Assembly (NCBI RefSeq): GCF_010723305.1
Contig: NZ_BLKW01000004.1
Coordinates: 682,001-746,000 of the forward strand
DNA: 64,000 nucleotides
Source: Mycobacterium botniense
GTDB taxonomy: Bacteria; Actinomycetota; Actinomycetes; Mycobacteriales; Mycobacteriaceae
Direction: 5' to 3'
Made by a program: the position numbers and the translations under genes. Under the pieces are notes generated by a model. The model searched no databases. It saw nothing but the letters and a program-made list of their open reading frames with translations, and was not told where the DNA came from. This document shows, piece by piece, positions 1 to 64,000 of this stretch. The number at the start of each line of letters is the position of its first letter. Position 1 is the first letter of the stretch.

Positions 1-969
1 GACGTCGGCCTGATCGGATTTCCGTCGGCCGGGAAATCTTCGCTGGTATCTGCGATTTCGGCGGCCAAGCCCAAGATCGCCGACTATCCGTTCACCACCC
101 TGGTGCCCAATCTCGGAGTGGTGTCAGCGGGGGAGGATACTTTCACCGTCGCCGATGTGCCCGGTCTGATCCCCGGCGCATCCCGGGGCCGCGGCCTGGG
201 TCTGGACTTCCTGCGGCACATCGAGAGGTGCGCAGTGCTGGTGCACGTTGTTGACTGTGCCACCGCCGAGCCAGGCCGTGATCCGGTCTCCGACATCGAG
301 GCACTGGAAGCCGAACTCGCAGCGTATACGCCCACCCTGCGCGGGGATGCGGGCCTGGGTGATCTTGCTGAGCGGCGCCGGGCGGTGGTGCTCAACAAGA
401 TCGACGTGCCAGAGGCGCGCGAACTCGCCGACTTCGTCCGCGACAGCATCGCTGAACGCGGGTGGCCAGTTTTCGCTGTTTCAACGGTCACTCGAGAAGG
501 ATTGCAGCCCTTGGTTTTTGCACTGAGGGACATGGTTACCGCCTACCGTGAAGCCCAGCCGAAGCCGGTGCTGCGCCGACCGGTCATCCGGCCGATACCC
601 GTCGATGACACCGGCTTCACCGTCGAACCTGACCCGCAGCAGCCGGGTGGTTTCGTGGTGCGCGGTGCACGGCCCGAGCGCTGGATCGACCAGACCGACT
701 TCGACAACGACGAGGCTGTCGGCTACCTCGCCGACCGGTTGGCGCGCCTGGGTGTCGAAGATGAGCTGTTGCGGCTGGGTGCGCAGCCCGGTTGCGCGGT
801 GACCATCGCCGATGTGACGTTCGATTGGGAACCGCAGACCCCTGCGGGTGGCGACGTCGTGATGTCGGCTCGGGGCACCGACACACGCCTGGAGCGCACC
901 ACGCGGGTGGGTGCCGCCGAGCGCAAGGCTGCCCGCCGGCGACGCCGGGAGCGCGGTGACCGACCATGA
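1..969 (+). CDS. obg: GTPase Obg/CgtA, 5'-truncated by window edge
   Basis: This is a ribosome-associated Obg-family GTPase involved in late 50S assembly and growth control. The reading frame is already open at base 1 and starts inside the G domain: the P-loop GFPSAGKSS is visible at the very start, then the switch I FTTL motif, the G3 region DVPG and NKID (G4). The Obg-specific C-terminal domain follows and ends in a basic tail rich in Arg. The glycine-rich N-terminal Obg fold lies outside the window. Its stop overlaps the proB start by 4 bases (ATGA), so the two are probably co-transcribed and translationally coupled. The family call is firm; only the 5' end is missing. Confidence 0.96.
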
Positions 970-2129
970 CCCGCGCCGGCGACGATACGGAGCGAAGCGA
1001 TGCCGAGGAGCGGCGCTCGATGACCCACGTCGCGCGGGAAGCCATCCGCAGCGCGCGCCGGGTCGTGGTCAAGGTCGGCACCTCCGCGCTGACCACGCGA
1101 AGCGGGGTGTTCGACACCGCCCGACTGGCCGGGCTCGCGGACGCGATCGAGGCCCGGATGAAAGCCGGTTCCGATGTGGTGATCGTGTCTTCGGGAGCCA
1201 TCGCCGCCGGCATCGAGCCGCTCGGTTTATCACGTCGCCCAACGGATCTGGCAACCAAACAGGCAGCGGCGAGCGTCGGGCAGGTCGCGCTGGTGAACGC
1301 GTGGAGCGCGGCGTTCGCCCGCTACGGGCGGACCGTGGGGCAGGTGTTGCTGACTTCTCATGACATTTCGATGCGAGTGTCCCACACCAACGCTCAGCGC
1401 ACGTTGGACCGGCTCCGGGCCTTACAAGCGGTGGCGATCGTCAACGAGAACGACACGGTGGCCACCAATGAGATTCGGTTCGGCGACAATGATCGCCTTT
1501 CCGCGTTGGTGGCGCACTTGGTCGGTGCTGACGCCCTGGTGTTGCTCTCCGACATCGACGGTCTCTACGACTCAGATCCGCGCAAGGGGGCTGCACGGTT
1601 CATCGCCGAGGTATCCGGGCCCGCCGATTTGGCTGGTGTGGTCGCCGGTCGCGGCGGCCACTTGGGCACCGGGGGGATGGCCTCCAAGGTGTCGTCGGCG
1701 CTTTTGGCGGCCGATGCCGGGGTACCGGTGCTGTTGGCCGCCGCCGCCGACGCCGCCACCGCGCTGGCTGATGCGTCGGTGGGCACGGTTTTTGCCGCCC
1801 GGCCGGTCCGGATGTCCGCGCGCCGATTCTGGGTGCGCTACGCAGCGGAGTGTGCCGGCTCGCTGATCCTTGACGAGGGGGCGGTGCATGCCGTCGTGCG
1901 CCAACGCCGTTCGCTATTGCCGGCTGGTATTACCGCGGTCTCGGGCCGTTTTCACGGTGGCGATGTCGTCGAACTCCGCGGTCCCGATACCACGGTGGTG
2001 GCCCGCGGTGTGGTCGCCTACGACGCGGCCGAACTGCTCACTATGCTGGGACGATCGACCTCGGAGCTGCCCGCCGATCTGCGCCGGCCCGCGGTGCACG
2101 CTGATGATTTGGTGGCAGTCGTGCGGTGA
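966..2129 (+). CDS. proB: Glutamate 5-kinase
   Basis: ProB phosphorylates L-glutamate to gamma-glutamyl phosphate, the first step of proline synthesis; its partner proA is at 10.9 kb. The amino-acid-kinase fold is clear ([44 protein letters not shown]). A C-terminal PUA domain is present (about residues 290-370, from RRSLLPAGI). I take the ATG that overlaps the obg stop (387 aa). An in-frame ATG at 1020, with GAGGAG about 9 bases upstream, would give 369 aa and begin nearer the conserved kinase core, so the true start may be there. The call is firm and the start uncertain. Confidence 0.95.
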
Positions 2130-2150
2130 GGAATGCTCGCCGGGAAACGA

Positions 2151-3047
2151 TCACGAGCACGCCACTGCGGCGGCGTCCGGCGACGAAAATTCGTTGGCCA
2201 GGAGCGTCAGTGTTTCCGAGCAGCCACTGTCGATCTTCACAGCGGCCAGGCTGTCGCCGCGGGTGCGGCCCCGGTTCACGATCGCGATAGGGATGCCGCG
2301 TGCTGCGGCGTGGCGTACGAAGCGGTAGCCGGAGAACACCATCAGTGACGAGCCGGCGACCAGCAGTGCTTCAGCGTGATCGACTAATGAATAGGCTTGC
2401 TCAACACGATTTTTGGGAACATTCTCGCCGAAGTACACGATATCGGGTTTCAGCATGCCACCGCAGGAAGGACAGTCGAGGTAGCGAAACGAGCCGGTGT
2501 CGGCGACGGCGGCATCGGCGTCCGGCGCGAGCGTCCGGTCACCGAGCGCCCGGATGCGCTCGGCGAAACCGGGATTGAGCTCCTCGAGCTTTTGGGCCAG
2601 CGCCGCTCGGCTCATGCCGGAGCCGCAGCTCAGGCATACCACCTGCGCATAGGTTCCGTGCAGATTGACCACGGTCCGGCTGCCCGCTTTGGTGTGTAGA
2701 CGATCGACGTTCTGGGTGATCACCCCCGTCACCACTCCGCCGCGTTCAAGCTGGGCCAGCGCGTGATGCCCGGCGTTGGGCCGGGCCTCGTCCATGTATC
2801 GCCAGCCGATGTGGTTGCGCGCCCAATATCGTCGACGAAACGACGGATCCGACGTGAACTGCCGAAGCGTTACCGGATTGCTCGGCGGTGAATCGGGGCC
2901 GCGATAGTCGGGAATGCCCGAGTCGGTGGAGATCCCTGCGCCCGTGAGCACCGCAAAACGGCGGCCCGCCAACAGGGCAACGAGTTCAGCAGCGTCCACC
3001 CGCTCGAGCCTAGACGCGGCGCCGGCGGGCGTGGCGGTACGGCCCAC
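2151..3047 (-). CDS. Sir2-family NAD-dependent protein deacylase (sirtuin)
   Basis: Sirtuins remove acyl groups from protein lysines using NAD+ and release nicotinamide. The 298-aa protein shows the NAD-binding motif GAGISTDSGIPDYRG, the TQNVDRLH motif, the catalytic His in LHGT, and two Cys pairs for structural zinc (CLSCG and CPSCGG). The GSSLMVFSGYRF segment ends the Rossmann part. The pattern looks like the SIRT4-like class II rather than the desuccinylase class III type, but I judge this only from motifs. It converges on proB with a 21-bp gap and is divergent from nadE with about 130 bp between the starts. The GTG at 3047 is used; a GTG at 2999 is possible. Confidence 0.9.
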   Translation of the reverse strand: MGRTATPAGAASRLERVDAAELVALLAGRRFAVLTGAGISTDSGIPDYRGPDSPPSNPVTLRQFTSDPSFRRRYWARNHIGWRYMDEARPNAGHHALAQLERGGVVTGVITQNVDRLHTKAGSRTVVNLHGTYAQVVCLSCGSGMSRAALAQKLEELNPGFAERIRALGDRTLAPDADAAVADTGSFRYLDCPSCGGMLKPDIVYFGENVPKNRVEQAYSLVDHAEALLVAGSSLMVFSGYRFVRHAAARGIPIAIVNRGRTRGDSLAAVKIDSGCSETLTLLANEFSSPDAAAVACS

Positions 3048-3179
3048 ACGCCGCGCCGGCTTGCGCGGGCACGCGTGGGCCGTGAAGTCGGCAGTGTGGG
3101 GTCAGTTCGGTGTCAGCATGCCGATAGGGTTCACCAAGCCGGCGACCCGTGCGCTCATGGTGACACCGGCCAGGCGAGA

Positions 3180-5231
3180 ATGAACCTGATGGACTTCTAC
3201 AGCGCATATCGCCAGGGGTTCGTGCGCGTGGCCGCGTGCACGCACCGCAGCGCGATCGGCGACCCGGTGGCCAATGCCGAGTCGATTCTGCGGATGGCGC
3301 GAGAATGCCACGACGATAATGCTGCGCTGGTGGTCTTCCCGGAGCTGACACTGTCGGGCTATTCCATCGACGACATCTTGTTGCAGGACGCCCTGCTCGA
3401 CACCGTTGAAGACGCTCTGCTCGAGATCATCGCGGCTTCTACCACCGTGCTGCCTGTGCTGGTGGTCGGGGCGCCGCTGCGGTATGGGCACCGCATCTAC
3501 AACACGGCCGCCGTCATCCACCGCGGCGCTCTGCTGGGGGTGGCCCCCAAGTCCTACCTGCCGACGTACCGGGAGTTCTACGAGCGCCGCCAGCTTGCGG
3601 CCGGCGACGATCAACGCGGCACGATCCGCGTGGGCGACACCGAGGCGCCGTTCGGCCCCGATCTGCTGTTCGCCGCCGCAGATCTGCCCGGTTTTGTGTT
3701 GCACGTCGAGATCTGCGAGGACATGTTCGTGCCCATCCCGCCCAGTGCACAGGCGGCCCTGGCGGGTGCCACGGTGCTGGCCAACCTGTCCGGCAGCCCG
3801 ATCACGATCGGTCGCGCCGAGGATCGCCGTCTGCTGGCCCGGTCTGCGTCGGCGCGCTGTCTAGCCGCCTACGTGTATGCGGCCGCGGGGGAGGGCGAGT
3901 CGACGACCGACTTGGCTTGGGACGGCCAGACCATGATCTGGGAAAACGGGGTCCTGCTCGCCGAATCCGAGCGTTTCCCCAAAGGTGAACGCCGCTGCAT
4001 CGCTGATGTCGACACTGAGCTGCTGCGTGCGGAACGTCTGCGGATGGGTACTTTCGACGACAACCGGCGTCACCACCGGGGGCTGGTGGAGGCGTTTCGG
4101 CGGATCGAGTTCCGGCTCGATCCGCCCGTCGGCGATATCGGGCTGCTGCGGCAGGTAGAGCGGTTCCCGTTTGTGCCGTCCGATCCGCTACGACTGCAAC
4201 AGGACTGCTACGAAGCCTATAACATCCAGGTCGCCGGGCTTGAGCAGCGGCTGCGTGCGCTGAACTACCCCAAGGTGGTCATCGGGGTGTCCGGGGGGCT
4301 GGACTCAACCCATGCGCTGATAGTCGCCGCCCGCGCAATGGATCGCGAAAACCGTCCGCGCCGCGATATTCTCGCGTTCACACTACCCGGATTCGCCACC
4401 GGCGAGCGCACCAGGGGCAACGCGGTGCGGCTGGCACGGGCGCTGGGCGCGACCTTCGAAGAACTCGACATCAGGCCGACCGCGCAGCTGATGCTCAGTG
4501 AGATCGGCCACCCATTCGCTCGTGGTGAGCAGGTTTTCGACGTCACCTTCGAAAACGTCCAGGCCGGTCTGCGCACGGACTATCTGTTCCGGCTGGCCAA
4601 CCAGCGGGGAGGTATCGTGCTCGGCACCGGGGACCTGTCCGAGCTGGCGCTGGGTTGGTCGACATACGGTGTGGGCGATCAGATGTCGCACTATGACGTC
4701 AACGCCGGCGTGCCTAAAACCTTGATCCAGCATCTCATTCGGTGGGTGATTTCATCCGGACAGTTCGACCGGGAAGTCTGCGAGACCCTGCAGTCGGTGC
4801 TTGACACCGAAATCACGCCCGAACTCGTCCCGACTGGTGAGGAAGAAGAACTACAGAGCAGCCAAGCCGTAGTCGGGCCTTATGCGCTGCAGGACTTCTC
4901 TTTGTTTCAGGTGCTCCGTTACGGGTTCCGGCCGTCGAAGATCGCGTTTCTGGCGTGGCACGCATGGAGTGACCCTGAGCACGGCGCCTGGCCGCCCGGG
5001 TTCCCCGAGGATAAGCGGCCGTGCTACTCGCTCAAAGAAATTCGGCATTGGCTGCAGGTCTTTGTCCAGCGGTTCTATTCGTTCAGCCAGTTCAAGCGCT
5101 CAGCATTGCCCAACGGCCCCAAAGTCTCTCATGGTGGCGCATTGTCTCCGCGCGGCGACTGGCGCGCGCCCTCAGACATGTCGGCACGCACGTGGCTCGA
5201 TGAGATCGAGCGCGAGGTCCCCAAATGCTAA
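3180..5231 (+). CDS. nadE: Glutamine-dependent NAD+ synthetase
   Basis: This enzyme converts deamido-NAD+ to NAD+, with ammonia channelled from glutamine. The N-terminal nitrilase-type amidotransferase domain (about residues 10-320) has the Glu of FPELTLSGY, the Lys of [13 protein letters not shown] and the nucleophilic Cys of HVEICEDMF. The C-terminal synthetase domain has the PP-loop [11 protein letters not shown] (about residue 365) followed by [31 protein letters not shown] segments (here MSHYDVN). Length (683 aa) fits the large bacterial form. I start at ATG 3180; ATG 3189 is an alternative. The frame stays open upstream to 3075, but that part does not look coding. The divergent sirtuin consumes the same cofactor. 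Confidence 0.95.
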
Positions 5232-5326
5232 GACTGTGTGGCTGGTGTGCGTCTGACCGTTGGGTGCCGCGGTGATCCGGGCGTTTCAGTAAGGCAAACT
5301 TCTGGTTGCGATATGGCCGACCGCGG

Positions 5327-6154
5327 CTACAAGCGGCCATCGACGCGAAGTTTGGGGTGCACCCAGTTCGGTGACCGTCTTTCGGCAAATGCGCGGAAGC
5401 CCTCGACGGCCTCACCGCTTTCGATGCTGGCCTGCATTCCGATCCGGTCATACAAACCCAGGTAATTGTCCAGGCTCGCCTTGACGATCCGTCGCGCTTG
5501 CGGCGCGGTGCGACAACATTGCGCGAGGACTTCCCGCGCGCTGTCCATCAGCTGGTCGTGGGGCACCATCCGCGCCGCGACGCCCCACTCGACGGCTTCC
5601 GCCGCAGACAGGGTCCGGCCGGTGAACATGAGATCACGGGCGCGGATCGGCCCGACGATGCGAGCCAGCATCTGGCTGTAGTAGGTGTCGGCGATGCCGC
5701 GGTACAACTCGGGAACCCGAAAGGTTGCGCGGTCACTGACCACCGCAACGTCACTGCACATCGCGATCTGTAGCCCACCGCCCTGACACAGGCCGTTGAC
5801 CGCGGCGACCACCGGCTTGGCCGACGTGCGCAGCGTGTCGAACGGTGTCACATCCATCGACAGCGCCGACCCGAAGTGCATCCAGTCGTCATCACCGCCC
5901 CCGCCGAGATCGCCTCCCGGCGCGAACACGTCGCCGGTGCCGGTGATGAGCAGTCCGGCCAGATCTGCATCGCCGTTGACCCGGCTGACTGCGTACCGGA
6001 TTCCGAAATACATCGCCGGTGTCAGCGCGTTACGCGCCTGCGGACGATCGATCGTGACGACCGCGAAAGGGCCCTCGCGGGTGAATCTCAGGTAGGGCGT
6101 TCCCAGCCAGTCGCCGTCCGGAGGACGCGGGGTTTTCGATGTCGCCATGCGCAT
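5327..6154 (-). CDS. Enoyl-CoA hydratase/isomerase family protein
   Basis: This is a crotonase-fold protein of 275 aa that probably acts on an acyl-CoA; the substrate is unknown. Visible features are the N-terminal TIDRPQARNALTPAMY segment, the first oxyanion-hole loop (FAPGGDLGGGG) and the second one (VNGLCQGGGLQIAMCSDVAV), with a downstream FRVPELYRGIAD region where family catalytic Glu residues sit. An AAAGG ribosome-binding site lies just upstream of the ATG at 6154; a second ATG follows two codons later. It is transcribed away from the NmrA/SDR pair, with a 500-bp gap between. M. tuberculosis has many echA paralogs, and I do not assign a number. Confidence 0.85.
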   Translation of the reverse strand: MRMATSKTPRPPDGDWLGTPYLRFTREGPFAVVTIDRPQARNALTPAMYFGIRYAVSRVNGDADLAGLLITGTGDVFAPGGDLGGGGDDDWMHFGSALSMDVTPFDTLRTSAKPVVAAVNGLCQGGGLQIAMCSDVAVVSDRATFRVPELYRGIADTYYSQMLARIVGPIRARDLMFTGRTLSAAEAVEWGVAARMVPHDQLMDSAREVLAQCCRTAPQARRIVKASLDNYLGLYDRIGMQASIESGEAVEGFRAFAERRSPNWVHPKLRVDGRL

Positions 6155-6654
6155 TGTGACCTTTCTCGCAGGGTGGTCGTTTTGCAGGATGGTCCTTGCC
6201 GACGATAGGGTTCAAACTGCCGGGGACGGCGTGGTTTTCATACGTTTGTCGTCTGTGTCCGCTAATTGAGCGATGCGATTCGACCGCTGTGTAGGACACC
6301 CCGCTGTGGTCGCCAGCTTCACACCCAACGTCGCCGAAGAAATGTAGATCGCGCTGAAGTCGCCGGAAACGGCTGCTGCCGATGCAGATCGCTCCGAGCG
6401 GCCGTCGATCACGCGTAGGGTGCCGGTGGATCCAGGCGCGCAGTCGACCATCAGCACAACCTTACGCACGGCCGCTCCAAAGGTCCCTTCTCCGTGCGCG
6501 CTCCCGGCGGCGGGAGCAGCCGCCATAGGTTCATCCGCGGCGGTCTCCCCGGATGTGACGGTGCTTGTGACATCATGTCACACGTGGCAGACTGCTTCGT
6601 GTCATCTCGGCGATCCCCCGCCACGACTGAGGAAATCAACTGAGGAAATCCATC
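6155..6654. other. 500-bp intergenic region with divergent promoters
   Basis: This region separates the leftward crotonase gene from the rightward NmrA-like gene. I see no convincing gene. A 104-codon leftward reading frame (6212-6526) is open, but it has no recognisable domain and may be chance. The region holds a perfect inverted repeat (listed separately) close to the NmrA-like start. Confidence 0.5.
6566..6582. promoter_or_regulatory. Perfect inverted repeat, candidate repressor operator
   Basis: TGTGACA-TCA-TGTCACA has two perfect 7-bp arms and a 3-bp centre, and ends 72 bp before the NmrA-like start codon. A further TGTGAC lies at 6554-6559, and TGTCAC recurs across the start codon region at 6656. 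The form suits a TetR- or GntR-type dimer. It also resembles a CRP half-site pair, but the centre is 7 rather than 6 bases between TGTGA and TCACA. Confidence 0.5.
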
Positions 6655-7647
6655 GTGTCACTTCCCCCCGAGCCCTGGTTTCTGGTTTTCGGCGCCGCCG
6701 GACATATCGGCCGTCCCTGCGCTCAATGGCTCGCCGAGCGACACCCCGCGGCGCACCTGCGGGTGGTGTCCAGCAGACCCGACAGGGCCGCTGAATTGGC
6801 CGAGTTGCACCCGGGCGCCGACGTCATGATCGCCGACTATCTGAACGCCGACGATATGCTGGCGGCCTTCGAGGGCATCCATGCGGCGTTTGTCCTGACA
6901 CCGGATTTCATCGACGAGAAGACCGCAATGACCAACGTGGCCAATGCGGTCAACGAGGTCGGGACGCTGGTGCGGCTCGTCCGGCTGATCGGCGATCCGC
7001 CGGGAATCCGCGACGAATCCGAGGTGCTGGCGTTGTGGGGACCCGACTATCGCAACGAAACCGCTCTGCATCACCTGCGTGCCCGCAAAATACTGACCGG
7101 AGCCGGCGTGCCGGTCGTCTACATGAATATTCCCGGGTGGTTTTTCGAGGACTTCTCCGAGTTCCTGGCCGATCCGATCCGCAAAAAGCGCACCTTTGTC
7201 ATGGCGGCAGACCGGCCGATGAACTTCATCGCCACCCGCGACATCGGTCGTTGCGCCGCTGAGCTGCTGCTGGATCCGTCACTGACCGAGGTCGGTGAGA
7301 CGCTGCATGTGGAAAACGGCATTGACACGATGATCAAGTTCAGCGCGATCGCCGACTTGATGAGCGAGGCGTGGGGCGTGCCGATCCAATACGACGGCAC
7401 AGACGAAGCGTTTCTGCGTGAGCTCGGTCCCGCCTTGCGCCGCTACTACAAGCGTGAGGACGCCGCCGAGCACATCCTCGCCGAATGCCACCACGAGGTG
7501 CCGTTCATCAATGCGCTATTGGAGCGCGGCAACGATTTGCGCGGCGGCGAACGCCACCTCACCCCGCAAATGCTTGGTTTTGAGGCGCTGTCGTTGAAGT
7601 CGTGGCTGCAGGACAACCGAGATGTGTTCGTTTCCGGGGCCGACTAG
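6655..7647 (+). CDS. NmrA-like/atypical SDR NAD(P)-binding protein
   Basis: This 330-aa Rossmann-fold protein has the N-terminal dinucleotide motif FGAAGHIGRPCAQWL and a conserved DYLNADDMLAAFEGIHAAFVLTP segment, as in NmrA/HSCARG-type atypical short-chain dehydrogenases. Such proteins act as redox sensors or as reductases on unknown substrates. The C-terminal half (ATRDIGRCAAELL, then a helical region) is typical of the family. Translation starts at GTG 6655. A candidate operator sits just upstream. The SDR gene 270 bp downstream points the same way and may be functionally linked. The substrate cannot be inferred. Confidence 0.8.
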   Translation: MSLPPEPWFLVFGAAGHIGRPCAQWLAERHPAAHLRVVSSRPDRAAELAELHPGADVMIADYLNADDMLAAFEGIHAAFVLTPDFIDEKTAMTNVANAVNEVGTLVRLVRLIGDPPGIRDESEVLALWGPDYRNETALHHLRARKILTGAGVPVVYMNIPGWFFEDFSEFLADPIRKKRTFVMAADRPMNFIATRDIGRCAAELLLDPSLTEVGETLHVENGIDTMIKFSAIADLMSEAWGVPIQYDGTDEAFLRELGPALRRYYKREDAAEHILAECHHEVPFINALLERGNDLRGGERHLTPQMLGFEALSLKSWLQDNRDVFVSGAD

Positions 7648-7919
7648 CGCCGTGCTGGCACGGTGAGACGTGCAGGATCCGGCGCGGCCTGCAACCGGCG
7701 CGGAGCGATTCCCCCCGAACACCGCCGGCGGTGGGCTGCCGTCGCGGTACGTCGGCGATGCGAGGCCCGACTGCGTGCTGTCGTGCGGTCCGGCTGCGTG
7801 CGCGTCGGATTTCACCCCTGCAAAACGCCCGGGCAATCGGGATCGCCGCCGTGACGCGCTCCAGCCGCTACGCGGCGAGCCCAAGCAATCCGACCGCAAC
7901 GATTTCGCAAGGAGCTCCA

Positions 7920-8756
7920 ATGAAAGAACTGACGGCGGCGACTGCTCTGGTCACCGGAGCCTCGGGCGGCATCGGACGCGCCATCTGCCTGGAACTCGCC
8001 GGCTGCGGCGTCAACCTAGTGGTGTCCGGCCGCCAAACCGGCCCCCTGCATGAGCTTGTCAGCGACCTGCACGCAAAAAAGATACGGGCTGTGGCGATTT
8101 CCGCTGATCTGGCCCAGACGGTGGCGGCGGAGGATCTGATCGAGCGTGCCGAACGCGAGTTCGGCCCGATCGATATTCTCATCAACAACGCCGGAGTCGA
8201 ACGGCCGGCCGCGTTCACTGACACCACCGCCGAGCAGATCCGCACCATGGTTGAGGTGAACCTGACGGCCGCCATGCTGCTCACCCGCCGCGTGCTGCCG
8301 GGGATGCTTCAGCGCGGACGTGGCCATATCGTGTTCGTGTCGTCGGGACTGGCCAAGATGGGCAGCGCCTACCAAGCGCCCTACTCGGCGACCAAAGCGG
8401 CCCTGATCGCGCTCAGTCACGCCCTGCGCGCCGAATACCGCGACACCCGGATCGGTTTTTCGGTTGTGTGCCCGGGATTGGTGACCGGCGCCGGCATGTA
8501 CCAGCGGATGCTCGACGAGGGATTCCGCGCCAAACCGATACTGGGCACGACGACGACCAGGCGGGTGGCCCGCAAAGTCGTGGCGGCGATTCGCCACGAT
8601 CGCCCCGAAACCCATTGCACCGGCACCCCGGTGCGGCCGCTGGCCGCGGCTCTTCAACTGCTGCCGCGACTCACCGAGGTCGTCACCACCCACACCGGAA
8701 TGACCGATCTGTTCGGCCGGGTCGCGGCCAGCCGCACCGGTGCTCACTATCCGTAA
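7920..8756 (+). CDS. Short-chain dehydrogenase/reductase
   Basis: This classical SDR oxidoreductase (278 aa) has the NAD(P)-binding motif TGASGGIG near residue 15, the NNAG motif, catalytic Ser in the VFVSSGLAKM segment and the YSATK pair (Tyr-X3-Lys). The C-terminal extension (THTGMTDLFGRVA) suggests a lipid-type substrate, but this is inference. AGGAG at 7910-7914 sets the ATG at 7920. The frame is open upstream to 7602, but that part overlaps the previous gene and looks non-coding. Confidence 0.88.
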   Translation: MKELTAATALVTGASGGIGRAICLELAGCGVNLVVSGRQTGPLHELVSDLHAKKIRAVAISADLAQTVAAEDLIERAEREFGPIDILINNAGVERPAAFTDTTAEQIRTMVEVNLTAAMLLTRRVLPGMLQRGRGHIVFVSSGLAKMGSAYQAPYSATKAALIALSHALRAEYRDTRIGFSVVCPGLVTGAGMYQRMLDEGFRAKPILGTTTTRRVARKVVAAIRHDRPETHCTGTPVRPLAAALQLLPRLTEVVTTHTGMTDLFGRVAASRTGAHYP

Positions 8757-8917
8757 AGCAGGGTTATTTCACCACCCACTCACGATGGTCACCGCGACTC
8801 GGCGACCGCCGCCTGAAGGCTGAACGGCAGATTGTTCGCAAGGGGCGCGCCGTGCTCGCCGCATATGCAATGGGCACGGCCGGCCCCTTCTTCCCCCGGT
8901 CGATGCGGTGCGCCGAT

Positions 8918-9796
8918 TCACCGCGGCAGTTCGGCTTCGTCAATAGCCTTCGCGTAGGGGGCGCAGTCACCGGCACCGGGCACCAGCGTCGCCAATGCAC
9001 TAGCGGCGCACGCCCGCCGCAACGCTCGCATCCGTTCGGCTGGTGAACCCGCATGGTGCGGCCAATTGGCGGCGAGCACACCGGCGAACACGTCTCCCGC
9101 GCCGGAGGTGTCCACCGCCTCTACCGCGGGTGTTGGAACGGCGAAGTCGTTACCGGCAGTGCTGTAGGTGGCGCCGGCAGCGCCCCGGGTAACCACGCGA
9201 TGTTCCACCGGCCAGAGCCAGTGCTCGGCTTCGGTCTGGTTGACGACGAGCACGTCGGTCAGCGCGGCCAGCTCTGCGAGCTCATTGGGGTCGTGACCGG
9301 TCGGCGAGGCATTGACGAGTACGGTGGCTCCGCCGGAACGAGCCTCGCGGGCCGCGGCGATGGCCGTCGCGACCCGGATCTCCAACTGCACCAAGAGGAC
9401 GTCGCAGTTGGCGACTATCGCGCGCAGCTGCGGTGCGTGCAGCTCCAGATGATGATTGGCACCGGGCGCGACGATGATCGCGTTCTCACCGGTAGCTTCC
9501 ACCAACACGACCGCGGTACCGCTCGAACCGGGCACGCTGATCAGGCCATCGTCGCCGACTCCGTTTTCGGCCAGGTGTGCCCGCAGCCTCGCAGCGGCCG
9601 GGTCGTCGCCCACTGCACCGACGAACTGGACCTGCGCACCCGCGCGCGCCGCCGCCACCGCTTGATTGGCGCCCTTGCCGCCCGGCGTTGACCAGGCTGA
9701 CTTGGCCAGCACCGTTTCGCCCGGACGGGGCAGCGTGTCGACGTCAAGCACCAAGTCCATATTCACGCTGCCCACCACGCATACCCGCGTTGTCAC
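8918..9796 (-). CDS. rbsK: PfkB-family sugar kinase, ribokinase-like
   Basis: This is a ribokinase-like PfkB carbohydrate kinase that would phosphorylate ribose or a related sugar with ATP. The protein begins VTTRVCVVGSVNMD and carries the N-terminal PfkB signature around GGKGANQAVAAARAGAQVQFVGAVGDD. The C-terminal signature with the catalytic Asp is in DTSGAGDVFAGVLAAN. Length is 292 aa. I choose GTG 9796 because homologs begin right before the first strand; the frame extends upstream to 9922 without similarity. The same kinase sits at this place in M. tuberculosis (Rv2436, from memory). No ribose transporter is adjacent. Confidence 0.87.
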   Translation of the reverse strand: MTTRVCVVGSVNMDLVLDVDTLPRPGETVLAKSAWSTPGGKGANQAVAAARAGAQVQFVGAVGDDPAAARLRAHLAENGVGDDGLISVPGSSGTAVVLVEATGENAIIVAPGANHHLELHAPQLRAIVANCDVLLVQLEIRVATAIAAAREARSGGATVLVNASPTGHDPNELAELAALTDVLVVNQTEAEHWLWPVEHRVVTRGAAGATYSTAGNDFAVPTPAVEAVDTSGAGDVFAGVLAANWPHHAGSPAERMRALRRACAASALATLVPGAGDCAPYAKAIDEAELPR

Positions 9797-10107
9797 TTTG
9801 CCTACGTTATCGTCCCGTCGGGGATCGTTTCGTGACGCTTGGGGCAACCGAGGAAACGCCGCATCCGATGCGCAACCGATCGCCGGTGGTGGTGCGCACG
9901 TTGCGGGTGAGCTACGCGGCATCGCGGGAAGCCGACTTCGGCAACCCCGCGATGCTTAGCGCGCTCGCTACGGCATCGCCGCACGTCAATTCCGATGCAG
10001 CCGATCCGCCCAGGTGTCAGTCACTCGGCACTCCGCCGGGGGCGACCGGCGAGGCGGGGTGAGTGACTGCACCCCGATAACGTGTGGGCCGTGGATGACA
10101 CTGCACA
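9797..10107. other. Intergenic region without a gene
   Basis: About 310 bp between the leftward kinase start and the leftward ferritin stop. I see no plausible gene. It should hold the kinase promoter and the 3' end signals of the ferritin mRNA, including the hairpin listed separately. Confidence 0.5.
10018..10069 (-). terminator. Hairpin downstream of ferritin gene
   Basis: Inverted arms CAGTCACTC (10018-10026) and GAGTGACTG (10061-10069) flank a GC-rich 34-base loop that can pair further. The hairpin begins about 40 bases past the leftward ferritin stop codon. No U-tract follows, which is common in mycobacteria, so termination is an inference. Confidence 0.4.
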
Positions 10108-10605
10108 TCAGTTGACATCCCGGGCGACGAACTCTTCAAGGTCAAAGAGGTTGTCCCCGGCGCGCTCAGCGACCCGCAACAGTGTGGTCATCACCGCCTC
10201 TTCTTCGCGTTGCTCCTCCAGGAACCGCCACATGAGCTGCTCACCGAGGTAGTCGCCTTCACTGCGGGCCGCGGCGGTAAGGTTGCCAACTTGCTTGGTG
10301 ACAGTGCGCTCCAACTCGAGCGCATGCGCGATCGCGTCGCGGGGGGTGTCGAACTGATTGCGCACTTCGTCGGTTCCCGGGATCACGACCCGAAAATCAC
10401 GGTCGACGAAGTACTGCACCATCTTCATTGCGTGCTCGCGTTCCTCATCGGCCTGCCGATAAAAGTATTTTGCCAGCTGCGGCAGGTCGTCGTTGTCGAA
10501 ATATACGGCGATCGCAATATATTGCTGTGCGGCCGTGAATTCGTTGCGAATCTGCTCTTCCAGCAGCATATGAAATTTCGTTTGAGGAGTGTTGTGATCG
10601 GTCAT
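10108..10605 (-). CDS. bfrB: Ferritin, BfrB-type iron storage protein
   Basis: This is a non-haem ferritin of 165 aa that oxidises Fe2+ and stores it as a ferric core in a 24-mer shell. The ferroxidase ligands are visible: the Glu of EEQIRNEFTAAQQYIAIAVYF, the ExxH of DEEREHAMKMVQYF, and later the Glu and Gln of LEEQREEEAVMTTLL. The chosen ATG gives the start MTDHNT; an upstream in-frame ATG (10641) would add 12 residues that do not look coding. Three candidate IdeR boxes lie upstream, matching the iron control known for bfrB in M. tuberculosis. There bfrB is at a different locus (Rv3841, from memory), so this could be a moved gene or a paralog. Confidence 0.9.
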   Translation of the reverse strand: MTDHNTPQTKFHMLLEEQIRNEFTAAQQYIAIAVYFDNDDLPQLAKYFYRQADEEREHAMKMVQYFVDRDFRVVIPGTDEVRNQFDTPRDAIAHALELERTVTKQVGNLTAAARSEGDYLGEQLMWRFLEEQREEEAVMTTLLRVAERAGDNLFDLEEFVARDVN

Positions 10606-10657
10606 GTCAAACAAGTTACCGCAGCTCAAAGGCGTTTGCAACGAAGGTAATACTTAT

Positions 10658-10676
10658 TGAGGTCAGGTTCTCCTAA
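10658..10676 (-). promoter_or_regulatory. Candidate IdeR iron box 1 before ferritin
   Basis: Read on the minus strand, TTAGGAGAACCTGACCTCA matches 14 of 19 positions of the IdeR consensus TWAGGTWAGSCTWACCTWA. It lies 53 bp upstream of the ferritin ATG and one base from box 2. Confidence 0.6.
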
Positions 10677-10677
10677 G

Positions 10678-10696
10678 TAAAGCAAGGCTACCTTTG
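10678..10696 (+). promoter_or_regulatory. Candidate IdeR iron box 2 before ferritin
   Basis: TAAAGCAAGGCTACCTTTG matches 14 of 19 positions of the IdeR consensus and is directly adjacent to box 1, so the two could bind IdeR dimers side by side. Confidence 0.55.
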
Positions 10697-10728
10697 ATAA
10701 ATTCATCACTGCCATTCCTTCACTCACA

Positions 10729-10747
10729 AAAGGGAAGGCTTCCCTCA
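10729..10747 (+). promoter_or_regulatory. Candidate IdeR iron box 3 before ferritin
   Basis: AAAGGGAAGGCTTCCCTCA matches 15 of 19 positions of the IdeR consensus and has a perfect palindromic core, GGGAAGGCTTCCC. It lies about 33 bp beyond box 2 and over 120 bp from the ferritin start. That position suits activation better than simple promoter blocking. Confidence 0.55.
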
Positions 10748-10903
10748 GTAAAATAATGTGCGGTATCGCACGCCCTTGCCGCTCTTATTCGGCAGCGTTG
10801 AGGCGCGGCTGGCGCGTGACTGGGCGCGGATTTCAGTCTGTTCCGGCAAGCCGTCAGGCCAGCCCTGCTCACCGACCCGCGGCAACCCCGATACTCTGGG
10901 CTG

Positions 10904-12151
10904 ATGAGTCTGCAAGCACCGTCGCTTCCTGACTTGCGGCACGACGTGCACCAGGCCGCGGCTCGGGCCCGTGTTGCCGCGCGGACCCTGGCGGCACTGC
11001 CCACGGCTGTGAAAAACCAGGCGCTGCACGCTGCGGCGGAGGCGCTACTGGCCCACGTCGACAAGATCCTGGCTGCTAACGCTGAAGACCTGAATGCCGC
11101 GCGCGATGCCAGCACCCCGGCGGCGATGCTCGACCGGTTAGCCCTCAACCCGCAGCGCGTCCACGGGATCGCTGCCGGCCTGCGGCAGGTCGCCGGCTTG
11201 CCCGATCCGGTCGGTGAGGTGTTGCGCGGCTACACCCTGCCCAACGGACTTCAGCTGCGCCAGCAGCGTGTCCCGCTGGGCGTGGTCGGCATGGTGTACG
11301 AGGGCCGGCCCAATGTCACCGTCGACGCGTTCGGCCTCACGCTGAAATCCGGTAACGCCGCGCTGCTGCGCGGCAGCTCGTCGGCAGCGCGGTCCAACGA
11401 AGCCCTCGTCACCGTGTTGCGTGCGGCCCTGGCCAGCCAGGACCTGCCCGCCGATGCGGTGCAGCTGCTGGACAGCTCGGACCGGGCCACCGTTACCCAC
11501 TTGATCCAGGCCCGCGGGCTCGTCGATGTGGTGGTTCCGCGCGGGGGAGCGGGTCTGATCGAGGCGGTGGTGCGTGACGCGCAGGTGCCCACCATCGAGA
11601 CCGGTGTCGGTAACTGCCACGTCTATGTGCACGAGGCCGCCGATCTCGAGATCGCCGAGCGTGTCCTGCTGAACTCGAAGACGCGACGGCCCAGCGTGTG
11701 CAACGCCGCCGAGACGTTGCTGGTCGACGCGGCGATCGCCGATCGAGCGCTGCCGCGGTTGGTGGCCGCGCTGCAGGATGCCGGGGTAACGGTGCACCAG
11801 AACCCCACTGAATCCGAATTGCGCCAAGAGTTCCTCTCGATGGATATCGCAGTGGCGGTGGTCGACGGCCTTGATGCCGCCATCGACCACATCAACGAGT
11901 ACGGCACGGGCCATACGGAGGCCATCGTGACGACGAACCTGCTGGCGGCCCAACGATTCACCGCAGGAGTCGACGCGGCCGCCGTGATGGTCAACGCGTC
12001 GACGGCGTTCACCGACGGTGAGCAGTTTGGTTTCGGCGCCGAGATCGGCATCTCCACCCAGAAGCTGCACGCCCGCGGCCCGATGGGACTGCCCGAATTG
12101 ACCTCGACCAAGTGGATTGTCTGGGGAGACGGCCACACCCGTCCCGCCTGA
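10904..12151 (+). CDS. proA: Gamma-glutamyl phosphate reductase
   Basis: ProA reduces gamma-glutamyl phosphate with NADPH to glutamate semialdehyde, the step after ProB in proline synthesis. The 415-aa protein carries family segments [36 protein letters not shown] and the catalytic Cys in [14 protein letters not shown] (about residue 265). The C-terminal [22 protein letters not shown] motif is intact. Length equals that of the M. tuberculosis protein as I remember it. It is followed after 27 bp by the MoxR gene in the same direction. Confidence 0.96.
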
Positions 12152-12178
12152 CCCCCCCCTTTCCTAGGAGGGTTTGCA

Positions 12179-13054
12179 GTGAGCGTTCCCGCGCGGCCCA
12201 TCCCGCTGTTCGCCGATGTCGACGATGTCGCCCGGCGGCTCGCCGAGACGGGCTATCTGCCCGACACGGCCACCGCGACGGCGGTGTTCCTCGCCGACCG
12301 GCTGGGCAAGCCGCTGTTGGTGGAAGGCCCCGCTGGTGTCGGCAAGACCGAGCTGGCCCGTGCGGTCGCCGAGGCCACCGGGTCGGGTCTGGTGCGTCTG
12401 CAGTGCTACGAAGGTGTCGACGAGGCGCGCGCGCTCTACGAGTGGAATCACGCCAAGCAGATCCTGCGCATCCAAGCCGGCTCGGGGGACTGGGAGGCAA
12501 CCAAGGCCGACGTGTTCAGCGAGGAGTTTCTGCTGACTCGCCCGTTGCTCACCGCGATCCGGCGCACCGAGCCGACCGTGCTGCTGGTCGATGAGACCGA
12601 CAAAGCCGACATCGAGATGGAAGGCCTGCTGCTCGAAGTGCTTTCCGATTTCGCGGTAACGGTGCCCGAACTGGGCACCATCACCGCGTCGCGTGCGCCG
12701 TTTGTGGTGCTGACCTCCAATGCCACCCGCGAGCTGTCGGAGGCGCTCAAACGGCGTTGCCTGTTCTTGCACATCGATTTTCCCAGCCCCGACATGGAGC
12801 GGCGCATCCTGCTGTCGCGGGTCCCTGAGCTGCCCGAGCACCTGGCCGAAGAGCTGGTGCGCATCATCGGGGTGCTGCGCGGAATGCAGCTAAAAAAAGT
12901 GCCCTCCATCGCGGAGACCATCGACTGGGGCCGCACGCTGCTGGCACTGGGCTTAGACACTATCGACGACGCAACTGTGGCCGCCACGTTGGGTGTGGTG
13001 CTGAAGCATCAATCCGACCAGCAACGCGCTGCAGGTGAACTTCGCCTGAACTAG
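12179..13054 (+). CDS. MoxR-type AAA+ ATPase
   Basis: This 291-aa AAA+ protein has Walker A EGPAGVGKTELA (about residue 50), Walker B LLVDETDKAD, sensor 1 LTSNATREL and an arginine region near ALKRRCLF. MoxR ATPases work as chaperones with a VWA-domain partner, often to load metals or remodel complexes. Such a partner is encoded 10 bp downstream. A strong AGGAGG (12166-12171) sets the GTG at 12179. It corresponds to Rv2426c in M. tuberculosis. The client protein is not known. Confidence 0.92.
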   Translation: MSVPARPIPLFADVDDVARRLAETGYLPDTATATAVFLADRLGKPLLVEGPAGVGKTELARAVAEATGSGLVRLQCYEGVDEARALYEWNHAKQILRIQAGSGDWEATKADVFSEEFLLTRPLLTAIRRTEPTVLLVDETDKADIEMEGLLLEVLSDFAVTVPELGTITASRAPFVVLTSNATRELSEALKRRCLFLHIDFPSPDMERRILLSRVPELPEHLAEELVRIIGVLRGMQLKKVPSIAETIDWGRTLLALGLDTIDDATVAATLGVVLKHQSDQQRAAGELRLN

Positions 13055-13064
13055 GGGAACACCG

Positions 13065-14507
13065 ATGGCTGTACGTCGCGTCCGCCCCAGCCAGCCACTG
13101 GCTCCGCACGGCCTGCCGGGTCACCTGGTTGGGTTCGTTGAAGCGCTTCGTGGGCAAGGTATTTCAGTAGGCCCGTCCGAGACGGTGGATGCCGGCCGCG
13201 TGCTGGCCACCCTTGGGCTTTCCGATCGGGAAGTGTTGCGCGAAGGGATCGCCTGTGCCGTGCTCCGTCGGCCTGACCATCGCGACACCTACGACGCGAT
13301 GTTCGATCTGTGGTTCCCTGCGGCGCTGGGTGCGCGAACTCTGATCACCGAAGACGAGGCGACCCACGCCGATATTGCGCTGCCGCCCGACGACGTCGAG
13401 GCGATGCGGCAGATGCTGGTCGATCTGCTCGCCGCCAACGAGGATCTCGCCGCGATGGATGAACGGCTGGTGGCGATGATCGCTCAGATCGTCGAAGTGT
13501 ATGGCAAATACAGTTCCAGCCGCGGCCCGTCGTATTCGGCCTATCAAGCGCTTAAGGCAATGGCGCTGGACCAGCTGGAGGGCAGGTTGTTGGCGGGGTT
13601 GCTGGCACCTTACGGTGACGAGCTCACACCCACCCAAGAGCAGATCGCTAAAGCGGCTGCCGCACAAAAGATCACCCAGTTGCGCAAACTAGTCGAGGCG
13701 GAGACTAAGCGGCGCACTGCCGAACAACTCGGGCGCGAGCACGTCCAAATGTACGGCATTCCGCAGCTTTCGGAGAACGTCGAATTCCTGCGCGCCTCGA
13801 GTGAACAACTGCGTCAGATGCGCCGCGTGGTGGCGCCGTTGGCGCGCACCCTGGCCACTCGGCTGGCGGCCCGACGTCGTCGCGCCCGGGCCGGCTCGAT
13901 CGATTTGCGCAAAACACTGCGGAGGTCGATGTCCACCGGCGGTGTGCCGATTGACGTCGTGCTGCGCAAACCACGACCGGCGCGTCCGGAGCTGGTGGTG
14001 CTCTGCGACGTCTCGGGGTCGGTTGCCGGCTTCAGCCACTTCACGCTGTTGCTAGTGCATGCCCTGCGTCAGCAGTTTTCCCGGGTGCGCGTCTTCGCGT
14101 TTGTCGACACTACTGACGAAGTGACCCACCTGTTTGGGCCTGACGCCGACCTGGCGGTGGCGATCCAGCGGATCACCAGGGAGACCGGTGTCTATACCCG
14201 CGACGGTCATTCCGACTACGGCAACGCCTTCATCTCGTTTGTTGAGAATTACCCGAATGTGCTGTCGCCGCGCAGCTCGCTGCTGGTGCTCGGCGACGGG
14301 CGTAACAACTACCGCGATCCGGCTACCGACGTGCTGGCGCGGATGGTGACCGCCAGCCGGCACGCGCACTGGCTCAACCCCGAACCCAAACACCTTTGGG
14401 GTAGCGGAGATTCGGCAGTGCCCCGCTACCAAGAGGTGATCATGATGCACGAGTGCCGGTCGGCGAAACAGCTCGCCGCGGTGATCGACGAGTTGTTACC
14501 GGTGTGA
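13065..14507 (+). CDS. VWA (CoxE-like) domain protein, partner of MoxR
   Basis: This 480-aa protein has a helical N-terminal half and a C-terminal CoxE-type von Willebrand A domain. The MIDAS metal site motif DVSGS is in [20 protein letters not shown] (about residue 310), with further family segments [10 protein letters not shown] and [12 protein letters not shown]. It has no signal peptide or membrane segment, so it is cytoplasmic. Placed directly after the MoxR ATPase, it probably forms the MoxR-VWA chaperone pair. It corresponds to Rv2425c. The biological target is unknown. Confidence 0.88.
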
Positions 14508-14565
14508 GCCCGGCCCGAAGCGGGGCGCTGAGCCAGGCCAGCATGCTCCAGTAAGCTGGCCAATC

Positions 14566-15216
14566 GTGCAAATCCGGCGTCGAGTGGGCGTGATGGGCGG
14601 GACGTTCGACCCCATCCATAACGGTCATCTGTTCGCCGCCAGCGAAGTGGCTCACCTGTTCGATCTCGACGAAGTGGTGTTCGTACCCACCGGACAGCCG
14701 TGGCAGAAAGACCGTCAGGTCAGCGATCCCGAAGACCGTTACCTGATGACGGTGATCGCGACAGCATCTAATCCGCGGTTTTCGGTGAGTCGAGCAGACA
14801 TCGACCGCCGCGGCCCCACCTACACCAAGGACACGCTGCGGGATCTGCGTGCGCTCAACCCGGATTCCGAGCTGTATTTCATCACTGGCGCCGATGCGCT
14901 GGCCTCCATCTTGTCGTGGCACAACTGGGAGGAGTTATTCGCGATGGCACGGTTCGTCGGGGTCAGCCGGCCCGGCTACGAGCTGGCTCGCGAACACCTC
15001 TCGGACGTTCTCACCAGACTGTCTGATGACGCGCTGACGCTCGTCGAGATCCCGGCGCTGGCGATCTCGTCAACCGACTGCCGTCAGCGTGCCGCGCAGT
15101 CCCGGCCGTTGTGGTACCTGATGCCAGATGGCGTTGTGCAATACGTCGCTAAGCGGGGGCTTTATCGTGTGACCGCGCAGGACTTGCAGCCGTCGACTTC
15201 TGGGGACGACTCGTGA
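14566..15216 (+). CDS. nadD: Nicotinate-nucleotide adenylyltransferase
   Basis: NadD makes deamido-NAD+ from nicotinate mononucleotide and ATP, the substrate of NadE (encoded at 3.2 kb). Nucleotidyltransferase motifs are present: [12 protein letters not shown] at the N-terminus and ISSTDCRQR near the C-terminus, with the [15 protein letters not shown] core between. The protein is 216 aa. GTG 14566 is used; the C-terminal tail overlaps the rsfS start by four bases (GTGA), so the two are coupled. Confidence 0.94.
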
Positions 15217-15581
15217 CAGCCACCCGGGAAGCTATTGAGATGGCGCGGGTGGCCGCCGGCGCGGCGGCCTCGAAGCTTGCCGAGGATGTCGTGGTCATCG
15301 ATGTGTCCGGACAGCTGGTCATCACCGACTGCTTCGTGATCGCCTCGGCATCCAATGAGCGGCAGCTCAACGCGATTGTCGACGAAATCGAGGAGAAAAT
15401 GCGCCGAGCCGGCTATAAGCCCGCGCGCCGAGAAGGTGCCCGCGAAGGTCGCTGGACCCTGCTGGACTACATCGATATCGTCGTGCACATCCAACACCGG
15501 GATGAGCGTGATTTTTACGCCCTGGACCGGCTCTGGCGTGACTGCCCCCAGGTGGCCGTCGACCTCGAGAACGCGCCATGA
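15213..15581 (+). CDS. rsfS: Ribosomal silencing factor RsfS
   Basis: This 122-aa RsfS/Iojap/YbeB protein binds ribosomal protein uL14 and blocks subunit joining when nutrients are low. Family segments are [34 protein letters not shown], and [13 protein letters not shown] [14 protein letters not shown], and the terminal YALDRLW. It overlaps nadD upstream and gpgP downstream by four bases each. The nadD-rsfS-phosphatase order is the usual actinobacterial one. Confidence 0.94.
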
Positions 15582-16240
15582 GGGTGCGGCGACTGGTGAT
15601 GCTGCGCCACGGGCAAACCGAGTTCAACGCGGACACCCGGATGCAAGGTCAATTGGACAGTCAGCTGAGCGAGCTCGGCCGCGCGCAGGCTGCTGCCGCA
15701 GCGGAGGTGCTGGGCAAACGCCAGCCGCTGCTTATCGTGTCGTCGGATCTGCGGCGCGCCTACCATACGGCGGTCCAGCTGGCTGAGCGTACCGGTATTC
15801 CGGTGCGGGTGGATTCCCGATTACGGGAGACCCACCTGGGCGAATGGCAAGGCCTGACCCACGAACAGGTCGACGCCATTGCCCCCGGTGCCCGGCAGGC
15901 CTGGCGCGAGGACGCCACGTGGGCGCCGCACGGGGGCGAGAGCAGGGCCGACGTGGCCGCCCGGAGTATGCCGCTCATCGCCGAACTGGTGTCCGGCGAG
16001 CCGGAATGGGGTGTCGGCCATCGACCGGTGGTGCTGGTGGCCCACGGCGGTCTGATCGCCGCCCTCTCGGCCGCACTGCTTCGGCTGCCGCTGGCCAACT
16101 GGCCGGCATTGGGAGGGATGGGCAATGCCAGCTGGACGCAGCTGAGCGGGCACTCCGCCGGCGCCGCTGACCTCGGTGCCATCCGCTGGCGCCTGGATGT
16201 ATGGAATGCCCCCGCACAGGTTTCCGATGATGTCCTCTGA
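15578..16240 (+). CDS. gpgP: Glucosyl-3-phosphoglycerate phosphatase (histidine phosphatase family)
   Basis: This 220-aa histidine phosphatase has the phosphohistidine motif LRHGQTEFN at residues 8-16, the second Arg in [11 protein letters not shown], Glu in [11 protein letters not shown] and the second catalytic His in [11 protein letters not shown]. The M. tuberculosis protein at this position (Rv2419c) dephosphorylates glucosyl-3-phosphoglycerate during synthesis of methylglucose lipopolysaccharide. The octanoyltransferase gene next door supports that role here. Its 3' end overlaps the next gene by 11 bases. Confidence 0.87.
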
Positions 16241-16973
16241 GCAAGTGTCGCGACCCGTACTGTTGGTCTTCGCCGATTCGCTGGCCTACTACGGGCCCAC
16301 CGGGGGGCTGCCGGCTGACGACCCGCGGATTTGGCCCAACATCGTCGCTTCCCAACTGAACTGGGATGTCGAGTTGCTCGGTCGAATCGGCTGGACCTGC
16401 CGCGACGTGTGGTGGGCAGCTACGCAGGATCCGCGCGCGTGGGCTGCGCTACGCAGAGCCGGCGCGGTGATCATCGCAACCGGCGGGATGGATTCGCTGC
16501 CGTCGCCGCTGCCGACCGCGCTACGCGAGCTGATTCGCTATGTGCGGCCGCCCCGGTTGCGGCGCTGGGTCCGCGGCGGCTACGGCTGGCTACAACCGCG
16601 GGTGTCGCCAGTGGCCCGAGCCGCATTACCGCCGCGCTTGACCGTCCAGTACCTGGAAAAGACACGCGGTGCAATTGATTTCAACCGTCCGGGAATCCCG
16701 ATTGTGGCATCGCTTCCGCCTGTTCACCTCGCCGAGACATATGGCAGAGCCCACCAGGGCCGCGCGGCAACGGCGGGCGCCATCAGCGAATGGGCGCAGC
16801 GCCACCGCATCCCGGTGGTGGACCTCGCAGCAGCCGTCGCTGAACACATCATGAGCGGCCGTGGTAACCCTGACGGTATCCACTGGAACTTCGAGGCACA
16901 CCAGGCGGTCGCGGAGCTGATGCTCAAAGCCCTCGCCGAAGCGGGGGTGCCCGACGAGAAACGTCGCGGCTGA
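16230..16973 (+). CDS. octT: Diglucosylglycerate octanoyltransferase, SGNH fold
   Basis: This 247-aa protein resembles SGNH/GDSL hydrolases: the N-terminal block [13 protein letters not shown] carries the Ser, and the C-terminal [10 protein letters not shown] carries the Asp and His. The homolog in M. tuberculosis (Rv2418c, OctT) transfers octanoyl to the glycerate of diglucosylglycerate in methylglucose lipopolysaccharide synthesis. I choose ATG 16230, one codon after another ATG (16227), because homologs begin just before the [11 protein letters not shown] segment. The frame extends upstream to 16176 inside gpgP. Placement after gpgP fits a shared pathway. Confidence 0.85.
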
Positions 16974-16977
16974 CCCG

Positions 16978-17811
16978 ATGTCCGTCGTGGTGGTCACCGA
17001 TTCGTCGTCGCGGCTGCCGGCCGATGTGCGACGGCGGTGGGGAATCCGGGAAGTCCCGCTGCACATCCTGGTTGACGGCACCGATCTCCGCGATGGTGTG
17101 GACGAGGTCCCCGAGGATATTTATCAGCGCGGCGACGCAACCACCGCCGCGGCCACCCCGGCCGAACTGTCTGCTGCCTATCGCCAGGCGCTGGACGACA
17201 GTGGCGGCGACGGCGTGGTGTCAGTGCATATTTCGGCGGCGCTGTCGGGGACTTTCAGCGTGGCCGCCAAGACTGCCGCCGACGTCGGTCCGGCTGTGCG
17301 GGTTATCGACTCGAAGTCGGCCGCTATGGGTACCGGTTTTGTCGCGTTGGCGGCCGCACGGGCAGCTGCCCACGGCAGCGACCTCAACGCTGTCACGGCT
17401 GCTGCTGAGTCCGCGGTGCGCCGTAACCACGCGTACCTGGTGGTGCAGCGGCTAGACAACCTGCGCCGCAGCGGGCGGATCGGCGGCGCGGCGGCCTGGC
17501 TGGGGACTGCGTTGGCGCTCAAACCGCTGTTGCGCATTGACGACGGCAAACTTGTTTTGGCTCAACGGGTCCGCACCGCCAGCAAGGCCGTGGCTGCGAT
17601 GGTCGACCGGATTTGCGAGATCGTCGGCGACAACACCGCTGCACTGGCGGTGCATCATGTGGCCAACCCCACCGGTGCGGCCGACGTGGCTGCAGCGCTC
17701 GCGGATCGGCTGCCCGGGTGTGAGCCGCCGATGGTGACTGATCTGGGCCCGGTCCTCGCGGTGCATGTCGGCGCCGGGGCTCTGGCGGTGTGCGTCGAGG
17801 TAGCCCCTTAG
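16978..17811 (+). CDS. DegV family fatty-acid-binding protein
   Basis: DegV proteins bind a single long-chain fatty acid between two domains; in some bacteria they supply the fatty acid kinase FakA. The 277-aa protein shows VVTDSSSRLPADV at the N-terminus, TAAATPAELSAAY, HISAALSGTFSVA and a DNLRRSGRIGGAAAWLG segment, all family landmarks. It follows octT after four bases and is the last gene of this rightward run. It corresponds to Rv2417c. The fatty acid and its fate are not evident from the sequence. Confidence 0.9.
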   Translation: MSVVVVTDSSSRLPADVRRRWGIREVPLHILVDGTDLRDGVDEVPEDIYQRGDATTAAATPAELSAAYRQALDDSGGDGVVSVHISAALSGTFSVAAKTAADVGPAVRVIDSKSAAMGTGFVALAAARAAAHGSDLNAVTAAAESAVRRNHAYLVVQRLDNLRRSGRIGGAAAWLGTALALKPLLRIDDGKLVLAQRVRTASKAVAAMVDRICEIVGDNTAALAVHHVANPTGAADVAAALADRLPGCEPPMVTDLGPVLAVHVGAGALAVCVEVAP

Positions 17812-17886
17812 GCAGTGCACGCAACGCGAGGGCAGATGTCCCCGGCTTTCGCGGCGCATGTCGCTCTCAGGTGACGCTGGGTGGCC

Positions 17887-20766
17887 TTAGCCACGCGTAG
17901 GTACCGCCAGAGGAGCGGTGTCGTCGGACAATCGAGCGGGCCGGCGTACGTTATCGACGCCGCGCGGGTGGACGATTTGCGGCCACCAAAACCAGCGTCC
18001 CAGCAGCGTGGCGATCGACGGCATGAACAAGGTGCGAACGACCAGCGTGTCCATCAAGAGACCGACGCAGACCGTGGAACCGAACTGACCGAGCACTCGA
18101 AGATCGCTGCCCAGCATCGCGGCCATGGTGAAGGCGAACACAAGACCCGCTGCCGTCACCACCCCACCGCTGCCCGCCATTGCGCGGATGTAGCCCGTCT
18201 TCAACCCGGCGTGTATTTCTTCTTTGAACCGCGACACCAGCAGCAGGTTGTAGTCGGATCCGACCGCCAACAAGATGATGACAGACAGCGCCGCCACCAC
18301 CCAATGGATGTTAATGCCGAAAATGTCCTGCCAAATGAGCACGGAGAGGCCGAAGGCCGCGGCGATCGAGCTGGCTGCGGTGCCCACGATGACCAGCGCT
18401 GCGACCAGACTGCGTGTCAGCAACAGCATGATCATGAAGATCAGGGTGAGCGAGGACAATACGGCGATCATGAGGTCGTATTTCTCGCCGTCGTGCATGT
18501 CCTTGTAGGTCGCCGCGGTACCACCCAGATAGATCTTGGCGTCCGACAACGAGGACTGCTTGAGACCTTCCTGCGCGGCCGTGCGCTCCGCGTTGACACG
18601 CGCGATTCCCTCAGGGGTAGCCGGGTCACCCTGATGGGTAATAAAAAACCGGGCTGACTTGCCGTCGGGCGACAAGAACATTTTCAGACCGATCTTGAAG
18701 TCGTGATTATCGAACGCTTCGGGCGGCAGGTAGAAGAAGTCGTCGTTTTTGGAAGCATCGAAACTTTGTCCCATGACGATCACAGTGTCATTCATTGCTT
18801 CCATCTGGTTGATCATTGCTTCGAAGGTGCTGTGCATCGTCAGCGTCAGCGCTCGGGTCGTTTTCAGCGATTCGATCTGAGGCAACAACAGCGCAGCCAG
18901 TTGCGGCTGGAGTGCGTCGACCGAGTCAAAGTCTTTTGCGAGCTGATGAAATCTCTCGTCGAGCTGGTCGATACCGTCCAAGGAATCCCAGAGCGACCTG
19001 AGGGACCAGCAGATAGGAATATCGAAACAGTGTTTCTCCCAATAGAAGTAACTGCGGATAGGCCGCCAGAAGTCGTCAAAGTCAGCGATATGGTCCCGCA
19101 ATTCGTCGGTGATCTTCGTCAGCTCGTGCGTGTCGATGTCAGTCCGGTGAGTAGCCTCAACAAGCTGGAGCTGGACTTTGTACGTCTGCTGCAATGTGTC
19201 TATCGTTTTTTGCAGATCGTCTGCCATTTTCAGCATATCAGCTATGCGGTCCTTCAGAAATGCCATGTTTTGTATGGTCGTCTGGCCTTGCATACTGTTC
19301 TGAAATGGTATCGAACTATGCTGAATTGGAATCCCTAAAGGCCGGGTGATGTCCTGGATCATGGCAATGCCGACGACCCGAATAACGTTTTTAGCCACCC
19401 GGTCCAGCACCAGCATATCGGCCGGATTTCGCATATCGTGAGTGGCTTCGACCATTAACAGATCCGGGTTCATCCGGGCCTGGGAGAAATGCCGATCCGC
19501 AGTCGCGTACCCGACGTTGACCGGTGCGCGGTCGGGCAGGTAGTAGCGGTCGTTGTAACCCGGCTTGAACCCCGGCAGGGCTACCATCCCGATCAGCACG
19601 ACAACGGTACTGGCTGCCAGAATTGGCGCGGGCCAGCGGACGACTGCGATGCCGACCCGGCGCCAGAGGCGGCCTTTGGCTGCCCGCTTGGACTCCAGCA
19701 GTCCGAACCGGCTGGCGACGGTGATAACGGCGGGCCCCAGAGTGAGTGCGGCTGCGACAACGACGAGCATGCCGAGCGCCACGGGCACACCCATGGTATG
19801 AAACCAGGGCAGCCGAGCAAAGCTGAGGCAATAGGTTGCTCCGGCGATTGTCAGACCCGAACCCAAAACGACGGGGGCGACGCTACGGAAAGTGGTGTAA
19901 TACGCCGCTATTCGATCCTCACCGGCCGTGAGCGCCTCTTGATAGCGGCCGATGAGGAATATCCCATAGTCTGTTGCCGCCGCGATCGCCAGCATTGTCA
20001 GGATATTCGCCGCGAAGGTAGTCAGCCCGAAGGCATTGTGGTAGCCGAGAACGGCAATGATCCCCCGCGAGGAGGCCAGCGCAATACCGGTCATGAAAAG
20101 TTGGACCAGTGTCGTGACGATCGAGCGGTAGACAAGGAACAACATGATCGCGATCGCCGCCAAGGTGAACAGCGTAATTTTGGCCAGGCTGGCGTTCCCG
20201 ATGACGTGCATATCGTCAGAGAGCGCCGCCGGACCGGTGACATAGGCTTTGACCCCGGGCGGCGCCGGCGTCCGATCCACCACGTGGCGGACGGCTTCGA
20301 CGGATTCGTTCGCTAACGTGGTGCCTTGGTTACCGCCGATATTCAGCATCACATAGGCGCCCTTACCGTCAGCGCTCTGAACTCCTGCCGCGGTCAACCG
20401 GTCGCTCCAGAAGTCCTGGATGTGCTGAATATGCTTCGGGTCTTGGCGCAGTTGACGGATGATGTCGTCGTAGTAGCGGTGTGCGGCATCATCGAGGGGC
20501 TGCTGACCCTCCAGCACGATCATGATCGTGCTGTTGGAGTCGAATTCTCTGAAGTTATGACCCAGGCGCATCATGGCCTGCATGGACGGAGCGTCCATGG
20601 GGGCCATCGGTGCCGAATGCTCCTCGCTGACCACTTCCAGCCGCGGCACGATGGTGTTCACGATGACGGTGATGAACACCCACACGCCGATGATCGGCAC
20701 GGCGAACAGGCGCAAGGTGTGTGGGATCACCGGATAGTGGGTGCGCTCGGCGGTGATAGGGCTCAT
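17887..20766 (-). CDS. MmpL family RND transporter (MmpL4/5 type)
   Basis: This 959-aa inner-membrane transporter is driven by the proton gradient. The layout is typical: one helix near residue 20, a large periplasmic loop, five to six helices (about 190-390) including the TDYGIFLIGRYQE motif, a second periplasmic domain with a long coiled-coil-like stretch (about 500-720), then six C-terminal helices with the matching SDYNLLLVSRFKEE motif. The YNDRYYLP segment and the coiled-coil insert are characteristic of MmpL4/MmpL5, siderophore exporters in M. tuberculosis. I use the ATG that overlaps the mmpS stop (ATGA); a start 18 bases upstream is possible. A siderophore role is suggested but no iron box was seen upstream. 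Confidence 0.9.
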   Translation of the reverse strand: MSPITAERTHYPVIPHTLRLFAVPIIGVWVFITVIVNTIVPRLEVVSEEHSAPMAPMDAPSMQAMMRLGHNFREFDSNSTIMIVLEGQQPLDDAAHRYYDDIIRQLRQDPKHIQHIQDFWSDRLTAAGVQSADGKGAYVMLNIGGNQGTTLANESVEAVRHVVDRTPAPPGVKAYVTGPAALSDDMHVIGNASLAKITLFTLAAIAIMLFLVYRSIVTTLVQLFMTGIALASSRGIIAVLGYHNAFGLTTFAANILTMLAIAAATDYGIFLIGRYQEALTAGEDRIAAYYTTFRSVAPVVLGSGLTIAGATYCLSFARLPWFHTMGVPVALGMLVVVAAALTLGPAVITVASRFGLLESKRAAKGRLWRRVGIAVVRWPAPILAASTVVVLIGMVALPGFKPGYNDRYYLPDRAPVNVGYATADRHFSQARMNPDLLMVEATHDMRNPADMLVLDRVAKNVIRVVGIAMIQDITRPLGIPIQHSSIPFQNSMQGQTTIQNMAFLKDRIADMLKMADDLQKTIDTLQQTYKVQLQLVEATHRTDIDTHELTKITDELRDHIADFDDFWRPIRSYFYWEKHCFDIPICWSLRSLWDSLDGIDQLDERFHQLAKDFDSVDALQPQLAALLLPQIESLKTTRALTLTMHSTFEAMINQMEAMNDTVIVMGQSFDASKNDDFFYLPPEAFDNHDFKIGLKMFLSPDGKSARFFITHQGDPATPEGIARVNAERTAAQEGLKQSSLSDAKIYLGGTAATYKDMHDGEKYDLMIAVLSSLTLIFMIMLLLTRSLVAALVIVGTAASSIAAAFGLSVLIWQDIFGINIHWVVAALSVIILLAVGSDYNLLLVSRFKEEIHAGLKTGYIRAMAGSGGVVTAAGLVFAFTMAAMLGSDLRVLGQFGSTVCVGLLMDTLVVRTLFMPSIATLLGRWFWWPQIVHPRGVDNVRRPARLSDDTAPLAVPTRG

Positions 20767-21206
20767 GCGGACTTCACCAGACAAAACGTTTGGGCGTTGA
20801 GACCGTCGGCGGTTTTTTCTTCGCGGACCACACCGTCGACGGTGATACGGCAGCGGATTTGATCACCATCGCCCTGCGCCATAATGTTGGCGCTCACGGC
20901 GGGCAGGGTTGTGCTGAGCGTGTAAGACCACGGCAGCGGTGCGCCGTTGACTTGGTGGGTGTTGGCTTCGGCGTCCCAGTAGTTGATGTTGGCGGTGGTG
21001 CCCGGCGGCCCAAAGACCTCATATGTCACGACTTTGGGGTTGAACTGCACGATCTCGATCCCGGCCCCGGCGTTCGCGTTGAGGTCTTGGGAGCCGAAGA
21101 TGCGATGGAGTCGGGACACCCCGAAGCCCGACACAGTGAGCACCACGATTACGACCACGGGGATCCACAGTCGTTTGAGCACTCGGGTCAGTGAAACCTT
21201 CCTCAT
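20763..21206 (-). CDS. MmpS family membrane protein
   Basis: MmpS proteins are small periplasmic partners anchored by one N-terminal helix that help MmpL export lipids or siderophores. The 147-aa protein has a basic start (MRKVSLTRVLKRLW), a helix at about residues 14-30, and the family segments VTYEVFGPPGTTANINYWDAEA and QGDGDQIRCRITVDGVVREEK. A pair of Cys residues in the C-terminal half could form a disulfide. It is translationally coupled to the following mmpL. About 200 bp separate it from the upstream DapB-like gene, room for its own promoter. Confidence 0.9.
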   Translation of the reverse strand: MRKVSLTRVLKRLWIPVVVIVVLTVSGFGVSRLHRIFGSQDLNANAGAGIEIVQFNPKVVTYEVFGPPGTTANINYWDAEANTHQVNGAPLPWSYTLSTTLPAVSANIMAQGDGDQIRCRITVDGVVREEKTADGLNAQTFCLVKSA

Positions 21207-21409
21207 GCCGCCTCCTCCCGCTCACCGATCAATGGTCGTTGCCCGCTGGTGGAGCCACGGATTGATCTCGGCTGGCGGGGTGGCCGAGAGCGTCCGTGGC
21301 CCCGACCCGAACGCTGTCGAAAACGCTCGCCTCCGTTGCTCACCACCGAGATCAACAGAACCTTTGCACGGCTAAGTATCGTAGTCTATACGGAACGCGC
21401 GCGTTCACC

Positions 21410-22558
21410 CTAGTTGGGCGCGGGACCGGTGGTATGGCCCGACGATGCCGCGCGGCCGGTGATCGGCGGTAGGTCCGCAAGTGTGACGATGCCGGGCTTA
21501 GCCGCGACCACCGCCGGGACCGCATTGGTCACTGGCATCGCCGTGTAGATCATCCCCAAACCCATAAATCCCGGCTCCGTCCAATCCTCTGGTGCCAAAC
21601 AGTGAATGACTGTGCGCATATTCGGCAGTCCGAATACCTGGATGACATGGCCGTGTTGGAGCGGTTTTGGCGGGACCACGTGATCACCCATGGTCCAGTT
21701 GAATCCGACGCTGACAACGTTCCTGTCGCCCACCCAGCCGCGGTGATATCCGTAGACCCCGGCCACTGTGCCCTTGGGGATCGTCATGAACCCCAGGTCA
21801 GTGTCGGCGGTGGCCGGTGTGAAGGTGACGTCGAAAGTCATCGTGTCCAGGTGCGCACCGATCGCATCAGCCATCATGGCTGCCGACTCGGCGAAGACTT
21901 CACTTTCCCGGCGCACACTGTCGGCCAGCCCCGGAGTGTCGGGGTGCTGGGAAAATCCCATCGCGCGCTGGGTTTCTGCCGATTCGTAGGCCGAGCAATC
22001 CACCGACTCGGTGATGCGGATCTCATCGACACGCTCGCAGGCTCCGCTGAGCACCATGCCGACCACGTTCGTCACGCCGGGGTGCGCACCGCTGCCGAAG
22101 ATTGTCGATTTACCCCGTTCGCACGCGGCGAGGATACGTTCGCGCTCCCGCGTGGTCTGCTTGCCGCCCGTGATCCAGGCGGCGCTGGAGCACACGTTCA
22201 CTCCCGATTCCAGCAGCTGCACGAGCTCGTCAATGTTGGGCCACAACGGGTTGTAGCAACAGGCGTCGGCGCCTAACGCGAGTAGCGCGTCGATATCGTT
22301 AGTGGCCGTTATCCCGGTGGGCTGGGCCCAGCCGCATAATTCGGCGGCGTCTACACCGACTTTGTCACGCCCGTGGGCGTACACCCCCACCAGCTCCATG
22401 TCCGGGCGACCGATGATCGCATGCAGTGACCGGCGCCCAACGTTTCCGGTTGTCCACTGGATCACCCGCAGCGGCCGGTCAGACTGGTCGCGGCAAGCGG
22501 CATGCGAATCCGAAAGCCCAATGTTTTCGGGGTTTTTGCGTTGATAAGGGACGGGCAT
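21410..22558 (-). CDS. Dihydrodipicolinate reductase-like NAD(P)-binding protein
   Basis: This 382-aa oxidoreductase belongs to the DapB N-terminal-domain family that is abundant in mycobacteria. It shows the Rossmann motif VIQWTTGNVGRRSL (about residue 33) and a GSGAHPGVTN segment conserved in that group (some members are 2,4-diaminopentanoate dehydrogenase-like). Lysine synthesis is unlikely because true DapB is shorter and differs in the C-terminal half. The substrate is unknown. It lies upstream of mmpS-mmpL in the same direction, with about 200 bp between, so co-transcription is possible but not shown. Confidence 0.78.
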   Translation of the reverse strand: MPVPYQRKNPENIGLSDSHAACRDQSDRPLRVIQWTTGNVGRRSLHAIIGRPDMELVGVYAHGRDKVGVDAAELCGWAQPTGITATNDIDALLALGADACCYNPLWPNIDELVQLLESGVNVCSSAAWITGGKQTTRERERILAACERGKSTIFGSGAHPGVTNVVGMVLSGACERVDEIRITESVDCSAYESAETQRAMGFSQHPDTPGLADSVRRESEVFAESAAMMADAIGAHLDTMTFDVTFTPATADTDLGFMTIPKGTVAGVYGYHRGWVGDRNVVSVGFNWTMGDHVVPPKPLQHGHVIQVFGLPNMRTVIHCLAPEDWTEPGFMGLGMIYTAMPVTNAVPAVVAAKPGIVTLADLPPITGRAASSGHTTGPAPN

Positions 22559-22561
22559 GAG

Positions 22562-22878
22562 TCAGTCGGTGATGGTGAAACTCGACATGAGCCGACCGTC
22601 AGACGCGAGATAACTCGCCATTCCGGTGCGGGTGCCCGCCGACCGGAATTCGAGAACTTCGTCGCAGAGTTCGACCATAAGGGATGCTCCAGGGATATCT
22701 CCAGGGATATGAGGTGGCGGCGCTTCCGTAGGACCGGCAGGCGCAGCTGTTCGCACGCAAGCCTGCTGTGTTCGATGGTCATGACGCCGGGCCGCAGCCG
22801 GTTGACCGAGAACCTCGGGATCATGCCCACACTGCCAGACCAGTGGATCGCTGGCCGACAGCCCAGTCTGACCCCCAA
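22562..22878 (-). pseudogene. Frameshifted gene remnant, possibly hotdog-fold thioesterase
   Basis: Two overlapping leftward frames together look like one short protein. One frame gives an N-terminal part (PRFSVNRLRPGVMTIEH, then EQLRLPVLRKRRH). The other gives a C-terminal part (SLMVELCDEVLEFRSAG, then SYLASDGRLMSSFTITD) that ends with a pattern common in hotdog-fold thioesterases. Neither frame is complete alone, so a frameshift seems to separate them, near an exact 12-bp tandem duplication (CTCCAGGGATAT at 22687-22710). The family guess is weak. It lies directly upstream of the DapB-like gene. Confidence 0.4.
22687..22710. repeat. Exact 12-bp tandem duplication
   Basis: CTCCAGGGATAT occurs twice in a row inside the broken short gene. 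Being a multiple of three it does not itself shift the frame, but it marks replication slippage at the damaged site. Confidence 0.75.
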
Positions 22879-22978
22879 CTCGCGACGTGGCCGGGGAGGC
22901 GATCACCGGGTTGAGGTTACCTTCGGTAATCGGCTTCGGGGCATGCGGGTTCATGGTGCGGGCCCGCTCCGGCAACAC

Positions 22979-23373
22979 CGGCTCCGCGGTCAGTCCGGGC
23001 GCACCGCCAGGGCGCCGGTGCGCTCGCGGGCGAACTGTGACTCACGCATCGGGCAGCATCCGTGAATCACCTTGGCCGACAACCGGTGTTTCGACAGAGT
23101 CGAACATTTTCGCTGGTGTCTGCTCAGGACCCGGTGGCGGGCCGCGAGGTCGGTTACGAGCGGCTGCTACGCACCCGGTCCCCGGTGGACGATGGGTGTG
23201 ACAAGACTCGGTGTCAGCGTTGGGTGCGGGCCGTCGCCCGAGTGCGGTGCGAACCACCGGGCTGGGTTCGCCAGGCCAGCGCGGTTGTGCACAGCCACGG
23301 GTTAGTCCACAGCAGCGCGACCGGGCGAGCTCGGGCGGGGAAGTTGCCGGGCTGCCATGTCTATGGTCGCCCC
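22979..23373. other. Intergenic region before comEA
   Basis: About 395 bp between the broken leftward gene and the rightward comEA start. Several frames are open, but none shows a recognisable domain or a good ribosome-binding site. It should contain the comEA-comEC-holA promoter. Confidence 0.4.
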
Positions 23374-24216
23374 ATGCAATCCGAACTGCCTGTCGAGCGG
23401 TTGCGCCGGCGGCTCAGCAGCCCTCCGGACAGCGACGCGCGTGCCGATTCGGGTGCGGCTGCCGAAACCGATGACGACGACGACCCGAATTCGTTGTTAG
23501 GGCGATGGCTTCCTGATGCGCGCCCGGATGGGGGGTGGCTGGCTAAAGTTCGCGCTGATCCGGGCCGCTCCGGTGCGGTCGCGCTGGCGGCGGTCGCCGC
23601 AGTCGCGGTACTGGTCACAGTGTTCACATTGGTACGCGAGCCACGGGCACCAGTGGCCTCGGCCAAACTTCCCCCAGTGGAAATGGTCTCGTCGGCGACC
23701 CGCAATCCCGTCCCGAATCCGTCAGCTCGCCCCGACCTGCCCGTGGTGGTCAGCGTGGTGGGCTTAGTACACACTCCCGGGCTGGTCACTTTGACGCCCG
23801 GGGCTCGAGTAGCCGATGCGCTCAAGGCCGCCGGCGGCACCCTGGATGGAGCGGACACCCTCGGCTTGAACATGGCCCGGCCGGTCGGCGACGGCGAACA
23901 GATCGTGGTCGGACTGGCCCCGCCCCCGGGCCGGCCGGCCGTGCTGGGTAGCTCGGTGGGCGCGGGCTCGGCCACCCCGAAACCGCCCAGCGCACGGCCC
24001 CGGCCGACGACGTCCCCAGCCAATGAGGTGGTCGACCTGAACACCGCCACCGTGGAGCAGCTGGATAGCCTGCCGGGTATCGGGCCGGTCACCGCGGCCG
24101 CGATCGTCGCTTATCGGGAAGCCCACGGCAAATTCACCAGCGTTGATCAGCTCGCCGACGTCGAGGGCATCGGACCGGGACGCTTGGAAAAGCTCCGTCC
24201 CCACGTGCGTGTGTGA
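23374..24216 (+). CDS. comEA: ComEA-like DNA-binding protein
   Basis: This 280-aa membrane-anchored protein has a charged cytoplasmic N-terminus (about 65 residues), one membrane helix (about 70-90), a SLBB domain (VSVVGLVHTPGLVTLTPGARVADAL) and two helix-hairpin-helix motifs at the C-terminus (VDLNTATVEQLDSLPGIGP and FTSVDQLADVEGIGPGRLEKL). ComEA binds incoming DNA during natural transformation; in mycobacteria the role is unproven. The ATG 23374 matches the homolog start (Rv2415c). It is fused by a GTGA overlap to comEC. Confidence 0.9.
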   Translation: MQSELPVERLRRRLSSPPDSDARADSGAAAETDDDDDPNSLLGRWLPDARPDGGWLAKVRADPGRSGAVALAAVAAVAVLVTVFTLVREPRAPVASAKLPPVEMVSSATRNPVPNPSARPDLPVVVSVVGLVHTPGLVTLTPGARVADALKAAGGTLDGADTLGLNMARPVGDGEQIVVGLAPPPGRPAVLGSSVGAGSATPKPPSARPRPTTSPANEVVDLNTATVEQLDSLPGIGPVTAAAIVAYREAHGKFTSVDQLADVEGIGPGRLEKLRPHVRV

Positions 24217-25754
24217 CATCACTACCCGGTCCCGACACCCTGACCCCTGAGCGGGTGGACGTGCGGCTGGTTCCGGCCGCACTGACGAGCTGGATCGTTA
24301 CTGCGGCCGGGATCGTGTGGCCGGTGGGCAGGGTGATCGCAGCGCTGGGCGTGATCCTGGGTGCCGTCTCGGCGGCATTGCTGTGGTGGGCGGGGCGCGG
24401 TGCTACCTGGGCGCGGGCGGTTGGTGTGGCGACGATCGCAGCCGGTGCGGTGGGTGTCGGCTTTGGGATCGCGATCACGCTGCGCACCGAGGCGGTTCGC
24501 CATCACCCGATCACCGCAGCTTTTGGCACCACCGCCCAGGTCACAGTCACCCCCACCGAGAGTGCGCTCGCGGTGGGGGGCAGTCGAATGATGTTCCGGG
24601 CAAAGCTGCAGCGCCTGGGCCCGCACGAGATATCAGGCCGGGTAGTGGTTTTCGCGCGCACGCCGGGTTTTGCTGACATCATTGTGGGCCAGCCAGTGCA
24701 CTTCACGGCGCGGATCAGCCGCCCCACCCGCCATGACCTGACGGTCGCGGTGCTCAATGCGACGGGGGAGCCGACCCGAAGCCAGGCGGGCCCGGTGCCC
24801 CGGGCCGCCCACACCGTCCGCGATCGATTCGCTTCTGCAGCGCGTGAGGTGTTACCCCCGCAGCAGGCTGCGATCTTGCCTGCGTTGGTCCTCGGTGACA
24901 CGTCGGCCATCCCCGCCATGACCAACCATGACTTCCGCGTCGCGGGTTTGACACACCTGACGGCGGTCTCCGGCGCCAACGTCACCATCGTGTGCGGAGC
25001 GGTGCTGTTTTCGGCACGGCTGGTCGGGCCGCGTACCGCTGTGGGGCTGGCCGCAGTGGCATTGGTGGCCTTCGTCATTGTGGTCCAGCCGACGGCCAGT
25101 GTATTGCGCGCGGCGGTGATGGGCGCGATCGCGCTGCTGGGGATGTTGTCGGCCCGACGACGACCGGCCGTCCCGGCGCTGTCAGCCACCGTGCTGGTGG
25201 TGATGGTCGGTGCACCCCACCTCGCCGTCGACGCAGGTTTTGCCTTGTCTGTGGTAGCCACGGCCGCGCTGGTGGTCATCGCGCCGGTCTGGTCACGGCG
25301 CATGGTGGCGCGGGGCTGGCCCAAGCCGCTGGCGGATGCGCTCGGTATCGCATGGGCCGCGCAGGTAGTGACCGCTCCGTTGGTGGCCGGTATCTCCGGG
25401 CGGGTCAGCCTGGTGGGCGCAGCCGCGAACCTGGCGGTGGCCGTCGTGATCGCACCGATCACGGTGCTGGGCAGCGCCGCGGCTGCGCTGTGCGTGATAT
25501 GGCCCGTCGGCGCGAGTGTGCTGATCCGCTTCACCGGTCCGGAACTGTGGTGGGTGCTGAGTATCGCGCATTGGTCGGCCAGCATCCCCACGGCGAGTAT
25601 TCCTGTGCCCGCGGGCCTGGTCGGTGTCCTCGTTGTCGGTGGCGGTGCGGTGGTGATCGTCGTCCTGTGGCGCTGGGCGTGGTTTCGGGCCGCTATCGCG
25701 ATCGGCGTTGTGTGCCTGCTGTCCTGGTCGCTGTCAGGGTTGCTGACCAAATAA
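24213..25754 (+). CDS. comEC: ComEC/Rec2 family DNA-uptake channel protein
   Basis: This 513-aa polytopic membrane protein has the ComEC competence domain with family motifs GDTSAIP, HLTAVSGANVTIV and a series of hydrophobic helices to the C-terminus (about ten in total). An N-terminal OB-fold-like soluble part (about residues 90-200) is present. The C-terminal metallo-beta-lactamase domain of long ComEC proteins is absent; as far as I recall that is usual for the mycobacterial form. It starts with GTG overlapping the comEA stop and is followed by holA. Confidence 0.9.
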   Translation: MTSLPGPDTLTPERVDVRLVPAALTSWIVTAAGIVWPVGRVIAALGVILGAVSAALLWWAGRGATWARAVGVATIAAGAVGVGFGIAITLRTEAVRHHPITAAFGTTAQVTVTPTESALAVGGSRMMFRAKLQRLGPHEISGRVVVFARTPGFADIIVGQPVHFTARISRPTRHDLTVAVLNATGEPTRSQAGPVPRAAHTVRDRFASAAREVLPPQQAAILPALVLGDTSAIPAMTNHDFRVAGLTHLTAVSGANVTIVCGAVLFSARLVGPRTAVGLAAVALVAFVIVVQPTASVLRAAVMGAIALLGMLSARRRPAVPALSATVLVVMVGAPHLAVDAGFALSVVATAALVVIAPVWSRRMVARGWPKPLADALGIAWAAQVVTAPLVAGISGRVSLVGAAANLAVAVVIAPITVLGSAAAALCVIWPVGASVLIRFTGPELWWVLSIAHWSASIPTASIPVPAGLVGVLVVGGGAVVIVVLWRWAWFRAAIAIGVVCLLSWSLSGLLTK

Positions 25755-25801
25755 GTGGCTGCCGGATCGAATTAGTCGGCCGCTCGTGACAGGATCGTGG
25801 C

Positions 25802-26770
25802 GTGAGCCAGCCGGTTTCGCCGCTACACCTGATCCTGGGGGACGAGGAGCTGCTTGTGGAGCGCGCGGTGACCAGCGTGCTCCGAGCGGTGCGGCAGCGG
25901 GCAGGTACCGAAGATGTGCCGGTGAACCGGCTGCGCGCAGGCGAGGTCGACACCTACGAGCTGGCGGAATTGCTGAGCCCGTCGTTGTTTGCCGACGATC
26001 GCGTCGTCATCCTGGATTCTGCCGCTGAGGCGGGCAAAGATGCCGCCGCGCTGATCACGTCAGCCGCTGCCGACCTCCCGCCCCACACCGTGCTCATGGT
26101 GGTGCACTCGGGTGGCGGACGGGCCAAAGCGCTGGCCGAGCAGCTGCGTGCGCTCGGTGCTCACGTGCATCCCTGTGCGCGGATCACCAAGGCCGGTGAG
26201 CGTGCCGACTTTGTGCGCAAAGAGTTCCACTCGCTGGGAGTCAAGGTCGATACCGAAACGGTGACCGCGCTGCTGGAGGCGGTGGGGTCTAACCTGCGCG
26301 CACTCGCTTCAGCCTGTTCCCAATTGGTTGCCGATACCGGTGGCCGGGTCGATGCCGCAGCAGTGCGCCGCTATCACAGCGGTAAGGCCGAGGTCAAGGG
26401 GTTCGATATCGCCGACAAGGCCGTGGCCGGCGATCTCGCGGGCGCCGCCGAAGCACTGCGGTGGGCAATGATGCGCGGCGAGCCCCGCGTCGTCTTGGCT
26501 GACGCGCTCGCCGAGGCGGTGCACACCATCGGCCGGGTGGGGCCGCTGTCGGGCGATCCCCACCGGCTGGCGGCCGAACTGGGATTGCCAACCTGGCGGG
26601 TGCAGAAAGCGCAGAAACAGGCCAGGCGCTGGTCACGGGACACGATCGCCGCTGCGATGAGAGTGGTGGCAACGCTCAACGCCGACGTCAAGGGTGCCGC
26701 CGCGGATCCCGACTATGCGCTGGAGTCCGCGGTCAGGAAGGTCGCCGAGCTGGCGGCCAGCCCGCGGTGA
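25802..26770 (+). CDS. holA: DNA polymerase III delta subunit
   Basis: HolA opens the beta sliding clamp and is part of the clamp-loader complex at the replication fork. The 322-aa protein starts with [16 protein letters not shown], and has the delta-family helical domain ([29 protein letters not shown]) and a C-terminal collar domain ([14 protein letters not shown]). It lacks a working Walker A, as expected for delta. Translation begins at GTG 25802. It converges with rpsT. Confidence 0.93.
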
Positions 26771-26871
26771 CGATGCGGGCCGGGTGACCGCCCGAGGGTA
26801 CACCGCGCACTGCGGCCAGTGTCAGCCGCTATAGACCCTATAGACCACCAGTAGTAGGGCAGCAGTAGTGC

Positions 26872-27132
26872 TCAGAGCTTATTGAATGCCCGCGCCAGCG
26901 CCGATTTCTTGTTCGCGGCCTGGTTTTTATGGATCACGCCTTTGCTTGCCGCCTTGTCCAGCTTGCGGCTGGTGGCCACCAGCAACTCAGCGGCTTTCTC
27001 CTTATCGCCGGCCTCGGCGGCCGCCCGGAACTTGCGGATAGCCGTCCGGACCGACGACTTCACCGACTTGTTGCGCAGTCGTCGGCGCTCATTCGTCCGG
27101 TTGCGCTTGATCTGCGACTTGATGTTGGCCAC
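26872..27132 (-). CDS. rpsT: 30S ribosomal protein S20
   Basis: This 86-aa basic protein binds 16S rRNA at the 5' and 3' domains. It begins [21 protein letters not shown] and ends [20 protein letters not shown], both canonical for bS20. GTG 27132 is chosen because it gives the family N-terminus; an upstream in-frame ATG (27156) would add eight residues. Just past its stop, a 9-bp unit CTATAGACC is repeated in tandem (26829-26846). Confidence 0.96.
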
Positions 27133-27217
27133 GCGTGAGTTCCTCTGTCGATCCAATCGCTTGAGCTAAGGCCACCGTCGTTGACCGGTTTCGCGGTGCC
27201 CGATGTCGGGCGGCAAC

Positions 27218-27247
27218 CGCCCAGGCTATCAGCGCCCAGGCTATCAG
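27218..27247. repeat. Exact 15-bp tandem duplication
   Basis: CGCCCAGGCTATCAG is present twice head to tail in the region upstream of rpsT, next to a MarR relic, suggesting local rearrangement. Confidence 0.8.
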
Positions 27248-27387
27248 TCAGCGCCGCGTTGCCTCAAAACGCACCTGTCGGGTCGGCCACGACCGCGGGA
27301 GATGTGCCCATGTTCGCAGCAGTGGATGCTCGACCAGGTGTCAACGCTTTGGCTTCGCAACCGCGCCAAGGCTCCGGTACCCCGGGC

Positions 27388-27678
27388 GACATGAGGCGTC
27401 AGATCCTGTTGAGCGGCCACCGTCGCCGGGAGATTGCGCAAAGTGTCCCGGTGTCCGGGGCTCAGACCGATGGTGAGCCGCTGTTTGTGCCGGCGTGCCA
27501 GTTCGACAACCTTGCGCAACAGCTTCTTTCCCGCCGCGGTGAGGTAGAGGGCATGCAGTCGGCGATCGTTCGGATTGCGGCAACGCTCGACATAGCCACG
27601 CTGTTGGAGCTCATCGACAGAGACCACCACATGGCTGGGCAACATCCCCGGTCGCGCACTGAGGGCTTGTCGGCTGCG
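27388..27678 (-). pseudogene. Relic of a MarR-family regulator (C-terminal part)
   Basis: A leftward open stretch translates to the back two thirds of a winged-helix MarR protein: LPSHVVVSVDELQQRGYVER (recognition helix region), then NPNDRRLHALYLTAAGKKLL (the wing with the Asp-Arg pair) and helical C-terminal residues. The N-terminal dimerisation helices are missing; their place is taken by DNA antisense to the CBS-domain gene. In M. tuberculosis several genes lie between rpsT and the CBS gene (Rv2407-Rv2411c, from memory). They are absent here, so this looks like debris at a deletion border. Confidence 0.6.
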
Positions 27679-27775
27679 GCCGGGCTCTGCGCCGGCGGCG
27701 GGGCGACCGCTTTCACCGGGGCGAATCGACCGGTAGCCTGGTGTGAACACGATCACGGTCGGCGGGAGGCCTGCG

Positions 27776-28204
27776 ATGCGGATTGCGGACGTGCTGCGAA
27801 ATAAGGGGGCGGCGGTGGTGACCATCAGCCCCGACGCGACGGTCAGGGAGTTGCTCGCCGGCCTCGCCGAACACAACATCGGCGCCATGGTGGTGATCGG
27901 GCCGGACGGTCTGGTCGGCATCGTGTCGGAGCGTGACGTCGTGCGTCGACTTCATACCCACGGCGCCAGCGTGCTCAGCCAGCCGGTCGCAAAGATCATG
28001 ACGCCTGCGGTCGTCACCTGCACCAAGTCTGACACGGTTGACAGCCTCAGCGTGTTGATGACCCAAAACCGGGTGCGCCATGTACCGGTTATCGAGGATG
28101 GCAAGCTGGCGGGCATAGTCAGTATCGGTGATGTGGTCAAAACCCGCATGGAGGAACTCGAAGCCGAGCAACGGCAGCTGCAGTCCTACATCATCCAGGG
28201 TTAG
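27776..28204 (+). CDS. CBS-domain pair protein
   Basis: This 142-aa protein consists of two CBS motifs (about residues 1-60 and 75-135) that together form a nucleotide-binding Bateman module. The first contains VGIVSERDVVRRL and the second GIVSIGDVVKTRMEELE. Stand-alone CBS proteins sense adenosine nucleotides or NAD(H), but the partner is unknown. GGGAGG at 27763-27768 fixes the ATG at 27776; the frame is open from 27743. It matches Rv2406c in size and position. Confidence 0.9.
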   Translation: MRIADVLRNKGAAVVTISPDATVRELLAGLAEHNIGAMVVIGPDGLVGIVSERDVVRRLHTHGASVLSQPVAKIMTPAVVTCTKSDTVDSLSVLMTQNRVRHVPVIEDGKLAGIVSIGDVVKTRMEELEAEQRQLQSYIIQG

Positions 28205-28216
28205 CCGTTAACCGTC

Positions 28217-28864
28217 TTAGCTCCAGGAGTATTCGGCGCGCAGCCGGGCCGCCACCCGGTCGAAAACCTCCCGGTTGACGATGGCGCCCTCGCGCCGGAT
28301 GCTTTCCTCGGGCACCTCGAATACCCGGTCCAATCGGACCCAGCTGGACTTTCCGCCGTAATTCCAACTACCGCAACCAATCTCGACTGAGTTCGGGTCT
28401 TTGGCCAGCTTCTCTTGGCTTGACAACATCAGCCCCAGCAGGGTGCGCCGGTCACGGCCCACGAGGAGAACCGCTCGGTCCTCACCACGGGTGGGGTCGC
28501 TTTGGTCCACCACCCATGTCCAGACAATCTCGCCGGGACCGGCCCGGCCGGCCAGGTCCGGCGCATAGACGAGCTTGCGAGCCCGGTATGCGGTGGGAAC
28601 GCTGGTACTGGTCACCGGCCGGCCCGCGGTGATTGCGGCACTGGAATTCGATTCGCCCGTGATGACGCTGATGCCGAGCTTGATGCCGTCCCGGATGCCC
28701 CGCCGCAGGGATGGTGATTTCTGCAGGTGACGGATGAACTGTGGAGCTTCGTTGAAAACCAGGTTCTCCGCGAGCTGCTGCACTAGTTTCCACTGTCCTT
28801 TCCACTGTCCTTTCCACTGTTCTTTCCAGTGTTCTTTCCAGTGCCCCTTTCCCGGACGGGTCAT
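28217..28864 (-). CDS. PemK/MazF-like domain protein with WK-repeat N-terminus
   Basis: This protein of about 215 aa probably has a PemK/MazF-type beta-barrel in the middle (PGEIVWTWVVDQSD, then EDRAVLLVGRDRRTLLGLMLSS). It lacks an adjacent antitoxin gene, and the sequence VEIGCGSWNYGGKSSWVRLDRVFEV differs from known toxins, so toxin activity is doubtful. It corresponds in position to Rv2405. The N-terminus contains a short tandem repeat of Trp-Lys-rich tetrapeptides (KEHWKEQWKGQWKGQWK) encoded by a 12-bp DNA repeat. ATG 28864 is used; a GTG at 28885 is possible. Confidence 0.75.
   Translation of the reverse strand: MTRPGKGHWKEHWKEQWKGQWKGQWKLVQQLAENLVFNEAPQFIRHLQKSPSLRRGIRDGIKLGISVITGESNSSAAITAGRPVTSTSVPTAYRARKLVYAPDLAGRAGPGEIVWTWVVDQSDPTRGEDRAVLLVGRDRRTLLGLMLSSQEKLAKDPNSVEIGCGSWNYGGKSSWVRLDRVFEVPEESIRREGAIVNREVFDRVAARLRAEYSWS
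28787..28846. repeat. 12-bp in-frame tandem repeat, five units
   Basis: Five consecutive 12-bp units of the form TTTCCACTGTCC (later units TTTCCAGTGTTC and TTTCCAGTGCCC) lie inside the start of the PemK-like gene. Each encodes one WK-containing tetrapeptide, so copy-number change keeps the frame. Confidence 0.85.
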
Positions 28865-28925
28865 GTGGGCAGCATAAGACGGCACGTGGCAATTGGGCGC
28901 ACCGCACCGTCGCTGGATACGCTGG

Positions 28926-30833
28926 ATGTGCTCACTGAACCGTTGGCTGGTACGCGTCCGTCAGGAGATTCCCATCAGCAGCTTCGCCGACCAGACCTTT
29001 ACCGCGCCGGCGCAGATAAGGAATTTCTGCATCATTGCCCACATCGATCACGGCAAGTCCACGCTGGCCGATCGGATGCTCCAGCTGACAGGTGTCGTCG
29101 ACGCGCGATCCATGCGGGCTCAGTACCTGGACCGCATGGATATCGAGCGTGAGCGCGGGATCACCATCAAAGCGCAGAATGTGCGCTTGCCGTGGCGGGT
29201 CGCCGGCGGCCCTGGCGCCGGCGAACAGTACGTCCTGCACCTCATTGACACCCCGGGGCATGTGGACTTCAGCTATGAGGTGTCCCGGGCGCTGGCCGCC
29301 TGCGAGGGCGCCGTACTGCTGGTCGATGCGGCGCAGGGCATCGAGGCACAGACGCTGGCTAATCTCTATCTGGCGCTGGATCGCGACCTCGTGATCATCC
29401 CGGTGCTCAACAAGATCGATCTTCCTGCCGCGGATCCTGACCGCTACGCCGGTGAGATCGCCCACATCATGGGTTGCGAACCACATGAGGTGCAGCGGGT
29501 GTCGGGAAAGACGGGCGAGGGGGTTCCCGAATTACTCGACGAAATCGTCAAGCGGGTACCTCCGCCGCAGGGGGATCCCGACGCCCCCACGCGCGCAATG
29601 ATTTTCGACTCCGTATACGACATTTACCGCGGTGTGGTGACGTACGTGCGCGTGGTTGACGGGAAGATCACCCCGCGTGAGCGGATCGCGATGATGTCCA
29701 CCGGCGCCACGCATGAGTTGCTGGAGGTGGGCATTGTCTCACCCGAGCCGAAGCCCACGGCGGGCCTAGGGGTCGGAGAGGTCGGCTATCTGATCACCGG
29801 TGTGAAGGACGTCCGTCAGTCCAAGGTCGGCGATACCGTGACCACCGCGCGTCACGGCGCCATTGAGCCACTGACCGGATACCGCGAGCCGAAGCCCATG
29901 GTCTATTCGGGGCTCTACCCGGTCGACGGTTCTGACTACCCGGCGCTGCGTGACGCGCTTGACCGGCTGCGGCTCAACGATGCGGCTCTGACGTACGAGC
30001 CGGAGAACTCGGCGGCACTGGGGTTCGGGTTCCGCTGCGGGTTTTTGGGGTTGCTGCACATGGAGATCACCCGCGAGCGGCTGGAACGCGAATTCGACCT
30101 TGACTTGATTTCCACCGCACCGAATGTGGTCTACCGGGTGGTGCTCGACGACGGCTCTGAGCATGTCGTCACCAATCCCTCGGATTGGCCGTCAGGCAAG
30201 AAAATCCGCGCCGTGTACGAGCCTGTTGTCAAGACCACCATCATTGCGCCCAGTGAATTCATCGGCGCGATCATGGAGCTCTGCCAGTCTCGGCGCGGCG
30301 AACTCGCCGGCATGGATTATCTCTCGCCCCAGCGTGTCGAGTTGCGCTACACAATGCCGCTGGGAGAGATCATCTTCGATTTCTTCGATGCACTGAAATC
30401 CCGCACGCGCGGCTACGCCAGCCTCGATTACGAGGAGGCCGGTGAACAAGAGGCCGCGCTGGTCAAGGTGGACATCCTGTTGCAGGGTGAGCCCGTCGAC
30501 GCGTTGAGCGCGATCGTGCACAAGGACGCTGCGCAGGCGTACGGCCACAAGATGACCGCCAAGCTCAAAGAACTCATTCCGCGCCAACAATTCGAGGTAC
30601 CGGTACAAGCGGCAATCGGCTCGAAGATCATTGCCCGCGAGAATATCCGGGCGTTGCGCAAAGACGTGTTGTCGAAGTGTTACGGCGGTGACATCACCCG
30701 CAAGCGCAAACTGCTAGAAAAGCAGAAGGAGGGCAAGAAGCGGATGAAGACCATCGGGCGGGTCGAGGTCCCGCAGGAAGCCTTCGTCGCCGCGCTCTCT
30801 GCCGACACCTCCACTGAAAAATCGAAAAAATAG
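28926..30833 (+). CDS. lepA: Elongation factor 4 (LepA)
   Basis: LepA is a ribosomal GTPase that back-translocates or rescues stalled ribosomes. G motifs are intact: AHIDHGKST (G1), [10 protein letters not shown] (switch I), DTPGHVDF (G3) and NKIDLP (G4). The EF-G-like domains follow, then the LepA-specific C-terminal domain ending [30 protein letters not shown] start at ATG 28926 (635 aa); an upstream TTG (28893) is also in frame and the exact start is unclear because mycobacterial LepA has a variable N-terminal tail. Its 5' end lies about 60 bp from the divergent PemK-like gene. Confidence 0.95.
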
Positions 30834-30874
30834 CCGGCGCGGAAAACGGCTTCAGAGGTGTTCTCCGCGCCGGC
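30833..30874. terminator. Strong hairpin between convergent genes
   Basis: Perfect 11-bp arms GCCGGCGCGGA (30833-30843) and TCCGCGCCGGC (30864-30874) enclose a 20-base loop. The stem begins at the last base of the lepA stop codon and sits 41 bp before the end of the oppositely oriented lipoprotein gene, so it can terminate both transcripts. Confidence 0.75.
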
Positions 30875-30915
30875 GACGCGGGAGCAGGGTGGACTACGCC
30901 GTGCGGCGGCCGCGG

Positions 30916-31491
30916 CTACACCTGCGTGTTGGAGATGAGCTGCCCGGACGTGGCGTTGATCGTGACCTTGTGTTCAACGATGTATGAATCCCACACGTCG
31001 GCTTTCCACACGGTCGTCGCGTTGCTGTCACCGAGTTTCAACTCGGTGATCGAGCCCTGGGGCACCGCGTCGAGCATCTTGTTCACCGCCGCGCGGTAGT
31101 CCAGGCGCGCGGCCTGCACAAGCGCGCGGTTTTTGGCTTTGTCGCTTTCGTTTTTCGGGGTCGGTCCGACCATTACCGTCACACCGTCGGACGACACATC
31201 CATCGAGTCCTCCGTCCCGTCCGGGGTGACCACATGAACTTTCCAGCTGCCACTCTCTTGACTCCTGATGAGGGTCAGCGTGCCGTTCGGTACCTGGGCC
31301 ACCGCGGCGGCTCCGGCGCGCAACAATGTCTGCGGGTCGGGCGGGGCAGCGGGACGGGACCATGTGGCTCTGCTGCTGGTTGTCGCCGATGTCGCGGCAG
31401 GCTTGCCGCTCTGGCCACAGCCGGCCAGCGCCAGAACCGCGACGGCAACGACAACCGTATGAACCCGGGAGCAATACCTCAGATAAGCCAT
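30916..31491 (-). CDS. Putative lipoprotein with PepSY-like C-terminal segment
   Basis: This 191-aa exported protein begins MAYLRYCSRVHTVVVAVAVLALAGCGQ, a signal sequence with a lipobox (LAGC) ending at about residue 26, so it should be lipid-anchored. A Ser/Thr/Pro-rich linker follows. The mature part ends with VWKADVWDSYIVEHKVTINATSGQ, reminiscent of PepSY domains. The frame is open far upstream, but the lipobox fixes ATG 31491. It sits where M. tuberculosis has other lipoprotein and hypothetical genes; I do not recognise a named ortholog. Confidence 0.75.
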   Translation of the reverse strand: MAYLRYCSRVHTVVVAVAVLALAGCGQSGKPAATSATTSSRATWSRPAAPPDPQTLLRAGAAAVAQVPNGTLTLIRSQESGSWKVHVVTPDGTEDSMDVSSDGVTVMVGPTPKNESDKAKNRALVQAARLDYRAAVNKMLDAVPQGSITELKLGDSNATTVWKADVWDSYIVEHKVTINATSGQLISNTQV

Positions 31492-31906
31492 CGGCGCATG
31501 GTACCGCGGCCCTCGGCGGCTCGTTTTCGGTGCTCGGAAACGCGGCCTGACACCTCTACGCGCACGACTTTGCCGGATACGCAGTACCCGACCCGGCGTA
31601 CCGTAGGGTGGCGCGGTCGGCGATCCGGCGCTTCGGGGTGCGGACGGAAAGACTTCCCTCTTGTCGGTTGCGCCTGGATGATCAGCACCAGCCGGGTGGA
31701 CGCCCTCAGAGAGTTGTGCGGTGTTGACCGGTGCGGGAGTCAACCTCTTCGGCCTCTGCGGCGAAAAGGTGCGACAGGCAGGGAAACGCCACGGAAGTCC
31801 CGAAGCTCCGGCTGAGTGGATGATGCCCGGTTTGCTGTCAGACCGCGCAACGGTGCTTGTCCGCCGATCGTGGCACACGTTGGTTTCGGGTCGCGGGGAG
31901 CATAAG
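31492..31906. other. Intergenic region, no gene recognised
   Basis: About 415 bp between the lipoprotein start and the small membrane gene. No open frame shows a domain. M. tuberculosis carries larger genes (Rv2401-Rv2402, from memory) in the corresponding place. Confidence 0.4.
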
Positions 31907-32110
31907 GTGAGGCCGGTGGACGGGTTTCTGAATTGGTGGGACGGCGTCGAGCTGTGGTTATCAGGGCTCGGCTTCGTGTTGCAGACCCTCGTCGTCATGC
32001 CGGTCGTGCTGGTCGTAGCGTACGGTATCGCGGTGGTGCTGGACGGACTTCTCGGCAAGGGTATCAAGCTGATGCGCCGCGCCCGTCGCAGCGATGAGGC
32101 CCCCGGATGA
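31907..32110 (+). CDS. Small one-helix membrane protein (Rv2401A-like)
   Basis: This 67-aa protein has an amphipathic Trp-rich start (DGFLNWWDGVELWLSGLG), one long hydrophobic helix (FVLQTLVVMPVVLVVAYGIA) and a basic C-terminal tail (KLMRRARRSDEAPG), which predicts a membrane protein with its C-terminus in the cytoplasm. GGGGAG at 31895-31900 favours GTG 31907; GTG 31916 is possible. It resembles Rv2401A in length and place. It overlaps a second, even smaller membrane ORF by four bases. Function is unknown. Confidence 0.72.
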   Translation: MRPVDGFLNWWDGVELWLSGLGFVLQTLVVMPVVLVVAYGIAVVLDGLLGKGIKLMRRARRSDEAPG

Positions 32111-32193
32111 CCGGTATGCCGCGGTCACGGGTGACATTGGTGCTCGTCGTGCTGGTGGTGCTGGTGATCGTGACGTGGCTGCTGACGCGTTGA
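32107..32193 (+). CDS. 28-residue single-helix membrane peptide
   Basis: An ORF too short for most annotation pipelines starts with an ATG that overlaps the previous stop (ATGA). The peptide has a basic head (MTGMPRSR) and one hydrophobic helix (LVLVVLVVLVIVTWLL) ending in Thr-Arg and a TGA stop. Translational coupling and the well-formed membrane segment argue that it is expressed together with the upstream 67-aa protein, perhaps as a two-component membrane micro-complex; that is inference. GC-rich third positions make chance hydrophobic ORFs common, so confidence is moderate. Confidence 0.55.
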   Translation: MTGMPRSRVTLVLVVLVVLVIVTWLLTR

Positions 32194-32455
32194 TATCGCG
32201 TGACCGTCGATTCCTCGCCCACGGACGGGCGCCAGTCAACATCTTCTGTTAGGCTTCGCGCCATGCACGCAGCGTCCGGCAACCGGCAGTGCCACGTTCT
32301 GGCGCTCATTGCCGTGGGTAATTGTGCTGTGGCTGACGTGCACTGTCACCGCTGAACCCAGCCTGCGATTTTGGTGTCGGTCAAACACTGCTAGGTAGCG
32401 CTTGTGCGCGCTGCCGTCGCACCGGGACCGACATCTCCCCGGTGAAAGGTCACCC

Positions 32456-33493
32456 ATGCCCAACAATGTTGCGAGCAGAGTCCGCTGGAGGCAGACTGTC
32501 GCGTTCGCGCTGACAGCAGGTCTTGCCGCGGCGTGTCATGCCGGCGCCAGCGACATGGTCGGTGGCCGCAGTCCGGCCGGAACGCGCACAAGCATCACCT
32601 TGGTTGCCTACTCGGCTCCAGAACCTGGATGGAGCAAGGTGATTCCCGCGTTCAACGCTTCCCGGCAGGGCAGAGATGTTCAGGTGATCACTTCTTATGG
32701 GGCCTCCGCCGACCAGTCCCGCAGTATCGTAGACGGTAAGCCGGCCGATATCGTGAACTTCTCGTCGGCACCTGATGTCAGCCGATTAGTGAAGGCCGGC
32801 AAGGTTTCCAAAGACTGGGATAAGGACGCCACCAAAGGCATCCCTTTCGGCTCCGTTGTGAGTTTGATGGTGCGTGCTGGCAATCCGAAACATATCAAGG
32901 ATTGGGATGACCTGCTGCGTCCGGGGGTGGAGGTCATCACGCCCAGTCCACTGAGTTCCGGCTCGGCCAAGTGGAACCTGCTCGCCCCCTATGCCGCCAA
33001 GAGCAATGGCGGCCAGAATCGCCAAGCCGGTTTAGAATTCGTCGACGAGTTGGTGAGCCAGCATGTCAAACTCCGTCCCGGATCTGGCCGCGAAGCCACC
33101 GATGTTTTCATCGAGGGCCGAGGCGACGTGCTGATCAGCTATGAAAACGAAGCCATTGCCACCGAGCGCCAGGGCAGGCCGGTGCAACACATTAACCCGC
33201 CGCAGACGTTCAAGATCGAAAACCCGGTCGCCGTTGTTAACACCAGCGCTCATCTCGGCGCCGCCGTCGCATTCAAAAACTTTCAATACACCGTCGAAGC
33301 TCAAAAACTTTGGGCACAAGCTGGTTTCCGACCTGTCGATCCTGCGGTGGCAGCCGATTTCCGCGACCAGTTCCCGACGCCGGGTAAATTGTGGACGATA
33401 GCCGACCTGGGCGGCTGGGATGCTGTCGATCCACAACTGTTCGACAAAAATACCGGTGCTATCACCAAAATCTATATGCGCGCGACCGGATGA
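32456..33493 (+). CDS. subI: Sulfate-binding lipoprotein of ABC importer
   Basis: This is the substrate-binding component that delivers sulfate or thiosulfate to the CysTWA transporter. The 345-aa protein has a signal sequence (VRWRQTVAFALTAGLAAAC) with a lipobox-like Cys, then a type II periplasmic-binding fold with family motifs SYGASADQSRSIVDGKPADIV, TPSPLSSGSAKWNL and VLISYENEAI. Translation starts at ATG 32456 after AAAGG. Its stop overlaps the cysT start (ATGA), opening a four-gene operon. Confidence 0.94.
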   Translation: MPNNVASRVRWRQTVAFALTAGLAAACHAGASDMVGGRSPAGTRTSITLVAYSAPEPGWSKVIPAFNASRQGRDVQVITSYGASADQSRSIVDGKPADIVNFSSAPDVSRLVKAGKVSKDWDKDATKGIPFGSVVSLMVRAGNPKHIKDWDDLLRPGVEVITPSPLSSGSAKWNLLAPYAAKSNGGQNRQAGLEFVDELVSQHVKLRPGSGREATDVFIEGRGDVLISYENEAIATERQGRPVQHINPPQTFKIENPVAVVNTSAHLGAAVAFKNFQYTVEAQKLWAQAGFRPVDPAVAADFRDQFPTPGKLWTIADLGGWDAVDPQLFDKNTGAITKIYMRATG

Positions 33494-34365
33494 CGATGGC
33501 ACTCATTCCCGATCCGGACACAAGCCGGCCGCGAGTCAACCATCGGGTCCGGTGGCGGGCCTCGGTGCGCATGGGCCACCGCAGCACATGCCTGTTGGTC
33601 GGCGCTGCAATGGTGTGGATTTCAGTGATCGTGCTGCTACCACTGGCCGCGGTCAGCTGGCAGGCCGCCAGCGGTGGCTGGCAGGCGTTTTGGTTCGCGG
33701 TCACGTCGCACGCCGCTTTGGCGTCTTTCCGGGTGACACTGACCCTGGCTACCGCCGTCACCGCGATCAACACGGTTTTCGGTCTGCTGATCGCATGGGT
33801 ACTGGTGCGAGACGACTTTGCTGGCAAGCGCCTGATCGATGCTGTCATCGATCTGCCGTTCGCGCTGCCCACCATCGTTGCCAGCGTGGTGATGCTGGCG
33901 CTGTACGGTCCCAATAGCCCAGTGGGTCTTCACTTTCAGCACACCGAAATGGGTGTTGGGGTAGTGCTGGCATTCGTCACATTGCCGTTTGTGGTGCGGT
34001 CCGTGCAGCCGGTGCTGCTCGAGATCGACCGGGAGACCGAAGAGGCAGCCGCGTTATTGGGGGCGGGCAGCCTGACGATTTTCACCGCCGTCGTGTTGCC
34101 ATCGCTGACTCCGGCGTTGTTATCAGGTGCTGGCCTGGCTTTCTCACGCGCCATCGGCGAGTTCGGATCCGTCGTACTGATCGGTGGGGCGATTCCGGGG
34201 AAGACTGAAGTGTCTTCGCAGTGGATCCGCACTCTGGTCGAGAACGATGACCGCAGCGGTGCTGCTGCGATATCGATTGTTCTGCTGTCGATGTCGTTCA
34301 CAGTACTTTTCATTCTGCGCATTGTCGGTGCACGCGCGGCTAGACGTCAGGAGATGGCCACGTGA
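33490..34365 (+). CDS. cysT: Sulfate ABC transporter permease
   Basis: This 291-aa inner-membrane permease of the sulfate/thiosulfate importer has six hydrophobic segments. The cytoplasmic EAA loop, which contacts the ATPase, is present as EETEEAAALLGAGSLTIFTAVVLP (Glu-Ala-Ala core). Four-base overlaps link it to subI upstream and cysW downstream. The N-terminal tail of about 40 residues before the first helix is hydrophilic and basic. Confidence 0.93.
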   Translation: MTMALIPDPDTSRPRVNHRVRWRASVRMGHRSTCLLVGAAMVWISVIVLLPLAAVSWQAASGGWQAFWFAVTSHAALASFRVTLTLATAVTAINTVFGLLIAWVLVRDDFAGKRLIDAVIDLPFALPTIVASVVMLALYGPNSPVGLHFQHTEMGVGVVLAFVTLPFVVRSVQPVLLEIDRETEEAAALLGAGSLTIFTAVVLPSLTPALLSGAGLAFSRAIGEFGSVVLIGGAIPGKTEVSSQWIRTLVENDDRSGAAAISIVLLSMSFTVLFILRIVGARAARRQEMAT

Positions 34366-35189
34366 CACTCTCACCGATGATCCGCTTCTTCATCAGATTC
34401 GTAGGAGTGTTGTACATTCTCGCACTGCTGATCATTCCGGTTCTGCTGATTTTGTGGCGGACCTTCGCGCCCGGATTATCTCAGTTCTTTGCCTACGTCA
34501 GTACTCCTGCCGCAGTGGCGGCTTTGCGCTTATCGTTGCTTGTTTTGGCCATCGTGCTACCGCTGAACGTGGTCTTCGGTGTCGTGGTGGCGCTGGTTCT
34601 GGCGCGTCGCAGATTCCTCGGTAAAGGCGTGCTGCAGACGATTATCGATCTGCCTTTCGCGGTGTCGCCCGTGATCGTCGGCGTCGCACTGATCGCGTTG
34701 TGGGGATCGGCCGGAGCTTTGGGCTTTGTCGAGAGAGACCTCGGGTTCAGGGTCATCTTCGGGCTGCCCGGTATCGTGCTCGCCAGCGTTTTTGTCACGC
34801 TGCCGTTCGTGGTGCGCGAAGTCGAACCGGTCCTGCAGGAGCTGGGAACAGATCAGGAGCAGGCGGCGGCGACACTGGGTTGTGGTGTGTGGCAGACGTT
34901 CTGGCGGGTGACGCTGCCATCAATTCGATGGGGGCTCACATACGGCGTGGTGCTCACCAGCGCGCGCACGCTCGGGGAATACGGGGCGGTGATCATGGTG
35001 TCCTCCAACTTGCCGGGAAAGTCGCAGACGTTGACTCTGCTGGTCTCGGATCGCTACAACCGCGGGGCTGAATACGGCGCCTATGCTCTGTCGACGTTGT
35101 TGATGGGGGTCTCGATGCTGGTGCTGGTCGTACAGGTGTTTTTTGACGCCCGACGTGTGCGCAAGGATGTGCGCAAGGAGATGGCATGA
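34362..35189 (+). CDS. cysW: Sulfate ABC transporter permease
   Basis: This 275-aa second permease pairs with CysT. It has six predicted helices and the EAA loop [23 protein letters not shown], followed by [29 protein letters not shown], typical of CysW. It starts at GTG overlapping the cysT stop and overlaps the cysA ATG by four bases. Confidence 0.93.
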
Positions 35190-36241
35190 ACCCGACCGAC
35201 GCGATCATCGTTGCCGGTGTCTCTAAGCGTTACGGAGATTTTGTTGCACTAGACGATATCGACTTCTCGGTGCCCGCCGGTTCGCTCACGGCGTTGCTGG
35301 GGCCCAGTGGTTCAGGTAAGTCGACGCTGTTGCGTGCCATTGCTGGCCTCGATCGGCCCGACACCGGCAGCATTGTTATCAACGGACGTGACGTGACCGG
35401 TGTGTCACCCCAGCGGCGTGGAGTCGGCTTCGTGTTCCAACACTATGCGGCATTCAAACACTTGACTGTGCGCGACAACATCGCTTTCGGGTTAAAGATC
35501 CGCAGACGGTCCAAAGCCGAGATCAAAGAGAAAGTCGATAACCTGCTGGAAGTGGTCGGGCTGAGCGGATTTCAAACTCGCTACCCCCATCAGTTGTCCG
35601 GTGGGCAACGACAGCGCATGGCGCTGGCGCGCGCGCTGGCCGTGGACCCGGACGTGTTGCTCTTGGATGAGCCGTTCGGCGCGCTGGACGCCAAAGTCCG
35701 CGACGAGTTGCGCGCCTGGCTGCGTCGCTTGCACGACGAGGCGCATGTGACCACGGTGCTGGTCACTCACGATCAAGGGGAGGCCCTGGATGTGGCTGAC
35801 CGGATCGCCGTGCTCAATAAGGGCCGCATCGAGCAGATCGGATCCCCAGCAACGGTCTACGACAACCCGGCGAACACTTTCGTGATGTCATTTTTGGGTG
35901 CGGTATCGACACTGAACGGAACCTTGGTTCGCCCGCACGATATCCGGGTCGGTCGCACACCTGATATGGCGGTTGCCGCCCGGGACGGCACGGCGCAATC
36001 TGCCGGCGTACAGCGCGCCACCGTCAACCGCGTGGTGATGCTGGGATTTGAAGTCCGCGTCGAGTTGACCAGCGCGGCCACCGGTGTCCCGTTCACCGCG
36101 CAGATCACCCGCGGCGACGCTGAGGCGCTTGCCCTGCGCGAAGGCGACACCGTTTACGTGCGTGCTACCCGTGTGCCGCCTATTGGCGGCGACGTTATGG
36201 CCCGTCACGGTCCGAACACCGAGAGGATGCGAGCACAGTGA
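35186..36241 (+). CDS. cysA: Sulfate ABC transporter ATPase
   Basis: This 351-aa ATPase powers the sulfate importer. Walker [10 protein letters not shown] (about residue 40), Q-loop VFQHYAAF, signature [16 protein letters not shown], Walker [12 protein letters not shown] and the switch His in [10 protein letters not shown] are all intact. A C-terminal TOBE-like regulatory domain follows (about 240-345). It is the last gene of the subI-cysT-cysW-cysA operon and converges with the siroheme-chelatase/nirA operon after about 110 bp. Confidence 0.95.
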
Positions 36242-36349
36242 CGTCGTCGTAGTCTTTGCGTGCTCACCCGCAGGCGACGGCAAGCGGTGTCACGGCTGCG
36301 GCAGCCCAGTTGGGCGCCTTCCGCGACGGCGATCGGCGTTCGGCTCGAT

Positions 36350-37075
36350 TCACGCCGCCATGTGACCGGCCACCGCACGGTCGAAGCGATCCAGCACAGT
36401 CTCAGCAACTAACCGGTGGGCACCTAACGGGGGTGCCATCGCGATGCCGGCGTCGCGTGCAAACGCCTGCACCCGGTCGGGTAGCCTCCCCGGCGCCAGG
36501 AACCACGGGGCGATCACCAGTCGGCGCATGCCTAGCTGGCGCAGCCGATGAGCCGCCGTTGCCAGCGAACCGGGCACGGTGACGAACGCGGTGGTCGCCC
36601 CTGCCCAACGGGTTCCGGCCGACAGCTTCGATGCGACCTGCGCGGTGCGCGCGTTGACTGCGGCATCCGAGGAGCCGATTGCCACCACCAGCACGCCAAG
36701 CGCATCGTCGGCCGGAGAAACGCCCATGCCGGCCAGCCGCTCCCGCAATACACACACCAAACGGCCGTCGGCCCCGAGCACCGGAGCGCGCCGTACGCTG
36801 ATTCCGCGCTCTGTCGCACCCGAACGAGCAATGTGTTCGGGAATGTCACGGCGGGCGTGGTAGGCGTCAGCCAACAGCAGCGGAGTGACCACAACATAAC
36901 GCGTTCCCCGCAACCCGGCGAGGACGTCGACCAAGCCCGGCGGGTTCTTGTCCAAGTAGGCGAGACGCAGGTCAAGACCCGGCCGCAGGTCTTTCAGCAA
37001 ATCGGCCACCGCCCGGGTGGTGGCGGCCGATCGCGGATCTGCGCTGCCATGTGCGGTCAGCACCATCGTGGTCAC
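36350..37075 (-). CDS. Sirohydrochlorin ferrochelatase-like protein (CbiX/SirB family)
   Basis: Proteins of this family insert Fe2+ into sirohydrochlorin to make sirohaem, the cofactor of the sulfite reductase encoded upstream. The 241-aa protein has two CbiX-type halves; the first starts VLTAHGSADPRSAATTRAV with the metal-binding His, and a second conserved His is in DAYHARRDIP. The GTG start overlaps the stop of the cysH relic, which keeps the coupling of the nirA-cysH-chelatase operon known from M. tuberculosis (Rv2391-Rv2393). Confidence 0.85.
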   Translation of the reverse strand: MTTMVLTAHGSADPRSAATTRAVADLLKDLRPGLDLRLAYLDKNPPGLVDVLAGLRGTRYVVVTPLLLADAYHARRDIPEHIARSGATERGISVRRAPVLGADGRLVCVLRERLAGMGVSPADDALGVLVVAIGSSDAAVNARTAQVASKLSAGTRWAGATTAFVTVPGSLATAAHRLRQLGMRRLVIAPWFLAPGRLPDRVQAFARDAGIAMAPPLGAHRLVAETVLDRFDRAVAGHMAA

Positions 37076-37182
37076 AAGGGGTGCAACCCGCCTTCCGTTT
37101 TAGACCGTTCCCGCCAGCGCCCGCTGCGCGCCGCCACCTTCCGGGGGTGTTGTTCGGTCCAGCCGTTGGTCTGGCCGCTCAA
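37072..37182 (-). pseudogene. cysH: cysH (APS reductase) relic with large in-frame internal deletion
   Basis: Between nirA and the chelatase gene lies a leftward 36-codon ORF starting with TTG. Its first residues LSGQTNGWTE resemble the start of mycobacterial CysH (MSGETTRLTE, from memory) and its end RSGRWRERSKTEGGLHPL resembles the CysH C-terminus (GRWQGLAKTECGLH). About 215 codons of the 254-residue protein, including the iron-sulfur cluster cysteines, are gone. The catalytic Cys of the ECGLH motif reads Gly. Both operon junctions survive: the TTG overlaps the nirA stop and the TGA overlaps the next GTG. An active enzyme is impossible. Confidence 0.82.
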
Positions 37183-38843
37183 CGGAGATCGTCCTCGTCA
37201 GCGCGCATTACCCACTGCGCAAACCGAGCGCCGTCATTACGGTGCTTGAGAAAGTTCCGCACCAGCCGCTCGATGTAATCGCCGAGCTCGTGGCTGTGCA
37301 CCTTGTGCTGGCGCAACTTACGGCCGAAACCGCTGTCGGCGCCGAGGCTGCCGCCGAGATGCACCTGAAAACCTTCGACCGAACCGCCGTGACCGTCGTC
37401 GACCATCTGGCCCTTGAATCCGATGTCGGCGATCTGGATTCGAGCACACGAGTTAGGGCAGCCGTTGATGTTTATCGTGATCGGCACGTCGAGCTGGGCA
37501 TTGACCTCCTCGAGCCGCTTCTCCAGTTCGGGTACCAAAGCTTGTGCACGGCATCGGGTTTCGGCAAACGACAACTTGCAGAATTCGATACCGGTGCAGG
37601 CCATCACGTTTCGACGCCAGTGCGACGGCCGCGACGGCAACCCGAGGGCGTCCAGTTCGGCGACCATGCGGTCCACGTGGTCATCGGGCACGTCGAGGAT
37701 GATCAGTTTCTGGTACGGGGTGAACCGGACGCGGTTAGACCCGGCTTGTTCAGCCAGTTCCGCCACTTTGGTCAGGATGGTGCCTGAGACTCGCCCGGCA
37801 ATTGGTGCAACCCCGATGGCATTGCGGCCGTTCTTGAGGCGCTGCACGCCGACGTGGTCGATCGGATGGATCACCGGAGGCGGCGGGGGACCGTCGATCA
37901 GCGGCCGCTTGAGGTACTCGGTTTCGAGGACGTGGCGGAATTTCTCGACCCCCCAATCCTTGATCAGGAATTTCATCCGCGCCTTGGACCGCAGCCGCCG
38001 ATAGCCGTAGTCGCGGAATACCGACGTCACGCCGGCCCAGACCTCGGGGACCTCCTCCAGCGGCACCCAGGCGCCCACGCGCTGCGCCAGCATCGGGTTG
38101 GTCGACAGGCCGCCTCCCACCCACAGATCCAGCCCGGGCCCGTGGTCGGGATGGTTGACGCCGATGAACGCTACGTCGTTGATCTCGTGCGCGACATCCT
38201 GCAGACCCGAGATCGCGGTCTTGTACTTGCGCGGCAGGTCGGCGAAGTCGGGTGTGCCGATATAGCGGCGCACGATCTCGTTGATCGCCCACGTCGGGTC
38301 GATCACCTCCTGGAGTGACTCACCGGCCAGCGGTGAGCCCAGGATCACCCGCGGACAGTCGCCGCAGGCTTCGGTGGTCTGCAAGCCGACTGCGTCCAGC
38401 CGTCGCCAGATCTCCGGTACGTTTTCCACCTCGACCCAGTGCATCTGCAGGTTCTCGCGGTCGGAGATGTCGGCGGTATTGCGCGCGAACTCCACCGAAA
38501 TCTCACCCAAGGTGCGCAGCGCGGTGGTGGACAACGCGCCACCGTCGCAGCGCACCCGCATCATGAAATAGCGCGACTCCAAAACGTCGATGTTCTCGTC
38601 ACCGGTCCAGCTGCCGTCATAACCCTGCTCACGCTGGGTGTAGAGACCCCACCAGCGGAAGCGTCCGCGCAAGTCGGTCTTCTCGATGCTGTCCCAGCCT
38701 TGTTTGGCATAGGTGTTTTCGATGCGCTCCCGCACGTCGAGGGTTCCGTGCTTCTTGAGCTCTTCGGTCGGATTGAGCGGCTCGCGCTCCCCGAGCGCCC
38801 ATTGACCTTCACTGCGGGTCTTGGTGGGACGGGCTGTCGTCAT
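37179..38843 (-). CDS. nirA: Ferredoxin-dependent sulfite reductase
   Basis: NirA reduces sulfite to sulfide with six electrons from ferredoxin, using sirohaem and a [4Fe-4S] cluster. The 554-aa protein has the cluster cysteines in NVMACTGIEFCKLSFAETR and NGCPNSCAR. The Tyr (GLYTQREQGYDGSW) and Cys (TTEACGDCPR) that are cross-linked in the M. tuberculosis enzyme are also present. AGGAG before ATG 38843 sets the start; an upstream in-frame ATG at 38933 adds 30 residues and is less likely. The protein looks intact although the cysH gene that should feed it is deleted next door. Confidence 0.95.
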   Translation of the reverse strand: MTTARPTKTRSEGQWALGEREPLNPTEELKKHGTLDVRERIENTYAKQGWDSIEKTDLRGRFRWWGLYTQREQGYDGSWTGDENIDVLESRYFMMRVRCDGGALSTTALRTLGEISVEFARNTADISDRENLQMHWVEVENVPEIWRRLDAVGLQTTEACGDCPRVILGSPLAGESLQEVIDPTWAINEIVRRYIGTPDFADLPRKYKTAISGLQDVAHEINDVAFIGVNHPDHGPGLDLWVGGGLSTNPMLAQRVGAWVPLEEVPEVWAGVTSVFRDYGYRRLRSKARMKFLIKDWGVEKFRHVLETEYLKRPLIDGPPPPPVIHPIDHVGVQRLKNGRNAIGVAPIAGRVSGTILTKVAELAEQAGSNRVRFTPYQKLIILDVPDDHVDRMVAELDALGLPSRPSHWRRNVMACTGIEFCKLSFAETRCRAQALVPELEKRLEEVNAQLDVPITININGCPNSCARIQIADIGFKGQMVDDGHGGSVEGFQVHLGGSLGADSGFGRKLRQHKVHSHELGDYIERLVRNFLKHRNDGARFAQWVMRADEDDLR

Positions 38844-39327
38844 TGCGGTTTCTCCTTCGCGGAGGGAGCCAGCCTGGACCGCGCAAACCAAGCGGTGTAA
38901 CCGTCCCGGCGGCGCTGGTCTGGCCAGCTGCACGTTTCAGTTGGACGGATCTACGACATCAACGCCAGACAGCGGTAGACGCAGACGTGCTCAAGACATG
39001 CCGCCAATTCACCCGGGCAACCTCAGATGGGCTCAGGTGCGCGGCGGTCACCGTAGCATTGTGCCACCCCTACCGGCTGCCGTATGACCAGGTCAAACTT
39101 TTTCGCACGCTGATAAAAAAATACCAGCAACGTGGTATGGACACGTCACCGTTGAGCGGGTCAGCCGTCCGCTGCGGTTCGGTGGGGTGCTCGCGGCGCT
39201 GGCCAGTCCTGGCGAACTTGTGACGGGGCCGCGGCGTGTCGATCGCCGAGGAGCGGCGCGGACAGGCGAAAATGACCTAGCCAAAACAGGTCAGATGATT
39301 GGACTGGAAGTTTCGGGAGATACCACG
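38844..39327. other. Divergent promoter region of nirA and the rpfD operon
   Basis: About 480 bp between leftward nirA and the rightward Mce-associated-type gene, with no convincing ORF. It contains an A-rich tract (39112-39121), a perfect inverted repeat just after it, and presumably the promoters of both operons. Confidence 0.5.
39121..39138. promoter_or_regulatory. Perfect inverted repeat ATACCA-N6-TGGTAT
   Basis: ATACCA (39121-39126) and TGGTAT (39133-39138) flank six bases in the divergent nirA/rpfD-operon region. The T-N11-A frame inside it fits a LysR-type (such as a CysB-like) regulator, but no regulator gene is adjacent, so the binding protein is a guess. Confidence 0.45.
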
Positions 39328-39960
39328 GTGGCCGGCCCTTCTGAATCAGCCGACGAACCCGTCGGCGTGTTGTCGGCTAGCGCGCCCTCCGCCGGTGAGC
39401 CGGACACAGCGGGGCCAGGCGCCCGCGACACCGCCCAGGATGGGCGGGAGTCCGCTGACGGTCAGCGCGACGCGCGGCCGCGCTGGCGCACACCAGCCCG
39501 CTGGCTTGTTGCCGCCGCGCTGGTTGCCGTGCTGGCCGGGTCCGGGTTTGGGGGGTGGCTGCTGTTTCAGCGGCATCAAAAGGACGTCGCCGCCCGGCAG
39601 GCGCTTGCTGCTGCCGAGAAATTTGTGGTGACGCTGACCTGTGTCGACAGCAACACCATGGATAAACATGTCGCCGAGGTACTCGCCGCTTCGACAGGCG
39701 AATTCAACAACAACTACTCCAAGTCCGTCCGCGGGCAGCACCGTCAGCTCATCGTCAATAACCAAGTGACAACACGCGGCCGGGTTGTCGAATCGGCGGT
39801 CAAATCCGTCAGCCCGCACAAGGTTCAGGTGCTGCTGATGGTTGACCAGTCGGTAACCAGTCGGGCTGCCCCAGAACCGCAAATTGATCGCAGCCGCATC
39901 AAGATGACGATGGAGAAAGTCGGTGGCCGCTGGCTGGTGAGCAAGGTCGAGTTGTTATGA
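39328..39960 (+). CDS. Mce-associated-type membrane protein (Rv2390c-like)
   Basis: This protein of about 210 aa has an acidic Ser/Pro/Ala-rich cytoplasmic N-terminus, one membrane helix (WLVAAALVAVLAGSGFGGWLLF, about residue 60) and an extracytoplasmic domain with features shared with Mce-associated proteins (QALAAAEKFVVTLTCVDSNTMDKHVAEVLAASTGEF). GGGAGA at 39316-39321 favours GTG 39328; ATG 39295 is an alternative and the frame extends to 39187. Its stop overlaps the rpfD start (ATGA). It matches the M. tuberculosis order Rv2390c-rpfD-hemN. Confidence 0.8.
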   Translation: MAGPSESADEPVGVLSASAPSAGEPDTAGPGARDTAQDGRESADGQRDARPRWRTPARWLVAAALVAVLAGSGFGGWLLFQRHQKDVAARQALAAAEKFVVTLTCVDSNTMDKHVAEVLAASTGEFNNNYSKSVRGQHRQLIVNNQVTTRGRVVESAVKSVSPHKVQVLLMVDQSVTSRAAPEPQIDRSRIKMTMEKVGGRWLVSKVELL

Positions 39961-40388
39961 GAAGCTGGTGCGCGGGAACCGCCGCTGCCGCTATCGCCGC
40001 ATCGATCGCGGCTGGATCAACAGCGTTATCCAGTGCACACGCGGATAGCGTCAACTGGGAAGCTATCGCGCAGTGTGAGTCCGGGGGTAACTGGGCGGCC
40101 GACACCGGCAATGGCGACTATGGCGGTCTGCAGATCAGCCTTCCCACCTGGGATGCCAACGGTGGCGCCGAGCTATCCCCACTACCCTCGACCGCCACTC
40201 CCCAGGAACAGATCCTGGTGGCGCAGCGGATTATGGCGACCCAGGGGCCGGGAGCGTGGCCGCGGTGCGCGGCGTGCAGCCAGGATGAAGCTCCGGTGGG
40301 CTCGCTGACCCATCTCTTGACATACATGTGGGCTCAGGCCGGCGGGTGCCCGGGGTCGTCGCGTGCGGTGGAAGAGGGAGCGGTGTAG
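39957..40388 (+). CDS. rpfD: Resuscitation-promoting factor, RpfD-like
   Basis: Rpf proteins are secreted peptidoglycan hydrolases that wake dormant mycobacteria. The 143-aa protein has an N-terminal signal peptide (residues 1 to about 30, ending ALSSAHA) and a lysozyme-like Rpf domain from VNWEAIAQCESGGNW to GPGAWPRCAAC. The catalytic Glu is in CESGG, and the Cys pair (QCESGG and PRCAAC) can form the family disulfide. A C-terminal tail of about 35 residues (SLTHLLTYMWAQAGGC) follows. It overlaps the upstream gene by four bases. Confidence 0.92.
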   Translation: MRSWCAGTAAAAIAASIAAGSTALSSAHADSVNWEAIAQCESGGNWAADTGNGDYGGLQISLPTWDANGGAELSPLPSTATPQEQILVAQRIMATQGPGAWPRCAACSQDEAPVGSLTHLLTYMWAQAGGCPGSSRAVEEGAV

Positions 40389-40482
40389 CACAGGCCGGGC
40401 TATCCGGCGCGATGAACGTCCCACTCCAGGACACGCCGTGAGGATGCGGCACGTTGGTCATGCCGTGCCATGATGTGGGTGC

Positions 40483-41652
40483 ATGACATCGCGTTGGCAG
40501 CCGGGCCTGCCGGACGTACGGCTGACACCGGGCCGGCCGTTCGGGATTTACGTGCACGTTCCGTTTTGCGCGACCCGCTGCGGGTACTGCGATTTCAACA
40601 CGTACACCCCGGCCGAGCTGGGGGGTGTCGATCTGGACGCCTGGCTGGTGGCGCTGCAGAGAGAACTCGAGCTGGCGGCGGCGCGACTGGGTGGGCCGAC
40701 GGTTCACACGGTGTTTGTCGGGGGCGGGACGCCCTCAGTGCTGGGCGCTCAGCGATTGGGCGCGGTTCTCGCCGCGGTCCGCGCGTGCTTCACACTGGTT
40801 CCCGACGCCGAGGTCACGACCGAAGCCAACCCGGAGTCCACGTCGCCTCAGCTGTTCGCGGCCCTGCGGTCGACCGGGTATACGCGAATTTCGCTGGGCA
40901 TGCAGTCGGTGGCACCGCGAGTGCTGGCCACCTTGGACCGGGCGCATTCGCCGGGACGGGCGTTGGACGCCGCCCGCGAGGCCCGTGCCGCGGGATTCGA
41001 CCATGTGAACCTCGACCTGATCTACGGCACGCCGGGGGAGACCGACGAGGAGCTGCGGTGTTCGGTCGACGCGGCGGTCGGAACGGGCGTCGACCACCTG
41101 TCCGCCTATGCCCTCACGGTCGAGAACGGCACCGCGCTGGCTCGGCGGGTACGGTCGGGTGAGCTGACAGTTCCGGACGATGACGTGCTGGCGCTGCGCT
41201 ATGAGCTGGTGGATGCGCGGTTATCGGCGGCGGGTTTTCACTGGTATGAAGTGTCGAATTGGTGTCGGCCCGGCGGGCAGTGCCGGCACAATCTCGGCTA
41301 TTGGGACGGGGGTCAGTGGTGGGGGGCCGGGCCCGGAGCGCACGGCTACGCCGGCGCGATTCGCTGGTGGAACGTCAAAAACCCGCGGACTTATGCGCAG
41401 CTACTGGCCGCCGGTGAACTGCCCGTTGCGGGGTTCGAGCGGCTTGGTGCCGGCGAGTTGCACACCGAGGACGTGCTGTTGGGGATTCGACTCCGCCGGG
41501 GACTGGCGCTCGCCAGGTTGACCGAGCCGGAACGTCAGCGCGCCAGGGTTGCGATCGCTGACGGCTTGCTGATCGCCGAGGGCGACCGGCTGGTGCTCAC
41601 CGACCGCGGGCGCTTGTTGGCCGACGCGGTGGTGCGCAGCCTGCTGGGCTAG
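40483..41652 (+). CDS. hemW: HemW-type radical SAM protein (HemN/CPO-III-like)
   Basis: This 389-aa radical SAM enzyme has the cluster motif CATRCGYCDFNTY (Cys-X3-Cys-X2-Cys, about residue 28), the GGGTPS segment and a conserved HNLGYWDGGQWWGAGPGAHGY in the C-terminal half. Proteins of this length are usually haem chaperones (HemW) rather than true oxygen-independent coproporphyrinogen oxidases, which are longer. The gene corresponds to hemN (Rv2388c). It starts at ATG 40483, 94 bp after rpfD. Confidence 0.9.
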   Translation: MTSRWQPGLPDVRLTPGRPFGIYVHVPFCATRCGYCDFNTYTPAELGGVDLDAWLVALQRELELAAARLGGPTVHTVFVGGGTPSVLGAQRLGAVLAAVRACFTLVPDAEVTTEANPESTSPQLFAALRSTGYTRISLGMQSVAPRVLATLDRAHSPGRALDAAREARAAGFDHVNLDLIYGTPGETDEELRCSVDAAVGTGVDHLSAYALTVENGTALARRVRSGELTVPDDDVLALRYELVDARLSAAGFHWYEVSNWCRPGGQCRHNLGYWDGGQWWGAGPGAHGYAGAIRWWNVKNPRTYAQLLAAGELPVAGFERLGAGELHTEDVLLGIRLRRGLALARLTEPERQRARVAIADGLLIAEGDRLVLTDRGRLLADAVVRSLLG

Positions 41653-41767
41653 GCGGACGATTCTGCGCGGATGTTCGACAGCGGTTTACCTCATCGCAGC
41701 CCGGTCAGTGCACCGGGGTGGGAGCCCTTCAGGGCTAACGTATTTCGTGGTGGTGTGTCAAGCGTGT

Positions 41768-42988
41768 TCAGATGAACCAGCTTCCGACGAAGCGTGCGAT
41801 CTCGATATAGAGCGGAATGCCGATGGTGACGTTGTAGGAAAATGTCAAACCCAACGACGCCGCCAGCGGCAGAGTCGGGCTGGCCTCGGGAATCGCCAGC
41901 CGCTGCACCGCCGGTACCGCGATGTAGGACGCCGCGCCGCAGAGCACCGCGAACAAGATGTAGGTCCCGGGCATGAAATCGGCATGGGTGAGGTACGCGT
42001 AGATATGGGCGGTGATGATGCCGAGCGTCGCGAACAGATTCGGTGCCAGCAGTCCGAAGACGATGAAGCCAGGACCGGCGGTCTTGAGGTCCTTGAGTTT
42101 TCGGGAGGCCGTCATGCCCATCTCGAGAAGGAACAGGCACAGCGCGCCCTGGAACGCGGTCACGAATACACTGTCGTCGTCGTGGACGACCCTCGGTCCC
42201 TGCAAGCGACTGACCAAGCCGATGGCGATGCCACCGAAAAGCCGATACAGACCCGGGTTCAGCACGACCTCTCTCAGCAATGTCGCGCTGCGGATTGGCC
42301 GCGGATCGTCCGCGTCGACCCGGTCGCCGGGATGTTCTCGCTCGTCCGGTGACATCGCCGCCCCGGGGTGCGGTTCCCGCTCGCGCTCGATGGTGCGGCG
42401 GTCGCCCTGAGCTGGCTGGGTGGCCGCCCCGGGCCCGATCCGGACCGGCGCCGGGCGAAGGTAGCCCGGCTCACCGGGCATGTTCCCCGCTGGGTCCATC
42501 CCTTTGTGGCGCAGCCGCGCTGCCAGGGAGAGCGCCACCAGGCAGCCAGGGATCTCCATCAGCGCCAGCATGACCGGCATGAAACCGTTGAAAGCCATTC
42601 CCACACTTGCGAGCACGCCCACGCACGTCGCGAAGGTGCCCGCTGAGTCCGACCCGTAATACCCCGCGACCGTCGCCCTGTCGATCCGCCGCATCGAGGT
42701 CATGCGGGTCAGGAGCACATAGGCGAGAAAACCGATCACGGAGTTCAGGGCGAAGCCGACGGCCAAGAATCCGGCCACCGTGCCGATACTGGAAGCGTGG
42801 ATCGTGGCGAGTTCTTCACCTCCGTGCCAGCCGATCGCCAGCAACAGATACATCGTCAGACCTTGGTAGATCTCCTAAGGGAACTCGAACTGGACCTTCA
42901 GGACCGGGATCAAAAACCCGAGATAGAAGAACAGCAGCAGCGGCTTGAAGAGGTTGTGGGTGAGGTTGTGCCAGAACTCGAGGAACAT
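41768..42988 (-). pseudogene. SbtA-like bicarbonate transporter gene with in-frame amber stop
   Basis: The gene encodes a polytopic membrane protein of the sodium-dependent bicarbonate transporter (SbtA, DUF897) type, like Rv2387. Starting at ATG 42988, 37 codons are read (MFLEFWHNLT to VQFEFP) before TAG at 42877-42875. The same frame then continues without gap (EIYQGLTMYLLLAIGWHGGEEL) for 360 further residues with about ten helices and a long polar loop in the middle. The stop lies inside the first helical hairpin, so a start at ATG 42853 would lose that helix. A single nonsense base in a recently active gene is the simplest reading; a sequencing error or stop read-through is possible. Confidence 0.75.
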
Positions 42989-43071
42989 CAGTGTCCTACC
43001 CGATCCGGCCTGGCCATGAATGCACCCCGGAGGTCGCCGGTGGTGCGGCCTCGGACATCACCCGCAAGGCG

Positions 43072-43290
43072 CTACTGTGCCTTGCGCGCGGGCGAAACCA
43101 GTGCCGGATTGACGGTGTCCTTGACCCGGTGGGTCACTGACACCCATGCCGCCGGCGAGTAGTGCGTCGTGATCTCCTGGAATCCCTCGACGCGGGAGAC
43201 GGTAATCACACCGGTCTGGCGGTTGATCGAGAGCTTGTCGCCGTCATGGGCGGACACTTCTTCACCGTCGAGGAGCCGAATCACAAACAC
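43072..43290 (-). CDS. Small conserved-looking protein of unknown function
   Basis: This 72-aa protein (start VFVIRLLDGEEVSAHDGDKL, GTG) has a regular alternating beta-like pattern and ends with a basic tail. It has no membrane segment. It is transcribed toward the bicarbonate-transporter-like gene, 83 bp upstream of it, so the two may form a unit. I do not recognise the family. The 314 bp on its other side hold the mbtI promoter and iron box but no other gene. Confidence 0.6.
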   Translation of the reverse strand: MFVIRLLDGEEVSAHDGDKLSINRQTGVITVSRVEGFQEITTHYSPAAWVSVTHRVKDTVNPALVSPARKAQ

Positions 43291-43502
43291 CGCGTTTTCT
43301 CCTCTCGCCGCATCGGGTCTGGTCGTTTTTGCGCTGTCGACGTCGGGCCGCCGCTGATCCTAAAGACAGCCGTGGTTTGCACCGGGTCGGTTGCGAGGCC
43401 GGCAGGTGAATCTCACAGAAACGTTGGATGACGTAGACGTCGGCGCCTCGCTCCGGTACGCACGCTGTGGAACGATGCGCCCCGCACCCGTTCAGCTGGT
43501 GA

Positions 43503-44957
<1,455 letters not shown>

Positions 44958-45035
44958 CCTCAAGCCTGCCTTACCACGCGAGGATAGCTGCAACCCGGGT
45001 GAAAGCCTGGGTGCCGAATCTGACCAGCATCGTGA

Positions 45036-46844
45036 TCAGGTCGGCGATTTCGGTGTCGGCGGGCAGTGGCTGTCCCGGTTTTGGCATCGATGCGTTTGGG
45101 TCGGGTGAGGGTGGTCTGCGCGCCGTCGATCCGGATCACTCGCAGCGCCACCAGCGGTCGAATCCACATCAGGCCGTACCGGTGCAGCGCCCGGCACCGC
45201 GCTGATCTGGCGCGCGATCGCCGACTTGTCGATTTTCCCAACTGCTGTGGTCGGCAGTGCTGTCATCGGCGCCACGACATCGGGCCGGGCGTGGGCGGCG
45301 ACCCCGCGTTCATCGAGGTAGCTGTGCAGCTGGCTCAGCGTCAATGGCGGACCGGCGAACACTACTGCAGCGCATATTTTTTCACCGAGGTAGGGATCGG
45401 GCAGAGGCACGGCGGCAGCGGACACGATCGCGGGGTGGGTCAGCAGATGCTCTTCGAGGTCACTCGCGGCGACGATTTCCCCGGCGCGGCAGATGACGTC
45501 TTTGACTCGGCCGGTGACCTGCAGATAACCGTCGGCGGAGCGGCGAACCAGATCTCCGGTGCGATAAAAACCGTCGGCATCAAAGCAGCGTGTGTTCTCG
45601 CGTTCGGCCCGAAAGTAGCCGTTGATCGTGTAAGGGCCACGGACCAGGAGCTCACCCACCTCACCGGGCGGTACCGGCCGGCCGGCGGGGTCGACGACAC
45701 GCAACTCGTCATCGGGGCACAGCGGTCGCCCTTGAGTGTGCTCAATCAGCTCCGGCGGATCGTCGGGACGCGTGTAACAGACGAGCCCCTCTGCCATCCC
45801 GAAGACCTGCTGCAGTCCCGGTGTCAGTGTGGCACGTATCCGCCGGGCATCCTCGGGTTCCAGCTTGGCCCCACCAACCTGCAAGAGCCGCAACGAGGTC
45901 GGCACCACAGGCTCCCATTCGCAAGCGTGCGCCCACAGTTTGGCCAATGCCGGTACCAATGCCGTGACGGTGACACCGTGCCGAGCGATGGTGGCGAACG
46001 CGGACTCGGGACTGGCGTCGGTGCTGAACACTGTGGTCGCGCCGGTCGTCATGGCGCCGAGCAGGCCAGGGCAGGCCAGCGGAAAGTTATGCGCGGCGGG
46101 CAGCGCCACGAGATAGACGTCGTCAGCGGTGAGCCGGCAGATCTCGGCGCTGGCGGTCGCGTTGTAGACGTAGTCGTCGTGGGTGCGGGGAATGAGTTTA
46201 GGCAGCCCGGTGGTGCCGCCGGATACCAGCAGCAACGCCGGTGAGGCGGGGTCGATCGCGGGCAACTCGGTCAGCTGCGGCGCGGTGCCGGCGCACAACT
46301 CCGACCAGGACACGAATGGACCGGGTTCGCCGTCGACGATGACATAGCGAAGTCCCGGGTGATCCTCACGAAGGCCCTGCGCCATGGCAGGATAGTCGAA
46401 ACCGCTGGCCGCATCGGCGATCAGCAGCCCGGTGGCCCCACTGAGGCTTGCGAAGTGGCCCAATTCGGCGGCGCGATGGCCGGGCAGGCACATCACCGGC
46501 ACCGCTCCGGCCCGCAAGATAGCGAACAGCGCCACCGCGAACTGGCAGGTGTTGGGCAGCTGCAGCAGTATCCGGTCACCGGGTGCGATGCCGAGCGCGC
46601 GCAGTCCCGCTGCCCCGCGGCTGGCCAGCTGGTCAAGCTCTGCGTAGCTCAGCTGCTGGGGGGTTAGGCTAGGGGACTGGCCGCTGTCAGCCACGGCGAC
46701 CCGTTGTGGCCATCGCCTGGCGCCATCGGCCAGAATGGCCGCAACGCTGCGGCCCGTCCAATAACCCGCCGACCGGTACCGGGCGGCCCGCTCGGGGGGG
46801 AACGGAACAAAGCCATCGAGTCGCTCCGGTCGCGTCGTGTGCAT
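45036..46844 (-). CDS. mbtA: Salicyl-AMP ligase
   Basis: MbtA activates salicylate with ATP and loads it onto the aryl carrier domain of MbtB. The 602-aa adenylating enzyme has the P-loop LLLVSGGTTGLPKLIP (about residue 205), the aryl-acid-specific AAHNFPLACPG, YRTGDLVRR and the catalytic Lys in TAVGKIDKSA (about residue 540). AGGAG precedes ATG 46844. After the normal end (KSAIARQ) the frame continues for about 50 low-complexity, His/Pro/Arg-rich residues; the M. tuberculosis protein is about 565 aa, so this tail is extra and may come from lost downstream DNA. It is divergent from mbtB across an iron box. Confidence 0.94.
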   Translation of the reverse strand: MHTTRPERLDGFVPFPPERAARYRSAGYWTGRSVAAILADGARRWPQRVAVADSGQSPSLTPQQLSYAELDQLASRGAAGLRALGIAPGDRILLQLPNTCQFAVALFAILRAGAVPVMCLPGHRAAELGHFASLSGATGLLIADAASGFDYPAMAQGLREDHPGLRYVIVDGEPGPFVSWSELCAGTAPQLTELPAIDPASPALLLVSGGTTGLPKLIPRTHDDYVYNATASAEICRLTADDVYLVALPAAHNFPLACPGLLGAMTTGATTVFSTDASPESAFATIARHGVTVTALVPALAKLWAHACEWEPVVPTSLRLLQVGGAKLEPEDARRIRATLTPGLQQVFGMAEGLVCYTRPDDPPELIEHTQGRPLCPDDELRVVDPAGRPVPPGEVGELLVRGPYTINGYFRAERENTRCFDADGFYRTGDLVRRSADGYLQVTGRVKDVICRAGEIVAASDLEEHLLTHPAIVSAAAVPLPDPYLGEKICAAVVFAGPPLTLSQLHSYLDERGVAAHARPDVVAPMTALPTTAVGKIDKSAIARQISAVPGAAPVRPDVDSTAGGAASDPDRRRADHPHPTQTHRCQNRDSHCPPTPKSPT

Positions 46845-46899
46845 GCGGGCTCCTCACTGAGGCGGTGCTCGCCGGAAGACTATAGAGTAGACCCAAAAG

Positions 46900-46918
46900 T
46901 TAGGGCAGGCTGAGCTAA
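46900..46918. promoter_or_regulatory. Candidate IdeR iron box between mbtA and mbtB
   Basis: TTAGGGCAGGCTGAGCTAA matches 15 of 19 positions of the IdeR consensus; an overlapping weaker site (46905-46923, 13 of 19) continues toward mbtB. Its place in the divergent promoter lets one repressor control both transcripts, as known for the mbt locus of M. tuberculosis. Confidence 0.75.
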
Positions 46919-47018
46919 CCTACAGGCGGCACGCGACACCGCTGGACAACGCAGCGACGCGGTCAGGTGCCGTCACGGGGTGCGTTGTCTGGCCCGCTGG
47001 GCTGAGGGAGGCGTTTTG

Positions 47019-50000
47019 GTGGTGTCCGCCGCTGTCGATCGGCAGACCATCCGCGCGCAGGTGGCCGAATTACTGGGCGTCGGCGCAGACGCCGTTGATC
47101 CCTGTGCCAACCTGATCGGTCAGGGCTTGGACTCGATCCGGATGATGGCGTTGGCGGGACGCTGGCGGCGCGACGGTTTGGCGATCGACTTCGCCACGCT
47201 GGCCGCGACGCCGACGATCGAGGCGTGGTCGACGCTGTTGTCGTCGTCGCCGCGGGTGGCGGTTGCTCCGGCCGCCTCAGTCACCACGGATGAGGGCGAT
47301 GCCGAGCACGCATTCCCGCTCGCGCCCATGCAGCACGCCCTGTGGGTGGGCCGACAAGACAACCAGCGGTTAGGGGGAGTTGCCGGTCACCTTTACGTCG
47401 AGTTCGACGGCGGCCCGATCGATCCCGAACGACTGCGCTCGGCGGCCAGCCGGCTTGCAGCCCGTCACCCCATGCTCCGGGTGCGGTTTTTGCCCGACGG
47501 CACCCAGCGCATCGATCCGCCCAGGCCGTTCGCTGTCACTGTCCACGACTTTCGCACGCTCGAGGCGGCGGCCGTCGACCAGCAGCTGGCGGTCATCCGG
47601 GAAACCAAATCGCAGCAACAACTTGACGGCCAAGTACTGGAGCTCACGGTGTCGATGCTGCCCGGCGAGCGATCGAGGCTGCACGTTGACCTGGACATGC
47701 AGGCGGCTGATGCGATGAGCTACCGCACGCTGATGGCTGATCTGGCGGCGCTGTACCGCGGCCGGCAGTTGCCGGATTTGGGTTACACCTACCGGGAATA
47801 CCGGCTGGCCCTGGAGCGGCAGGAATCGGCGCCGCAACCTGCCCGTGACGCTGACCGGGCGTGGTGGGCGCAGCGCATCCCGCACATGCCGGATCCGCCA
47901 CCGCTGCCGCTGGCGCCCCCGGGTGACGCAGGCGAAACACGCATAAGCACCCGGCGCTGGCACTGGCTGGACCCGCAGACCTGCGGTGCACTGTTTGCCA
48001 ACGCCCGATGCCGGGGTATCACGCCGGCGATGGCGCTGGCCGGGTCATTCGCTCACACGCTGGCCCGCTGGTCGGGTACGCCGCGGTTTTTGCTGAACGT
48101 CCCGTTATTCGCCCGCCAGCCCCTCCACGCCGATGTGAACCGCGTGGTCGGCGACTTCACCTCGTCGCTGTTGCTTGACATCGATCTCACTCACGCGGCT
48201 ACCGCGGCGGCCCGGGCACGAGCGGTGCAGGACGAGCTGCGCACTGCTGCCACGCATTCGGCATATTCCGGGTTGTCGGTGCTACGCGACCTGAGCCGTC
48301 ACCGCGGCACCCAGGTGCTCGCTTCGGTAGTGTTCACCAGCGCACTCGGGCTGGGTGACCTGTTCTGCACCGAGGTCATCGAACAATTCGGCGCCCCGTC
48401 GTGGATCATTTCCCAGGGCCCCCAGGTGCTGCTGGATGCACAGGTCGCCGAGTTCGACGGGGGTGTGCTGGTGAATTGGGATGTTCGCGACAGGGTGTTC
48501 GCCCCCGGAGTCATTGACGCCATGTTCGCCTTTCACATCGAGGAACTGCGGCAGCTGGCCGGTGACGGCGCCTGGGACACGCCGAGAAGGAGCGCGCTGC
48601 CGCCCTCGCAGCGTGCGGTGCGTGAGGCCTGCAATACCCGCAGTGCCGAGCCCACGGGAGAGGCGCTGCACGACGGCTTTTTTCGCCGCGCGCAGCTCCA
48701 GCCCACTGCACCGGCGCTGTACACGGGCTCCGATGTGCTCAGCTACGCCCAACTCCGTGACCAGGCGCTGGCAGTGGCGGCAGCGTTGCGCGATTTCGGT
48801 GTGCGCCCGGGGGATACGGTCGCGGTGATGGGACCGAAAAACGCCGAACAGATTCCGGCGCTGCTGGGCATTCTTGCCGCCGGCGGCGCTTATCTGCCGG
48901 TCGGTGTCGACCAACCCCCCGACCGCGTGCAGCGCATAGTCGAGGCGGGTGCGGTGCGCGCGGCTGTAGTGTGCGGTGACGGGACGTATTCGCTACCGGT
49001 GCCGGCGCTGACGGTTGGTCAGGCACTACACGCTGATATACAGACGTTGAACGAATATCACCCAGCGGTAACGGATCCCGCAGCTTTGGCGTACGTCTTG
49101 TTTACGTCGGGGTCCACCGGGGAACCTAAAGGGGTCGAGATGACCCACGACAGTGCGATGAACACGGTGGAGTTTCTCACCCGTCAATTCGAAATAGGCG
49201 CTCACGACCGTTGTTTGGCGTTGTCGACTCTGGAGTGTGACATGTCGGTGCTTGACATTTTCGCGACGCTCCGGGCCGGAGGCGGGATAGTTGCGATCGA
49301 CGAGTCACAGCGCCGCGACCCCGACAGCTGGGCGAGGCTTATCGATGCCCACAACGTGACGGTACTGAACTTCCTGCCGGGCTGGCTGGAGATGCTACTC
49401 GAGGTGGGAAGTGGACGCTTGTCGTCGCTGCGGGTGGTGGCCACCGGGGGCGACTGGGTGCGGCCCTCGCTGGCTCACCGCCTGAGGGAGCAAGCACCGA
49501 CGGTACGGTTCGCAGGATTGGGCGGTGCAACGGAAACAGCTGTGCACGCCACGATCTGCGAGACGACGAATCCGCCGGCGCACTGGACGGCGGTGCCCTA
49601 CGGGAAACCGTTCCCGAACATCGCCTGCCGGGTTGTCAGCGAAACGGGTGAGGATTGCCCGGACTGGGTGGTGGGGGAGCTGTGGATATCGGGTCGCGGA
49701 ATTGCTCGAGGCTACCGCGGCCGCCCCGACTTAACCGCTGAACGATTTGTCAAGCACCGCGGCCGGACCTGGTATCGCACCGGCGATTTAGCGCGCTATT
49801 GGCCTGATGGCACACTTGAGTTCATCGGCCGGGCGGATGATCGTGTGAAGATCGGCGGCTACCGCGTCGAACTCGGGGAAGTCGAGGCCATGCTGCACCG
49901 GGTGCCCGGTGTGGTGGCGGCCGTCGCCGCCTCGGTGCCAACGCCCGGCGGTTCTCATGTGCTCGCCGCCGCAGTCCGAGCCGAAGATGTCACACTCAGC

Positions 50001-50468
50001 ACGTCGCGGATAAGGACGAAGCTCACCAACCTGGTTCCCGCACACATGATTCCGGCTCACCTGTTGCTGGTAGATCGCATTCCCTACACCGCGGGAGGAA
50101 AGATCGACCGGCGCGCTGTCACCAGCTGGCTCACGGACGCCGTCGCTGCAACTGCCCGACCGAGCTACCGAGCCCCGTCCACACCGTTGGAGGCCGCTCT
50201 TTCAGCGATCATCGCCGATGTACTGCACGTGGATCTCGTCGGTGCGGACGACGATTTCTTCGCAATTGGCGGCGATTCGGTGCTGGCCACCCAGGCCGTC
50301 GCCCGCATCCGCACGTGGCTGGACGCTCCCGATGCTGTGGTCGCGGACATCTTCGCTACCAGAACAGTCACAGCACTTGCCGCGCTGCTCACTTCCCGTG
50401 AACATCACTCGCGACGGTTGGAGCAGGTCGCCGAGCTGTACTTAGAAATCACCCGGACAAATGCTTAA
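47019..50468 (+). CDS. mbtB: Phenyloxazoline synthase, NRPS without thioesterase domain
   Basis: MbtB condenses salicylate with Ser or Thr and cyclises it to the oxazoline. Of about 1149 aa, the order is aryl carrier (GQGLDSIRMM, Ser near 36), cyclisation domain with DMQAADAMS (DxxxxDxxS, about 225), adenylation domain (YVLFTSGSTGEPKGV, about 692; GKIDRRA) and a carrier domain (IGGDSVLATQ, Ser near 1083). The gene stops there, whereas the M. tuberculosis protein (about 1414 aa) goes on into a thioesterase domain; here that part is a separate gene. GGGAGG at 47006-47011 supports GTG 47019 or 47022. The upstream ATG 46980 is less likely. Confidence 0.94.
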   Translation: MVSAAVDRQTIRAQVAELLGVGADAVDPCANLIGQGLDSIRMMALAGRWRRDGLAIDFATLAATPTIEAWSTLLSSSPRVAVAPAASVTTDEGDAEHAFPLAPMQHALWVGRQDNQRLGGVAGHLYVEFDGGPIDPERLRSAASRLAARHPMLRVRFLPDGTQRIDPPRPFAVTVHDFRTLEAAAVDQQLAVIRETKSQQQLDGQVLELTVSMLPGERSRLHVDLDMQAADAMSYRTLMADLAALYRGRQLPDLGYTYREYRLALERQESAPQPARDADRAWWAQRIPHMPDPPPLPLAPPGDAGETRISTRRWHWLDPQTCGALFANARCRGITPAMALAGSFAHTLARWSGTPRFLLNVPLFARQPLHADVNRVVGDFTSSLLLDIDLTHAATAAARARAVQDELRTAATHSAYSGLSVLRDLSRHRGTQVLASVVFTSALGLGDLFCTEVIEQFGAPSWIISQGPQVLLDAQVAEFDGGVLVNWDVRDRVFAPGVIDAMFAFHIEELRQLAGDGAWDTPRRSALPPSQRAVREACNTRSAEPTGEALHDGFFRRAQLQPTAPALYTGSDVLSYAQLRDQALAVAAALRDFGVRPGDTVAVMGPKNAEQIPALLGILAAGGAYLPVGVDQPPDRVQRIVEAGAVRAAVVCGDGTYSLPVPALTVGQALHADIQTLNEYHPAVTDPAALAYVLFTSGSTGEPKGVEMTHDSAMNTVEFLTRQFEIGAHDRCLALSTLECDMSVLDIFATLRAGGGIVAIDESQRRDPDSWARLIDAHNVTVLNFLPGWLEMLLEVGSGRLSSLRVVATGGDWVRPSLAHRLREQAPTVRFAGLGGATETAVHATICETTNPPAHWTAVPYGKPFPNIACRVVSETGEDCPDWVVGELWISGRGIARGYRGRPDLTAERFVKHRGRTWYRTGDLARYWPDGTLEFIGRADDRVKIGGYRVELGEVEAMLHRVPGVVAAVAASVPTPGGSHVLAAAVRAEDVTLSTSRIRTKLTNLVPAHMIPAHLLLVDRIPYTAGGKIDRRAVTSWLTDAVAATARPSYRAPSTPLEAALSAIIADVLHVDLVGADDDFFAIGGDSVLATQAVARIRTWLDAPDAVVADIFATRTVTALAALLTSREHHSRRLEQVAELYLEITRTNA

Positions 50469-50476
50469 AAGTCGCT

Positions 50477-51268
50477 ATGGCTAGTCGCGAGAAACGTGAT
50501 GACACAAAGCCAGTCGGTAGGCTGGCGGATATGTCGTTTGCGCCCTGGATTAAGTATCTACCGGGGCCACATGAGCGGCGACGCACCGCCGCCACCGTAA
50601 TTTTCCCGCACGCAGGAGCATCCGCGGCTTACTACCGGCCATTTGCCGCAGCCTTGTCGGCCGCGGCAGACACATTTACCGTGCAGTACCCCCAGCGGGC
50701 GGAACGGCTCCACGAACCAGCCCCGCAAACCGTGCACGATCTGGCGCGGGGGCTCTTCGAGGCCGGACCGTGGTCCAGCGCCGCTCCGCTGAGGCTGTTC
50801 GGGCACAGCATGGGTGCAATAGTCGCGTTCGAATTTGCGCGTATCGCGGAGCAAAACAATGTCGCAGTGCAAAAGCTGTGGGTATCGGCCGGCCCGGTCC
50901 CGTCCCACATTGCCGGGCTGCCCGAGTTGCCGACCGGCGACGAGGAGCTGCTTGCGGATCTGGCCGATCTCGGTGGAACCGACCCACGGCTGCTGGCCGA
51001 CCAAGAGTTCGCTGCGTTGCTGACCAACGCAGCACGCTGTGACTACCAAGCGCTCAACCGCTACAGCTGTGACGCCACCGTCCGGATCCGCGCCGATATC
51101 CATGCCGTCGCAGGCCGCCAGGACCACCGGGTTGACGCCGCTTCGCTGCGGCGGTGGGCCAACCACACTGAAGGCCGATTCACGTTGTCGTTCTTCGAAG
51201 GGGGACATTTCTATCTCAACGAGCACGTTGACACCCTCGCCAGCCGGGTTCTCGCCGATGTCTGCTAA
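50477..51268 (+). CDS. Free-standing type II thioesterase of the mycobactin cluster
   Basis: This 263-aa alpha/beta hydrolase has IFPHAGASAAYYRPFAAAL, nucleophile Ser in LFGHSMGAIVAFEFA, Asp in the VAGRQDHRV region and His in EGGHFYLNEH. It corresponds to the C-terminal thioesterase domain of M. tuberculosis MbtB, but lies in its own frame, 8 bp after the mbtB stop. A type II enzyme would clear mis-loaded carrier domains or act on the MbtB product. ATG 50477 is used; ATG 50531 (MSFAPWIKYLPG) is equally plausible. It overlaps mbtC by 11 bases. Confidence 0.9.
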   Translation: MASREKRDDTKPVGRLADMSFAPWIKYLPGPHERRRTAATVIFPHAGASAAYYRPFAAALSAAADTFTVQYPQRAERLHEPAPQTVHDLARGLFEAGPWSSAAPLRLFGHSMGAIVAFEFARIAEQNNVAVQKLWVSAGPVPSHIAGLPELPTGDEELLADLADLGGTDPRLLADQEFAALLTNAARCDYQALNRYSCDATVRIRADIHAVAGRQDHRVDAASLRRWANHTEGRFTLSFFEGGHFYLNEHVDTLASRVLADVC

Positions 51269-52583
51269 CTCGTGTGGCGCCCAAGTCGGTGGCGCTGACC
51301 CGGTTGTCATCATCGGCATGGCCGTCGAGGCCCCCGGCGACGTTGAAACGACCGAAGGCTATTGGGAGCTTTTGGCACAACAACGGGAAGGTTTCAGGCC
51401 GTTTCCCACCGACCGGGGCTGGCCGATTGACAAACTACTGACCGGTTCGCGCCGCGAAGGCTTCAAGCAGATTCACAACTCTGGCGGATTTCTTACCGGA
51501 GCAACGACTTTCGATCCAGAATTTTTCGGGATCTCAGTGCGCGAAGCCATCGCAATGGACCCCCAGCAACGAGTAGCCTTGCGGGTGGCTTGGCGTGCGT
51601 TAGAAAACAGCGGTATCAACCCCGACGATCTCGCAGGGCACGACGTAGGCTGCTACGTCGGTGCCTACGCCACGGGGTACGGCCCGGACATGGCGCAGTT
51701 TTCCCGCCATAGCGGTCACCTGATCACCGGGACGGCGCTGGGGGTGATCTCCGGCCGGATCGCTTATACGCTGGGTTTGGCTGGACCGGCGCTCACCATT
51801 GACTCGTCATGCTCATCTGCGCTGGCCGCGTTTCATGTCGCGGTGCAGTCGGTGCGGTCCGGGGACTGTGATATGGCGCTGGCCGGGGGAGTCTGTGTGA
51901 TGGGTTCGCCCGGTTTCTTCGTCGAATTCTCCAGACAGCACGCCCTGTCCGACGACGGCCGCTGCCGCCCATACAGTGCGCAAGCGAGTGGAACGGTCTG
52001 GGCAGAGGGGGCGGCAATGTTTGTGCTGCAGCGCAAATCAGCGGCAGTGCGCGACCGCCGGCGAATACTCGCCGAAGTACGCGCAAGCGTCGTGAACCAG
52101 GACGGGCGGAGCGCCGGGCTGACCGCACCGTGTGGTGCAGCTCAAATGCGATTGATCGAACGTGCCATTACCCAGGCCCAGATCAGGCCCGAGCAGGTTG
52201 GGATGGTCGAGGGCCACGGCACCGGGACTCGTCTCGGCGATAGCGTCGAATTAAAGGTGCTCTCAAAGACTTACGGGCGAACTGAACCGGGTCGCGGACC
52301 GCTGTTGGGGTCGGTGAAATCGAACTTCGGGCATGCGCAAGCCGCCGCGGGCGCGCTGGGTCTGGCAAAAGTCTTGGTTTCAGCCACGCACGGTGCTGTG
52401 CCGGCCACTTTGCATGCAGCCGAGGCAAGCCACGAAATCGAATGGGAAAAACAAGGCTTGCGTTTAGCACAAGTTCTGACACCTTGGCCCGCGGTGAACG
52501 GCGAGCGGATCGGCGCGGTGTCAGCGTTCGGGATGAGCGGCACCAACGCTCATGTCATCGCGTCCGTCCCGGAGGCCGCGTGA
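51258..52583 (+). CDS. mbtC: Polyketide synthase ketosynthase
   Basis: This 441-aa stand-alone ketosynthase contributes the decarboxylative condensation that forms the beta-hydroxy acid part of mycobactin together with MbtD. The catalytic triad is complete: Cys in DSSCSSALAA (about 184), His in EGHGTGTRLGD (about 318) and His in KSNFGHAQAAAG (about 354). ATG 51258 overlaps the thioesterase gene by 11 bases; a GTG at 51285 is an alternative. Its stop overlaps the mbtD start (TGATG). Confidence 0.94.
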   Translation: MSANSCGAQVGGADPVVIIGMAVEAPGDVETTEGYWELLAQQREGFRPFPTDRGWPIDKLLTGSRREGFKQIHNSGGFLTGATTFDPEFFGISVREAIAMDPQQRVALRVAWRALENSGINPDDLAGHDVGCYVGAYATGYGPDMAQFSRHSGHLITGTALGVISGRIAYTLGLAGPALTIDSSCSSALAAFHVAVQSVRSGDCDMALAGGVCVMGSPGFFVEFSRQHALSDDGRCRPYSAQASGTVWAEGAAMFVLQRKSAAVRDRRRILAEVRASVVNQDGRSAGLTAPCGAAQMRLIERAITQAQIRPEQVGMVEGHGTGTRLGDSVELKVLSKTYGRTEPGRGPLLGSVKSNFGHAQAAAGALGLAKVLVSATHGAVPATLHAAEASHEIEWEKQGLRLAQVLTPWPAVNGERIGAVSAFGMSGTNAHVIASVPEAA

Positions 52584-55500
52584 TGTGCGCCTACGCACTG
52601 CCTGATGGCCGCACGCCGGTGTTGCTCAGCGCACACGAACAAGAACTGATCCGGCACGACGCCGCCGCGATCCTCGATTACTTGCGGCACCGGCCCAGTG
52701 TCGGCGCGGTGGCATCGACGTTAGTGCGCACCCGGCGGGTGCGTCGCCACCGGGCGGTCGTTCGCGCCGCGGACGGCGCTGAACTGGCGGCAGGGCTTCA
52801 GGCATTGGTCGACGGTCACGACCACCCCTTGGTGGCCAAATCGTCAAATCTCACTGCACCCCGGTCGGCATACGTTTTTCCCGGTCAAGGTAACCAGTGG
52901 CCGGCGATGGGCGCCGAAGCCTATCGGCTGCTTCCGGCTTACCGGGCCGAGGCAGACCGGTGCGCTGCGGCGTTCACTGCAGCGGCCCACCCGTCGCCGC
53001 TGCCCTATCTGGTCGAGGGCGGACAGCGGCAGTGGTCGCAACGGGAAATCCAGGCAGCCCAATTCACCCATGCTGTCAGCCTGGCCCAAGTGTGGCGATC
53101 CTGCGGGATCCTGCCTGACATCACGGTGGGGCACAGCTTGGGCGAGGTCGCAGCGGCCTATGTGGCCGGTGCCGTGGCACTGGCGGATGCGGTCGCTGTA
53201 GTGGCTGCTCGCGCCATCGTCGTGGGCGAGTTGCCTGGCCAGTACGGCATGGCGGTGCTGGGCCTGTCCATTGGAGAAGTCGAGCAATTGATTGCTGAAG
53301 CGCCGGGGTGGCTTGAGATCTCGGTAGTCAACGCGGACTCGTCGATCGTCGTGTCCGGTGAGCGTGAGGCCGTCGCGGCAATCGCCAGATGTGTGGAGGA
53401 CCGCGGTGCCTTCGCCCGGTTGATCGATGTCGACTTTCCCGCCCACACTCGCGCTTTGGAATCGCTGCGCGGAAGGTTGTCAGAACTACTTCCCAGAGCC
53501 AGGTTTTCCGATTCACCTGTGGAATTCATCTGCTCGACTCGCGGCGACACCGTTTTTGCCAACACCGATTTCACCGACTACTGGTACGAGAATCTGCGTA
53601 GCCCGGTCCGATTCGACCGGGCCGTAGCCGCCGCCCTACAGCGCGGAGCCAGTGTGTTCATTGAGATGTCGGCGCATCCGTCGTTGCTTTACGCATTGAC
53701 TACTCTGGCTGACGACGCGCTTATCGTCGGCTCCGCACGTCGTGACGAGCCTATATTGGAAGAGATTTCGGCCAGCATCGCCAATGTCGCAGTGGCTGAT
53801 CCGGGCTACCGGTGGGCGGAGGTGGCGGACGCCGCCGGCCACCGGCCGCTGCCGGAATTTCCGAACGCGCCGATGCGGGCGATACGTTTGTGGGCCGCAC
53901 CAGAACCGCTCACCGACGATACGTCCGTTGCACCTCTCACTGTCGCTGTCGAGGAATGGAGCCGGTCCCGTGCGCCGAGCAGGCCCGCCGATAGCTGCGG
54001 GGGTATCGCGATCCTCGGCTGCGAAGGTGCTAACGCGCCTTCGACGGATCTGGTGGTGCAGCCTTCTTTGTCGAGCGTGCTGTCGCGTCGGCTGTCCGAT
54101 GCCGTCGAGGGGTATCCGAAGTGGCGGCTGGTGTCGCCTGCCGAAGCCGATGTTGTCGTGGTAATCGCACCTGCACTGACCTGCCACGACGTGGCCACAG
54201 TCGCCGAAGAGATTATCGCCCGGGCAGGAAATTTCGTTGACTACGCCACGGTTGTCGGTCCGCGCTGTCGCCGCGTCTGGCTGGTGACCGTCGGTGGTGA
54301 GCGTGTTGAACCGGGCGAAACGGTTGTATTGCCGGCGCAGGCGGCACTGGGGGCGATGCACCGCAGCATTGGCTTTGAATTCGCTGAGTCGACGTTTGCC
54401 CGCTTGGATTTACCGGATTGGAAAATTGACGGCGAAGCTGCGCGTCTGTGCATCGACACCTTCGTCGGCGAGACTGCCACCGAAGTAGCGTTGCGCGCCG
54501 GTGGTGCCGGGCTGCACCAGTACGTGCGAACGCTGCGGGAACTCAGCACACCCGCACCGGAGCCATCGCTGGGCGCCGACGAATTGGATAACGTGGTCAT
54601 CACCGGCGGTAACGGAGTGATCGGCCTGCACTATGCCCGGCGCTGCATTGAACTTGGGGCACGCCGAGTTATTTTGTTGAGCCGCAAGGGTGTCGACCGT
54701 GCCGACCTTGACCGGCTGGTAGCCGGCCGGGCTGTGCAGGTGCATGCTCCCGTTTGCGATATCACCGACCCGAATGCGCTGGCCAGGGCCGCTGCCGCGT
54801 ATGCGGGCGATGGTGCTTCTCTACTCGTCCACGCGGCCGGCGTTGGCAGGTTCGGTCCGCATAATCAGCTCACCGATGTGGATCTAGCAGAGGTGTTCGG
54901 CGCCAAGGTAATCGGTCTGGCACGAGTCATCGAATTCTGGCCGCTTCGGCACGATGTGCGAATACTGCTGTGCTCGTCGATTTCCGGGGTCTGGGGTGGA
55001 TACGGGCATTCCGCCTACGCGGCGGCAAACAGGATGCTCGACATCTTCGCGGCGCAGCTGCGAGCCAAAGGACTGGATTGCACGGCCGTGCGATGGGGTC
55101 TGTGGCAGAACTCCGGGATTGCTGGCGCTGACGAGATCAGCCGCATCGAGCGGTCCGGTCTGGTGGCGATGGATGCCCAGGCGGCCATCAACGCCAGCCT
55201 GCAGTACCGCGACGACCCGTTGGTGTTCGCTGCTGACTTTGACCGAGTGCGGGTTTTATTCGAAGGTCAAGGAATCCCATTGCCGTTCACGGGAATGCAG
55301 AAATACGACCAGACCGCGGAAACCGGTGATGCGATCGACGGAACGGTTACCGAAGCCGTTCGCATCGAACTGGCCGCGGTGTTAAGCCTTGGCGATCCCG
55401 ACTCGGTCGACCTGAGTGCGGCGCTGGTGGACCTGGGAGTCGACTCGTTGCTGGCGCTGGATCTGCGCAGGAGGTTGGGGCGTCGCACCGGCCGTTCGGT

Positions 55501-55606
55501 GCCGCTTGCCAGATTGCTCAGCGGAGTCACCGGTGCCCAGCTCATCGAAGCTTTGCAGACAAACGGTGATTCGAACGTGACCGCGGCGCAAGAAGCCAGA
55601 AGATAG
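52583..55606 (+). CDS. mbtD: Polyketide synthase AT-KR-ACP protein
   Basis: This 1007-aa protein completes the split polyketide module begun by MbtC. Its acyltransferase domain has the nucleophile Ser in [11 protein letters not shown] (about 183) and a FPAHTR segment. The ketoreductase domain has [12 protein letters not shown] (about 674) and the active-site region [17 protein letters not shown]. The carrier domain has [12 protein letters not shown] (Ser near 951). No dehydratase or enoylreductase is visible, as expected for a beta-hydroxyacyl product. ATG 52583 overlaps mbtC; a GTG one codon earlier is possible. Length matches the M. tuberculosis protein (about 1000 aa). Confidence 0.94.
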
Positions 55607-55671
55607 CGCGCCGGCGAAGCCCAGAACTGCATCGTCGCCCGATTAGAGACCAGAAAGGCTGGAATGAGCTC

Positions 55672-58600
55672 GTGACTGACGCCACCCACACCGGCGCCCG
55701 GCTTGACGACCAGCGGCTGGAGTTGTTGCGTCGCCGAATTGCTGAACGTGGTCTGACCCGGTCGGCGGCATCACCGACCGGCGCGCAACCTGAGCAGTTG
55801 TCCGCCGGCCAGCGCCGGATGTGGTTCCTGCACTCACTCGATCCTGCCAGCGCGCTGCTCAACGTGTGCGTCTCCTACCGCATCACCGGCACCGTCGACA
55901 CCGAACGGTTGCACGCTGCACTCGACGCCGTCGCGATGCGCCATCGCATGCTCCGCACCACGTATCACACCGACCGCGACGGTGACCCCTATCCGGTCAC
56001 CCATCAGCGTCTACGGCCCGCCTGGACCGAGCACGACTTGACCAGTCTGACCGGCCAGGCCCAGCAGCTGCGACTGGAGGTGCTGGCGCAGCGTGAATTT
56101 CGCCGCCCATTCGACTTAACCAAAGACTCGCCGCTGCGGATCGCTGTGGTGCGGCTGGCCGCCGACGAGTTGATGCTGCTGGTGACGGCGCATCACATCG
56201 CATGGGATGACGGATCATGGGCACCGTTCTTCACCGACCTGACCCGTGCCTATGAAGACGCTGACGCCCTCGCTCCCGCGCCGGAAGTAATCCCAACCGG
56301 CGATGCCGTGGATTTCGACGCGGATATGAGCTACTGGCGATCTCTGATGACGGATTTCCCCGAGCCGCTTGAGCTCCCCGGTCCTCACGGTTCGGTGGTG
56401 CCGACCACTTGGCGCTCGCAGCGGGTATCGGCACGCCTGTCCGCACACACCGTCGATCGTGCGGTCGCGTTGGCGCGCGACAGCCGGGCTACCCCATCGA
56501 TGGTGCTGATGGCCGCGTTTGCCGCTCTCGTGCACCGCTACACCCACTCCACCGACTTCCTGGTCGCGGTCCCTGTGCTCAATCGCGGGGCCAGCAACGC
56601 CGAAGATATCGGCTATTTCGGCAACACCGTGGTGATGCGGATGCGCCCGCAGCCCAGACAGACATTTCGGCAATTGGTCATGGAAACCCGCGACACCGCA
56701 GTGGGCGCCATTGCTCACTCCCGGGTCGACTTGGAGTGGCTGGTACGTGAGTCCAACCCCGATCGTCGTCATGGTGCCGAGCGGATGACGCGGGTCGGCT
56801 TCGGTGTACGAGAACCCGATGGCAGGGGTTTCTGCCCCCCTGGCGTGCACTGTGAGCGTGCCGAGCTGCGCGGCCAGTTCAGTCAGTTGCCACTGAGCTT
56901 CATGGTCGAGCTTGCCGGCGGGACTGGCGGTGTCAGCGATAATCCGCAAGGCGGCACTGGCGCACTGGTGGAAGCCGAGTACCTGGTCGAGGTATTGGAC
57001 GGGGGGCTGGCGCAACAGTTACTCGAGCACTACATCGTGTTACTCGATAGTGCGCTGGCCAAGCCGGATACCGCGCTGTGGGAACTGACGCTGATGAGCG
57101 ACGCCGATGCCAACTGGCTGCGGCAGGTATCCGCCGGCGAAAAGTTCGTCACACCCGCAGCTACGCTGCCCGCGTTGGTGACTGAGCGCGCAACACGGAG
57201 CCCTGACGCGGTCGCTGTTGTCTACGAGGGCCGCCATTACAGTTACCGCGAGATCAACGAACAAGCCAACCGCGTGGCACACTGGCTCATCGAGCAGGGC
57301 ATCGGAGCCGAAGACCGGGTTGCGGTGTTGCTGGACAAATCACCCGAACTGGTCACCACAGCGCTGGGTATTCTCAAGGCCGGGGCGGTGTACCTGCCTG
57401 TCGACCCGACCTATCCGCAGGATCGGCGGGAGTTCATCCTCGGCGACGCGGCCGCCGAACTCGTTTTGCGCGAACCGATCACGGGCCTCGAGCGCTACTC
57501 GCCTGCCGACCCGGCTGCTGACGAACTGGTACGGCCACTGCGGCCGGACAACACCGCCTACCTGATTTATACCTCCGGTTCGACCGGTCTGCCCAAGGGT
57601 GTGCCGGTACCGCACGCACCGATCGCCGAGTATTTCGTGTGGTTCGGCAAGGAGTATCAGGTTGACGAGACCGACCGGTTATTGCAGGTGGCGTCGCCCA
57701 GTTTCGACGTGTCCATCGGCGAGATCTTTGGCACCTTGATCTGCGGTGCTCGGCTGGTGATTCCGCGCCCTGACGGGCTGCGCGATATCAGCTATCTGAC
57801 CGATTTATTGCGCCGCGAAGGCATCACCTCGATGCATTTCGTGCCGTCACTGCTCAGTCTTTTCCTGTCGCTGCCCGGCGTCAACCAGTGGCGCACCCTG
57901 CGCCGGGTGCCTATCGGGGGGGAAGCACTGCCCGGCGAGATCGCCGACAAGTTCCACGCCACCTTCGACGCCTTGCTGTACAACTTCTACGGGCCCACCG
58001 AAACGGTGGTCAACGCCACCAGTTACCAGGTCGAAGGCACGCAAGGCACCCGGATTGTGCCAATCGGCAAGCCCAAGATCAACACACAGGTATATCTGCT
58101 CGATGACGCGCTGCAGCCGGTGCCGGTTGGTGTGATCGGTGAAATCTACATCGGCGGAACACACGTCGCACATGGCTATCACCGCCGGCCGGGGCTGACC
58201 GCGGAACGTTTCGTCGCTGATCCGTTCACCCCGGGTGGGCGGCTGTACCGTTCTGGTGACTTGGCCCGCCGCAACGCCGACGGCGACATCGAGTTCGTGG
58301 GCCGCGCCGACGAACAGGTGAAGATCCGCGGGTTCCGTATCGAACTGGGCGAGGTCGCCGCGGCGATCTCGGTTGACCCCAGCGTAGGTCAGGCTGTCGT
58401 CGTCGCCGCCGACTTGCCGCAACTGGGCAAGAGCCTGATCGGCTACGTGACTCCGGCCGACGGGGGTGGTCCCGACACGGTCGACGTCGAGCGCATCCGC
58501 GCTCGGGTCGCCGCAGCGTTGCCCGATTACATGACGCCGGCGGCTTACGTCGTCCTCGACGAGATTCCGATCACTGCGCACGGCAAGATTGACCGCGACG

Positions 58601-61600
58601 CCCTGCCTCCCCCACAGATCGAGGCCAGTGCCGCATACCGTGGGCCGGCAACGGTGACTGAGCGTCGGCTCGCTGCTCTGTTCGCTCGGCTGCTCGGCCA
58701 CGACCGGGTGGGTGTCGACGATTCGTTCTTCGATCTTGGCGGGCATTCCCTGGTTGCCGCCAAGCTGGTGGCTGCCGTTCGGTCGGAATGTGACGTGGAG
58801 CTCAGTATCCGGGAGGTGTTCGAGCTGGCGACCGTCGCGCGGCTCGCGGAGCGGGTAGACCAGCTCCGCGCTGGGGCGGTGAGAGCGCAGCGGCCCAAAC
58901 TAATCGCAACAGACCATTCGGGGCCGTTGCCGCTGTCAGCATCCCAGCTGCGTTCCTGGTTTGCCTACCGCGTCGAAGGGCCCAGTGCCGTCAACAACAT
59001 TCCGTTCGCCGCGCGGTTGAGCGGCCCGTGCGACGCGAACGCCTTGGCCGCTGCGGTCAGCGACGTCGTCGCCCGCCATGAAATCCTGCGCACCACATAT
59101 GTGGAAATCGACGGCGTGCCCTACCAGGTTGTCAATCCCGCCGCGGCGTTGCCCGTGCGCCGGGCCAGCGGTTATGGCGAGCGGTGGCTGCAGGAGCAAT
59201 TGGATGCCGAGCGCCGGCACTGCTTCGCGCTGGATCGAGAATGGCCCATCCGGGCAGCGATCTTGCGGATCGGCGACGAACACGCGCTGTCGCTGGTGGT
59301 TCACCATATCGCCGCGGATCATTGGTCGGGCGCAGTGCTGTTCGCCGACCTGCTGGCTGCCTATCGTGCCCGCCGGGCTGGGCAAACCCCCTGCTGGGCC
59401 CGGTTGCCGGTGCAGTACGCCGATTACGCGACTTGGCAAAACGCGTTGCTCACCGAGCCGAACGGTGCGGACACCGCACTTGCCAGCGCCCAGCGTGACT
59501 ACTGGACCCGGCAGCTCGCCGGACTGCCCGAGGATAGCGGGCTGCGGCCCGACTTTCCGCGCCAACCGGCGCCCAGCGGCGACGGTGAATCGGTGGAGTT
59601 CAGTATCGACCCAGCCACGCGGGGCAAACTCGCCGAGGTCTGCCGCGAGCTGGGCATCACCGAGTTCATGCTGCTGCAGGCCGTTGTCGCCGTGGTCTTG
59701 TACAAGGCCGGGGGCGGCGCGGACATCCCTCTTGGCACACCGGTGGCCGGCCGTGCCGAACCCGAACTCGACCAACTGATCGGTTTTTTCGTCAATATCG
59801 TGGTGCTGCGCAACGACTTACACGGCAACCCCACGCTGCGACAGGTACTTACCCGCGTCCGGGAGACGGCGCTGGCCGCCTACGCGCACCAGGACCTCCC
59901 GTTTCACCGGGTTGTCGAGGCTGTCAGCCCGACACGCTCACTGTCCCGCAATCCGCTGTTCCAAGTTGTCGTGCACGTGCGCGATCATCTGCCGGCCTCC
60001 CGGGTGATCGATTCCGGCCCGGCAGGAGACATGGTGTTCACGGCGCTGGAGCCGACCTTCGACATGGCACCCGCCGACCTGAGTGTCAACTTCTTCGCCA
60101 ATGAGGGGGACGGCAGATACTCCGGCAATGTCGTATATCGCACCGAACTGTACCGCAGGGCGAGCATCGAACGGCTGGTTCGGTGGTTGACCCAGGTCGT
60201 CATGGCGTTCGCTGACGACATCGATCAGACTTTGCGGGATGTGCAGTTGACCGACACCGCGGAACGCCGCCGCATCCTGGAGTGCTGGAGCCGTGGACCT
60301 CAGGTCCCGCCGGGCCGTCCGCGCACCATTCCCGAACTGCTCGAACCCACCCGGTCGTTGGGTGCCGAGTGCATCGCAGTGCGCTGCAGCGACGGGGAGA
60401 TTGATTACCCGGCGCTGCACCGTCGTTCGGATAACCTCGCCCAGCTGCTCGTCGACCACGGGGTGGGGCCGGGATCACTGGTCGGTCTGTCCACGCGACG
60501 TGGTATCGACCTGGTGGTGGCGTTGGTCGCGATCATGAAGGCCGGCGCCGGTTATTTCCCGATCGATCCCGGATACCCTTCGGCGCGTAAACAGTTCATG
60601 CTCGCCGACGTCGAGCCGCCAGTGGTGCTGGTGACCGCAGAAGCGGCCGAGACTATGCCGAAACGTGCGGGGACAAAACTGATTTCACTCGACGACCCTG
60701 CGGTTCGGGCAGCGATGAGCGCCCCAGCGCCGCAGCTGCGTTTGCCGCTGCCGCACCCTGACGACGCGATGTATCTGGTGTTCACGTCGGGATCGACCGG
60801 GCAACCCAAGGGAGTGCTGGGCACTCATCGGGCGATGGCGACCCGCCTGGACTGGCAGCTGTTGAATTACCCGGTGCCAGGCCGCGACATTCGGCTCGCG
60901 CAGGCATCCATGACATTCCTCGAGGGCAGCATGGAGACACTCGCCGGTTTGGCCGCCGGCGCGACCATGATCCTGGCTGATGACGCCGAACACCGCGACC
61001 CCGAGGCATTGGTGTCGCTGCTGCAACGTCATTCGGTGGCCCAGGTGACCGCCGTCGCCAGCCTGGTGTCGGCGATGGTCGACTCTTGGCCCGAGGCGGT
61101 GCGGTCGCTGAAGCGTCTGGTATGCAGCGGGGAGCCGGTAAGCGAATCGCTGTTGCAGCGGCTGGTGAGCTGCGTGCAATCTGGTGGGCCCGAGCTGCTG
61201 AACAACTTCGGCGCCACCGAGACCTCGGGAGGGCTGGTGCGCGGACCGCTCGCCCCCCCGGTTCCGTTCCTGGGCACACCGACACCGGATTCGCAGGTAT
61301 ATCTTCTCGATGACGCGCTACAACCAGTACCGGTGGGTGTGATCGGCGAGCTGTATTACGCTGGGGGCCAACTGGTTCGAGGCTACTGGAAACGCCCCGC
61401 CCTGACGGCGTCGCGGTTTGTGGCCAACCCGTTCGCGACCGAGCCTGGCGCGCGCTTCTACCGCAGCGGCGATCGTGCCCGGTGGACTGAAGACGGGCGA
61501 TTGGAGTTCGTCGGCCGCACCGATCACCAGGTCAAGGTACGCGGCTTCCGTATCGAACTCGGTGAAGTCGAAGCGGCGTTGGCGGCGGTGGACGGCGTAG

Positions 61601-62262
61601 CGGTTGCGGCGGCCCGCACGTGGGAGATCGCCGGCAGCACCACACTGGCCGGATATGTGGTTCCCCACCAGCCGCTCACCGACGACGCCGAGAGATCGAA
61701 ATTCGCGGCGTCGGTGCGTGCGGCACTCAGCACGGTGCTACCCGGGTACATGATGCCGTCATCAATCACCGTGCTCGACACGATGCCCAAGACCGAATCG
61801 GGCAAGCTGAACCGGCCCGGTTTGCCGCGGCCGTTGGTGAGCACGACCGGCCAAAGCGAACCGCCGCGCACCGACACCGAACGCAAGTTGGCGGCAGTGT
61901 TCGCCGAGGTGCTCTCGACCGCCGAGATCGGGCGTTTCGACGACTTTTTCGCGCTCGGCGGCGACAGCATCCTGTCGGTGCAACTGGCGGCGCGGGCGCG
62001 CGCAGCCGGGCTGGCGGTCAATCCCCGGATGATATTCGAGAACCCGACGGTCCAGCAGTTAGCTGCAGCGCTTGACTCCCCGGGCGTCGTGTCGGGCGAA
62101 CAAAGCGATATCCGGTTCGCACCGATGAGCGTCTCCGGCCTTTCCGAGGCGGACCTGGCCGCAGTGACGTCGGCGTGGTTGTCGGGTGCCGATGCCGAGG
62201 GCACGGCTTCGGGGACAACAGCCGCACCGCCGGACTCGACGGGGCGGGGCGGGGAGCCGTGA
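55672..62262 (+). CDS. mbtE: Two-module NRPS of mycobactin assembly
   Basis: This 2196-aa synthetase has the order C-A-PCP-C-A-PCP. C1 has HHIAWDDGS (about 173). A1 has [15 protein letters not shown] (about 633) and core A4 [12 protein letters not shown]1 is LGGHSLVA (Ser near 1025). C2 has [10 protein letters not shown] (about 1211). A2 has [15 protein letters not shown] (about 1701) and PCP2 [10 protein letters not shown] (about 2100). In A2 the usual Asp of FDxS is Leu (FLEGSME, about 1748), so substrate binding must differ or be lost. I remember the M. tuberculosis MbtE as shorter (about 1680 aa). MbtE normally adds the first acylated hydroxylysine. Start is GTG 55672. Confidence 0.88.
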
Positions 62263-64000
62263 CGACAATCCGGCAATCGAACGCCGCGGCGGGTATCGAG
62301 GACGTGATGGCGCTCAGCCCGCTTCAGGAGGGGCTGTACTCGCTCACTACTTTGGCGGAGTTCACCGAAGCCGGACCGGCCGACGATCCGTACGTGATCG
62401 GGATGGCTGCCGATATATTGGGAAACCTCGACGTCGGTCTGCTGCGCGAGTGCACGGCAAAGATGTTGGTTCGCCACCCGAACCTGCGGGCCAGCTTTGT
62501 CAGCCGCGGGATTCCGCGCCCCGTGCAGATTGTGCCGACACGCGTCGACCTGCCTTGGCGTCACGTTACGGCCACACCCGCTACTGTCGCGGCGCTGGAG
62601 ACCGAGGAACGCAGGCGGCCTTTCGATTTCGAACGCAAACCGGCAATCCGCTTTCTGCTCATCGAACTACCAGACGCCCAATGGCGTTTCGTGATCACTG
62701 CCCATCACATCGTGATCGACGGCTGGTCGCTGCCCGTGTTCGCCGACGAGCTGTTCACCCTGTACTGCGCCGGCGGGGATCTCGATGCGCTACCTGAGGC
62801 GCCGCGCCCGTACCGGGACTACATCGGATGGCTGGCAAACCGTGACGCCGATGCCAGCCGGCAAGTGTGGCGCGAGTATCTCGCCGGGTTGTCGGGTCCG
62901 ACGCTGCTGTCTGCCGCGATGGGCGGCGAGCACCTCGGAGCGGGTCTGCCGCGCCGCACCGAGGTGCGTAGCGACGCGGCCGCCACCGCACGGTTGGTCG
63001 ACGGTGCCCGCGCACGCGGGATCACCGTCAATACGCTGCTGCAGACGGCCTGGGCGCTGGTGTTGTCGCGGCTGACCGGCCGCACAGATGTGGTTTTCGG
63101 TGTCACAGTGTCTGGCCGCCCGCCCGAGATGGCCGGCGTCGAAACCATGATCGGCCTGTTCATCAATACCGTTCCGCTGCGGGTACGTCTCGACGGCCGG
63201 GCGACTGTCGGTACGCAATGCCATGGCGTGCAAAAAGATGCGGCGATGTTACGCGAGCACAGCTACCTAGGGCACGCAGAACTGCGAGCACTTGGCGGTG
63301 TCGGTGAGATGTTCGACACCCTGTTCGTCTATGAAAACTTTCCCCGCGGGGGACTTTCTGGAGACAGCGAATTACGTGCTGCCGGTGTCACATTCCGCCC
63401 GGCAACGTTGGAGAGCCTGTCGCATTTCCCGGTCGCGCTGGCCGTGCATATGGCTGGACGGTCGCTGGTCATGCTGGTCGAGGTGCTCGACGGCGCGCTG
63501 GGCTCCACCACCGGCGCCATGCTGGGCCGCCGGGTGCTGACCACCGCTGAGCGGCTGCTGTCGATGTGGGACCGGCGGCTGGACGAGGTCAGTGTGCTTC
63601 TCGACGACGAGGCGGCGCCGCTGGGCACTGCGCGGTCGTGGCAGAAACCACCGGCGGCGACTGGCATCCACACCCGGTTCACCGCGATCGCCGGAAAGAT
63701 GCCCGACGCCGTGGCGCTGAGCTGGGCGGGCGGAGAGATGCGCTATCACGAGGTGGATGCTGCGGCGAACCGGCTCGCCGCGTTGCTGGCCGCCCGCGGC
63801 GCGGGGACCGAAACTCCGGTTGCGATACGACTGGCCCGCGGTCCGGCGTACATCGTGGCTATGCTCGCGATTCTGAAAGTCGGCGCGGTGTGCGTGCCGC
63901 TGGAGCCGGGAATGCCGCCTGAACGTGTCAATTCGATTCTGCGCCAAACGAATGCGGCGATCGTTGTCGACGAGGGCCTGGTCGCGCTCGCTGAGCGGTG
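62259..64000 (+). CDS. mbtF: NRPS, MbtF-like, 3'-truncated by window edge
   Basis: The visible 580 residues form a condensation domain ([18 protein letters not shown] at the start, active [11 protein letters not shown] near 148, then [32 protein letters not shown]) and the beginning of an adenylation domain (about 465 on: [27 protein letters not shown]). It is joined to mbtE by a GTGA overlap. By position it is MbtF, which adds the terminal cyclised hydroxylysine of mycobactin. The adenylation code and any terminal domain lie outside the window. Confidence 0.88.

Follow-up and report, generated by a model that had tools for sequence, protein, structure and literature searches.

A decayed cysH remnant in a canonical mycobacterial sulfite reduction operon, with further cysH loci and a Sat-CysC-CysQ cassette elsewhere in the genome

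Judged from its sequence, the canonical cysH of this mycobacterial genome is genuinely reduced to a decayed in-frame stub of 36 codons. We regard it, with a probability of about 0.77, as a dead gene made redundant by paralogous LysR-linked operons, in a genome that has also acquired a sulfate-activation cassette whose Sat-CysC is probably related to that of Patescibacteria. Seen at this locus alone, the stub points to sulfur auxotrophy; seen genome-wide, it would mark a rebuilt pathway, and it warns that one locus alone is a poor basis for inferring loss of function. What was observed directly is which genes are present, their motifs, the deletions and how the sequences are related. The genome (4.335 Mb, 99.82% complete) consists of 4 contigs, and the window, the whole stretch of 64,000 nucleotides analyzed, is C4:682001-746000. 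The following features of the window were considered.

32402..33493, (+), subI-like solute-binding protein (PF13531); ORF as listed, true start maybe downstream
33391..34365, (+), cysT-like permease (PF00528); ORF as listed, true start maybe downstream
34362..35189, (+), cysW-like permease (PF00528)
35186..36241, (+), cysA-like sulfate ABC transporter ATPase (PF00005)
36350..37075, (-), che1, CbiX-type chelatase, canonical copy, open (PF01903, E 6.5e-29)
37072..37182, (-), cysH relic, 36-codon in-frame ORF (translation and alignment)
37179..38843, (-), nirA, siroheme sulfite/nitrite reductase, canonical copy (PF01077/PF03460; PDB 1zj8, 1113.6 bits)

The window has the gene order and the overlapping genes of the canonical mycobacterial nirA(sirA)-cysH-che1 operon beside subI-cysTWA, with nirA and che1 open; the difference is that the canonical operon has a full cysH, whereas in the window cysH is cut to 36 codons. 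We take the M. tuberculosis equivalents to be Rv2391-Rv2393 (nirA(sirA)-cysH-che1) and Rv2397c-Rv2400c (subI-cysTWA), and the names cysW, cysT and subI are our assignments from gene order. Many relatives also have the cysA-like gene beside their nirA-cysH(-che1) locus.

The relic was translated as LSGQTNGWTEQHPRKVAARSGRWRERSKTEGGLHPL (36 aa). It sits exactly between the end of nirA (37179) and the GTG start of che1 (37075), overlapping the nirA stop in TTGA and the che1 start in GTGA. An earlier note on this DNA had described cysH as an in-frame 36-codon relic in an otherwise intact operon with both of these overlaps, and the ORF, the coordinates and the alignment with CysH bear this out. The note had divided the relic into the first ten and the last eighteen residues of CysH; the alignment instead gave about 19 N-terminal and 17 C-terminal residues. 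When the two halves were aligned with 15 orthologs, the 3' half scored 59, a score that none of 1000 shuffles reached (top shuffle 40). The 5' half scored a weak 36, which 9 of 1000 shuffles reached (top shuffle 42), and it was assigned to CysH also because of its position and its AAR motif. The alignment with CysH of relatives that the note had proposed thus went beyond chance for one end and was weak for the other. Taken together, remnant homology and synteny identify the relic as a former cysH.

For the C-terminal comparison, 79 proteins of relatives were assembled; the 76 with SGRW at the compared position were counted and 3 were left out. Of the 17 C-terminal residues of the relic, 10 agreed with the consensus of the orthologs, whereas the orthologs counted scored 13-17. 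Two residues changed in the relic are invariant in 76/76 orthologs. One of them is the cysteine of ECGLH, which reads EGGLH in the relic, so the replacement of the catalytic Cys by Gly that the note had pointed out is correct. Differences of the relic from the nucleotide consensus were spread evenly over codon positions 1, 2 and 3 (4, 4 and 5; the orthologs average 1.4, 0.8 and 3.8), indicating that the relic has decayed and is no longer kept for its protein. It has none of the CysH catalytic core, and a Pfam search of its 36 aa returned no family at E 1 or better, PF01507 (PAPS_reduct) being absent.

In 12 relatives, full-length cysH encodes 246-247 residues counted from the overlapping start, indicating that about 210 codons have gone in frame. 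The inferred break point is flanked on both sides by CGCGC in relatives L003 and L004 and not in L008; it was read from these relatives. A microhomology-mediated deletion of cysH is possible.

The neighbors do not share this decay. Window nirA had a median dN of 0.114 and dS of 0.83 against 13 references, indicating purifying selection, and window che1 had a median dN of 0.272 and dS of 1.151, inside the range of its 13 references. With dN well below dS for both genes, decay of the whole window operon was ruled out. The window NirA does lie on a long tree branch (0.19, against a median end branch of 0.034), and window hemW is also fast (dN 0.183; references 0.108-0.195).

The earlier note had inferred a cell lacking the standard APS-to-sulfite step at this locus and had allowed for another reductase elsewhere. 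The second option agrees with the gene content. A PF01507 search of the genome gave two matches, both CysH by NCBIfam and both full length, and each gene adjoins its own nirA and a LysR gene.

C4 ~1,369,630-1,373,750, locus B, nirA1-cysH1-che1 and a LysR gene that points towards che1
C4 ~1,923,910-1,927,550, locus C, nirA2-cysH2 and a LysR gene that points towards cysH2

APS reductases are marked by the cysteines of CC and CxxC and by ECGLH. CysH1 of locus B (247 aa from an ATG overlapping the nirA1 stop) has all of these motifs and passes the APS-reductase model TIGR02055 with 249.3 bits against a cut-off of 235.3. In CysH2 of locus C (L002 1369-2088 / L121 7607-8326), CC is present and CxxC reads CQPM. 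The final position of CxxC is C in 112 of 115 rows; the two rows with M are cysH2 itself, and one row is off pattern. As CysH2 also stayed under the TIGR02055 cut-off (217.8 vs 235.3 bits), its activity is doubtful. Compared with the mycobacterial-type CysH of PDB 7lhr (titled phosphoadenosine phosphosulfate reductase), CysH1 is alike (454.8 bits), whereas the stub is without the catalytic core and CysH2 has CxxM. The APS step may therefore rest on CysH1 alone, CysH2 being without one cluster cysteine. On present evidence, the stub would not leave the cell unable to reduce APS.

No che1 was found at locus C within the 16 kb taken. Beyond the LysR gene of locus B stands an oxidoreductase that matched Pfam Pyr_redox_2 only and that we read as fprA-like. 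In a NirA tree of 89 rows built with a quick method, the window copy fell in a 59-row clade (99), and the copies of loci B and C grouped apart from it, in a clade of 5 rows (99) that also holds the LysR-linked copies of L082, L084 and L086.

Sulfate activation has changed as well. No CysD was found in the genome by PF01507 and the family cut-off, and a TIGR02034 search for CysN gave nothing above its cut-off. Compared with the corresponding region of G001, the carbonic anhydrase and Rrf2 flanks are kept (Pfam), with about 250 bp between the matched stretches, and the cysD, cysNC and thioesterase-superfamily genes between them are missing. CysD was above the cut-off in 378 of 396 genomes of the genus. 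Among the 18 genomes without it, five have a partial strong match (G005, G127, G187, G342 and G353), and six of the other 13 are at least 99% complete: this genome (G000), G099, G139, G189, G254 and G285. About 1.26 Mb from the relic, three genes stand in a row.

C4:1981222-1982937 plus stop, Sat-CysC fusion (NF004040, 896.6 bits)
C4 ~1983037-1983828, CysQ (TIGR01331, 255.1 bits, above the cut-off of 228.8)
C4 ~1984079-1984618, Rrf2 paralog (L140 19080-19619), directly after sat-cysC-cysQ

Sat-CysC exceeded the NF004040 equivalog cut-off of 669 in a full-length match over residues 8-571 of 572 and scored 607.6 bits against PDB 2gks, a bifunctional sulfate adenylyltransferase/adenylylsulfate kinase. 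It is predicted to make both APS and PAPS. The G+C content of sat-cysC and cysQ is 54%, against 64.7% for the window, and their third-position G+C is 0.58-0.60, against 0.72-0.81 in five window genes. A PPE gene lies upstream of the cassette on the same contig, and genes for RNase HII, signal peptidase and tRNA (guanine-1)-methyltransferase lie downstream. These neighbors place the cassette in a mycobacterial setting. A chimeric assembly is unlikely.

The Rrf2 paralog and the canonical Rrf2 copy share 83% identity over 156 residues. An Rrf2 gene also stands after cysD-cysNC in G001, as it does after sat-cysC-cysQ here. A foreign origin of a separate low-G+C cysC in the same region (L140 6518-7234) was considered and found no support, its organism-named relatives among the best 120 being mycobacterial. 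CysQ and this separate CysC each form a single-member cluster on one contig, which argues against a species with many strains. The region also holds two similar transporter-like sequences that we read as NarK-like (L140 7739-9191 and 12369-14078). The first is split over two ORFs and is apparently a broken duplicate; Pfam gave no match for one NarK-like fragment.

The fusion was found in 1 of 396 genomes of the genus, this one, and the next best match was 35% identical. The CysD-less mycobacteria G285, G189 and G254 (at least 99% complete) also have a Sat-like match, but it is only about 32-35% identical to Sat-CysC. The nearest relatives of Sat-CysC, among the best 120 of 7998 scored, were 82% identical. 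Seven of these 120 carry organism names: one Kiritimatiella and six Patescibacteria, namely a Nomurabacteria MAG, four Saccharibacteria and one "Saccharimo...". In a tree of 70 rows (the query and 69 of the best 120), the query fell in a 14-row clade (SH-aLRT 93) that holds P0001, P0002 and P0003, of which P0001 and P0003 are named; a clade of 27 rows (98) encloses it. The remaining named Saccharibacteria are scattered farther away in the tree, and close relatives are labeled differently, one as Nomurabacteria and another as Saccharibacteria. The end branch of the query (0.25) is longer than those of the nearest rows.

For CysQ, the 13 nearest relatives (P0122-P0134) were 59-65% identical. Six of them lie on contigs of the same sizes as those of Sat-CysC relatives (37182, 59545, 34885, 176980, 4507 and 9754), an indirect sign that sat-cysC and cysQ are linked in the donor group. 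Among the best 120 CysQ relatives, those with organism names are Proteobacteria (51-55%), with no Patescibacteria, and by themselves these would not point to Patescibacteria.

We lean towards a donor among Patescibacteria of the kind living on mycolic-acid bacteria. The lineage would have taken up sat-cysC and cysQ as a cassette, given up CysD-CysNC and shifted APS reduction onto a paralogous LysR-linked operon, with cysH left as a scar. A cassette from some other source, for instance a deep class of actinobacteria or a bacterium that lives freely, is unlikely. Such a source would suit the small number of organism names on close Sat-CysC relatives, the Proteobacteria among named CysQ relatives, and the 21 of 395 other Actinomycetota genomes that match Sat-CysC at E 1e-100 or better with 41-65% identity. 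It fits less well with the best named Sat-CysC relatives being Patescibacteria at 82%, with the position of the query beside them in the tree, and with the shared contig sizes of the CysQ relatives.

In PMC13293708, Saccharimonadia are described as favoring Actinomycetota hosts, and PMC12592800 gives 27 species of Mycolata genera as hosts of Ca. Mycosynbacter amalyticus. These host reports make contact between Patescibacteria and mycobacteria plausible. The word 'sulfate' does not occur in the main text of PMC12592800, which deals with Saccharimonadia metabolism. According to PMC12102498, the type IV secretion system of Patescibacteria is without key conjugation components, so it is not evidence of a transfer route. 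In a literature search with subscription journals mostly outside its coverage, none of the matches listed dealt with the relic or with mycobacteria receiving Sat-CysC by transfer. If the Patescibacteria donor holds, an episymbiont group would have supplied a core metabolic enzyme to one member of the group that hosts it, where this enzyme apparently replaces a step conserved enough for CysD to be kept in nearly all genomes of the genus.

The order of events, the donor, the deletion mechanism and all enzyme activities in our preferred reading are what we infer from sequence. By gain or duplication, the lineage would have come to hold the LysR-linked nirA-cysH-che1 of locus B and the shorter nirA-cysH beside a LysR gene of locus C. 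These extra copies would have made the canonical cysH redundant and led to the internal deletion, while the canonical nirA and che1 stayed under purifying selection. The same lineage would have lost the canonical cysD-cysNC, activation passing to Sat-CysC and CysQ. The cysH deletion may have come before or after the arrival of the other cysH copies. In the predicted route, the ABC transporter of the window imports sulfate, Sat-CysC makes APS and PAPS, CysH1 would reduce APS to sulfite, and the NirA copies would reduce sulfite to sulfide. In M. tuberculosis, PMC3141025 assigns the corresponding steps to CysD/CysNC, CysH and SirA.

Loss of cysH beside nirA is rare. Among the best 80 of 419 loci found, cysH adjoins nirA in 79; the sole exception is the LysR-linked paralogous locus L082 of a MAG (Mycobacterium sp. 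Bu41). Of 198 genomes, 196 gave a nirA match. For the best of these matches we took 30 loci, one being the window itself, and cysH was present in 29/29 loci of relatives. The 80-locus and 29-locus sets may share species. At L082 (4601-4800), an in-frame excision has cut cysH itself down to 24 codons, which lie between nirA and che1 and have ATGA at either end.

The earlier note had suggested that selection to keep polarity of the operon explained the clean in-frame deletion. We consider it quite improbable that selection keeps the 36-codon frame, whether for translational coupling or for a small peptide. The relic is in frame and stop-free with both overlaps retained, and the excision at L082 is a second in-frame case that kept both of its overlaps. 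However, both overlaps can persist without selection acting on the relic, since the TGA of TTGA is the nirA stop and the GTG of GTGA is the che1 start, and one deletion in three stays in frame by chance. We also modeled stop-free survival in a simple way at about 25% divergence, with or without indels. Without indels, the chance of no stop in the relic was 0.31-0.41, whereas with an assumed 0.1 indel per substitution it fell to 0.02. If indels are common, the open frame is thus a little surprising, and a weak constraint on the frame is conceivable. Against selection on the product, judged from one strain, residues invariant in the orthologs are altered and an excess of third-position differences is absent. 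In-frame retention is no proof of selection for polarity.

Loss of assimilatory sulfate reduction, with dependence on organic or reduced sulfur, is very improbable. It would agree with the stub, with the missing canonical cysD-cysNC and with CxxM in place of CxxC in CysH2. Against it stand CysH1, full length with its motifs, Sat-CysC and CysQ, both full length and above family cut-offs, and the transporter genes, nirA and che1, which are open with the expected domains. That an assembly or sequencing error conceals a full cysH is a general possibility that we give almost no weight, as conserved sites of the relic are substituted, an outcome not expected of a collapsed assembly, and as the genome is this complete and on so few contigs.

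Two further arrangements were seen among the relatives. In G002, a single contig of 4.0 Mb, CysH (L119 4690-5319) has 22 residues missing in frame, including the TRANAP segment, and no further CysH was among the matches listed; this genome is a candidate for a real loss of APS reduction. In G001 and G036, the canonical loci (L144 and L145) have nirA-cysH beside cysTWA without che1, and the LysR-linked copies (L084 and L086) carry che1, the opposite division of genes.
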